In this document: positions 1 through 41,056 of the stretch, one piece after another
How positions within the stretch are numbered: position 1 is the first letter of the stretch
Layout: each line of letters opens with the position of its first letter
NCBI GenBank assembly: GCA_019454405.1
Contig: JACFOH010000008.1
Span: 49,106 to 90,161, forward strand
Direction: 5' to 3'
Length of the DNA stretch: 41,056 nt
Source of the DNA: Promineifilum sp.
GTDB taxonomy: Bacteria > Chloroflexota > Anaerolineae > Promineifilales > Promineifilaceae
The notes under the pieces: model-generated
The model's input: only the letters and a program-made list of their open reading frames with translations
What the model was told of the DNA's origin: nothing
The model's database searches: none
Made by a program: the position numbers and the translations under genes

Positions 1-732
1 CAGTTCCGCAAGTATGCCGATCCGGCGACGGAGCAAATGCATAATCTCGGCTCGTTGCGTTGGCGGTCGGCTGGCAAATTTGCTGTGCCCATGGTCGTGC
101 GCATACCCGGCGGCTTCCGCCGTATCGGCGATCCCTGGCACAGCGTTACAGATGAAGCGGCCTTTGCCCACAGCGTCGGCTGGCATGTCGCCTTCCCGTC
201 GAATGCTGAGGATGCGGTCGGCCTGTTACGTGCGGCTTTGCGCGGCAATGATCCTGTGATGTTCTTCGAGCATCGGGCTATGCTCGACGCTGCTTCGGCT
301 CGCCGTCCTTATCCGGGCGATGATTACGTGCTGCCCTTCGGTCGTGGACGAGTGACGCGGGTGGGTGAGTCGCTCACTGTCGTCACCTGGGGGGCGATGG
401 TGGAGCGTTGCGAGGCCGCCGCCGATGCTGTTGGCGCCAGTATCGAGATCATCGACCTGCGCACTATTGTGCCCTGGGACAAGGAGATGGTGCTGAACTC
501 CGTTCGCAAAACGTCCCGCTGCCTTATCGTACATGAAGATTTCCGGCTGGTTGGTTTTGGCGGGGAGATCGCCGGGACTATTGCCGAGGAGGCTTTCCTC
601 GACCTGGATGCGCCGATCGTTCGCATGGGCTCCCCTTCGATCCCGGTGCCGTTCAATACCGGCCTTATGGATGCCATGATTCCTCGCGTGGATCAGATTC
701 GCGAGAAGATGGAGTGGCTCCTGGGATTCTAA
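1..732 (+). CDS. 2-oxoacid dehydrogenase E1 component, beta subunit (3' part)
   Basis: The frame is open from the first base, so the gene begins outside the window and only about 243 C-terminal residues are seen. They match the E1 beta subunit of thiamine-diphosphate 2-oxoacid dehydrogenases (pyruvate, acetoin or branched-chain type). The first part, with the E1-beta-typical QFRKYADPA and MVVRIPGG stretches, belongs to the pyrimidine-binding domain. The rest, from about LPFGRGRVTRVGESLTVVTW to the C-terminus, is the transketolase C-terminal domain that contacts the partner subunit and the E2 core. The enzyme would decarboxylate a 2-oxo acid and transfer the acyl group to E2 lipoate. No E2 or E3 gene follows, so the alpha subunit and E2 probably lie upstream or elsewhere. 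The substrate cannot be decided from this fragment. The stop TAA is at 730-732. Confidence 0.88.
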   Translation, partial: QFRKYADPATEQMHNLGSLRWRSAGKFAVPMVVRIPGGFRRIGDPWHSVTDEAAFAHSVGWHVAFPSNAEDAVGLLRAALRGNDPVMFFEHRAMLDAASARRPYPGDDYVLPFGRGRVTRVGESLTVVTWGAMVERCEAAADAVGASIEIIDLRTIVPWDKEMVLNSVRKTSRCLIVHEDFRLVGFGGEIAGTIAEEAFLDLDAPIVRMGSPSIPVPFNTGLMDAMIPRVDQIREKMEWLLGF

Positions 733-746
733 AAACAACGCACATT

Positions 747-802
747 TTAGGTATAGTCGTTACAGTCCGGTTTGACATGAACCTCCGTTCGACTATACTT
801 AA
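747..802. repeat. 13-bp inverted repeat bracketing the T-box operon promoter
   Basis: The left arm TTAGGTATAGTCG (747-759) and right arm CGACTATACTTAA (790-802) are reverse complements except for one position that would form a G-U pair in RNA. The 30-bp spacer holds the -35 box, and the right arm covers the -10 box. It could be an operator for a dimeric regulator, or a hairpin in transcripts running on from the E1 beta gene. There is no T tract after it, so it is not a normal intrinsic terminator. Confidence 0.6.
772..799 (+). promoter_or_regulatory. Sigma70-type promoter of the T-box / alaX-ileS operon
   Basis: A perfect -35 box TTGACA (772-777) is separated by 16 bp from a -10 box TATACT (794-799). 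The expected transcript start is about 806, just ahead of the T-box leader stem I, so the promoter position fits the RNA element. The -10 box lies inside the right arm of the inverted repeat. Confidence 0.78.
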
Positions 803-805
803 ACC

Positions 806-1107
806 TGTAAACCTATACAGATAAAGGCGTCGATCGAGACGAGTAAGCGGGTACGGGTTGACCAGCGAGCCTGTGATGGTGTGAGTCAGGCGCAAACCGC
901 CGCCGAAAATCCCTCGGGAGCCGCCAGCCGAAAGGCTTTGTGCCGAGTAGACCTGGCCGGATTCGCCCCACGTTATCGGGGATGCGGCATTGAGGATTTC
1001 ATCCTGAATGATGCCGGTTGAGCGCTGGGCTATTATGCCCGGAACCTGGGTGGTACCACGGAGAACCTTCGCCTTCGTCCCAATTGTGGATGAAGGCGTT
1101 TTTGTTG
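806..1107 (+). promoter_or_regulatory. T-box riboswitch leader, probably tRNA-Ile specific
   Basis: Stem I can be folded by hand. The base is GGCG 826-829 with CGCC 922-925, the lower helix CGAG 835-838 with CTCG 913-916, the upper helix GCGG 847-850 with CCGC 900-903, and the distal stem GCCTG 869-873 with CAGGC 887-891. Between the lower and upper helices sits the specifier loop, with AGTA (842-845) on the 5' side and GAA (905-907) on the 3' side, the usual loop-E pair. The triplet ATC at 909-911 is the best specifier codon, reading tRNA-Ile(GAU). The T-box sequence GGGTGGTACCACGG (1048-1061) carries the TGGT bulge that pairs with an ACCA tRNA end, matching an A discriminator base. A terminator follows at 1071. 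Uncharged tRNA-Ile should favour readthrough into alaX, the unknown gene and ileS. The register of the specifier is inferred; AAT (Asn) is one base away but fits the downstream genes poorly. Confidence 0.9.
1071..1107 (+). terminator. T-box-controlled intrinsic terminator
   Basis: GCCTTCGTCC (1071-1080) pairs with GGATGAAGGC (1088-1097) through ten pairs, one of them G-U, around a 7-nt loop, followed by GTTTTTGTTGTT. The CCC at 1079-1081 can instead pair with the GGG at 1048-1050 of the T-box antiterminator, so the two structures exclude each other. Confidence 0.9.
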
Positions 1108-1157
1108 TTGGGGTGAGGCGCGCGAACCAAGCGACCTCGCACGACCGGAAGGACAGG

Positions 1158-1865
1158 ATGACCGAGTTACTCTATACAATGGATTCATACGTGCGGGAGT
1201 TTGAGGCGACCGTGATTCAGCAGGTTGAAGGCGGCGTTGTCCTGGACCGTACTGCCTTCTATCCTGGCGGTGGCGGCCAACCGTGCGATATGGGCACGCT
1301 GAGCGACGGCGTGACGACCTGGTCGGTGACGGCCGTCAAGAAAGTCGATGGGCTGCCGGTTCACTTTATCTCCGGCGACCTGCCCTCGGTGGGCGCGAGT
1401 GTAAGAGGCGCGCTCGATTGGGATCGCCGCTATGCGCTCATGCGTACCCACACCGCGATGCACATCCTGTGCGGCGTCGTCTTTCGCGATTATGGCGCGC
1501 ATGTGACCGGCGGCAATATGGATCCGCTTCAGGGCCGCATGGATTTTGAATTTGAGACGATGCGCCACGAGTTGGTAGCTGCGATCGAGGCCGCGGTCAA
1601 CGCGGAGGTTGCGGCGGCGCATCCTGTCCGTGTGCGCATCCTGCCACGCGAGGAAGCCTTCCAGATTCCTGATTTGATCCGCACCAAGATTAATTTGCTG
1701 CCCGCCGGTATTAGCGAGGTGCGGACGGTGGAATTAGTGGGGCTTGATTTGCAAGCTGACGGCGGGACCCATGTGGCTAATACATCTGAGGTCGGCCGCA
1801 TTCGAATTACGGATTATAAGAGCAAAGGCAAGATCAATAAGCGTATCTATCTTGAACTGGATTAA
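1158..1865 (+). CDS. alaX: AlaX-type alanyl-tRNA editing protein
   Basis: This 235-residue protein resembles free-standing editing domains of alanyl-tRNA synthetase, which remove serine or glycine from mischarged tRNA-Ala. Visible signatures are FYPGGGGQP (34-42), the metal-binding HxxxH in RTHTAMHIL (H98, H102) and the second metal site DGGTHVANT (201-209), where H205 is kept but the usual Cys is Asp201. Residue 200 onward resembles the AlaX C-terminal substrate-binding part. The ATG at 1158 is chosen because GGAAGGA lies just upstream; the frame is open back to 1008, but that stretch is the T-box and terminator RNA. It is the first gene of the T-box operon and is followed after 2 bp by the unknown gene. 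Its control by an Ile-type T-box is unexpected for an Ala-tRNA editor. Family membership is firm; the substrate is inferred. Confidence 0.9.
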   Translation: MTELLYTMDSYVREFEATVIQQVEGGVVLDRTAFYPGGGGQPCDMGTLSDGVTTWSVTAVKKVDGLPVHFISGDLPSVGASVRGALDWDRRYALMRTHTAMHILCGVVFRDYGAHVTGGNMDPLQGRMDFEFETMRHELVAAIEAAVNAEVAAAHPVRVRILPREEAFQIPDLIRTKINLLPAGISEVRTVELVGLDLQADGGTHVANTSEVGRIRITDYKSKGKINKRIYLELD

Positions 1866-1867
1866 TC

Positions 1868-2533
1868 ATGCGCTTTATCATCCATGAGCAACCCTATGAG
1901 CGGCCGTTCCTGGCCGGTCGACTGCGCTATGAGCGCGATGGCGCGCCCACTGGCGCGGTCGAGTCATGGCGATTGACTGATGCTGTCGACGGCTATCGCT
2001 TCTTGCGCGTGGATCTGGATGCGCGAGACGCTCCATCGGGACGCTCCAGTCTGTATCACGTGACGATCAATCCGGACGGCCGCCCGGAGCAGGTGAAATT
2101 TCGTTTCATGGGCGACGGTCACGAGATATCCGGCACAGCGGTGTGGGACAAGGGCGAGATCGTCGCTGCCCGTCAGGTGGATGGTGCGACTTATGAAGAT
2201 GTGGTCTGCGAAGGAGCATTCTGGTTTCCAGCCGGCTCCGGGCTGGCTCTCCTGGCGGGGGATGCCGGCAAGACTCGTGGTATCACTCATGGAGTGGATA
2301 CATCGAACCCGGCGCAACTGATGGCTTTGGTCGAAACATCCGTGACCATCGAGTGGGGCGAATCGGCTATAGAGCCGGTGGCTGATGAGTCGCTGACCGT
2401 CAGACCGCTGACCGTGGTCTGGGGTGATCAACGACGTGTGGTCTGGCTCGATTCCTTAAACCGACCGCTGCGGCTGTGGCGCGGTGATGGGCTGACTGCC
2501 GTAGCCGAACGCTTGGTACGATACCGGCGATAG
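1868..2533 (+). CDS. Uncharacterised 221-residue protein between alaX and ileS
   Basis: I do not recognise this family. The protein is 221 residues, has no signal peptide or membrane segment, and appears rich in beta strands (for example YRFLRVDLDAR, VKFRFMGDG, SVTIEWGES, PLTVVWGDQRRVVWLD). Alternating hydrophobic strands and its composition suggest a lipocalin-like or other beta-sandwich/barrel fold, which is an inference only. The last third contains two tryptophan-rich strands (TVVWGDQRRVVWL and RPLRLWRGDG). The ATG is 2 bp after the alaX stop, suggesting translational coupling, and ileS follows 40 bp later, so it is part of the T-box operon. Its base composition is like that of its neighbours. 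The position suggests a role linked to tRNA or isoleucine metabolism, but nothing in the sequence shows an enzymatic site. Confidence 0.72.
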   Translation: MRFIIHEQPYERPFLAGRLRYERDGAPTGAVESWRLTDAVDGYRFLRVDLDARDAPSGRSSLYHVTINPDGRPEQVKFRFMGDGHEISGTAVWDKGEIVAARQVDGATYEDVVCEGAFWFPAGSGLALLAGDAGKTRGITHGVDTSNPAQLMALVETSVTIEWGESAIEPVADESLTVRPLTVVWGDQRRVVWLDSLNRPLRLWRGDGLTAVAERLVRYRR

Positions 2534-2573
2534 AGATCGCCGATAACCGGATAATAAGTAGGAGAAGAACGAT

Positions 2574-5500
2574 ATGGGCTTCAAGGAAGTATCCAATAAG
2601 GTCGATTTTGTTGCTTTAGAAAGGGAGATGCTCGAATTCTGGCGCGAGACAGATGCGTTCAATGAACTGCGTCGATTGCGTGCCGCCACCGAATCCGAGC
2701 ACGGCACATTTAGTTTCATCGACGGCCCTATTACCGCCAACAATCCGATGGCCGTCCATCATGCCTGGGGACGCACATATAAGGACTTATACCAGCGTTA
2801 TTATGCTATGCAGGGTAAAAACCTGCGCTGGCAGAATGGCTTTGATTGCCAAGGGTTGTGGGTGGAGGTCAATGCCGAGAAAGAGCTGGGCTTCCAGAAT
2901 AAGCGCGATATCGAACGCATGGGCTTGGCCGAGTTCGTCAAATTCTGCAAGGCGCGTGTGTTGCGCTACGCAGCCATTCAAACTGAACAATCCATGCGCC
3001 TGGGTTACTGGATGGACTGGAACGATCCCGACGAACTGCAGCGATTAGCCCAGTTATTGAACGAAGATCCGAGCCAGGTCATTACTGTCGAAGGCCCGCA
3101 GGGGCCAGTCACTGACACCGTCGAACAGATCGTCGCCCGCCTGGGCCTCGCTGAATTGGGCGGCTCGTATTTCACCTTTAGCAACGAGAACAATTACCTG
3201 ATTTGGGAGTTCCTCAAGAAGTGCGACGAACAAGGCTGGGTCTATAAGGGCAAAGATGTCATGCCCTGGTGCGCTCGCTGCGGCACGGCTATCAGCCAAC
3301 ACGAGATCGTCACCGATGGTTATTTCGATGTCACACATGAATCCGTCTTCGTTCGATTCCCGCTCGTCGGCCGCGAGAATGAGGCTCTCCTGGTCTGGAC
3401 GACGACACCCTGGACGTTAACCAGCAATGTCGCCGCGGCCGTCGGCCCTGATCTGGATTACGTCAAGGTCAAGTCCGACGATGGCTGGACGTATTATCTG
3501 GCTGAAGAAGCCATGAAGAATACGTTGATCGGCAAGAACAACGAAGTCGTAGGTCGCTTGAAAGGGGCCGAGATGGTCGGCTGGAACTACAGCGGGCCTT
3601 TCGATGAGCTTCCTCGACCGCGCGAGACCTTTACTGAAGCATCCTACACGCATCGGGTTATCCCGTGGGGAGATGTCGGGGCCGAAGAGGGCACGGGTAT
3701 CGTTCATATCGCTCCTGGTTGTGGAGCTGAGGACTTTGAGCTAAGCAAGGAACATGGCCTGCCGGTCATCGGCCCACTGGACGAAGACGGGATCTATCTC
3801 AGCGGATTCGACTGGTTGACCGGGCGCGATGTGGCAGGCGTTACCGAAGATATTTTCGTCAACCTGCGTGACAAGGGCATCCTCTATCGCAAGCAGCGTT
3901 ATAGCCACCGCTATCCGCATTGCTGGCGATGTGGTTCAGAGCTGATCTATCGTCTGGTGGACGAATGGTTCATCAGCATGGGTCAGACGTTCGATAAGCC
4001 GCGTGAGGAGGTGACGGCCGATGAAAAGGCGGCTAACTTGCGTTACCAAATCATGGATCGAGTTGATGCTGCTACCTGGTATCCGTCGTTCGGTTACGAT
4101 CGTGAGCTGGACTGGCTGCGTAACATGCACGACTGGATGATCAGCAAGAAGCGCTACTACGGCCTGGCTTTGCCCATTTGGGAGTGCAACGAGTGCGGCC
4201 ATTTCACTGTGATCGGCAATGAGCGCGAATTACAGGAGCGTGCTATCGAAGGCTGGGAAACGTTTGAAGGCCATACACCCCATCGACCCTATATCGACGC
4301 CATCAAGATCGCCTGCCCTAATTGTGGCGCGAAGACAAGTCGTATTCCCGATGTGGGTAACCCGTGGCTGGACGCCGGCATCGTTCCCTTTAGCACATTG
4401 GAATACCGTCGCAACCGTGCTTATTGGGAGAAATGGTATCCGGCTGACTGGATCTCGGAGAGTTTTCCCGGTCAATTCCGCAACTGGTTTTACAGCGTCC
4501 TGGCGCAGAGCACTGTGTTGAGCGATACCCCGCCGTTTCTTAACCTGTTCGGCTATGCCACCTTGTATGCTGAAGACGGTCGCCCGATGCATAAATCCTG
4601 GGGTAATGCTATCGAGTTCAATGAGGCGGCCGAGAAGATCGGCGCTGATACCATGCGCTGGCTCTATGCCAGCTGCAAACCGGAACAGAATCTGCTCTTT
4701 GGCTATAACCGTGGTGACGAGATGCGTCGCCGCTTCCTGATTCCGCTGTGGAACGTCTACTCTTTCCTGGTTACCTATGCCAATGCCGATGGCTGGACGC
4801 CATCGGGCCGGTATGGCGACTTTCAAAGCCCGGTGGAGGGTAACGCTCAACTTGACCAATGGATCGTTGCCCGGTTGAATGAAACCACGGCCGATGTCCG
4901 GGCGGCGCTCGATATTTATGATGCCGAGCACGCCGCGGCCGCCCTGGAACTTTTACTCGATGATCTGTCGAATTGGTACGTCCGTCGATCGCGCCGTCGC
5001 TTTTGGAAAAGCGAGACTGACGATGATAAGTCGGCTGCCTACGCGACTCTGTATCATGTCGTCGTCGAGTTTGTCAAGTTGCTGGCCCCGTTTATCCCGT
5101 TCACGACCGAAGCGATGTATCAGAATCTGGTGCGTTATATCGACGCCACCGCGCCCGTCAGTGTGCATCATACGTTCTACCCTCAGGTTGATGAGACGCT
5201 GCTCAACCAGCGCTTGCTGGACAAGATGCGGCTGGCGATCAACACCGCTGCGCTCGGCCGTTCTGCGCGCGGCTCGGCCGATGTGAAATTGCGCCAGCCG
5301 CTAGCCAGGGCTAAGGTTTTCGTCGGATCGCAGCAGGAGCGGGATGATCTTCTTGATCTGGCGGATGTGTTGGCCGAGGAGATTAACGTTAAGGCGATTG
5401 AGATTGTATCCGAGGTTGGCGAACTGGTCAGTTATAAACTGTTGCCCAATAATCGCGTGTTAGGCCCCAAGCTGGGGGCGCTCTTCCCGGCTGTTCGCGG

Positions 5501-5960
5501 TGCGCTGGCAAGCCTTGACCAAGCCGCGGCGGCTATGACGTTACAGTCAGGTGGGCAACTGGAACTGGCCATTGATGGTCAACTGGTCAACCTCGGTGGC
5601 GACGATGTTCTCGTGCAGACCGAACCGCTTGGGGGACTGGCTGTCGCCGGGGAGAAGGGTGTCACTGTCGCCGTTGATCCTCATCTGACGCCGGAATTGG
5701 TGCAGGAAGGCTACGCTCGCGATCTCGTGCGCGCCATCAATAATATGCGAAAGGAAGCTGGCCTTGACGTCTCCGACCGCATTGAGTTGGGATATGAGGC
5801 GGCTGGCGACGTGGCTGCCGCGATGGCCAATTTTGCCGGCTTCATCAGCGGTGAAACCCTGGCCGCTTCGCTGGGCGCCGGCAGCGTACTTGATAGCGAG
5901 TTCCAGCAGACTGTCGTGATCGGCGACCAGCCGGTTACATTGACCTTGCGGAAAGCCTGA
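2574..5960 (+). CDS. ileS: Isoleucyl-tRNA synthetase (class I) with altered HIGH motif
   Basis: This 1128-residue class I synthetase charges tRNA-Ile with isoleucine in the cytoplasm. The N-terminal Rossmann part carries the signature region NNPMAVHHAWGRTYKD, where the HIGH tetrad is replaced by A60-V61-H62-H63. The second signature is PMHKSWGN (671-678) in place of KMSKS. The CP1 editing domain lies between, with WCARCG near 232 and GTGIVHIAPGCGAED near 374. Zinc-type pairs CNECG (about 538) and CPNCG (about 581) follow, then the anticodon-binding helical domain and a C-terminal module. An extra segment around residues 147-195 (from about DELQRLAQLLNEDP to ELGGSYFTF) precedes the usual TFSNENNYLIW stretch. 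The size fits the large, eukaryote-like type 2 IleRS. The start is supported by GGAGAA at 2562-2567. It is the last gene of the T-box operon, whose ATC specifier agrees with isoleucine. Confidence 0.95.
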   Translation: MGFKEVSNKVDFVALEREMLEFWRETDAFNELRRLRAATESEHGTFSFIDGPITANNPMAVHHAWGRTYKDLYQRYYAMQGKNLRWQNGFDCQGLWVEVNAEKELGFQNKRDIERMGLAEFVKFCKARVLRYAAIQTEQSMRLGYWMDWNDPDELQRLAQLLNEDPSQVITVEGPQGPVTDTVEQIVARLGLAELGGSYFTFSNENNYLIWEFLKKCDEQGWVYKGKDVMPWCARCGTAISQHEIVTDGYFDVTHESVFVRFPLVGRENEALLVWTTTPWTLTSNVAAAVGPDLDYVKVKSDDGWTYYLAEEAMKNTLIGKNNEVVGRLKGAEMVGWNYSGPFDELPRPRETFTEASYTHRVIPWGDVGAEEGTGIVHIAPGCGAEDFELSKEHGLPVIGPLDEDGIYLSGFDWLTGRDVAGVTEDIFVNLRDKGILYRKQRYSHRYPHCWRCGSELIYRLVDEWFISMGQTFDKPREEVTADEKAANLRYQIMDRVDAATWYPSFGYDRELDWLRNMHDWMISKKRYYGLALPIWECNECGHFTVIGNERELQERAIEGWETFEGHTPHRPYIDAIKIACPNCGAKTSRIPDVGNPWLDAGIVPFSTLEYRRNRAYWEKWYPADWISESFPGQFRNWFYSVLAQSTVLSDTPPFLNLFGYATLYAEDGRPMHKSWGNAIEFNEAAEKIGADTMRWLYASCKPEQNLLFGYNRGDEMRRRFLIPLWNVYSFLVTYANADGWTPSGRYGDFQSPVEGNAQLDQWIVARLNETTADVRAALDIYDAEHAAAALELLLDDLSNWYVRRSRRRFWKSETDDDKSAAYATLYHVVVEFVKLLAPFIPFTTEAMYQNLVRYIDATAPVSVHHTFYPQVDETLLNQRLLDKMRLAINTAALGRSARGSADVKLRQPLARAKVFVGSQQERDDLLDLADVLAEEINVKAIEIVSEVGELVSYKLLPNNRVLGPKLGALFPAVRGALASLDQAAAAMTLQSGGQLELAIDGQLVNLGGDDVLVQTEPLGGLAVAGEKGVTVAVDPHLTPELVQEGYARDLVRAINNMRKEAGLDVSDRIELGYEAAGDVAAAMANFAGFISGETLAASLGAGSVLDSEFQQTVVIGDQPVTLTLRKA

Positions 5961-5970
5961 GCCTGAGATC

Positions 5971-6011
5971 GGGATAAGTGTCGGAGCTATTATCGCTCTG
6001 GCACTTGTCCC
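5971..6011 (+). terminator. Possible terminator hairpin after ileS
   Basis: GGGATAAGTGTCGGAGC (5971-5987) and GCTCTGGCACTTGTCCC (5995-6011) pair along all 17 positions if G-U pairs are allowed, with loop TATTATC. A T run (6022-6026) starts only 10 nt after the stem, so termination may be weak or the hairpin may protect the 3' end. Confidence 0.5.
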
Positions 6012-6054
6012 GTCGCGTGTCTTTTTGCCGGTGGATTGTTATTATTGCGACTAT

Positions 6055-8097
6055 ATGCGTCGCTTGCTGGGTCTTCTATTCATTACAACGCTGGTAGTTT
6101 TGTCGGTTGGTATGTGGGCCACTGGCCATACCCTGGGTCAGAAAGTCGATCCCCCAATCGTCATCGAGACTCCGGGGGATTGGCTTCAGGCGGAGATCAA
6201 AGTCACCGATCTATCGCCGGCGCCTCGTATGCTAAATGCCCAACCAGCGGCTGATCAATGTGGCAAGGCCACTCCCCTCAACCTGTCTTTCGCCAATACC
6301 GCGGACGGTAGCGGAGTAGATACTTATAGATTCACCCAGGAACCGACCGATCCCGTCCTTGGCTGCATGTTCGGCGCGCCGGCAAATCGCCAGGGATATC
6401 GTACCGCCTGGTATTCCCTGACGGCCGGCGACACAAGCATTGTGACTATCACAACCGAGGGGACTGAGTATGATACGGTCCTCGCCGTCTATTCCGGAAG
6501 TTGTCAGAACCCTTCCGTGTTGGCGTGTAGCGATGATCTGCGTGGTTTCCAGTCCGCTGTTTCACTTCGCGTCATTCGTGGCCAAACGTATCTTATTGAG
6601 GTGGCCGACTACAGGCCCGGCGTGCCGCGGCCGCCTTTGCTGAGATTCTCGGCCGTTATGCATGACGGGGGGGCGAATTGGATGCAGGTCAATACCTTGC
6701 CTTCCGGCGGCGTCAGTCGCCATGCGGTCGTCGCCGGAGGCCCGAATGATCCTTACATCTATATCATTGGCGGCCAAACGACAGTCGAGGATAGTCTTGC
6801 GCCGAGGATCTCGCAGAGCCTCTATCGTTACGACCCGGCGAAGAACGAATTTCACAAGTTACTCGACATACCCGGCGCCGGCGTGTCCAACACTACGGCT
6901 GTTTACCTTCGCGGCAAAATTTATATCCCCGGCGGTTTCGATGGGAACACATCGGAATATCGTAATTTGAATCTTGTCTATGACGTGGCTTCGGATTTCT
7001 GGGACAAAGATCCGATCCGTAATCCACCGATTCCTGTGGAGCTGTTACCCAATGAAGAGATGTTCGCCTGGGCGGCGGCCGCTGCGGCTCCGGATGAGCT
7101 TTCATATTACGTCACCGGTGGGCGGACCAGCTATCATTCAATACCTCACCCCAGCGACGTCGTAATCCCCAACGTTTATCAATACATGCCGGCGTCACGC
7201 CAGTGGAGTGAAGTCCAACCGATGAATAGCGCCCGCTATGCTCATACGGCGGCCTGGGTGGCCAAGGGCGACCGTGGGCTTTGCGTAGCAGGTGGATTGA
7301 CGACCGGCAAAGACGGCAACGATAGGGATGTTGTAGTCCTCCTGACCGGAGGAGAGTGCTTTAACCCGAATACGGGTGGCGCCTGGCAACCGACTGGCCC
7401 CCTTAATTTCCCTCGCTATAACGCCGGCAGCGCTATCGGCCCGGACGGTAATTGGTATATATTTGGCGGACTCGACGCCGCCGGTGGTGTTCCGGAGACC
7501 GAAGCCTATGATCCCAATACCAATACCTGGCACGTCCTTGGCGGTGAGTACAGCCTGGGCGGATCGCCGCAGGACCCGGCGCGTGACTGGCCACGCGGCG
7601 TCTACTGGGGGGATGCACTCTACGTCTTCGGCGGTAACACACCGCCAAGTGAGAATCGGGTGATCTCGTCCGTTGACCGAATGGCCGTCGGCGCCGGAAC
7701 AGTGCCGTTTGCTAACCGGGTTCTGTTGCCTTTATCTACCATGTCCGGCACTGAGAACTTTTTGGCCTTCAGCACGCCACTACTCCCGAACATGCCGGTT
7801 TCGGGCAACTTTGTCGAATCGACACAGTTCCTCAACGGCTACCACTTCGATTGGCCTGCGTTTGGTCGTGTTACGTTGCGCCTAACGAATGTCTCCGACC
7901 GCAGCATCCTGAGGCTGTCCGTCTATGATATATCCAAGGTAGTACGCGCTCAGGATGATAGCCCGTTGACGGGAAATAAGGCAGTATCAGTCACGTTGGA
8001 ACCAGGCCGTTATTTCGTGACTGTGGAGCGCGTAGTGCCCGGCGATATGCCCAATCCGAATCAAGTTTACCAACTCGTCCTGGATACCGGACAATAA
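6055..8097 (+). CDS. Secreted protein with PPC-like domain and Kelch repeats
   Basis: A 680-residue exported protein. Residues 1-28 form a signal peptide (MRRLL, then a hydrophobic stretch). Residues about 60-200 resemble the bacterial pre-peptidase C-terminal (PPC) beta-sandwich, with TAWYSLTAGD and EYDTVLAVYSGSC. Six Kelch-type blades follow, recognised by paired glycines after a hydrophobic strand: YIYIIGGQT, KIYIPGGFD, YYVTGGRTS, GLCVAGGLT, WYIFGGLDA and LYVFGGNTP. The C-terminal 120 residues look like a second PPC-like sandwich ending in YQLVLDTG. The ATG at 6055 is preferred to the TTG at 6025 because it starts the signal peptide cleanly, although no Shine-Dalgarno site is visible. Kelch propellers bind proteins or sugars; no catalytic residues (such as those of galactose oxidase) are seen. 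It is probably a surface-binding or adhesive protein. Confidence 0.85.
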   Translation: MRRLLGLLFITTLVVLSVGMWATGHTLGQKVDPPIVIETPGDWLQAEIKVTDLSPAPRMLNAQPAADQCGKATPLNLSFANTADGSGVDTYRFTQEPTDPVLGCMFGAPANRQGYRTAWYSLTAGDTSIVTITTEGTEYDTVLAVYSGSCQNPSVLACSDDLRGFQSAVSLRVIRGQTYLIEVADYRPGVPRPPLLRFSAVMHDGGANWMQVNTLPSGGVSRHAVVAGGPNDPYIYIIGGQTTVEDSLAPRISQSLYRYDPAKNEFHKLLDIPGAGVSNTTAVYLRGKIYIPGGFDGNTSEYRNLNLVYDVASDFWDKDPIRNPPIPVELLPNEEMFAWAAAAAAPDELSYYVTGGRTSYHSIPHPSDVVIPNVYQYMPASRQWSEVQPMNSARYAHTAAWVAKGDRGLCVAGGLTTGKDGNDRDVVVLLTGGECFNPNTGGAWQPTGPLNFPRYNAGSAIGPDGNWYIFGGLDAAGGVPETEAYDPNTNTWHVLGGEYSLGGSPQDPARDWPRGVYWGDALYVFGGNTPPSENRVISSVDRMAVGAGTVPFANRVLLPLSTMSGTENFLAFSTPLLPNMPVSGNFVESTQFLNGYHFDWPAFGRVTLRLTNVSDRSILRLSVYDISKVVRAQDDSPLTGNKAVSVTLEPGRYFVTVERVVPGDMPNPNQVYQLVLDTGQ

Positions 8098-8149
8098 ACA
8101 TGGGGCCACGATGCGGCCTCACAAATCACAATTAATATCAACTTGAGAG

Positions 8150-9427
8150 ATGAGCGCTGTTAAACCTGTCCGTGTTCTGCATTTTGCCGACGCGCATATC
8201 GATATTGCCAACTATGGCCGTCATGATCCTGAGTCGGGGCTGCCGGTTCGGGTCGTCGATTTCTTGAAGTCTCTCGATCAGATTATCGACACAGCCATCA
8301 ACAAAGAGGTCGATCTCGTCATCTTTGCCGGTGACGCTTATAAAGACCGCAACCCCCAGCCGACTTTTCAGCGCGCCTGGGGCGAGCGAATGATGCGCCT
8401 GTCTCGCGCGGGCATTCCTACGTTGTTATTGGTCGGTAACCACGATATCGCTCCGGCTGACTATCGGGCTCACACGCTTCAAGAGTACGCCACCCTGGCC
8501 GTCCCCAATATTTTCGTGGCAGATAATATGAAGTTGTGGCGCCCCGATGAACTGGGGGTGCCGATTCAGGTGATCACGTTACCCTGGATCACGCGCAGTC
8601 GCTTCCTGGCTCGCAATGACATGAACGGCAAGACCATCGATGAGATTCATGAAATGATGCTGGATCGAATCGATGAGGCGCTGAGGGGTTTATTATCTCG
8701 CGATATCGACCCGTCGTTGCCGCTTGTCCTGACTGCTCACGCCAGCCTCACCGGCGCGAAATATGGCAGTGAGCGGATGGTGATGTTGGGCCAGGATTTA
8801 TCGTTGGGCATGGGGCTGGTTACGAACCCCCGCCTCGACTATGTTGCCATGGGCCATATTCATAAGCATCAGTCGCTCAACGATCAACCCCCGGTCGTCT
8901 ATTCCGGATCGATCGAGCGAATTGACTTTGGTGAGTGGCGGGAAACAAAGGGGTTCGTGTTGGCTGAGGTGACGCGAGGTCACACGGATTGGCAATTTGT
9001 CCCGCTGGACACCCGGCCATTTAACGATTGCCTTGTGCGGGTGGAAGAGGCAGACGGATTTATGGATCGCGTCTTGAGATTCTTGCCGGCGGCCGAGAAG
9101 ATCGCCGGCAGCATTTGCCGCGTTCGCCTGGAGTACCCGTATGAACTGGACGCTTTGCTGGATGAGAAGCTCATTCGCGATCATTATGCCGATGCATTTG
9201 AACTGCGTATCATAAAAAGTCGTATCGGTAATCAACAATCCAGATTGGGGGATCTCGTGTCCGTCGAAACGCTGGGACCGTATGAGCTACTGAGGCTCTA
9301 TTGGCGTACGAAAGAACGGACTGAAGCCGAAGTGGAAGAGCTATTGGATCTCGCCGAATCTGTGCTGAATATTCATGCGCCGGAAGCGCGCGCCGTGTCC
9401 GAGCTGGCCGCTTCGAACGAATCATGA
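8150..9427 (+). CDS. sbcD: SbcD, nuclease subunit of the SbcCD (Mre11-Rad50-like) complex
   Basis: This 425-residue protein is the Mre11-type metallophosphoesterase that cuts DNA ends and hairpins with SbcC. All phosphoesterase motifs are visible in order: HFADAHID (first Asp/His pair), FAGDAYKDRN, LLVGNHD, LTAHASLTG and AMGHIHKHQ. The C-terminal region after about residue 270 corresponds to the capping and SbcC-binding part. It overlaps sbcC by 4 bp (ATGA), the usual coupling of this pair. The ATG at 8150 directly follows TTGAGAG, an unusually close ribosome binding site. The length agrees with the family. Confidence 0.95.
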   Translation: MSAVKPVRVLHFADAHIDIANYGRHDPESGLPVRVVDFLKSLDQIIDTAINKEVDLVIFAGDAYKDRNPQPTFQRAWGERMMRLSRAGIPTLLLVGNHDIAPADYRAHTLQEYATLAVPNIFVADNMKLWRPDELGVPIQVITLPWITRSRFLARNDMNGKTIDEIHEMMLDRIDEALRGLLSRDIDPSLPLVLTAHASLTGAKYGSERMVMLGQDLSLGMGLVTNPRLDYVAMGHIHKHQSLNDQPPVVYSGSIERIDFGEWRETKGFVLAEVTRGHTDWQFVPLDTRPFNDCLVRVEEADGFMDRVLRFLPAAEKIAGSICRVRLEYPYELDALLDEKLIRDHYADAFELRIIKSRIGNQQSRLGDLVSVETLGPYELLRLYWRTKERTEAEVEELLDLAESVLNIHAPEARAVSELAASNES

Positions 9428-12423
9428 TCCCGATACAATTGACTCTGCGCAACTTCCTGTCCTATCGCGACACGGCCGAGCTGGATCTAACGGGGCTTCA
9501 TTTGGCCTGTATATCTGGTTCGAATGGTGTCGGTAAATCGACCATCCTCGAAGCAATGACTTGGGCGCTGTTTGGCAAGAGCCGGGTCAAGAGCGATGAT
9601 GACATCGTGAATCGCGACGCGGCCGCCAAAGGTCAGGCCGCAGAAGTCTCTTTTGTTTTTGAATTGGAAGGCGCCGTCTATCGGGTCATCCGGCGCAAAG
9701 CGCCTCGCAAAACGACGGAGCTGGAATTCAACGTCCGCGGCGCTGACGTGGCCGGCGATCGTTGGCAGGTGAAGACTGAGGCGCGAGTGCGCGATACCGA
9801 GAGGGAGATCGAAAAGCTCCTGCGCATGGATTACGACGTCTTTACTAACGCCAGCTTCTTGTTGCAGGGGAAGGCCGATGAATTTACGGCCAACTCGCCG
9901 GCCAGGCGAAAACAGATCCTGGCTGAAATCCTGGGCGTTCAACGGTGGGATGAATACAAGGATCTCGCCACTGAGCATCGCAAGGAAGTTCAGGTTGAGG
10001 TGATGGCTGTCGATCGCCAGATTGGCGAGGCTGAGGCTGAACTGGCTCGTGAAGAGGAGTATGCTCAGGCGCTGGAAAGGGCCGCGTTGCAGGTTAGGAT
10101 GGCCACGGCCGAACGCGATCGGCAGGATGCGCTGGTGAGTGTGGCTCTCCAGAATAAGGCGTTAGCGGACCAGCAACGAGAATCGCTTCGCCGGATCGCC
10201 GCTGAGCTGGCTGACCACGAGGCTGAGATAAGGCGGATCGAGAACACGATCGCTCAACAGCGCTACGAGTTAGCCGGCTACCGCGATCTATTGGATCGTC
10301 GGGAGATGATCGTGGCGGCTTTTGAAACATGGCAAAACGTCATCGCTGAATCCGTCGCCTGGCAAGGCAAAGCGGAAGAATATGACGCAATCAGTCGGGA
10401 GATGGTTCCTCTTGATCTCGCTGTCGCCCGCGCTGAAAGTCAACTGCAGCAGCAGGTGCAAAGTCTTCAGGCCGAACGAGTGAAGGTCGAGCAGGCGGCC
10501 GCTGAACTTATATCCCTCCAGACCGTCCTGTCCAGCCACGAATCCCAAAGGCAAGATATCCTGGCAAAACTGGCCGGCCTCGGGGAATCACAATCCGAAT
10601 GGCAAGCGGCTCGCGATCGGCGTCAGGCGCTCGAATATGAGCGGAAATTGTATCAGCAGGAGTTGTCTCAGTTGCGAGGGCAGGCTGAGGAAATCGCTGC
10701 ACTCCGGAAAGAGCGCGAACAAGTCGACGCTAATTTGCAGGACAGCTCGCGATCGTTGGAGAAGGCTCAAGATATTCTCAAGGACTTGGCCGGCAAACGA
10801 GTTTTGCTGGAAGAGAGCAGAGCGGAACTGGCCGGGCTAGAGGCCGACAGAAAGCATTGGCATGCTGAGATGAATGACCTCAAGAATCGCATGAATATGC
10901 TGAGTTCTGAGGAGCGGGAAGATTGCCCGCTGTGCGGTCAGCCGCTGACCGCTGAACACCGCCGGCATGCAATCGAGCAACTGGAGACTCAGGGAAAGGA
11001 GCGCGCTACATTATATCGCGGGGCTGCTCCAGTGACCGAAGCTCTGCAACGCGAAATCGGGGAATTGGATGAGGCTCTGCGGGGGCAGGTAGCCTGGGAG
11101 AAGAAACGGGATGACTATCAAATGGCATTCTCCCGTGTTCAGGAGCGGCTCAAGAATATTGATAATGTGCTCGTCGCCTGGCAGGAGGGAAACAAGGACG
11201 AACGGTTGTCGGAACTTGATCGGAAGCTGGCCGATCAGAGCGAATGGACGGCGCTGAATGAACGTATCGAGAGATTACAGGCGGCGGCCGATGAGGCGCG
11301 CCAACAGGATCAGATTCTCAGGCAGATAGAAACACAAATAACCCATGACAAGGCACGGTGTGAGGGACTGGAGCGTATTCGCGATGAATGGGGTTCTCGG
11401 GGACAACCCGCGCTTGAAGAGGCGGAGCGGCGCCTAGCTCAGGGCGATTTTGCCAGGATCGAGCGCGCCGCATTGGCTGAAATGAAGACAAGGCAGGCGA
11501 CCATCGCTTATGACGCAGTCGCTCACACGGCCGTTCGTTCCCGATTGAGCCAACTATCCGGCGCGTCCGAAGATTATCAACAACTTCAGCGAGCCGAAGC
11601 CGCGGTTAAACCTCTCGCAGAGAGTTTGGCCGAACTAACCCGCCAGCAAGAGAGGATGACGGCCAAGGCCGGCGAGTTTCAGCGCCAGCGCCATGAGAGC
11701 GAGCTGCAGCTTCAGATGCTGGAAGCCGGCATGATCGATCTCCGCGCGGCCGAGTTCGAGCTTCAGCGACTGCGCGAGGAAGTGGTCGCTGCCAGCCGCG
11801 CCGAAGGTGGGGCACGGCAGAGGGTTGAGGTACTTACTGTCCGACGAGAAGATCATAAGCAGCTAACTGCTCGTAAAACTGATTTGGCGCGCCAAATCAG
11901 TCTGCTGAAGCAACTGGAAGAAGCTTGCGGCCACAATGGCGTTCAGGCGCTCCTCATCGATGCCGCCTTACCGGAGATCCAGGCCTATGCTAATGATCTG
12001 CTTTACCGCTTGTCGGGCGGAGATATGGATGTCAGACTCAAAACCCAACGAGCGGCCAAATCAAAGGACAGTCTTATCGAAACGCTGGATATCGCTATAG
12101 CGGACAGCTTTGGCGAGCGTCCATACGAGAACTACAGCGGAGGGGAAAAATTCCGCGTCAACTTCGCCATTCGCCTGGCCCTGTCGCAGGTATTGGCTCG
12201 ACGAGCGGGCGCGCGATTGCGCACGCTGGTTATCGATGAGGGATTCGGCAGCCAGGATCCCGAGGGGCGACAGCGTTTGGTTGAGGCTATCAATACCGTC
12301 CAGGATGAATTCGCCTGCATTCTGGTTATTACTCATATCGAGGAGCTACGCGATAAATTCCCGGCTCGCATCGATGTTGAAAAAACTCCGGCAGGGTCTC
12401 GTTTCTCTGTGGTCACCCCCTGA
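9424..12423 (+). CDS. sbcC: SbcC, SMC-like ATPase subunit of SbcCD
   Basis: This 999-residue Rad50/SbcC-type ATPase partners SbcD in processing DNA double-strand ends, palindromes and protein-blocked ends. The N-terminal ATPase lobe has GSNGVGKST (Walker A, about 34-42). Long coiled coils rich in Glu, Gln, Arg and Leu run from about 180 to 490 and 530 to 830. The zinc hook CPLCGQP has its two cysteines at 501 and 504, almost exactly in the middle of the protein. The C-terminal lobe has the ABC signature NYSGGEKFRVN and Walker B LRTLVIDEGFGSQD. The start ATG lies inside the sbcD stop overlap (ATGA at 9424-9427). No part is missing, so the complex should be functional. Confidence 0.96.
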   Translation: MIPIQLTLRNFLSYRDTAELDLTGLHLACISGSNGVGKSTILEAMTWALFGKSRVKSDDDIVNRDAAAKGQAAEVSFVFELEGAVYRVIRRKAPRKTTELEFNVRGADVAGDRWQVKTEARVRDTEREIEKLLRMDYDVFTNASFLLQGKADEFTANSPARRKQILAEILGVQRWDEYKDLATEHRKEVQVEVMAVDRQIGEAEAELAREEEYAQALERAALQVRMATAERDRQDALVSVALQNKALADQQRESLRRIAAELADHEAEIRRIENTIAQQRYELAGYRDLLDRREMIVAAFETWQNVIAESVAWQGKAEEYDAISREMVPLDLAVARAESQLQQQVQSLQAERVKVEQAAAELISLQTVLSSHESQRQDILAKLAGLGESQSEWQAARDRRQALEYERKLYQQELSQLRGQAEEIAALRKEREQVDANLQDSSRSLEKAQDILKDLAGKRVLLEESRAELAGLEADRKHWHAEMNDLKNRMNMLSSEEREDCPLCGQPLTAEHRRHAIEQLETQGKERATLYRGAAPVTEALQREIGELDEALRGQVAWEKKRDDYQMAFSRVQERLKNIDNVLVAWQEGNKDERLSELDRKLADQSEWTALNERIERLQAAADEARQQDQILRQIETQITHDKARCEGLERIRDEWGSRGQPALEEAERRLAQGDFARIERAALAEMKTRQATIAYDAVAHTAVRSRLSQLSGASEDYQQLQRAEAAVKPLAESLAELTRQQERMTAKAGEFQRQRHESELQLQMLEAGMIDLRAAEFELQRLREEVVAASRAEGGARQRVEVLTVRREDHKQLTARKTDLARQISLLKQLEEACGHNGVQALLIDAALPEIQAYANDLLYRLSGGDMDVRLKTQRAAKSKDSLIETLDIAIADSFGERPYENYSGGEKFRVNFAIRLALSQVLARRAGARLRTLVIDEGFGSQDPEGRQRLVEAINTVQDEFACILVITHIEELRDKFPARIDVEKTPAGSRFSVVTP

Positions 12424-12474
12424 ATCGAAGGCGCTGTCCCTGGCCGGCCACGCGGTATATCGACCAGAGTTTGC

Positions 12475-13092
12475 TCAGGCGTAGATGTAACCTGAAGCGC
12501 GCAGACCGAACTGGATCATGTCGCTGATGGCTTCTTGCCCCTCGTGTTCCTTTCCGGGCAGCGAGAGCAGGTTGAGCATGATCTCATCGAATCCTCCGGC
12601 CAAGCCTTCGGCTGTGCGACGTACATTCTGGGGCATGATTTCCTGATGTTCCAGCGCTGTCGCCAGTGTTCGTTGCCAGGTGCGGATCAATTTCTCGCGG
12701 TACCCGGACCGTCGTTCGACCAGTGCCGGCACCGATCCTACCCCGCCGATTAGCAACAACTGGACGACCGCTGGCTCATAGAAGGCAATATTGACATAAG
12801 CTTGAACGGCCGCTTCCAGTTTAGCGGCAAAGGTTGTCCGGCTGTTGAGCGCCTGTTCCAGAGTCTGGAGCATGAAGGTAGCGGTCTCCTCAAACAAATG
12901 ATTGAAGAGCGTCTCTTTGTCGGGGAAGTAGAAATAGAACGTGCCAATTGCTACGTCGGCTTCGGCAACGATATCGCGCACCGTCGCCGCATGATATCCT
13001 TTTTGCGCGAAGACGCGGACAGCTGCCTGCATCATGGCTGTGCGTTTGGCGTCTTTTTTGCGTCGTGTGTTTTCGGTACTCCGATATGGCAT
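12475..13092 (-). CDS. TetR-family transcriptional regulator
   Basis: A 205-residue regulator. The N-terminal helix-turn-helix is typical of TetR proteins (MMQAAVRVFAQKGYHAATVRDIVAEADVAIGTFYFYFPDKETLF). The C-terminal ligand-binding helices are less conserved. The start is put at ATG 13092; an in-frame TTG at 13104 would extend it by four residues, but no ribosome site favours it. It is divergent from the MocR-type regulator gene starting at 13134, with only about 41 bp between, so the two promoters must overlap and mutual or self-regulation is likely. The effector and target genes cannot be inferred. It converges on sbcC with 51 bp between the stops. Confidence 0.9.
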   Translation of the reverse strand: MPYRSTENTRRKKDAKRTAMMQAAVRVFAQKGYHAATVRDIVAEADVAIGTFYFYFPDKETLFNHLFEETATFMLQTLEQALNSRTTFAAKLEAAVQAYVNIAFYEPAVVQLLLIGGVGSVPALVERRSGYREKLIRTWQRTLATALEHQEIMPQNVRRTAEGLAGGFDEIMLNLLSLPGKEHEGQEAISDMIQFGLRASGYIYA

Positions 13093-13133
13093 AATGTTTG
13101 CCAATCATACTGAAATGTGTGGGGAGTCGCAAC

Positions 13134-14594
13134 GTGACCCTACGATTATCCATCGACAAGCAGGATCCCGAGCCTGTCTACAGGCAGGTTTACAATCAAC
13201 TGCGGGCTGCCATACTGTCCGGCGAGCTTGCGCCTGGATCACGTCTTCCACCTATCCGACATCTGGCGCGCGTAGCGGCCGTGGCTCGCGTCACGATCGC
13301 CCATGCTTACGAACAGCTGGAGGCTGAGGGTTTCGTTGAGAGCCGTGCCGGTTCGGGCACGTACGTCGCCTCGGGCGTTCACCCGTCGCCGGCGGCCGAT
13401 GCCGCTATCGATCGTTCTTTTCTCCCGACGCTGACTGAATGGGGCCGTGATGCTTTGGCGCTGGAGCGGCCGGCCGAACGCAATTACGAGGCCGATCGGC
13501 CTGAGATCGATTTTGGGTTCGGTCGATCCTTCGCCGAACGCTTCCCTTACGATATCTGGCGTCGCCTGCTGAGTCGTTACCTATCGACTGACGACGCGAT
13601 GCTGTCGCGCTACGGCTCGGCCGCGGGTTTCTTTCCATTGCGACAGGCGATTGCCGATTATCTTGTTCGCGCTCGCGGTGTGCGATGCCGTCCCGATGAT
13701 GTTGTCATTGTGAGCGGTGCTCAGCAGGCGCTGGATATTCTGGCCCGTTTGTTGCTCAATCCGGGAGATGAGGTATTGGTGGAGACTCCCGGCTATCGTG
13801 ACGCGTTCGCTCTATTTCGTCTCCACAGGACACGGTTGATCTATCTGCCTGTGGACGGTGACGGTCTGCCCGTCGACCGCATACCATCCGACTGCACGGC
13901 TCGATTAGCCTTTGTCACCCCGACGCATCAGTTTCCCAAGGGCGGTACAATGCCTTTATCGCGCCGCCTGGCCTTGCTGGAGTGGGCCAAAGCTGGGGAT
14001 GCAATCATTGTTGAAGACGACTACGACGGAGATCTGCGTTATGATGGCGGCTCTCTGGCTGCCCTGCAGGGTCTGGATCGCGATGGTCGCGTCGTCTATC
14101 TGGGCACCTTCTCCAAGGTGCTGTTTCCCGCGCTGCGTCTTGGCTACCTGGTGTTACCGCCGAGCCTGAATACACCGTTTGTCCGTGCCAAGAGTCTGGT
14201 CGATCGGGGCGCGCCGACGCTTACGCAGGCGGCTGTGGCTGATTTTTTGTCCGAGGGCCATTTCGAGCGCCATCTGCGCCAGCTACGCCGGCAATATGGC
14301 GAGAAACGAATGATTCTGGTCGAGGCGCTGAATGAATACCTGGGTGAGCGGGTGAGCTTTTCACCGGTGGCCGCCGGACTACATATCATGCTGTTCGCCC
14401 AATCTGGCGTGGATGAAGCCGAGCTGGTTAGAGAGGCGGCCGAGCGTGGAGTTCGAGTCTACGCCGGCGCGCCGTATCATCTCGAGGCTTCGCCGCCGCC
14501 CTCTATCCTGCTTGGATTTAGCGGGTTGAATGAGTCAGAGATCGTTGAGGGGGTGCGCCGGCTGGCGGCCGTCTGGCCTGATGGGCATGGCTAG
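13134..14594 (+). CDS. MocR/PdxR-type regulator: GntR helix-turn-helix fused to an aminotransferase-like domain
   Basis: A 486-residue protein. Residues about 1-75 are a GntR winged helix (EPVYRQVYNQLRAAILSGELAPGSRLPPIR and AHAYEQLEAEGFVESRAGSGTYV). Residues about 110-485 are a fold-type I PLP aminotransferase-like domain, with VIVSGAQQALDILARLLL, VEDDYDGDLRY and the PLP lysine in GTFSKVLFPALRLGYL. MocR proteins sense PLP or an amino-acid adduct and often control vitamin B6 or amino-acid genes. The GTG at 13134 is chosen because GGGGAG (13121-13126) lies 7 nt upstream; the frame also reaches a TTG at 13098 without a ribosome site. It ends in a 4-bp overlap with the convergent alkyltransferase gene. 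No pdxST genes are nearby, so the target is unknown. Confidence 0.92.
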   Translation: MTLRLSIDKQDPEPVYRQVYNQLRAAILSGELAPGSRLPPIRHLARVAAVARVTIAHAYEQLEAEGFVESRAGSGTYVASGVHPSPAADAAIDRSFLPTLTEWGRDALALERPAERNYEADRPEIDFGFGRSFAERFPYDIWRRLLSRYLSTDDAMLSRYGSAAGFFPLRQAIADYLVRARGVRCRPDDVVIVSGAQQALDILARLLLNPGDEVLVETPGYRDAFALFRLHRTRLIYLPVDGDGLPVDRIPSDCTARLAFVTPTHQFPKGGTMPLSRRLALLEWAKAGDAIIVEDDYDGDLRYDGGSLAALQGLDRDGRVVYLGTFSKVLFPALRLGYLVLPPSLNTPFVRAKSLVDRGAPTLTQAAVADFLSEGHFERHLRQLRRQYGEKRMILVEALNEYLGERVSFSPVAAGLHIMLFAQSGVDEAELVREAAERGVRVYAGAPYHLEASPPPSILLGFSGLNESEIVEGVRRLAAVWPDGHG

Positions 14595-15109
14595 ACCAGC
14601 CAACTGCCCTCCATCCTGAGCAACTGGGCTTTTGTCTCGATGCCGCCCCGCGCGCCATAGCCGTGGAGCTTGCCGTCAGAGCCGAGGATGCGATGGCAAG
14701 GGATGATGATGGGGATGGGGTTGGTTGCGTTGGCCCGACCTACAGCGCGTGATGCTCCGGGTTGGCCGAGTTGCTCGGCGATGGCGCCATAGCTGGTTGT
14801 CTGGCCGTATGGGACGGTACAAACAAGTCTGAGAGCCTTCTGCTGGAAGGTTCTCATGATGGACCAGTCGATGGGGGATGTGAACTCGTGCAACTCGCCG
14901 CGGAAATAAGCATCCAGCTCGGCCAGCGCAGCCGTGACAAGGGGACCAGGGGCGGCGGAAATATCAGGAGCTTCACCGACCAGGCGGGTGACGTCGTCGA
15001 TAAAGCGCTGTTCATCATCCCACAGGCTGACAGCCACTAATCCCTCTTCATTGGCCGCGACCCAGATCGCGCCCACAGGCGTATTCTCCAATTTGCCGAT
15101 GGTGACCAT
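14591..15109 (-). CDS. ogt: Methylated-DNA--protein-cysteine methyltransferase
   Basis: This 172-residue suicide DNA-repair protein takes the alkyl group from O6-alkylguanine onto its own cysteine. The active site is IIPCHRILG with Cys138. The upstream helix-turn-helix region (PYGQTTSYGAIAEQLGQPGASRAVGRANATNP) provides the arginine finger and DNA-binding helix. The length matches the simple Ogt/MGMT type without an Ada regulatory domain. A likely -10 box TATACT is at 15132-15137, and AGAGG lies just before the ATG. The stop overlaps that of the MocR-type gene through a shared CTAG. The choice of ogt over other MGMT names is by length only. Confidence 0.94.
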   Translation of the reverse strand: MVTIGKLENTPVGAIWVAANEEGLVAVSLWDDEQRFIDDVTRLVGEAPDISAAPGPLVTAALAELDAYFRGELHEFTSPIDWSIMRTFQQKALRLVCTVPYGQTTSYGAIAEQLGQPGASRAVGRANATNPIPIIIPCHRILGSDGKLHGYGARGGIETKAQLLRMEGSWLV

Positions 15110-15131
15110 AATAACCTCTATCGTATGGTAG

Positions 15132-15137
15132 AGTATA
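15132..15137 (-). promoter_or_regulatory. Probable -10 box for the alkyltransferase gene
   Basis: The minus strand reads TATACT here, with a transcript start expected near 15125 and an AGAGG ribosome site at 15115-15119. No good -35 box is visible at 16-18 bp. Confidence 0.4.
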
Positions 15138-15165
15138 GCACGAACCCTTTTCAGCGTTTCGGAAT

Positions 15166-15828
15166 TTATCGTGAGGCCGCTTGAGGCGCCATGACGAATT
15201 GCAGGTAGTAGGCGGCAATTCCAAATGCCACGGCCGCGTTCAACGATGTTTTTTGGCCGGCCATCGGCAGGCTAAAAATACCATCGCACAGGGCCAGAAC
15301 GCCAGGATCGACCCCGGCTCGTTCGTTGCCCACCACGAGAGCCAGGCGCTCGGGACGCTCTTCTTCGGTATCGGCGGTCAACTCGTGGTACGGCAGGTCA
15401 TGTGCAGTCGTACGCTCTAGCGCCCAGATGCGATAGCCTTCTGAACGTAGCTTGAGGGTCATGTCAATTGCATTGGTTGCGTACGACCATCCCACAGTTT
15501 CGTGTGCACCTAATGCCGCTTTGGCCAGCTTCGGGTGTTCAGGTGTGGCTGTGATGCCCGCCAGGTACAGATGCGCCATGCCAGCGCCATCGGCCGTGCG
15601 GAACATTGAGCCGACGTTGTGAATGCTGCGGATGTTGTCCAGTAGGCCGACCAAGGCGCGACCGGCGCTGGGTAGCTCCCTCATTGGCGGCCGCTTATAT
15701 TCAGCCTCGGCTACGACGATGACCGGCCCGCGACAGTGCGGGCAGCGTGCCGTTTCCGCTTCTACAGTCGAGGCCGGAAAACGGAAGCGACACGCCTCAT
15801 CCACACATTGTAGAAAGAGATACGTCAA
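15166..15828 (-). CDS. TrmH/SpoU-family RNA 2'-O-methyltransferase with N-terminal zinc ribbon
   Basis: This 220-residue protein has two parts. Residues 1-35 carry four cysteines (CVDEAC at 8-13 and CPHC at 29-32) in a zinc-ribbon arrangement. Residues about 55-215 form the SPOUT methyltransferase with its three motifs: LDNIRSIHNVGSMFRTADG, LALVVGNERAGV and the knotted FSLPMAGQKTSLNAAVAFG. It would methylate the ribose 2'-OH of a tRNA or rRNA nucleotide using S-adenosylmethionine. The first 50 residues replace the usual RNA-binding L30-like domain of rRNA-modifying members. The start lies 6 bp after the pyrophosphatase stop, so the two genes form one operon. Which RNA position is modified is unknown. 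Confidence 0.9.
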   Translation of the reverse strand: MTYLFLQCVDEACRFRFPASTVEAETARCPHCRGPVIVVAEAEYKRPPMRELPSAGRALVGLLDNIRSIHNVGSMFRTADGAGMAHLYLAGITATPEHPKLAKAALGAHETVGWSYATNAIDMTLKLRSEGYRIWALERTTAHDLPYHELTADTEEERPERLALVVGNERAGVDPGVLALCDGIFSLPMAGQKTSLNAAVAFGIAAYYLQFVMAPQAASR

Positions 15829-15834
15829 CGAAAG

Positions 15835-17190
15835 CTAACCTTCGAGCGCGCTCAACAGCGCCGGAAGCAGTTGTTTCTTGCGCGAGACGACGCCTGCCGC
15901 CCGCAATGTGCCGTCCGGCAGCTTCGCATAGGGAAGGCCACCCAGGCCCGGTACGTCTGAAGTCAGCAGCAATCGGCTGGAGCCTCGTACTACATCGGTG
16001 ACCATGAGAACAGCGAAGTTTAGCCCCTTGGCATCGCGCAGCTTGATGAGGGCCTCGAGTAGATCATTGAGGTGTTCATCCAGCTCGACTAGCGATGTCA
16101 CCTCGACCTGTGCCACACCAAAATGCATGGCGGCCGCTTCGTAGAGCTTGAGATCCGCGCTCACGATTTCTTCTGCGGTGCGCGTTCCCAACCCGGTTCC
16201 CGCAGAGATAACCTTCTCGCCGTAGGACTGGATGGTCTCGCCGGCAAGTGGCGAACCAGCAACACACGCCCACCGCGCCAGCCGAGCGGCTTCTTCCCGG
16301 TCGCGCTCTGTTGTTGTGGGCGAAGTCAGGATGAGCGTGTCCGATAGAAGACCGGCCAACAATAACCCAGCTAATTTCGGCGGCGCGCTTAATCCGGCAT
16401 CGTAGATCCGCTCCGTGATGAGCGTCGACGTGCTGCCAACGACATCAGCGGTGAAACGGATCGGCATGCGCGTCGACATATTGCCCAGGCGATGATGATC
16501 GACGATTTCAAGTACGTCGGCCTCATCGATGAAAGCAATGGCTTGCCCCGGCTCGTTGTGGTCGACCAGAACGAGCTGTAACCGGGGCGGATTGAGCACC
16601 TCACGATGGTAGCAAATGCCGACGTAGCGGCCGCTCTCATCAACGACCCAGAAATCTGTGCCCTCCTCTCTTAATATCCGGTTTAGTACGTCACGGATGC
16701 GCGTACTGGCCTGGAACTGAAGGACGTTATTGTCGGCTGCCTCGTGACCGGGCATATCCATCAGCTCTCCAACGCGCATTTCTTCGCGGCGCGGGTGGGT
16801 GCCCAAAGTACGACTCAGAAAATCGAACAAGCTGAGAACTGTCACCAGGCCGTAAGGCTTCCCGTCGCTGTCGACAATAGGCGCGACACCGCCGGTGCGG
16901 CTGACGATCGCCCATACCTCACGTAGAGGATCATCCGGCGCGGCTGTGTTAAGCCGGTGAGAAATACTCGAGAAACGGGGCGACGCATCGGTCAACAGCA
17001 CAGGTGGCTCGATCCCCAAGTGTTCGAGCACCCAGGTGGTTTGCGGATTTAAATGTCCCGCGCGAGCGGCGACTGCGTTCTGCCCTTGATCTCGTAATAG
17101 CCAGGCATACCCCATCGCCGCAGCGATAGAATCGGTGTCCGGGTTGATATGCCCGACGACGTAGATAGCGTTGTCCTTGTTTCCCGTCAT
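15835..17190 (-). CDS. ppaC: Manganese-dependent inorganic pyrophosphatase with CBS domains
   Basis: A 451-residue family II pyrophosphatase that hydrolyses pyrophosphate to phosphate in the cytoplasm. DHH-type motifs are clear: GHINPDTDSIAAAMGYAW at the N-terminus, LVLVDHNEPGQA and EIVDHHRLGN in the middle, and the substrate-binding SRKKQLLPAL at the end. Two CBS repeats are inserted between the first and second DHH motifs (VWAIVSRTGGVAPIVDSDGKPYGLVTV and IRDVLNRILREEGTDFWVVDESGRYVGIC). CBS-PPases of this layout are usually regulated by adenine nucleotides, which is family knowledge rather than something shown here. No DRTGG domain is apparent between the CBS repeats. It is the first gene of a two-gene minus-strand unit with the SPOUT methyltransferase. 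Confidence 0.95.
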   Translation of the reverse strand: MTGNKDNAIYVVGHINPDTDSIAAAMGYAWLLRDQGQNAVAARAGHLNPQTTWVLEHLGIEPPVLLTDASPRFSSISHRLNTAAPDDPLREVWAIVSRTGGVAPIVDSDGKPYGLVTVLSLFDFLSRTLGTHPRREEMRVGELMDMPGHEAADNNVLQFQASTRIRDVLNRILREEGTDFWVVDESGRYVGICYHREVLNPPRLQLVLVDHNEPGQAIAFIDEADVLEIVDHHRLGNMSTRMPIRFTADVVGSTSTLITERIYDAGLSAPPKLAGLLLAGLLSDTLILTSPTTTERDREEAARLARWACVAGSPLAGETIQSYGEKVISAGTGLGTRTAEEIVSADLKLYEAAAMHFGVAQVEVTSLVELDEHLNDLLEALIKLRDAKGLNFAVLMVTDVVRGSSRLLLTSDVPGLGGLPYAKLPDGTLRAAGVVSRKKQLLPALLSALEG

Positions 17191-17259
17191 TAGCTATTTC
17201 CTGAATAAACTATATGTGGCCCGTGAATGGGTCGTATTGTTCAAATAATTAGCGAAAAA

Positions 17260-17303
17260 CACGATAAGGCGAATAATGGATCATTTGGTCCGCCTATATC
17301 GTG
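17260..17303. repeat. Inverted repeat in the pyrophosphatase/YfhO intergenic region
   Basis: CACGATAAGGCG (17260-17271) is complementary to CGCCTATATCGTG (17291-17303) apart from one bulged base, around a 19-nt loop. It lies in an AT-richer stretch just upstream of the pyrophosphatase gene, in the 406-bp gap 17191-17596. I see no gene in this gap. Confidence 0.5.
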
Positions 17304-17492
17304 GGTCTTATTAACGAATCAATATCTTGTTTATGAATGCTTGCCAAAGTGTATCGTACAACGGATTTCTTACATCGAGGCTAACAACATTTCGATTGTT
17401 TGCACCTCTTTGGCAGACTGGTAATGGGACTATCATACACAATGCGCGGCTGGATTGCACCCGACACTGTCTTCCCGGTTACCATGATCGGG

Positions 17493-17506
17493 GTTGAATA
17501 TTCAAC
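17493..17506. promoter_or_regulatory. Perfect 14-bp palindrome, possible activator site for the YfhO-like gene
   Basis: GTTGAATATTCAAC is a perfect palindrome. It is centred about 47 bp upstream of the transcript start predicted from the -10 box at 17535-17540, a position common for activators. The regulator is unknown. Confidence 0.4.
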
Positions 17507-17534
17507 GCCATCGGTTTTTCGCCGGGAGGTATCG

Positions 17535-17540
17535 TATACT
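17535..17540 (+). promoter_or_regulatory. Possible -10 box of the YfhO-like gene
   Basis: TATACT lies 57 bp before the ATG at 17597. No convincing -35 box is found at 16-18 bp, which would fit activator dependence through the palindrome upstream. Confidence 0.4.
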
Positions 17541-17596
17541 AGTGAGGATATCGTACTCGACCGCGCAGCGGGCACTCCCATGAGACACAGGCTCAA

Positions 17597-19936
17597 ATGA
17601 ATTCACTTACCCGATTTGTCGATAAGCGGCCAACTCTAGCGGTCGCCATCTTCTATCTTGTTTTGGCCCTGATATTTTTCGCCGGCGTCCTCGTGCCGTC
17701 TCCCGGGCAAGTATTGGCCGGGCATGACATGATCGGCAACTACTATATCTATTGGAACGTCGTGCGCGAGGCTTTACGGAGCGGCCACTTACCTCTCTGG
17801 GAGCCTGATATCTTTGGTGGCTTCCCTTTTCTGGCCCAACCGCAACAAAGCACTTTTTATCCGCCCACCTGGGTCAACCTGATCGTTCCCGTGCGGGTTG
17901 GAGTCAGCCTATATATGGTCTTTCATGTTTGGCTGGCTTCGTTCGGTATGTTTCTGTTCACGCGATATATGGGTGGTCGCCGGCTGCCGTCCATTCTGGC
18001 CGGGGTCGGATTCGCCTACGGTGGATTACTGACCGGCCGCCTGTGGGCTGGGCACCAGCCAGTGTATGCCGTTTTTATCTGGTCGCCTCTCATGTTGCTG
18101 GCGCTGGCCTGGGCGATCGACAGACGCCATTGGGCTGCGGCTGTGGTGGCCGGATTACCCTTTGCCCTCGCCCTGTTGGCCGGGCACATACCTTCATTTC
18201 TCTATGTTGGCCTCTTATGGGCCGCCTTCGCCGCCTATCTGTTCATAACCCGCGCTGGCGAGCGGTTGCTCGTAGTCCGAACGGCGGTTGTGATCGCGGT
18301 CGTGGGGCTGGCCCTGGCTGCGGTGCAGCTCGTGCCTTTCCTCCAATTTAGCGCGACATCCAGCCGTGTGGCTGAAGCGGATTACGAATTCGCCACCGAT
18401 TACTCGTTTCCGCCGGCCCATCTCGTGACATTGATAGTGCCGGAGTTCTTCGGCGAACCCACACAGGTGGGATATTGGTCTGTGCCTACGTTTGAGGAAT
18501 TGACCTATTACGCGGGGATCGTAGCTGTCCTGGGTATTATCCTGGCCCTGAGGCGACCGGATCGCCTTGCATGGTTCTATATCCTCCTCATCGTCTTCGG
18601 GCTGTGGCTGGCGTTTGGTCGTTACGGCGTGCTTTACGAGTTGGCCTATCGCTTCCTGCCGCCGTTTCGACTGGTGCGCGCGCCGGGCCGGGCTGCTTTC
18701 CTGTACCTCTTTGCCGGGTCAGCCTTGCTGGCTCATACGCTGACGATCTGGCGCAATCGGCCGGCCGATGAGCGCCGGCGTGCTCTGTGGCCCTATTGGC
18801 CGGTGGCCACATCTGTATTTGCCATCGCTCTGTTCGCGGCCCTGGCCGCCACGGGCGCAGTGTTTATGTCCGTTCACCCGACCGATACCAGCGGCCGCCT
18901 CTGGCAACAGATTGGCGGTTACTCGCTGGCCCTGGTTGTGGCCGGGACAGGCGCGGCGCTGATTTGGGCCTATCTTAACACGGCGGATATAGGCGACAAG
19001 GCGCGAGGTATGAATAGGCAGCTATCCGGCAATCTATGGCTGTCTACCGCCCGCCGGCGCGATGTTCTGGTCGGCATCGCGCTGATCACCCTTGCCGCTG
19101 CCGATACCTGGATGTTCAGCTACAAGATGGTGCGCACGGCTTCGACCGCTCCGGATCCTGTCTGGACTGACGGCCGTGCGCTTGTTGATGATCCGGCAGG
19201 CCGCGTTCTGCCCTGGGGCGTGCCCCTTTTCAGCCAGAATGGAGCGATGCAAGTCCATTGGCCCAGCGTGTTTGGCTACGATTCGTTAGAACCGGAGGCG
19301 CACATCGCTTTAGCTTCATCTGTGCCTGATCCGCGCTCGACGGCCTATGACATCCTGGGCGCGACCTATGTTCTGGCCGGAGGGCCGTTGGATCAGTTTA
19401 CCGAAGGCGAGCGAGGACTGACGCTCGTGGGACATCAGGGAGCGGCATGGGTCTATGAGCGGGCGCGGCCGTTGCCGGTCGCTCGACTGGTTTACGCGAC
19501 TGAGGTGATTGCCGATGGCGCCGCGGCCATAAACCGGATCCATGCCCCCGATTTTGATCCGGCGATGACGGCCATCCTTGCTAAATCTGCCCCTTGTTCC
19601 ACCGGCCCCTTGCCGGCTCAGCCTGGCGAGGTCGAGATATTATCTCATGAACCGACCCGTTGGAGGCTGCGAACTATCAGCGAAACTCCGGCTCTCCTCA
19701 TCCTGGCCGAAAATGCCTATCCGGGTTGGGGGGTGACGATTGACGGACAGCCGGCCGAATCCTTAACCGCCTATACCTCAGTTCGTGCGGTCTGCGTGCC
19801 GGACGGGGAGCATATCGTTGAATGGAGATTCTTCCCCCAGCTATATCTGGCAGGGGCGGCCGTATCTGTCGCCGCTCTCATCCTGATACTTACAGCCGTA
19901 TTTGTCCTGCGGCGACGTCCGGCATCCTCTTTGTAA
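17597..19936 (+). CDS. YfhO-family polytopic membrane protein
   Basis: A 779-residue integral membrane protein resembling the YfhO family, which is linked to sugar modification of cell-wall polymers in Firmicutes. The N-terminus starts with a membrane helix, then the typical first loop with GHDMIGNYYIYWNVVREAL and IFGGFPFLAQPQQSTFYPPTW, as in lipid-carrier glycosyltransferases of the GT-C type. Around ten to twelve hydrophobic segments follow up to residue about 510. The region about 530-740 is an extracytoplasmic beta-rich domain (LLILAENAYPGWGVTIDGQPAE is the family's C-terminal signature). One final helix precedes the Arg-rich end. It is probably a glycosyltransferase or polymer-modifying protein acting outside the membrane. 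No partner gene is adjacent; the patatin gene converges from the other side. Confidence 0.85.
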   Translation: MNSLTRFVDKRPTLAVAIFYLVLALIFFAGVLVPSPGQVLAGHDMIGNYYIYWNVVREALRSGHLPLWEPDIFGGFPFLAQPQQSTFYPPTWVNLIVPVRVGVSLYMVFHVWLASFGMFLFTRYMGGRRLPSILAGVGFAYGGLLTGRLWAGHQPVYAVFIWSPLMLLALAWAIDRRHWAAAVVAGLPFALALLAGHIPSFLYVGLLWAAFAAYLFITRAGERLLVVRTAVVIAVVGLALAAVQLVPFLQFSATSSRVAEADYEFATDYSFPPAHLVTLIVPEFFGEPTQVGYWSVPTFEELTYYAGIVAVLGIILALRRPDRLAWFYILLIVFGLWLAFGRYGVLYELAYRFLPPFRLVRAPGRAAFLYLFAGSALLAHTLTIWRNRPADERRRALWPYWPVATSVFAIALFAALAATGAVFMSVHPTDTSGRLWQQIGGYSLALVVAGTGAALIWAYLNTADIGDKARGMNRQLSGNLWLSTARRRDVLVGIALITLAAADTWMFSYKMVRTASTAPDPVWTDGRALVDDPAGRVLPWGVPLFSQNGAMQVHWPSVFGYDSLEPEAHIALASSVPDPRSTAYDILGATYVLAGGPLDQFTEGERGLTLVGHQGAAWVYERARPLPVARLVYATEVIADGAAAINRIHAPDFDPAMTAILAKSAPCSTGPLPAQPGEVEILSHEPTRWRLRTISETPALLILAENAYPGWGVTIDGQPAESLTAYTSVRAVCVPDGEHIVEWRFFPQLYLAGAAVSVAALILILTAVFVLRRRPASSL

Positions 19937-19949
19937 ACTTGCCGAGAGT

Positions 19950-21146
19950 TTAACGCAGTATCCCGGCCGCGATCCGGTTGGCGCGCTTTATGGCCCGGTC
20001 CATTTCATGAATATCCGGGCCTTTCATCCCTTGGGTCTCCTGCGTCCGGAAGTAGCGATCCAGGGCCATTTGTCCCCCCGCGACGAGATGTTCCCGGCGT
20101 TCGTCGGTCATGTCGAATTCCATCGTCTTGTATGATTTGGCCGGCAGACGGCATACGAACTGTTCGAAAGCTTCGATCACTAACTTGTCATGGGCCTGAG
20201 TAGCTGTATCGACCAATCTCACGATCCGCTCTACCGGTGGCAAGTCGACCAGGCTTCCACTGGGCGGAATGGGGGCGTCGCTCGGGGTGACGCCGGGAAC
20301 AGGTAATTGCTCGTCGATCAATAATCCGAGGATGTTTGAGCCTGTCTTTGGTCCCATCATGGATATGACGTAAGGATCCGTGGAGATAAAAAGCTCCATG
20401 GGGAAGTTCGATAGTAGCCCCCCATCGACGATCCGGTGGCCACCCATTGCCCGGCCGATATACCGCCCCCATTCCGATCGCCAGACGACTTCCTCCCATA
20501 ATAAGGGCAAACTCATGGACATGCGCATGCCCCAGACCACAGGCAGATCCGGCGCAGTATGATGGTTGAGTACCAGTAGGCGTTGGTCTGTTGTATCGGC
20601 CGCGACCAGCGAGAGTTCCTTTCCTGTGGTTTCAAAGAACTGGGCGAAGGTTTGCCTGCTCAGATCGCGCGGGTGGCCGTCGGGCGTCATCTGGTCGAGT
20701 TTTCTTCGTGCCCAATCGAGAAAGGCATCGGCCGAATACCACCCGCCACGTTCGATAAACGAGAAGACATAGACCAACTCATCCTGCAGCATCAGATTGA
20801 GGATGAATCGATCGACCTGGTCTTCGATGAAGTCAGGAACATAACGCAGGTTGATCCGTTCCAGCGCCTCCTTCGTGATGCTGTGTGCGACCTCTTCCTT
20901 TGTGAAAGGTCGCGGCCTCCCCAGGAATTTCTCGAAGGCAGGCACGCCATTCTCATCCTTCTCTTTCAACGCGACCAGCATCTCTTCTGATGAGAACCCG
21001 GCGGCGACGAATGTGGCCATAATCGCCCCAGCCGACGTACCCAGAAGTCGACCGGGCGTGTGGCCGCGCCGTTCCAGCTCTTGCAGGGCGCCGACGAAGA
21101 CCGCCCCTTTGGCCCCACCCCCTTCGAATACCAGGTCGTACTGCAT
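19950..21146 (-). CDS. Patatin-like phospholipase
   Basis: A 398-residue serine lipase of the patatin/RssA class. The oxyanion loop FEGGGAKGAV is at 7-16, the nucleophile elbow GTSAG has Ser38, and the partner aspartate lies in RIVDGGLLSNFP. No signal peptide is present, so it should be cytoplasmic or peripheral on membranes and cleave phospholipid or neutral-lipid esters. The ATG at 21146 is chosen over a GTG at 21158 because GGGG lies 6-7 nt before it; the longer start would add only four residues. It converges with the YfhO-like gene (13 bp between stops) and is divergent from the TAP-like hydrolase. Confidence 0.92.
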   Translation of the reverse strand: MQYDLVFEGGGAKGAVFVGALQELERRGHTPGRLLGTSAGAIMATFVAAGFSSEEMLVALKEKDENGVPAFEKFLGRPRPFTKEEVAHSITKEALERINLRYVPDFIEDQVDRFILNLMLQDELVYVFSFIERGGWYSADAFLDWARRKLDQMTPDGHPRDLSRQTFAQFFETTGKELSLVAADTTDQRLLVLNHHTAPDLPVVWGMRMSMSLPLLWEEVVWRSEWGRYIGRAMGGHRIVDGGLLSNFPMELFISTDPYVISMMGPKTGSNILGLLIDEQLPVPGVTPSDAPIPPSGSLVDLPPVERIVRLVDTATQAHDKLVIEAFEQFVCRLPAKSYKTMEFDMTDERREHLVAGGQMALDRYFRTQETQGMKGPDIHEMDRAIKRANRIAAGILR

Positions 21147-21288
21147 GCTATTCCCCACAAATTGATGCTGATCGCAAGACTTTACACGCTTATTATGTCC
21201 TGCTTTAGTCGATGTTGCACCTTAATCGCAGTCAGATACCGTGGCAAATGCGAGCGTAGCTGGCCGGTATGAAATGACGTCCCCAATA

Positions 21289-21297
21289 TGCTAGAAT
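21289..21297 (+). promoter_or_regulatory. Extended -10 promoter element for the TAP-like hydrolase
   Basis: TGCTAGAAT contains the TGn extension and a TAGAAT -10 box, 62 bp before the ATG. The possible -35 box TGAAAT at 21270-21275 is weak, as expected for extended -10 promoters. The rest of the 21147-21358 gap between the two divergent genes holds no gene that I can see. Confidence 0.4.
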
Positions 21298-21358
21298 CCT
21301 CCTTCGGCATTGCGGACGCAGCCTGCCGCAACGATCCCTGCCGGCTATCGTATCGTTT

Positions 21359-23389
21359 ATGATGAACTACTCACGCGCAAAACAATTATTCTTTGGACTG
21401 GTTTTATTATCCTCGTTGCTGATGGTCGTTGGCGGTGTAGCGGCTCAGGAGGAACCGGGGGATGTCGTGCCGACGGAGTGTACCTTTGAGGGATATGATC
21501 TCGGATTAACGACTCTGACCGGTGAAGCCCTTGGTTTTGAGTGCGGCTACGTCGTTGTTCCTGAGCGGCACGCCAATCCCGACGGACCAACCATCCGTAT
21601 CCCTTATGCCATTCGTCGAGCCACATCCAACGACGCCCGGCCCGATCCGCTAGTTGTTGCCCAGGGTGGCCCAGGCGGCGATGCCTTCAAGATATTCACT
21701 TTACTGGTTTCATCTTCCAGCCTGGCTGTTGACCGGGATGTCATCATATTCAATCAGCGCGGAACGCCTTATGCCGAGCCGGAATTGACGTGTCCGGAGA
21801 TGGACGATGTTCTGGCCGAGATGCTGGCGGCATCGAATGAAGAAGGTACACGAATCTATAACGAGGCGCTCGCAGCCTGCCACGCCCGCCTTTTGGCTGA
21901 AGGGATCGATCTATCCGCCTATAACAGCCTTGAGAACGCGGCCGATATTCCAGTTCTGGTCCGGGCGCTGGGTTATGATGAGTATAATTTCTATGGCGTA
22001 TCCTACGGCACCTTGCTCGGCCTTCACCTGATGCGCAATCATCCCGAGGGCTTGCGGGCTGTCGTCCTGGACAGCGTTGTCGCTCCTGAAATCAACTTCA
22101 TCAGCGCCAGTGGGGCGAGTGAAGATCGTGTTTTAAGAGAGATTTTTCTGGCCTGTGAAAGCGATCCCGATTGTCGTCAAGAATACCCCAATCTGGAGGA
22201 GCGTTTTTTCGCCCTATTCCGTCGGCTTAATGAGAATCCGGTTTATCTCACGATCACTGACCCTGAAACCGGCGATGACTATAGAGCTTTTTTTGACGGT
22301 GAAGGCTTTCGTGCTCTCACATTTCAATTGCTTTATAGTCCGGGGATGAACGCCGTACTACCCAAGATGGTTGCTGATCTGGAGAAGGGCGATACGCGCT
22401 ATGTCCAGCTGATGTGGCCCTTGCTCGTGTTCGACCAGAACATCGCTGAGGGTATGTATTATTCGGTTATATGTGCCGAAGATGCTGATGTCGATCCGGG
22501 GGCTGTTCCCCTGGATGCTCTGTACCCTGAGATCGCCGAATCGATTGGCGAGGATCTCCAGGGCTTTGTCAACAGTTGCAACCTTTGGCCGGTGGAGCCG
22601 TTGGATCCATCGGTGGATGATCCTGTCATCAGTGATATTCCGACGTTGTTATTCTCCGGTCGGTTCGATCCGGTGACGCCGCCCGCCTTCGCAGAATCGG
22701 TCGCTGCCGGGTTGAGTCACGCCACCAATCTCGTTGATCCGGCGGCCGCACACGGCGGCGTTTTCTTCAGCCCGTGTTCGACCAGCATCGTCGCCGCCTT
22801 CCTGGACGATCCCACAACGCCTCCCGATGCGAGCTGCTTCCTGGATCTGGCTCCGTTGACCTTTGTGCCACCGGACGCCATCTTCGTTCCTTTGCTGGCC
22901 GGGGTCAATAACCTCAATGTTCAGACGCTTACGTTTTTCGCTGTGGCCGGATTCTCCTTGCTGATATCCCTCTCAGCGTTCTTTATCTGGCCGATCGTTT
23001 ATATCGTGCGCGCCTTTCGCAAGGGGCAACCGTCTCGCTCGCCGGGAGACCGTCGTGTTAGGCTACTCAGCCGATTGGTTGCCCTGGCCTTCGGCGGATT
23101 GGCGTTTGTGTTTGTCGTCGGATTGGCGAGTTTCATCGTTTATGCCCTCGCCGTTGACCAGTCTTTACTGATGGCCATGTCTCTTCCGCCATCAGCCGCG
23201 TCGATTCTGTGGATACCCATTGTCTTACTTGCTCTGACGGTTGGATTGGTTATCGCCGCGACCGTGCTGTGGCTGCGGGCTGGCTCCGGATCGAAAGCAG
23301 GCAAGGTATATTACACGGTCATAGCTCTCGCCGCCGTGGGATTCATCATTGCGCTGGCGACGCAGGGCTTGCTATTGCCGCCACTTTGA
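21359..23389 (+). CDS. Exported alpha/beta hydrolase with TAP-like C-terminal domain and membrane anchor
   Basis: A 676-residue hydrolase of the proline iminopeptidase/tripeptidyl aminopeptidase type (S33-like). Residues 1-30 are a signal peptide ending near VAAQ. The core has PLVVAQGGPGGDAF (oxyanion region), DRDVIIFNQRGT, the nucleophile YGVSYGTLLG with Ser215, and the acid/base pair in FSGRFDPVTPP and DPAAAHGG. The last 170 residues hold four strong membrane helices (around 520-550, 575-600, 615-645 and 655-676), which are not part of the usual enzyme and would anchor it in the membrane. A peptide or ester substrate is likely; the exact activity is unknown. There is no Shine-Dalgarno site before the ATG at 21359, and an ATG follows at 21362. 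Confidence 0.85.
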   Translation: MMNYSRAKQLFFGLVLLSSLLMVVGGVAAQEEPGDVVPTECTFEGYDLGLTTLTGEALGFECGYVVVPERHANPDGPTIRIPYAIRRATSNDARPDPLVVAQGGPGGDAFKIFTLLVSSSSLAVDRDVIIFNQRGTPYAEPELTCPEMDDVLAEMLAASNEEGTRIYNEALAACHARLLAEGIDLSAYNSLENAADIPVLVRALGYDEYNFYGVSYGTLLGLHLMRNHPEGLRAVVLDSVVAPEINFISASGASEDRVLREIFLACESDPDCRQEYPNLEERFFALFRRLNENPVYLTITDPETGDDYRAFFDGEGFRALTFQLLYSPGMNAVLPKMVADLEKGDTRYVQLMWPLLVFDQNIAEGMYYSVICAEDADVDPGAVPLDALYPEIAESIGEDLQGFVNSCNLWPVEPLDPSVDDPVISDIPTLLFSGRFDPVTPPAFAESVAAGLSHATNLVDPAAAHGGVFFSPCSTSIVAAFLDDPTTPPDASCFLDLAPLTFVPPDAIFVPLLAGVNNLNVQTLTFFAVAGFSLLISLSAFFIWPIVYIVRAFRKGQPSRSPGDRRVRLLSRLVALAFGGLAFVFVVGLASFIVYALAVDQSLLMAMSLPPSAASILWIPIVLLALTVGLVIAATVLWLRAGSGSKAGKVYYTVIALAAVGFIIALATQGLLLPPL

Positions 23390-23412
23390 TAAAAATCCAG
23401 CCCGTTCTTTCA

Positions 23413-23440
23413 TTGCCTCGCGTAGATCGATTGTTATAAT
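23413..23440 (+). promoter_or_regulatory. Sigma70-type promoter of secDF
   Basis: TTGCCT (23413-23418), a 16-bp spacer and a perfect TATAAT (23435-23440) place the transcript start near 23447. Confidence 0.65.
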
Positions 23441-23450
23441 GCACTGTTTT

Positions 23451-23469
23451 CTCCCGGCTGCTCCGGGAG
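23451..23469 (+). promoter_or_regulatory. Hairpin in the secDF leader
   Basis: CTCCCGG and CCGGGAG form a perfect 7-bp stem around a 5-nt loop at the very start of the leader, 12 nt before the ATG. No T tract follows, so it is not a terminator; it may stabilise the RNA or affect translation. Confidence 0.5.
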
Positions 23470-23481
23470 CTTCGAGGCATA

Positions 23482-25770
23482 ATGAATAGAAATAGAGATA
23501 TTGTGTGGTCGACGGCCATCGTATTGATCGTAGCTGTCGCTGTTTGGGTGCTGATTAGCCCGCGCTTTCCCGTCCGGCTTGGCCTGGATTTACAGGGTGG
23601 CTTGCAAGTTCTTCTTGAAGCCGATGTGCCGCAGGACCAGGTTATCACCTCTGATGACATGAACACTGCCCGGCAGATCGTCGATCGCCGCGTCAACGCT
23701 ATTGGCGTTGTTGAGCCGCTGGTTCAGGTCGAGGGAACGCGTCGCATCCTGGTTGAGCTACCGGGCATTGAGGATCCTCAGGAAGCTCTGTCTCTTATCC
23801 AGGAGACGGCGTTACTGGAGTTTGTCGATACCGGTAATCAGCCTCTGCCTGAGGGGCTTTGCATTCGGACGACGCTCAACGACGGACCATCTCGCTGTGA
23901 AGCTGCTGACGGTAACGGCGGCGTTGGCCAGGAGCCGCCCACTTTCCCAACGATATTGACCGGCGCGGGGCTACGTGAAGCAAGGGCCGCCAGTGATAAT
24001 TTTGGTCAGTATTTCGTCGAATTTAAGCTCACCGAGGAAGGCGGCAAAGTTTTCGCCAAACATACGGCCGCCAATCAAGGCAAATACCTTACCATCGTGC
24101 TGGATAAACAAGTCATCTCCAGCCCAACAATCAGCGCCGTCATTGAGGACCAGGGCACTATTTCCGGCCGTTTCACCCTCGAAGAGGCTCAACGACTGGC
24201 CACACAATTGCAGTATGGCAGTTTGCCCGTCCCGTTGCGTATAGAGAGCACCCGCCAGATCGGAGCGACCCTCGGCGAACAATCTATCGATGCGAGTATC
24301 CGTGCCGGAGCGATTGGCGTTATCGTTGTGCTGCTCTTCATGCTCATCTACTATCGGTTGCCGGGTTTGTTGGCCGATATCGCCCTGATCATCTATGTCC
24401 TGCTTAGTTTCGCCATTTTCAAGGGCGTTGGTGTGACATTGACGCTACCAGCTATCGCCGGGTTCCTCTTGTCGACTGGTATGGCCGTCGATGCTAACGT
24501 GCTTGTTTTTGAGCGTATCAAAGAGGAAATGCGCAAGGGGGCCTATCTGGGGGATGCCATTGAAACGGGTTTCTCCCGCGCCTGGAACTCGATCCGGGAT
24601 TCCAATGTAGCCACGCTGGTCATTTGCTTCATCCTCTGGTCATTCGGCCGTAACTTTGGCGCCAGCACTGTCGAGGGATTTGCCGTCACCCTTGCTATCG
24701 GTGTGTTCGTCAGCATGTTTACGGCCGTCCTTGTTACGCGTACGCTGGTTCGTGTTTTCCTGAGCCGCAACGCCAACCGTCTGCAAAATCACAAGGGGTT
24801 GTTAGGCCTCTCAACGCGGCAGGATAAATCTACCCGGTCTTTTGTTTATCACATCATCGAGAACCGCCGTCGTTATTTCCTGTTCTCCGCCATTCTTTTG
24901 ACGCTGGGCCTGGCGGCAATGATCGTCTCGGTGGCCCTCACCGGTTCTCCGTTTCGAGTCGGGGTGGACTTCCGTAGCGGTACGCGCTTTGAAGTCCAGT
25001 TCCAGACGCCGGTGGAGGAGAATGAAATCCGTGAAGTTTTTGCGCGTTATGGCATCACCAGCCCCGCAGTTATCGCTCTCCGCGGTGAGGGGCTAGAAAA
25101 TGCCTGGCAGATACGTGGCGAATTCGTCGCTCCTGAAGTTGCCCAATCCATCCTGGCTTCCTTGAACGAGGTTGCCCCGCTGGTCGAAAATACCGCACAG
25201 GTGACGAGCGTCAGCGCGGCCGTCGGCAATGAGGTCACCCGTGCGGCAATCATCGCCGTGCTCTTCTCGTCGGTTGTTATCCTGATCTACATCGTCATCG
25301 TCTTTCGCCAGGTGCCTAATACATTCCGTTACGGCACGACGGCCGTCGTCGCTTTACTCCATGATCTATTCATTATCATGGGCTTTGCCTCACTCACCGG
25401 GCTTGTTCTAGGGTGGGAGATAGATGCATTGTTCCTGACGGCAATCTTGACGATCGCCGGTTTCTCGCTCCAGGACACCATCGTTCTGTTCGACCGCATG
25501 CGTGAGAACATCGCCCGGCGACCTTTTGAAAAGCTTGAAACTCTGGCTAACCGGTCCATTGTCGAGACGATCCACCGTTCGTTGGTGACACAGCTTAACG
25601 CGATGTTTGTTATGGTGGCCATTCTGCTATTCGGCGGACTCTCTATCCGACCGTTCATCGCCACGCTTTTCTTTGGCCTGCTTCTCGGAACGTATAGCTC
25701 GATATTTATTGCCGTACCGCTTCTGGTCACGTGGGAGGAGCGTGTAAGCGCCCGGTTGCGAACGGCTTGA
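23482..25770 (+). CDS. secDF: SecDF, fused protein-export subunits
   Basis: A 762-residue fusion of SecD and SecF, membrane proteins that use proton motive force to pull proteins through SecYEG. The SecD half has an N-terminal helix, then VRLGLDLQGGLQVLLEA, a large periplasmic domain (P1) and the head region ending near EESTRQIGATLGE-like sequence (residue about 265). Six membrane helices follow, with MAVDANVLVFERIKEE as a signature. The SecF half starts near residue 450, with VGVDFRSGTRFEVQF and its own six helices including SLQDTIVLFDRMREN. Both DLQGG and the two Asp-containing membrane motifs are kept. The usual order is SecD then SecF, and the fusion removes any need for separate genes. 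Followed by a dehydrogenase gene after 14 bp. Confidence 0.96.
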   Translation: MNRNRDIVWSTAIVLIVAVAVWVLISPRFPVRLGLDLQGGLQVLLEADVPQDQVITSDDMNTARQIVDRRVNAIGVVEPLVQVEGTRRILVELPGIEDPQEALSLIQETALLEFVDTGNQPLPEGLCIRTTLNDGPSRCEAADGNGGVGQEPPTFPTILTGAGLREARAASDNFGQYFVEFKLTEEGGKVFAKHTAANQGKYLTIVLDKQVISSPTISAVIEDQGTISGRFTLEEAQRLATQLQYGSLPVPLRIESTRQIGATLGEQSIDASIRAGAIGVIVVLLFMLIYYRLPGLLADIALIIYVLLSFAIFKGVGVTLTLPAIAGFLLSTGMAVDANVLVFERIKEEMRKGAYLGDAIETGFSRAWNSIRDSNVATLVICFILWSFGRNFGASTVEGFAVTLAIGVFVSMFTAVLVTRTLVRVFLSRNANRLQNHKGLLGLSTRQDKSTRSFVYHIIENRRRYFLFSAILLTLGLAAMIVSVALTGSPFRVGVDFRSGTRFEVQFQTPVEENEIREVFARYGITSPAVIALRGEGLENAWQIRGEFVAPEVAQSILASLNEVAPLVENTAQVTSVSAAVGNEVTRAAIIAVLFSSVVILIYIVIVFRQVPNTFRYGTTAVVALLHDLFIIMGFASLTGLVLGWEIDALFLTAILTIAGFSLQDTIVLFDRMRENIARRPFEKLETLANRSIVETIHRSLVTQLNAMFVMVAILLFGGLSIRPFIATLFFGLLLGTYSSIFIAVPLLVTWEERVSARLRTA

Positions 25771-25784
25771 TCACAGGTGATGCC

Positions 25785-26786
25785 ATGCAAGCCCTTGTCC
25801 TTCATGACGGGAAACTGACTTATCAGTCGGATTATCCTCAGCCTGAACCCGGCCCTGATGAGGCGCTCATCCGCGTTTCGCTAGCCGGCATCTGTTCAAC
25901 TGACCTGGAGCTTGTCAAAGGCTATTCGGGCGGATTTAACGGGGTGTTAGGCCACGAATTTGTCGGCGTTGTCGAGCGAGTCGGCTCTGCGGATGGGAGC
26001 GTTTGGGCTGGCCGGCGGGTTGTCGGCAGCATCAATCTGGGTTGCGGCCATTGCCGGGTTTGCCTCGGCGAGGGGCCGGAGCACTGCCTCAACCGCACGA
26101 CACTTGGGATCCACGATCGCGACGGCGTCTTCGCTGATTACGTCACACTGCCGCTAACCAATCTCTTCGCCGTCCCTGATAATGTGGCCGATGAGGAAGC
26201 CGTTTTCACTGAGCCTTTGGCCGCGGCATTTCGTATCCGTGAGCAAATCAAACTGCGGCCGACGTCTCGTATCGCCGTTGTTGGGCCGGGGCGATTAGGT
26301 CTTCTCACGGCTCAGGTGTTGGCCTTGGCCGCCGGCGATATCATCGTATTGGGCAGGCGGCCGGAATCGTTGGAGTTGCCGGCCTGGTTGGGGCTGAAAA
26401 CAGGGGCGGTCGATGAGCAGATCGATAATAGCTTCGATCTGGTCGTCGAAGCCACAGGCAACGATGCCGGATTCGCTCATTCCCTGCGGCTGGTGCGGCC
26501 GATGGGCACGCTGGTTCTCAAGAGCACCTTCGCCGGCAATGCCAACATCAACCTGACCAAATTGGTCGTGGATGAGATCAACGTCGTTGGCTCTCGTTGT
26601 GGCCCCTTTGCCCCGGCGCTGCGCGCGCTGGAATTGAGCGCACAGGCGGGCGGTAATCCGCCGGCGGGATTGGGCGTGCAAGTGCGACCCATGATCGACG
26701 GCGAGTACCCGTTGCGCGATGGGCTGGCCGGCTTCGAACACGCCGCCCGGCCAGGTGTGCGCAAGATTCTGTTGCGGCCGAACTAG
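25785..26786 (+). CDS. Zinc-dependent medium-chain alcohol/sorbitol-type dehydrogenase
   Basis: A 333-residue MDR-family dehydrogenase. Catalytic zinc ligands lie in GICSTD and GHEFVGVVE. The structural-zinc loop is NLGCGHCRVCLGEGPEHC. The Rossmann site is VVGPGRLGLLTAQVLAL. The family oxidises an alcohol or a hydroxy-amino acid with NAD(P); the sequence resembles threonine or sorbitol dehydrogenases but lacks features that decide the substrate. The ATG at 25785 is preferred because AGGTGA (25775-25780) sits before it; an upstream in-frame start at 25731 would overlap secDF. It follows secDF by 14 bp and converges on the aminotransferase gene with a 4-bp stop overlap (CTAG). Confidence 0.88.
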   Translation: MQALVLHDGKLTYQSDYPQPEPGPDEALIRVSLAGICSTDLELVKGYSGGFNGVLGHEFVGVVERVGSADGSVWAGRRVVGSINLGCGHCRVCLGEGPEHCLNRTTLGIHDRDGVFADYVTLPLTNLFAVPDNVADEEAVFTEPLAAAFRIREQIKLRPTSRIAVVGPGRLGLLTAQVLALAAGDIIVLGRRPESLELPAWLGLKTGAVDEQIDNSFDLVVEATGNDAGFAHSLRLVRPMGTLVLKSTFAGNANINLTKLVVDEINVVGSRCGPFAPALRALELSAQAGGNPPAGLGVQVRPMIDGEYPLRDGLAGFEHAARPGVRKILLRPN

Positions 26787-28105
26787 ACGATTAGTTCGGC
26801 CGAGATCGCTTCACGCAGTAGCCCAACCATTTCCGCGATCTGTGCCTCATCGATAATGAGTGGCGGTCCCAGCATGATGATGTCGCCGTTCTTGCCGTCG
26901 GCACAGCCGGTCGAGTAATAGACCACCAGCCCTAAATCGAACGCCCGATTCTGAATACGGTGGGCGAGGCCTTCCTTGGCCGCGAACGGCTCCTTGGTCT
27001 CGCGATCCTTCACCAGCTCGATACCCCAGAACAGCCCGCGGCCGCGAATGTCGCCGATATTGGGATGATCGCCGATCTGTTTGTGTAAGGCGTCTCCCAG
27101 GATTGGCCCCAGCGCGGCCGAACGCTCGATCAGCTTCTCGCACTGCAGGATGTGGAGCGTCGCCAATCCGGCCGCGGCGCCTACGGCGTGATGGCTGAAT
27201 GTGCCACCGTGGTTGAAGTCGCCCAGCTTCTGGCGTATCAGTTCGACATCCTCGCCGCGAGCGGCGACGAAGCCGAGCGGGAAGTAGCCTCCGGCCGAAC
27301 CTTTCGATGTGATCAGGATATCGGGCGTGACGTTCCAATGATCCAATCCCCACCACGTCCCAGTGCGACCTAATCCAACCAGGACCTCGTCGGCGATGAG
27401 CAGCACGCCGTAGCGGTCGCAAATCGTGCGGATGGCCGGCCAGTAGTCATCGGGCGGGGCGGCCGCGCCCAGCGACGCGCCACTGATCGGTTCGGCGATG
27501 AATGCGGCGATGTTCTCCGGTCCGTAGGCAAGGATCATCTCCTCTAGTCGCGCGGCTGATTCAGTGCCGCTGATCGGTCGTCGATAGGTGTAGGGCGTCG
27601 GGATATGGGGTACGTCGTGGAGCATGCTCAGATAGGGTGCGCGCAGCCCGGCGCGGCCGCTAGCAGCTAACGCCCCAAAAGTCATGCCGTGGTAGCTTTG
27701 CCAGCGGCTGATGATGACGCTGCGCTTGTGCTCGCCTCGGGCCATCTGAATCTGTCGCGCCAGCTTGATCGCCCCTTCAACAACCTCGGAGCCGCTGCTG
27801 AGAAAGTAGAAGCGCGGCTCCGCCAATGGTACGACGCCGGCTAGTTCAGCGGCATATTGTTCCAGCGGCTCGCTGGTGAACATCGTCGCGTGCACATAAG
27901 CGGCCTTGCGCGCTTGCTCCATCATCGCCTCGACGACTTCCTCGCGGCCATGACCGATGTTGACGACCAGCGGTCCACCGCTGCCGTCGATGTAACGCTT
28001 GCCGCTTTCGTCGTACAGGTAGATACCCTCGCCGCGATCGATCTTCGGCCGCGGGTGGTTCATCGATCGGTAGAATACGTTGCCGTGGGGGTGGGAATAT
28101 AGCAT
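26783..28105 (-). CDS. Class III (omega) aminotransferase
   Basis: A 440-residue PLP enzyme of the acetylornithine/GABA/BioA group (often annotated aspartate aminotransferase family). Key features are SSGSEVVEGAIKLAR (PLP phosphate), the PLP-ring aspartate D239 in LLIADEVLVGLGRTG, the PLP lysine K268 in LITSKGSAGG, and GGTFSHHAVGAAAG. It moves the amino group from an omega-amino acid or amine to a 2-oxo acid. The start follows GGAG 8 nt upstream. It is the last gene of the minus-strand unit pruA - CoA-transferase A - CoA-transferase B - aminotransferase, separated from the CoA-transferase by 65 bp holding a small CCCGG/CCGGG hairpin (28121-28137). The substrate is probably an omega-amino acid such as GABA or beta-alanine, inferred from its neighbours. 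Confidence 0.9.
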   Translation of the reverse strand: MLYSHPHGNVFYRSMNHPRPKIDRGEGIYLYDESGKRYIDGSGGPLVVNIGHGREEVVEAMMEQARKAAYVHATMFTSEPLEQYAAELAGVVPLAEPRFYFLSSGSEVVEGAIKLARQIQMARGEHKRSVIISRWQSYHGMTFGALAASGRAGLRAPYLSMLHDVPHIPTPYTYRRPISGTESAARLEEMILAYGPENIAAFIAEPISGASLGAAAPPDDYWPAIRTICDRYGVLLIADEVLVGLGRTGTWWGLDHWNVTPDILITSKGSAGGYFPLGFVAARGEDVELIRQKLGDFNHGGTFSHHAVGAAAGLATLHILQCEKLIERSAALGPILGDALHKQIGDHPNIGDIRGRGLFWGIELVKDRETKEPFAAKEGLAHRIQNRAFDLGLVVYYSTGCADGKNGDIIMLGPPLIIDEAQIAEMVGLLREAISAELIV

Positions 28106-28170
28106 AGGAATACTCCAGCCCGGACAACCTCCGGGTCAATCACTGGTTAATTTTGTTTGGCAGGCTAAAT

Positions 28171-28941
28171 CTAGCGATAAAGCCCCTGTGGGTCGAGTTG
28201 CTCCCGGATAATGGCTAGCTCTTCGGCCGTGGGCGGCGTCATCTCCCGCAGTTCATCGGCCACGCGGATCGGCCAGCCGACGACTGCCTGTACGCTCTCC
28301 ACCGTCTCGCCTGGGGCCAGTTCGACCAGCATCATCTCCCGTTCGGGATTGTCGAAGGTGAACAGCGCCTTGTCAGTGATAACCTGATCAGGACCGTAGC
28401 CGGGCATCCCTAGCCGTTGTCGGGCATCTCCGCCATCCAGGTGGCCCGGACTTGTCAGAAAGTCGAGCTTGGGCACGAACGCCCGCTTTGATAGGCGCAT
28501 AATCATGAAGATGCGCTTGGCGTTAATGGCGATCTCGCACGCGCCGCCCGAGCCGGGCAGGCGTGTCCTGGGCGACTGATAGTCACCAATGACGGTGGTG
28601 TTCAGATTGCCGAATCGGTCGATCTGTGCCCCGCCGAGCAGCGCGACATCGATGAGGCCACCTTGCAAGTACAGCATGAACAGGTCTGCCATGCTGACGA
28701 CGGATGTGGCGCCGCTGACCAATGTCGGGTCGCCGATCGACAGAGGCAGGCGGGCCGGCTGCGCGCCGAAAACGCCGCTCTCGTATACCAGCTCCATCTC
28801 CGGCGAATGGCTGCGACGAGCCAGGTTGCAGGCGATGTTGGGCAGGCCAACGCCGACGAAGACCGTGCGGTTGCCTTGCAGCGCGCGCGAGGCGGTTATG
28901 ATCATCAATTCGGACGGGGTGATTTTTTGCGTATCGTCCAT
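28171..28941 (-). CDS. CoA-transferase, beta subunit (glutaconate CoA-transferase-like)
   Basis: A 256-residue family I CoA-transferase subunit, pairing with the alpha subunit encoded 6 bp upstream. Glu54 in VYESGVFG corresponds to the catalytic glutamate that forms the CoA-thioester in glutaconate CoA-transferase. The usual GVGLPNIACNLA and GGAQIDRFGNLNTT stretches are present. The enzyme moves CoA between carboxylic acids, typically to activate an acid for beta-oxidation or fermentation. No glutaconyl-CoA decarboxylase gene is nearby, so glutaconate itself is not supported as the substrate. It is part of the pruA cluster. Confidence 0.9.
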   Translation of the reverse strand: MDDTQKITPSELMIITASRALQGNRTVFVGVGLPNIACNLARRSHSPEMELVYESGVFGAQPARLPLSIGDPTLVSGATSVVSMADLFMLYLQGGLIDVALLGGAQIDRFGNLNTTVIGDYQSPRTRLPGSGGACEIAINAKRIFMIMRLSKRAFVPKLDFLTSPGHLDGGDARQRLGMPGYGPDQVITDKALFTFDNPEREMMLVELAPGETVESVQAVVGWPIRVADELREMTPPTAEELAIIREQLDPQGLYR

Positions 28942-28947
28942 GACTTC

Positions 28948-29871
28948 TTATCCGTAGCGACCATAGTTGATAGGGTCGGCCTCAAACCGTCCCGGCGCCA
29001 GCCGTTCGAGCGTTTCACGTCCCAGTTTATCCAGGTAGGCCGCGCGGTCGGGCAGGGCGTAGACCCATTCCTCCAGCCAGGCTTCTGTGGTCTCCTGGTC
29101 GCGCGACCACTCGTCCCACTTCAGATAGAAATCGTTGTCGCGGTCGTAGTAGCCTTGCACGTAGCTGGGGTGGGCGCCGTACGGTTCGTGAACAACCGCG
29201 TCGACGATGAGGCCGGGGATGAGCGTCCGGTTCGGATCGCGCCGGATCATATCCTCATCGACGATCTCTTCCACTACGACAACGACCTTCTTCGAGGCGA
29301 AAGCTACTTCTTTCTGCGTGCCTAGCAGGCCCCACAAGTGTGTGTTGCCGTGGATGTCGGCCCGCTGAGCGTGGACAAATGTGATATCAGGCTTCAGAGG
29401 CGGTACGACGGCGATTTGCCCCTCGCCATAAGGATTATCGACGAACTGTATCCGGTCGTTGGCTGCCGGCATATCGCTCCCCAGATAACTGCGCAACGGG
29501 AAAAACGGTAAATCGGCCGCGCCGGCTGTATATCGTCCGACCATGCCGAAGTGCGAGTACTCCTCGATTTCCAATGGCCGAGGGATGCCTTTTTCCACGG
29601 CGCGCCGGATGCAATGCAGGCTGCCTACGCCCGGGTTCCCCAAATAACTGAAGACCAGCTTGGCGGCGACGCCTGCGGCGATCATCTGATCGTAGATCAG
29701 ATCGGGCGTCAGGCGACATAGCACCAGATCGCGCTTGCGTTGGCGAATGATCTCATGGGCGGCCGCGAAACATATGAAAGCAGTAAAACCTTCGATAGCC
29801 AGTGTGCTGCCGTCTTCGACGTACTGTTCGACGGCTTCGCGCATGGTAATGAGCTTACTGGTGGCAGTCAT
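28948..29871 (-). CDS. CoA-transferase, alpha subunit (glutaconate CoA-transferase-like)
   Basis: A 307-residue subunit that binds CoA with the beta subunit. Typical parts are STLAIEGFTAFICFAAAHEIIRQ at the start, SYLGNPGVGSLHCIRRAVEKG, the EEYSHFGMVGRYTAGAADLPFFPLRSYLGSD block, and PDITFVHAQRADIHGNT. It ends 6 bp before the beta subunit gene, the usual pairing. The C-terminal 70 residues (after about 238) are rich in aromatic and acidic residues and less conserved. It lies between pruA and the aminotransferase on the minus strand. Confidence 0.9.
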   Translation of the reverse strand: MTATSKLITMREAVEQYVEDGSTLAIEGFTAFICFAAAHEIIRQRKRDLVLCRLTPDLIYDQMIAAGVAAKLVFSYLGNPGVGSLHCIRRAVEKGIPRPLEIEEYSHFGMVGRYTAGAADLPFFPLRSYLGSDMPAANDRIQFVDNPYGEGQIAVVPPLKPDITFVHAQRADIHGNTHLWGLLGTQKEVAFASKKVVVVVEEIVDEDMIRRDPNRTLIPGLIVDAVVHEPYGAHPSYVQGYYDRDNDFYLKWDEWSRDQETTEAWLEEWVYALPDRAAYLDKLGRETLERLAPGRFEADPINYGRYG

Positions 29872-29897
29872 AGGCGTTCAACCTCGTGAAATGAGAA

Positions 29898-29927
29898 GAG
29901 GCCGGACGATTTCTACCGTCCGGCCTC
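29898..29927 (-). terminator. Perfect 11-bp hairpin between pruA and the CoA-transferase genes
   Basis: GAGGCCGGACG (29898-29908) and CGTCCGGCCTC (29917-29927) are perfect complements around an 8-nt loop. The minus-strand sequence after it is only moderately T-rich (TTCTCATTTC). It may cause partial termination or protect the pruA message, which would lower expression of the genes downstream. Confidence 0.45.
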
Positions 29928-29940
29928 ATTAGATCAACAC

Positions 29941-31503
29941 CTAGTCAACGACTGTGTGACTTTGTTCTTTCATGTACTGCTGAATGTAGTAGAAGCTACC
30001 CGCGGCCTTGCCCGTGGAGCCACTGCCCTTCCAGCCGCCGAAGGATTGGTAGCCCGGCCACGCGCCAGTAGTCGCTCCTGCGGTCCGGTTCACATACAGC
30101 ACGCCTGCTTCGATGTTATCCAGGAACCAGTCGATCTCATCTTCGTCTTCGCTGAAGAAACCGGCTGTCAGGCCATAATCGACATCGTTGGCCTTCTCCA
30201 TGACCTCATCAAAATCATCGAATTCCTCGACCATAACGATGGGCAGGAACATTTCCTGTTTCCACAACTTGTGATCTTCCGGGACGTTATCGACGATGGT
30301 CGGCTCGACATAGTAGCCATTGCCGCCCAATACCTTGCCTCCGTATACGATGTCTCCGTGCTCGCGCAAATCATCCACGAAGCCCTGATAATCTTCCATG
30401 GCTTTCTTGTTGATGACCGGCCCCATCCAATTATCCAGATCGGTGGGGTCGCCGACGCGGATCTTGGAAGTCAGATCGACGAACTTCTTCATAAACTCGT
30501 CCTTGACATCCTTGTGCACATAGAGCCGCGAGAGCGCTGAACACTTCTGACCTTGCAGACCAAAGGCCGAGCGCATGGCGCCCACGGCCGCTTTGTCCAG
30601 ATCGGCTTTGTTGCTGACAATGGTCGGGTTCTTGCCGCCCATTTCAGCCACGCAGGGTCGCGGGTACTTGCCGGAAGTGAAGGAGCGGATGATGCCCATA
30701 CCGACATCATAGCTGCCGGTGAAAGTGATACCCGCAACATCAGGATGATCGACGAGCGTTTGGCCGACCGTGCGGCCGCCGCCCGTCACGAAATTAAATA
30801 CTCCGGCTGGAACTCCCGCATCGCGGAAAGCTTCCGTCAGCAGCCAGCCGGTATAAGGCGTATCCGTCGCAGGCTTGAAGACGACAGTGTTCCCCGCGAT
30901 AAGGGCTGCGCCGCTCGGGCCGCCGGCCAGCGCCCCGGGGAAGTTGAACGGTGAAATAACCACCCAAACGCCATAGGGTTTCAGAACGCTGCGATTGTGA
31001 TGCTTGTCGCTCTCGTTCTTTAATGGCTTGGAGAAGCCATTGTTAGCTTCCATCGCGTCGCAGTTATAGCGGATCAGGTCGGCTGTCTCTTCGACGTCGC
31101 CCAGCGATTCGAGACGATTCTTGCCGACTTCCAGGCTCATCACCGCGGCGATCTCGAAGAGTCGCTCGCTGAGGAGATCGGCCGCACGCCGCATAATTGC
31201 CACGCGCTCTTGCCAGGGCGTGTCACGCCAGCCGGGGTAAGCAGCCTTGGCAGCGGCCACAGCGTCGTTGGCATCCTGTTCGGTGCCCTTCTGGAAATAG
31301 GCCATCGTCAAGCTAGTGTCGGCTGGGCTGACTTTGGCGAAAGTCTGATCGGTGTAACGTTCTTCGCCGTTGATATACATAGGATAGGTCTGGCCCGCGT
31401 TGGCGCGGAAAGCAGCTACGGCCTCCTCGAATCGCCGGTGCAGCTCAGGATCAGGGCTTGACAGCGTTGAATAGGTAACCTTGAATTTTTGTTCCTGGGT
31501 CAT
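29941..31503 (-). CDS. pruA: L-glutamate gamma-semialdehyde (1-pyrroline-5-carboxylate) dehydrogenase
   Basis: A 520-residue aldehyde dehydrogenase of the RocA/PruA type, oxidising glutamate-5-semialdehyde to glutamate with NAD in proline, ornithine or arginine breakdown. Catalytic residues are visible: Asn187 in VISPFNFPG, Glu287 in VAEMGGKNP and Cys321 in GLQGQKCSALSR. GSTGKAAGSFYYIQQY near the end is characteristic of this group. No proline dehydrogenase domain is fused. The ATG at 31503 is chosen because GAGGAG lies 7 nt before it; a longer frame to 31641 would run through the promoter. It has its own promoter and opens the minus-strand catabolic cluster. No proline dehydrogenase (putA/prodh) gene is in the window. 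Confidence 0.94.
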   Translation of the reverse strand: MTQEQKFKVTYSTLSSPDPELHRRFEEAVAAFRANAGQTYPMYINGEERYTDQTFAKVSPADTSLTMAYFQKGTEQDANDAVAAAKAAYPGWRDTPWQERVAIMRRAADLLSERLFEIAAVMSLEVGKNRLESLGDVEETADLIRYNCDAMEANNGFSKPLKNESDKHHNRSVLKPYGVWVVISPFNFPGALAGGPSGAALIAGNTVVFKPATDTPYTGWLLTEAFRDAGVPAGVFNFVTGGGRTVGQTLVDHPDVAGITFTGSYDVGMGIIRSFTSGKYPRPCVAEMGGKNPTIVSNKADLDKAAVGAMRSAFGLQGQKCSALSRLYVHKDVKDEFMKKFVDLTSKIRVGDPTDLDNWMGPVINKKAMEDYQGFVDDLREHGDIVYGGKVLGGNGYYVEPTIVDNVPEDHKLWKQEMFLPIVMVEEFDDFDEVMEKANDVDYGLTAGFFSEDEDEIDWFLDNIEAGVLYVNRTAGATTGAWPGYQSFGGWKGSGSTGKAAGSFYYIQQYMKEQSHTVVD

Positions 31504-31594
31504 GAATATCTCCTCAGACTGGTATTGTGGGATTTTGTGGAAATGAACAGGCAGGAGCCTGCGCTGATCTTGGATGAAGGTTCCGCCAACCTTT

Positions 31595-31623
31595 ATTATA
31601 GCCTGATCGACCTGACAGTTCAA
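31595..31623 (-). promoter_or_regulatory. Sigma70-type promoter of pruA cluster
   Basis: Minus strand TTGAAC (31618-31623), exact 17-bp spacer and TATAAT (31595-31600). The leader of about 85 nt starts with AAGGTT-ccgcc-AACCTT-like pairing (31576-31592) and ends in the GAGGAG ribosome site. Confidence 0.78.
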
Positions 31624-31649
31624 AGCGCCGGCGAGCGCCAAGTGAAATG

Positions 31650-31700
31650 AAAAAAGCGCTGGGTTACGAGGACAAATGATAGTCTCATGACCCAGCGCTT
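31650..31700 (-). terminator. Intrinsic terminator after the C39-peptidase gene pair
   Basis: AAGCGCTGGGTTA (31654-31666) pairs with TGACCCAGCGCTT (31688-31700), 13 pairs with one G-U, and the inner part can extend it. On the minus strand it is followed by TTTTTT, so it ends transcription of the two peptidase-like genes and separates them from the pruA promoter. Confidence 0.9.
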
Positions 31701-31732
31701 CGTTGTTTGCGCGGCCGGATTAGTTGCTGTTG

Positions 31733-33133
31733 TTAGCCGCCGAGCGAATCCAGTGAAATCTGCGCGGGATAGAAATTCTTGTTGACGCCTAATGCCGCCT
31801 TATAAGCAGCGATCGCTCCGGGAATATCGCCCAGGTAAGCCAATGCATGACCCTTATACCAGAACGTTTCCTCGACATTGCGGCCGCCTTGCGTCTCTAG
31901 TGTCGCATTCGCAAGGTCGATGATGTCTTGATAACGATCCGTGCGCAGGTAAGCGAGGTATGGCTCGAACTGATACCACAACATTCGGGGCGGCAAACCG
32001 ATCTCACGAGCTCGGTCAAAGGCTTGTACGCCACCCTGGTAATATTGCGCCTCTCCGGTCAGGCCACCCATGCGAGTGAGGGCCGTGCCCAGATTGAACC
32101 AGGAAAATACATCATCAGGTCTGTCAACCGTCTCTTGTTCGGCGATCCTGGCGACCATTTGCCACATCTTGAAGTCGTCGAACATTTCCTCGCCCATCAG
32201 GGATTTGACCGTCGCTTCCTGTTCAGGCTTGTAGACGACATAAAAAGTATTGTTAAATTCTTGCCAGTAGGGCAGGAATTCGCGATAGGAATCGACGCGG
32301 CCGCTGCCGTCGAATGGGCCGAGGTAGGTGTCCTGACTATAAAGCTCCTGCAGATCATCGTCATAACCGTAGAGGGTAAGATAATGTCCCCACCAGCCTG
32401 ATTCAGGTAATTCGTAGCCTTTCTCAATCACGACCGGGAACCCTGCGGCCAGGAACCGCTTGAGAAGGTCCAGATCGCCGCCGCTGCGGGTGAGCGCGCT
32501 GTAGCCCGGCATCCGCTCGTTGACATAATCAGATATCTGCCACGGACTTACGTTGCGGTCTTCCGGGTTGGGCTTTAGGTAGGAAGCCACATCTTCCTGG
32601 GTGATTGGCGAGCCGTACCAGTTCAAGACCTGGGTCAGATTGGCTGGGCCGCAATTATTGAACGATTGCTTGACAACGCCCATCCCATCCAGCATCACCC
32701 GTTTCGGTAGAGGCATCGGTGTTGGAGTAGGGGCGGGGGTTTCTGTCGCCGCGAGGGTAGGTGTTGCGGCCGGAACTGCTGATTCTTCGGCCGCTTCGAC
32801 CTCTTGTACAGGGGCCGCTTCTTGTGTTACGTTGAGGGTCACATCGCCGGCCCCTTCACTGGCCACGGTGTCGACCGGCTGAGCGATGAGCGCCGAGATA
32901 TCGATCTGGGTTTCGGATACTTGTTGGGCCGCAGGCAGCGCCGTCGCTACCGGGGCTACCTGGGCGATTACCTCTTCAGATATCGCGCCCAGCGCCGGAT
33001 GGTTTTCTTGCAGCCAGACCCGATAGCGGCCGGGAATCGCCTGGACAACTGGCGGCAGCGCCAGCAAACCCAATATAATGATGACCTGACTGACTGCGAT
33101 AAACAGGATAATCCCTTTCGTTCTGTTGCGCAT
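31733..33133 (-). CDS. Exported C39-like cysteine peptidase with TPR domain (paralogue 2)
   Basis: A 466-residue protein beginning with a membrane or signal helix (residues 7-30), followed by a Ser/Thr/Pro/Ala-rich linker (60-145), a papain-like C39 domain (150-290) and C-terminal tetratricopeptide repeats (about 335-460). The catalytic triad is visible as Cys161 in FNNCGPAN, His250 in GWWGHYLTLYGYD and Asp268 in SQDTYLG. The TPR part is recognisable from DVFSWFNLGTAL, AVQAFDRAREIGLPP and GAIAAYKAALGVN. The ATG at 33133 is taken because it begins the hydrophobic helix; an open frame extends to 33250 but overlaps the neighbour, and no good ribosome site decides. It is a tandem paralogue of the gene at 33171-34514. 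Its target is unknown: peptide processing, cell-wall proteins or envelope remodelling are possible. Confidence 0.88.
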   Translation of the reverse strand: MRNRTKGIILFIAVSQVIIILGLLALPPVVQAIPGRYRVWLQENHPALGAISEEVIAQVAPVATALPAAQQVSETQIDISALIAQPVDTVASEGAGDVTLNVTQEAAPVQEVEAAEESAVPAATPTLAATETPAPTPTPMPLPKRVMLDGMGVVKQSFNNCGPANLTQVLNWYGSPITQEDVASYLKPNPEDRNVSPWQISDYVNERMPGYSALTRSGGDLDLLKRFLAAGFPVVIEKGYELPESGWWGHYLTLYGYDDDLQELYSQDTYLGPFDGSGRVDSYREFLPYWQEFNNTFYVVYKPEQEATVKSLMGEEMFDDFKMWQMVARIAEQETVDRPDDVFSWFNLGTALTRMGGLTGEAQYYQGGVQAFDRAREIGLPPRMLWYQFEPYLAYLRTDRYQDIIDLANATLETQGGRNVEETFWYKGHALAYLGDIPGAIAAYKAALGVNKNFYPAQISLDSLGG

Positions 33134-33170
33134 AGTAATTAGTGTAACTCCGTCCCCTGTTCTTCCGAAA

Positions 33171-34514
33171 TTAGCCGTTTGGAGAGAACAGGTTTGATAA
33201 CGCTTCTGAGGCCGGCGTGAAATGCGGATTGAAGGCGATGGCGGCTTCAAGGTTCTTGCGTGCCGAAGCAGGGTCGCCTAGCGCTGCTTGCGCCAACCCT
33301 AGATAGTAGAAGGATTCTTCGAAATAAGGCCGATCTTTCAAAGTCGTATCGGCCAGAAGAACCATGTCGTCATATCGACCCACTTGATAATAAGCTTCAT
33401 ACGGCCCGAATTGATACCATAGCATCCGCCATGGCAGGCCGATGGCTCGAGCCTGGTCAAATGCCACGGCCGCTTTCTCGTATTCACCGAGCGCATTGTA
33501 GCTTGTGCCCAGGTTGAACCAATAGAAAGCGTTATCCGGTTGTTTGGCGGCCGTGTCTTGCGCTCGTTCCAGGCTTGTTTGCCACATGACGTCGTCGTTC
33601 AACGCATTGCCTAGTAATTCTCCAACCATTGTTTCCTGTTCTGGTTCGTATAGCACGATGTAGGACCAGTTAAACTCCGACCAGTAGTTGTCCAGTTCGG
33701 CATAGGTCAGTACTCGCCCGTTAGGATCGGCGTTGGTTTGAGGCACTTCGCTCGTCCCTAGCCATGAGTCGTAGACCCATATCTGCTTTGTGGCGTCGTC
33801 ATAGGCTACCGGCAGCAGATAATGACCATACCAGCCTAGCCAGCGATACTCCCCTGGTGGATCGAAACCGATCTCGATGATGACGGGAACCTCATTTGCT
33901 AATAGTCGCTTCAACAGGTCCAGGTCGCCATTAACGCGGGCGATGGAGCGTAGCCCTTCCAGGGAATTCACGAAATCGGCCATTTCTTTCGGCGTTACAT
34001 TACGATCTTCCGGGTTGGGTCGCATTACGGCGGCGGTGTCGCGCTGGCTGTGGACTCGACCGAAGTAGGTTAACGCCATCACCATCGTAGCCGGGCCACA
34101 GTTGTTCCACTCCTGGTAGACGTGGGTGAAACCGCTCAGTCGTGCCGAAGCAGGCACGGGCCATGGCGTGGCTGTTGGCAAGGGAACCGGTGTGTTGGTT
34201 GGCACAATCTCTGTTTGAGCCTCATGAGCGCTGGCATCACTGGCCAGAGGTAAAGGGGTTGGACTGGGTGGCGGCTCAATAGTTGTCACCACCGGCGGCT
34301 TGTGGCCGTCGCTTAACAATCCGGCGGCCGCGCCGGGGGCGGCCACAGTTGGCAAGAGAGGTGTTGTATCGACCGGTAACGCCATCACTTGAAGGGGTTG
34401 GGGCAGTCGCATGGCGTAACGCGTCGGCAGCAGCCGTAACATGGACGGCGCCAGTCCAACGATTAGAATTCCTGCCAGCAGCAGGCCGATAAGCAGCAGC
34501 CTATTTTTCTTCAT
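33171..34514 (-). CDS. Exported C39-like cysteine peptidase with TPR domain (paralogue 1)
   Basis: A 447-residue protein with the same layout as its neighbour: an N-terminal hydrophobic helix (residues 5-28), a Pro/Thr-rich linker (50-122), a C39 domain (125-290) and TPR repeats (about 315-440). The triad is Cys139 in WNNCGPATM, His231 in WYGHYLLPVAYDD and Asp249 in WVYDSWLG. Shared stretches with paralogue 2 include PNPEDRNV, NGDLDLLKRLLA and FYWFNLGTS. It lies 37 bp upstream of paralogue 2 and shares the terminator. A possible promoter is at 34564-34592. The function outside the cell is unknown. The pair arose by tandem duplication and is now well diverged. Confidence 0.88.
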   Translation of the reverse strand: MKKNRLLLIGLLLAGILIVGLAPSMLRLLPTRYAMRLPQPLQVMALPVDTTPLLPTVAAPGAAAGLLSDGHKPPVVTTIEPPPSPTPLPLASDASAHEAQTEIVPTNTPVPLPTATPWPVPASARLSGFTHVYQEWNNCGPATMVMALTYFGRVHSQRDTAAVMRPNPEDRNVTPKEMADFVNSLEGLRSIARVNGDLDLLKRLLANEVPVIIEIGFDPPGEYRWLGWYGHYLLPVAYDDATKQIWVYDSWLGTSEVPQTNADPNGRVLTYAELDNYWSEFNWSYIVLYEPEQETMVGELLGNALNDDVMWQTSLERAQDTAAKQPDNAFYWFNLGTSYNALGEYEKAAVAFDQARAIGLPWRMLWYQFGPYEAYYQVGRYDDMVLLADTTLKDRPYFEESFYYLGLAQAALGDPASARKNLEAAIAFNPHFTPASEALSNLFSPNG

Positions 34515-34524
34515 CGGTTTCGAT

Positions 34525-34555
34525 GTCGGTTAATCAACTGTGTCAGTTAGCCGAC
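34525..34555 (-). promoter_or_regulatory. Hairpin in the leader of the C39 gene pair
   Basis: GTCGGTTA (34525-34532) pairs with TAGCCGAC (34548-34555), and ACTG (34537-34540) with CAGT (34544-34547), around a 3-nt loop with a 4-nt bulge. It sits between the promoter and the ATG at 34514. Its function is unknown. Confidence 0.45.
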
Positions 34556-34563
34556 CGGGAAGG

Positions 34564-34592
34564 ATTGTAGCGCATAGCTGAGGCTGGCGGAA
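34564..34592 (-). promoter_or_regulatory. Probable promoter of the C39 gene pair
   Basis: Minus strand TTCCGC (34587-34592), a 17-bp spacer and TACAAT (34564-34569). The -35 box is weak. Confidence 0.42.
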
Positions 34593-34676
34593 GAAGCGCG
34601 TTGATTGGTTTAGCAACTTCTAACGCCGGGAAAACGTGTCGGAGACGATCAAAAATGGAAGATTCGCCGTCCGAAC

Positions 34677-37600
34677 CTACGTTTTTGGCGCGGTCGCGCT
34701 ACTATGGCCTTGAGTTTCCAGCCAGACGGACACTCCCAGAATAAGGGAAAAGACGAATGCCAGATCGATGAGGAACAGACTATGATCGACCAGTCCGTGA
34801 GCCAGCATGGCAACCAGTGCTCCGCCCAGCCCCGCCACAACCGGCAACCACTCTATGTCTGCTCGCCGGATCGCTCGAATTAGCTTATGACCAGCTTCCC
34901 AGATCATCCACCCACCGGCCAGTAAACCCAGAATACCGAGCCGCGTGGCAAGATCAAGAATGATATTGTGTGGGTGATTCAGATTAGGCTCTTGCCAGGC
35001 CGCATCGAGGATATACCGACCGCGGTATGCGTAGAGGAAGTTATCGAGTCCCACACCGAGCCAGGGGTGGTCGATGAACATGTTGGCGGCCGATCGCCAT
35101 AGATTAATGCGGAATACACCTGTCTCGCCGAACAGGTCAAGTCGCGCGGCTAAGGCTGGTATACGTCCGGCGACCAATAACGTCACGGCTCCGGCGGCAA
35201 CCGCCCCGAGGACCCACGGCCATGTTCGCCGCCCGGCCCGCCGCTGCCATACCCAAAAGACGAACAGCAACGAGGCGGGAATGCCTAGAAACAGCGCGCC
35301 CTTGCTGAACGTGAGCAGTAACGCTGCCCCAACCGGTATGATGGCGGCGGCGTAGAGCAAGCGCCGGCGACCGTGTATCGTTCGCGAACCCAGAAGTCCC
35401 ATCGCGATCAGAAGCGGCAGCAACCGATCCAGATAAAGCGCCACGTTATTAGGAGAGCCGTAAATGGAACGCAGGCGCAACAACCCGCCCTCGGCCGTGA
35501 TCAGGTCGTGGCCAGTGATATATTGCCATAGACCGTAAGCAGCGACGATGATTCCACTCAGGACAAAGCCGTCCAGAACGACCCACATTTCACGCGCGGT
35601 TGGCCGGATGGCACGCAACAGCAGATAAAACAGCGCCGGCTCGATGATAACCACGCGCCACTCGGATAGAGCGACGCCCAGCCGTTCGGTGAAGAAGAGC
35701 GATGCCGTGGCTACCGCTACGAAAGCAGCGACCGCCCAATCGGCGCGAATTATCCGAGGCCACTTGAGCTGGAATGAGCCCCGCCGTTTCGCTGTTCCGG
35801 CATCGAGTATGGTTCGAGTGAACCACGCGGCGGCCGTTACAAGCGTGAATACCTCTACCGGAGAGAATCGATAACCGAGGATCGGTTTGGTGAGAGGCGG
35901 CACATAGAATGGCGCTGTCAGGGCGATAAGAGCCAGGCCCCACGCTGGACGCAGGACGAGCAGGAGATACAAGCCAAATAACGCCAGCGAGAACAGGATG
36001 AACGACGGCGTGACGTAGAATACCGTCGCCGCCGCGGCCGTGGCCGCCAACTGGCCTCCATCACCTAGCCGCCGGTAGAGGCCCAGAGCGCCTTCACCCC
36101 ATGTTAGCCAGCCGGTAAGGGTCACCAGGGCAGCCGCACAAGTTGCCAGCAATAATTGGGTACGATCTGACAGGCGGTTGAATGTTCGCGCCAGTATGGC
36201 GCCAACAGCGCCCCAATCCGCCCGGCGCGCCGAATAGATGGCGCCGGCGAAGAAGAATAATGCTAATAAGCCTAGAGTAGCCCTGTGCCAGGGCTGCGAC
36301 AAACCCGACGGGCGATAACCAACACTGAAGCCACTGAGCGCCCACTGATCCCAGCCACGGGACGCCTCCAGTTCCAGAACGTGAACGCCTGGCGCGAGGT
36401 TGCGTGCGATTGGCTCGATAGTGATATAGTCTTCAGCCGGATCGGCCGAGGTCAATACCAGGGCCGCGCCGTTTTCATCGCGCGGTAACGCATTGGCCGG
36501 CCGGCCGTCGATAGTGGCATAGAACCGGGCGCGGAAATCGGCGCGTCTGACCTTGACGCCGATGTCGGTTCCCCAGAACGTCAATCGCACCCGATCTCCC
36601 GATTGGCCGATATCGGCCCCGAATTCCGGCGAAAACCTCCAGTTTCCCTCGAATATTTGCGATGGGTCATTGGGGGTGGCTGGATGAAACCCCGGCATGG
36701 CGATATCCGGCGATTGAGCTACGATAGCGGCAGTCAGAGCCGTAGCCGTCGCTCGTCCGGCGATGCTGAACCCCCAGCGTGGATCGCCAGCCGGCGCGTC
36801 CGGCTTCCAGTTTTCCAGAAAGAGTATGCCCATCCAGGGCCATTCTTGCCGGGCACGTTCCAGTCCGGCGACCGTTCGGCCAGCCTGCTGGGCCTCGCTA
36901 GTCTGGCCCCAGATCGATGGTTCGCCCGCCCACCCTGCGGGCAGGCTGTTCCAGCCCCAATTGCCCGCCCAGATTGCCTTGTCGCTGTCACCGTTATCGA
37001 TCATCACTTCGCGCAACAAGATAGGGCGGCTGAAATTGAGCCGGTCGATATTGACCGTGCGATCTTCAGGCCCGGTGTCGAAGCCGTAGGGTTTGGCGGC
37101 AACGATATCGAACGAACCGGCCGCACCTGCCTTGTAGAGCGCGGCCAGATAGAGTGGGTCGGCCAGGTTGTCCGGCCCCGTTTCCCTCGTGGGAGCCAGA
37201 GGGGCGGCGACGATCACGGCATCGGGATCGTGGTGGCGAATCGCAGTTGCCGCCGCTGAAAGCAATGCGGCATATTCGCCAGGATTTACCGGCTGGTTAC
37301 CCCAATGGCTCGTCAGATTCGGCTCGTCCCAGATGATGTAGGCCGTTAGCCGATCGCCGTAGCGCCGGGCGAATTCGCCAGCCCATTCTGCGAAGACGTT
37401 GACATCGGCAGGCGGCGAGAAGCCTGCCTCCGGATCGCCATCCAGCAGCGGAACGAGGGTTAACCCCTCAGAGGTTATGGCATCCACCAGCCGGTCGGCC
37501 GCTGGCCAATCGAAGGCGTCGTTGAAATAGAACGATTGCTTGACGAGATCGATGCGCGCCGCCCGAATATCAGCCAGGGTTGTGTGTAATTCGGCGTCGC

Positions 37601-37811
37601 TGGCCCCATCCAGATAGACATTAACGCCCAGGCGTGCTCCGCCGTTCGGGATCGCGTCGGGCAGCCCGGCCGGAATACCGCGAAGAAGGTAAGCTTCCCG
37701 AGCTTCCAGCGAGCCAATGGACAACAAGCATGCCGCGGCTAGCGCCAGGGCAACAATCGCGAGCAGCCGCCAACGCCGGAGATGAGAAGGAACATGCAGA
37801 TGACTATTCAC
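34677..37811 (-). CDS. Glycosidase-like domain fused to an O-antigen ligase/polymerase-like membrane domain
   Basis: A 1044-residue protein in three parts. Residues 1-35 are a signal or membrane helix. Residues about 55-380 resemble a glycoside hydrolase clan-A TIM barrel (GVNVYLDGASDAELHTTLADIRAARIDLVKQSF, YIIWDEPNLTSHWGNQP, VAAKPYGFDTG, ILLREVMIDNGD), with the WDEPN segment likely holding the acid/base Glu and REVMI possibly the nucleophile. About 390-500 is a beta-sandwich reminiscent of a carbohydrate-binding module. From about 515 to the end there are some 12 membrane helices and an O-antigen ligase (Wzy/WaaL-like) loop with HPHNIILDLATRLGILGLLAGG. The GTG start has no clear ribosome site. 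Coupled with the lipoprotein gene 21 bp upstream. Probably makes or modifies an extracellular polysaccharide. Confidence 0.85.
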   Translation of the reverse strand: MNSHLHVPSHLRRWRLLAIVALALAAACLLSIGSLEAREAYLLRGIPAGLPDAIPNGGARLGVNVYLDGASDAELHTTLADIRAARIDLVKQSFYFNDAFDWPAADRLVDAITSEGLTLVPLLDGDPEAGFSPPADVNVFAEWAGEFARRYGDRLTAYIIWDEPNLTSHWGNQPVNPGEYAALLSAAATAIRHHDPDAVIVAAPLAPTRETGPDNLADPLYLAALYKAGAAGSFDIVAAKPYGFDTGPEDRTVNIDRLNFSRPILLREVMIDNGDSDKAIWAGNWGWNSLPAGWAGEPSIWGQTSEAQQAGRTVAGLERARQEWPWMGILFLENWKPDAPAGDPRWGFSIAGRATATALTAAIVAQSPDIAMPGFHPATPNDPSQIFEGNWRFSPEFGADIGQSGDRVRLTFWGTDIGVKVRRADFRARFYATIDGRPANALPRDENGAALVLTSADPAEDYITIEPIARNLAPGVHVLELEASRGWDQWALSGFSVGYRPSGLSQPWHRATLGLLALFFFAGAIYSARRADWGAVGAILARTFNRLSDRTQLLLATCAAALVTLTGWLTWGEGALGLYRRLGDGGQLAATAAAATVFYVTPSFILFSLALFGLYLLLVLRPAWGLALIALTAPFYVPPLTKPILGYRFSPVEVFTLVTAAAWFTRTILDAGTAKRRGSFQLKWPRIIRADWAVAAFVAVATASLFFTERLGVALSEWRVVIIEPALFYLLLRAIRPTAREMWVVLDGFVLSGIIVAAYGLWQYITGHDLITAEGGLLRLRSIYGSPNNVALYLDRLLPLLIAMGLLGSRTIHGRRRLLYAAAIIPVGAALLLTFSKGALFLGIPASLLFVFWVWQRRAGRRTWPWVLGAVAAGAVTLLVAGRIPALAARLDLFGETGVFRINLWRSAANMFIDHPWLGVGLDNFLYAYRGRYILDAAWQEPNLNHPHNIILDLATRLGILGLLAGGWMIWEAGHKLIRAIRRADIEWLPVVAGLGGALVAMLAHGLVDHSLFLIDLAFVFSLILGVSVWLETQGHSSATAPKT

Positions 37812-37832
37812 AGGACAAGTTCGATCGCTTTC

Positions 37833-39521
37833 TCAGCGGCCAGCGGCGGCGCCATAGGGCGCCCAGGTAGGATGACTGCCGGCTGCGTCGTCCGACCCCG
37901 CCCGATATAGTTCACCGGTCGCCAGATTCAGGATATGCAGCTCATCATTGAAAATGAACGCGATATGATTCGAGTCCGGCCCCCAGGCAATCGATTGGGA
38001 AGAGCGAGCAACCGTGCCTCGCTCCTCATCAATAGGGAAGATACGCCGGGCCTGCTCACCATTGCTATCGACCATCCACAAACTGTAATCGCTGTTCTCC
38101 TCGCCGGCTGGATCATCAATACGCGACAGGGCCAGTTGCTCGACATCGCCGGACATGGGGGACCATTGTGCGATCGACCAGATGCCAACGTTCGAGAGCG
38201 TCCAGATGACGTTGCCGGTTGATAGGTTGACCACAACCAGGTTGAAGTCGCTCCCATCGTCCGTATTTTCTGTGAAAGCCAGAAGCTGGCCGTCGGCCGA
38301 CCAAACCGGGTTGGGTAGCCAGGCCCAGTCTGCATGGGTCTCATAAGCCGGGAATGTGTGAAGAATGGTTCGCTCCGGCTCGATTGCGCTGGTGAAGCCA
38401 GCTATGTCGTCGGAGAGCGTCTCGGGAATTTCAAGGATGCCGACTTCATCCGCGAAAGCATAGGCCAAGCGATCGCCTGTGGGCGCCCAGGCGAAGGTCC
38501 CGCCCCACCAACCGAATGTGGCCGGCATCGTCGTAATCAAGCGTATCGGTGCGGGCGGGTCATCATTCAGGACCACTTCCATGAGCCACAAGTCGTTGTT
38601 GGCCTCCCAACCTGGCGGTAGAGATATAGAACGAGCCGTTGTGTAAGCGATGCGTAGGGGGGCTAATCCAGCCGGATCCCAGCCGGCCCATAAGACGTTC
38701 TCGACCCGAAGCGACTGCGGCAGTCCCCCTTCGGTGGTGGGGATTATCCATAGCTCGTTCCGGAATTCGGTCTGACCTGCTTCTTCCCCCTTGCCGATCG
38801 TATAGAGCAGGTAATGACCGCCGGGGGATAGCTGGAAGACGCGCCCGTCAAGTTGTCCTTCGATGGGGAGTTGGCGGGCCGAATCGGTTGATCCTGTCAG
38901 GATAATCGCTCGGCCGCCGCTGATATAAGCCAATCGACCAGTGATCTGCATGCCCGGTTCATCTTCGCGCACGCCGATCATGACGATCTCATCTACCGCC
39001 GGCTCGATGATTGCCGAAGTCGTGGGCCATCGTTCGGTCTCCAGTCCGTCGCGGAAGACGATGCGATAACTGGTTTCCTTGAGACCGGTTACACCCGTTT
39101 GAAGGATACGTGGCGGAGCTTCGGGGTCCATCTCCGCACTACGTACGATTCGGCGCGCATAGGGGATATTTTCGGGGATGACTTCCAGGCTCTCGGTCAC
39201 GCGCACGATCGTGATCGTCACCGGCGCCCCGTCTTCTTTTGTGGATAGTTGGGTGCCCAGTGGGGGATCGACCTCATCGAATGGGCCGATATAGATGCCT
39301 GCCTCATCCAGGGCGTCGCTGACGGTTGCCGCTGAGGTGACGGTCTGCCGCGATTCTCCATCGGTTATCACCGTCACAGTACGGGGCGTATCTTGCGCAG
39401 CCGGAACTCTATCGTCCCGACCGACTGTCGTGCAGGAAACCATCAACGCCAGCCAGCAGCCCAGGAAGGCGTAGACGATCTTTATTTGATAGGCGGAAGT
39501 CGATCGCGTTGGGCGTCGCAA
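37833..39521 (-). CDS. Lipoprotein with DUF348/G5-type domains and a WD40/TolB-like beta-propeller
   Basis: A 562-residue exported lipoprotein. The lipobox ends at LMVSC (Cys29), following a short hydrophobic segment. Residues about 45-110 look like a DUF348 repeat (TVTVITDGESRQTVTSAATVSDALDEAGIYIGP). Residues about 110-185 are a G5-like domain (TESLEVIPENIPYARRIVR and the RIVFRDGLETERW block). The rest, from about 190 to 550, is a beta-propeller with repeated WSADGQLLAF-, WAPTGDRLAYA- and WGPDSNHIAFI-type strands, as in TolB/DPP-like proteins. DUF348-G5 pairs usually occur in cell-wall-binding proteins such as Rpf. The start is TTG at 39521, 14 bp after the DUF2267 stop; AGGTGA lies 10 nt upstream. 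It likely acts at the cell surface, perhaps in peptidoglycan or polysaccharide binding; no enzyme site is evident. Confidence 0.82.
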   Translation of the reverse strand: MRRPTRSTSAYQIKIVYAFLGCWLALMVSCTTVGRDDRVPAAQDTPRTVTVITDGESRQTVTSAATVSDALDEAGIYIGPFDEVDPPLGTQLSTKEDGAPVTITIVRVTESLEVIPENIPYARRIVRSAEMDPEAPPRILQTGVTGLKETSYRIVFRDGLETERWPTTSAIIEPAVDEIVMIGVREDEPGMQITGRLAYISGGRAIILTGSTDSARQLPIEGQLDGRVFQLSPGGHYLLYTIGKGEEAGQTEFRNELWIIPTTEGGLPQSLRVENVLWAGWDPAGLAPLRIAYTTARSISLPPGWEANNDLWLMEVVLNDDPPAPIRLITTMPATFGWWGGTFAWAPTGDRLAYAFADEVGILEIPETLSDDIAGFTSAIEPERTILHTFPAYETHADWAWLPNPVWSADGQLLAFTENTDDGSDFNLVVVNLSTGNVIWTLSNVGIWSIAQWSPMSGDVEQLALSRIDDPAGEENSDYSLWMVDSNGEQARRIFPIDEERGTVARSSQSIAWGPDSNHIAFIFNDELHILNLATGELYRAGSDDAAGSHPTWAPYGAAAGR

Positions 39522-39535
39522 TGTTGGACAATCAC

Positions 39536-39943
39536 CTAGGCCGCGTTCCAGAAATCACGGACTTCGGGGCTAAGGTCCTTGGCTACGTCCCGGATCAATC
39601 CATGATCGATTTGGCTCTTGATCTGGCCGAATACGATCTTGGTCATCACTTTGGCAACCGCACGATCGGTATTACCAGAATGCAGGGAGACATCCTTGGC
39701 AAATTCATCGACCGTCAGGTTCTTGTGACGAATATTGATTAGTCGCCAGCCACGGGTGAGGTGAAAAGCCCATTCCTCGGGAAGGGCTTTGGCCAACTTT
39801 TTCTTTGTGCTGCCGCTCAGGACGAACCCCAAGGAACGAAGAACGCCAAAGGTCACGCGTTCGGCGTGGGCGGGCGTCCGCAGGTTGCCGAGACGCATCA
39901 CATTTTCATAATAACTGTCTAAAGCCGTTGTCTGATTACTCAT
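39536..39943 (-). CDS. DUF2267-domain protein
   Basis: A 135-residue soluble, helical protein matching the DUF2267 pattern: YYENVMRLGNLRTPAHAERVTFGVLRSLGFVLSGSTKKKLAKALPEEW followed by a second helical half ending in LIRDVAKDLSPEVRDFWNAA. The function of this domain is unknown; two repeated helical halves with central LPEEW are typical. AAGGA lies 6 nt before the ATG. It starts the minus-strand unit that continues into the lipoprotein and polysaccharide-type genes; whether it belongs to it by function is not clear. Confidence 0.85.
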   Translation of the reverse strand: MSNQTTALDSYYENVMRLGNLRTPAHAERVTFGVLRSLGFVLSGSTKKKLAKALPEEWAFHLTRGWRLINIRHKNLTVDEFAKDVSLHSGNTDRAVAKVMTKIVFGQIKSQIDHGLIRDVAKDLSPEVRDFWNAA

Positions 39944-39962
39944 GAAAATCCTTTTCTGTGGA

Positions 39963-39990
39963 TTGACTTGCGATAATTTATCAGTATACT
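39963..39990 (+). promoter_or_regulatory. Promoter of rplY with internal palindrome
   Basis: TTGACT (39963-39968), a 16-bp spacer and TATACT (39985-39990). The spacer contains the small palindrome GATAA-T-TTATC (39972-39982), a possible operator. The leader of about 160 nt holds CGATCGATCG (40089-40098) and GCAAAA-cta-TTTTGC (40116-40130). No other gene is seen in 39944-40156. Confidence 0.6.
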
Positions 39991-40156
39991 CCGATGTTCG
40001 ATCTGATAATCACAGATTATAGCCGACAAGACGTTTAGTGAGGAATATAACCGCAGCGGCGGTGGCGATCAAATTGAATCGTCCACAACGATCGATCGCG
40101 CGTGTTTCATTGCACGCAAAACTATTTTGCTCCGCTGCAGATAAGGTATAGAAGGA

Positions 40157-40792
40157 ATGAGCGAAAGAATAGTTATTGAAGCGGAACCGCGTGAAATTAT
40201 CGGTAAGGGTGTTGGTCAATTGCGGCGCGAAGGCTGGATTCCCGGTGTCGTATATGGCCGCCAGACCCCTGTCAATGTGCAGATGGAGCAGAAGGCGTTA
40301 CGTCGTGCTTTGCGCGTCGTCGGCACAGTCCATCTAGCTGACCTGGCTTTTGAAGGCGGAACACGAACCGTTCTAGTCCGTGAAATTCAGCAGCACGCCA
40401 CCCGCGGCGACATCGTTCATGTTGACTTTATGGAAGTTGACATGAAAGCCAAATTGACGTTGATGGTTGAATTGGTTGGCGAGGGAGAGGCCCAGCCTGA
40501 AGCCGACGGCTTGGGCGTTGTCACGATGATGCTGCACGAAGTGGAAATAGAATGTCTCCCCGACGATCTCGTCGCCTCCATTCACGTTGATCTGTCTGCG
40601 ATTCAGACCCCCGAGGATGTTATCCACGTGAAGAACCTCGTCGCGCCCAAGGGTATCGAGATCTTGTCCGATCCCGATCTCGTCATTGCCCGCTTTGAGT
40701 ATGCCGCTCTGGGAACAGAAGAGGAAGGCGAAGAAGAGGGTGGGACTGTGGAAGTTATCACCAAGGGCAAGAAGGAAGAGGAAGAGTTCTAA
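40157..40792 (+). CDS. rplY: 50S ribosomal protein L25/general stress protein CTC
   Basis: A 211-residue ribosomal protein of the long CTC/TL5 type, binding 5S rRNA. The N-terminal 95 residues are the L25 5S-binding domain (EPREIIGKGVGQLRREGWIPGVVYGR, EIQQHATRGDIVHVDFMEVD). The C-terminal TL5-like beta domain runs from about 98 to 185 (VEIECLPDDLVASIHVDLS is typical), followed by an acidic/basic tail (GTEEEGEEEGG and KGKKEEEEF). The ATG at 40157 has AAGGA immediately before it and AAGG at 40143. It shares a promoter region with the divergent DUF2267 gene, and a membrane-protein gene begins just after it. The length is normal for the two-domain version. Confidence 0.96.
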   Translation: MSERIVIEAEPREIIGKGVGQLRREGWIPGVVYGRQTPVNVQMEQKALRRALRVVGTVHLADLAFEGGTRTVLVREIQQHATRGDIVHVDFMEVDMKAKLTLMVELVGEGEAQPEADGLGVVTMMLHEVEIECLPDDLVASIHVDLSAIQTPEDVIHVKNLVAPKGIEILSDPDLVIARFEYAALGTEEEGEEEGGTVEVITKGKKEEEEF

Positions 40793-40805
40793 TCCTTTTT
40801 TGAAC

Positions 40806-41056
40806 GTGACCTCAAGACAAAGAGCCGCTCTCGTCGTCATCCTGTTATCGGCGGCTGCTCTGCGTTTGACCGGTCTGGATTGGGATGGTTTTCAACATCA
40901 CCACCCGGACGAACGTTATATCACGTGGGTTGCCACAACGATCGAATTCCCTTCGATCCTGACAGTTGACTGGGCCGCGCAATGGCGGCCGGAAACATCG
41001 ACATTCAATCCCTTCCGCTGGCCTCCCGGGGCCAGTAGCGAAGGGATTGTTGTTTT
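40806..41056 (+). CDS. N-terminus of a GT39/DUF2298-like membrane glycosyltransferase (cut by the window end)
   Basis: The frame starting at GTG 40806 (or TTG 40800) stays open to the window edge, for about 83 residues. A hydrophobic helix (AALVVILLSAAALRLTG) is followed by LDWDGFQHHHPDERYITWVAT and later FNPFRWPPGASSEG. The HHPDERY sequence after the first helix is the pattern of GT-C transferases of the PMT/DUF2298 type, where the Asp-Glu pair is catalytic. It begins 7-13 bp after the rplY stop. With the protein truncated, the family is likely but the function is not provable. Confidence 0.72.
   Translation, partial: MTSRQRAALVVILLSAAALRLTGLDWDGFQHHHPDERYITWVATTIEFPSILTVDWAAQWRPETSTFNPFRWPPGASSEGIVV

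Follow-up and report, generated by a model that had tools for sequence, protein, structure and literature searches.

Architecture of the tandem pair

The window, that is, the whole analysed stretch of 41,056 nucleotides from Promineifilum sp., contains two genes on the minus strand, here called A and B, which are tandem paralogues with one common architecture. Each product runs from an N-terminal membrane helix through a Pro/Ser/Thr-rich linker and a Peptidase_C39_2 domain to a TPR region. Tandem exported paralogues had been proposed from the letters of the sequence, and the proposal is borne out by the two open reading frames (ORFs), the Pfam matches, the hydrophobic segment, the linker and the TPR region. 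The features and their sources are as follows, in window coordinates.

33171..34514, minus strand: gene A, predicted membrane-anchored C39-like peptidase with TPRs, 447 aa (ORF, Pfam, relatives, AlphaFold model)
34434..34508, minus strand: A, predicted N-terminal membrane helix, residues 3-27 (DSSP of the model, hydropathy)
34161..34352, minus strand: A, Pro/Ser/Thr-rich linker, about residues 55-118 (sequence, lower pLDDT)
33639..34160, minus strand: A, C39-like catalytic domain, about residues 119-292 (PF13529 at residues 130-251, domain model)
34113-34115, minus strand: A, putative oxyanion Gln134 (alignments)
34098..34100, minus strand: A, putative catalytic Cys139 (alignments)
33822..33824, minus strand: A, putative catalytic His231 (alignments)
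33768..33770, minus strand: A, putative catalytic Asp249 (alignments)
33189..33632, minus strand: A, helical TPR region, about residues 295-442 (TPR_1, TPR_2 and others over cut-off, model helices)
31733..33133, minus strand: gene B, paralogue of A, 466 aa (ORF, Pfam, start backed by relatives)
32216..32719, minus strand: B, C39-like catalytic domain (alignment coordinates, PF13529 at residues 156-270)
32666-32668, minus strand: B, putative oxyanion Gln156 (residue mapping)
32651..32653, minus strand: B, putative catalytic Cys161 (residue mapping)
32384..32386, minus strand: B, putative catalytic His250 (residue mapping)
32330..32332, minus strand: B, putative catalytic Asp268 (residue mapping)

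The stop of A is followed after 37 bp by the ATG of B at 33133. This start, giving 466 aa, was chosen from relatives; the longest ORF of 505 aa overlaps the 3′ end of A. A terminator scan found 3 candidates against a shuffle mean of 3.2, no useful excess.

Catalytic site and predicted fold

Peptidase_C39_2 (PF13529) scores 40.8 bits with A and 39.6 bits with B, against a curated cut-off of 24, and is matched by 39 of 39 domain rows at E 0.01. Among 61 aligned family ORFs, the catalytic His and Asp are present in all 61, and the Cys and the residue equivalent to Gln134 in 60 each (1 gap in either case). In the 62-row alignment, Gln, Cys, His and Asp are all invariant at a mean column identity of 31%, so the Cys-His-Asp triad is intact, as had been claimed.

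Because the catalytic residues are invariant, a mere peptide-binding role is unlikely, and a catalytically dead peptide-binding protein is hardly credible with all four residues kept at that level of column identity. The original prediction, which had offered a free or surface-anchored protease or a peptide-binding protein, stands for the surface-anchored protease as far as the claim goes, its peptide-binding half being the less likely one.

An AlphaFold model of A, made with 62 rows, reached a mean pLDDT of 90.9 and a pTM of 0.86. It has the membrane helix at 3-27 and, after a linker with little order, a compact domain of papain-like type at about 119-292; an array of helices then extends to 442. 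When the catalytic domain of A was modelled alone, pLDDT was 93.1. The fold, as modelled, and the exported layout of A and B are well supported.

Anchor, linker and TPR region

A hydrophobic segment of 19 residues precedes the C39 domain in 59 of the 61 family ORFs, the other two being N-terminally broken copies. The linker has a median length of 101 residues among these ORFs, 40% of them Pro, Ser or Thr, and a lipobox was seen in none of the 61. As far as sequence can tell, surface attachment of A and B fits a membrane helix plus linker.

TPR models of Pfam exceed their cut-off in A only, the best TPR match in B being 20.3 bits against a cut-off of 27.8; the C-terminal region of B can be aligned to the TPR region of A along its whole length. 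Eight residues of the TPR part (N334, G336, P361, Y367, Y375, E399, E400 and N429) are invariant in the 62-row alignment, so the TPR part is integral to the family and no loose add-on. TPRs typically bind proteins. Pfam searches found no wall-binding domain in A or B.

Distribution, duplication and selection

A match to A was found in 54 of 59 relatives, and a match to B in 48. The pair had been flagged for a search in other Chloroflexota, and A is directly followed by B in 28 of the 35 genomes of the window's family, its own genome counted. In one genome (G010), A and B are 1.5 kb apart, and six of the 35 have no visible pair, only fragments or single copies. PF13529 has no match in the source genome (71% complete) other than A and B.

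Here 'C39-TPR family' refers to A, B and their relatives of the same layout. It was detected in 170 of 298 Anaerolineae genomes at E 1e-20 and, phylum-wide, in 36 of 201 genomes at E 1e-15, 16 of these being outside the class. The best 80 loci from the named collection are all from Chloroflexota. Phage origin was considered and rejected, as A has no match among 50,697 phage records and IMG/VR yielded one relative, in a single contig (L250).

A-type (30 rows) and B-type (26 rows) copies form two sets with 99% support in a 107-row tree built with the quick method FastTree, so the A/B pair stems from one old duplication. Other tandem pairs (e.g. L164 and L179, L134, L148) arose separately on this tree. 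Among five congeners, dN/dS was 0.07-0.20 for A and 0.05-0.17 for B, with one B pair saturated; judged from these comparisons, the A/B pair is under purifying selection.

Likeness to known enzymes

When the domain profile was compared with all PDB sequences, the best match was PeiR (E 0.0039), the only entry below 0.05. C90 of PeiR, the residue altered in the companion entry PeiR-C90A, lies under the family Cys, GHY lies on GHY and Asp on Asp, and the Gln is also in register. The sequence match is modest. PeiR also tops both Foldseek PDB lists, and its structure (PDB 8z4h) aligns with the domain model over 144 residues at Z 16.7, rmsd 2.3 and 22% identity. PHROG endolysin profiles match 18 and 8 of the 39 domain rows.

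In PeiR, a C39-type peptidase domain is described as following pseudomurein-binding repeats (PMC6189367), and the related PeiW and PeiP are described as cleaving an Ala-epsilon-Lys isopeptide bond (PMC4592898). PeiR is a lysin of a methanogen virus, a pseudomurein endoisopeptidase, whereas A and B are cellular, apparently membrane-anchored and equipped with TPRs. No pseudomurein-binding repeat was found in A or B among Pfam matches at E 0.05.

PeiR is not alone at the top of the fold comparison. At Z about 16-17 it is tied with C39 exporter domains (PCAT1, ComA), a C39-like protein of B. anthracis, the phytochelatin synthase Alr0975 and an entry named "P210 CD lyase", and therefore the fold names no substrate. 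The tie bears on an acyl-transfer reaction, in which the Cys acyl-enzyme would pass a peptide to an amine or thiol as in phytochelatin synthase, so that wall peptides or surface proteins, for instance, would be attached or cross-linked. The acyl-enzyme structures of Alr0975 give Z 16.1 with the domain model, within a 1-Z tie with the peptidases, and the exported layout is compatible with such a role; the best sequence match, however, is a hydrolase (PeiR), and we consider acyl transfer improbable.

Two further comparisons concern the combination of a papain-like enzyme with TPRs. The PA2778 family has a C39-plus-TPR layout, and its partner is PA2779. The model of this family (NF033920, PA2778-family cysteine peptidase) matches B with 29.6 bits over 155-372 and A with 26.8 bits over 298-358, neither reaching the cut-off of 150 bits. 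In E. coli, NlpI is a TPR protein and MepS is a papain-fold NlpC/P60 enzyme. The NlpI adaptor is described as placing the wall endopeptidase MepS near synthesis complexes (PMC11211486). Adaptor and enzyme are two proteins there and would be one polypeptide in A and B, where no NlpC_P60 domain was found among Pfam matches at E 0.05; the likeness serves as a working idea only. PF13529 itself is a domain found in many architectures, being fused in A and B to a membrane helix, a linker and TPRs.

Relation to bacteriocin exporters

C39 peptidases are familiar as parts of bacteriocin exporters such as PCAT1 and ComA, whose peptidase domains have a fold in common with A (Z 15.4-16.7). These exporters carry a transporter part, whereas A and B are without it, their catalytic domain is predicted to lie outside the cell, and no leader-peptide partner was seen. 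Pfam detected no ABC domain in A or B, and there is no ABC exporter among the other window ORFs scanned, in agreement with the earlier statement that no transporter is near. A triad that does not superpose on C39 structures had been named as a ground for refutation, and this was not borne out: in the profile, the family triad lines up residue by residue with the Cys, His and Asp of PeiR, and the domain model matches C39 peptidase domains at Z 15-17.

Homologues always belonging to a bacteriocin exporter had been named as a second ground for refutation, which likewise was not borne out. No PF03412 peptidase was detected in four of seven family genomes tested (G000, 71% complete; G003, G004 and G013, 97-98%). 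Nor is any homologue a subunit of an exporter in the neighbourhoods that were read. The two top-scoring PF03412 matches of G030 fall in reading frames of 749 and 596 aa that are probably real exporters, so some relatives would have both. In G001 and G022, PF03412 matches are mostly in small or C39_2-like frames. A link to bacteriocin exporters was rejected on these grounds, namely no ABC part in A and B, none in the scanned window ORFs, and the four genomes without PF03412.

A and B could nonetheless mature double-glycine leaders apart from any exporter. This would agree with the common fold and with PF03412, which weakly matches 8 of 39 domain rows. C39 domains of exporters are cytosolic, as opposed to the predicted outside location of the domain here; no PF03412 match was obtained in more than half of the genomes tested, and no recurrent small gene was seen near the pair among ORFs of at least 80 aa. 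Double-glycine leaders (TIGR01847) were found in none of the seven family genomes, and also in none of 14 controls, so that this count weighs neither way. We regard leader maturation as highly improbable.

A MurJ-family gene adjoins the C39-TPR gene in many relatives

Of the 66 named loci that extend far enough, 28 have a MurJ-family gene adjoining the C39-TPR gene. In 27 of the 66 it is downstream on the same strand within 1.5 kb, and in 24 of these 27 within 130 bp. Downstream MurJ is found in 26 of 41 single-copy loci as opposed to 1 of 25 tandem loci, and in one locus (L172) the order is reversed, with MurJ before the C39-TPR gene. Two of the MurJ examples were confirmed with PF03023 (272 bits).

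So that close kin would not be counted repeatedly, one sampling was made by family, covering 36 families of the class, with every ORF of each locus tested. The link was present in 19 families (18 downstream, 1 upstream) and missing in 17, and was found in none of six families outside the class. Taking one locus per linked family (n = 19), the upstream genes fall into 19 clusters and the downstream genes into 18. Plain shared synteny fails to explain the link, because the outer neighbours differ nearly every time; a couple that is kept amid changing flanks and survives an inversion of order usually has a functional tie. Both main halves of the tree include MurJ-linked members (e.g. L146 and L141), which suggests that the link is probably old and was probably lost along the branch leading to A and B.

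RodA-like and transpeptidase genes are close by in some C39-TPR loci, and loci without MurJ have no other recurring neighbour. Ten neighbours were checked as partners and set aside; they are AAA, S9 hydrolase, GNAT, PhyH, GSDH, Fe-ADH or YfhO proteins or belong to no family.

Across the 298 class genomes, a co-occurrence test gave no support for a tie of the C39-TPR gene to wall synthesis. The MurJ and FtsW/RodA families are each present in 297 of 298, so they cannot account for the presence or absence of the C39-TPR gene; 128 genomes lack the gene at E 1e-20, so it does not belong to the core machinery that wall synthesis needs. Each genome has between 1 and 6 MurJ-family matches, so the linked MurJ-family protein may flip a substrate other than the wall precursor, i.e. 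a different lipid-linked glycan.

The strongest rival to a wall enzyme draws on these same observations. A and B could be general or regulatory surface proteases that cut exported or membrane proteins or peptides, in quality control, shedding or the use of nutrient peptides, with the MurJ link reflecting co-expressed envelope genes. Staphopains and further secreted cysteine proteases are equally near in fold (Z 14-15), protein binding is what TPRs are generally known for, the MurJ link is absent at the window as in the 17 families, and the gene itself is absent from the 128 genomes. On the other hand, repeated adjacency to MurJ with changing outer flanks, together with the PeiR and endolysin profile matches, suggests something more specific. 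A surface protease of this kind is a serious possibility that we would hold as a minority view.

Proposed function

Our preferred reading, tentative and rated a little short of probable, is that A and B are membrane-tethered, extracytoplasmic C39-like cysteine endopeptidases or amidases of papain fold, which act on wall peptides and are docked through their TPRs. The data show the sequence family and its predicted fold, the invariant triad, the exported layout, purifying selection, the duplication and the linkage to MurJ in relatives; hydrolytic activity, a wall substrate, TPR docking and a division of labour between A and B are what we infer.

Several steps can be envisaged. First, the single N-terminal helix would hold each protein in the cytoplasmic membrane, and the Pro/Thr-rich linker would allow the catalytic domain to extend into the layer of the wall. 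Second, the Cys-His-Asp triad with the oxyanion Gln would cleave an amide bond, either peptide or isopeptide, most likely in the peptide moiety of the wall or of the lipid-linked wall precursor. Third, the C-terminal TPRs would dock A and B to a partner in the wall-building machinery; in many relatives, the MurJ-family flippase encoded beside the C39-TPR gene may be such a partner. By analogy with NlpI and MepS of E. coli, the chain could be adaptor and enzyme in one. In the window's lineage, the gene was duplicated into A and B and no longer lies beside MurJ, with both copies kept.

A fuller version of the wall reading, which we think rather unlikely as a whole, describes a previously undescribed wall enzyme of Anaerolineae. 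A papain-fold endopeptidase with its own TPR adaptor would be tethered to the membrane on its outer side and work with a MurJ-family flippase, coupling the cutting of old wall or the trimming of flipped precursor to the delivery of new units, with two specialised copies in Promineifilum and its kin.

The domain is already known, and the C39-plus-TPR layout has its precedent in PA2778. Among the papers listed by literature searches, none dealt with the C39-TPR family, its anchored layout or the MurJ link. The original prediction had no view of the recurrent MurJ neighbour of relatives or of the likeness to wall-lytic enzymes, both of which point to the cell wall.

To our knowledge, little is known of how Chloroflexota build and open their cell wall. 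The C39-TPR gene, occurring in 170 of the sampled Anaerolineae genomes, offers a candidate, open to testing, for a wall enzyme whose action is coupled to the export of precursors, and the family is a case of a C39-like fold that serves in something other than bacteriocin export. Should a surface protein prove to be the substrate instead, the family would name one of the main anchored proteases of a major bacterial group of sludge and sediment.

Neighbourhood of the window's own pair

No MurJ gene lies beside A and B in the window. The sole gene order conserved across genera around the window's pair is A followed by B. Genes for an aldehyde dehydrogenase, a CoA-transferase and an aminotransferase after B recur in several genera; they were rejected as partners, being metabolic by appearance and missing next to most pairs. 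Upstream, Wzy_C and G5 proteins are encoded in the window's genus only (5 loci). Part of the window's family has recurring envelope genes ahead of A.

Genes around the peptidase pair

When neighbourhoods were compared, the gene for a Wzy_C protein was found retained upstream of the tandem C39-like peptidase/TPR genes at five loci of the window's genus, and the gene for a DUF348/G5 protein belongs to the same genus-limited neighbourhood.

34677-37811, minus strand, Wzy_C protein of 1044 aa (Pfam)
37833-39521, minus strand, DUF348 + G5 protein (Pfam)
17597-19936, plus strand, 779-aa protein (ORF; Pfam scan)

In the first protein, Pfam places the O-antigen ligase (Wzy_C) part close to the C-terminus, and the long N-terminal part has a weak, carbohydrate-esterase-like match as its sole match. 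In the second, the DUF348 and G5 domains, which are wall-associated in other bacteria, are followed by a beta-propeller-like part. The 779-aa protein has no Pfam match at E 1e-5; a relative at one locus (L071) is encoded directly upstream of the C39-TPR gene, the homologue of the pair, and scores as YfhO.

In three genomes (L076, L091 and L098), a gene whose SHGC motif is L,D-transpeptidase-like lies upstream of the pair, accompanied by a thioredoxin-like gene.

C39-TPR genes at other loci

Downstream of the C39-TPR and MurJ-family flippase genes, genes for a metallo-beta-lactamase-fold protein and a phosphoglycerate-mutase-like metalloenzyme recur (L146 and L151), with members present in 21 and 18, respectively, of the best 80 named loci. 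A further C39-TPR relative, with 36% identity across residues 5-439, is encoded on one IMG/VR-listed, putatively viral contig (L250:4001-5221).
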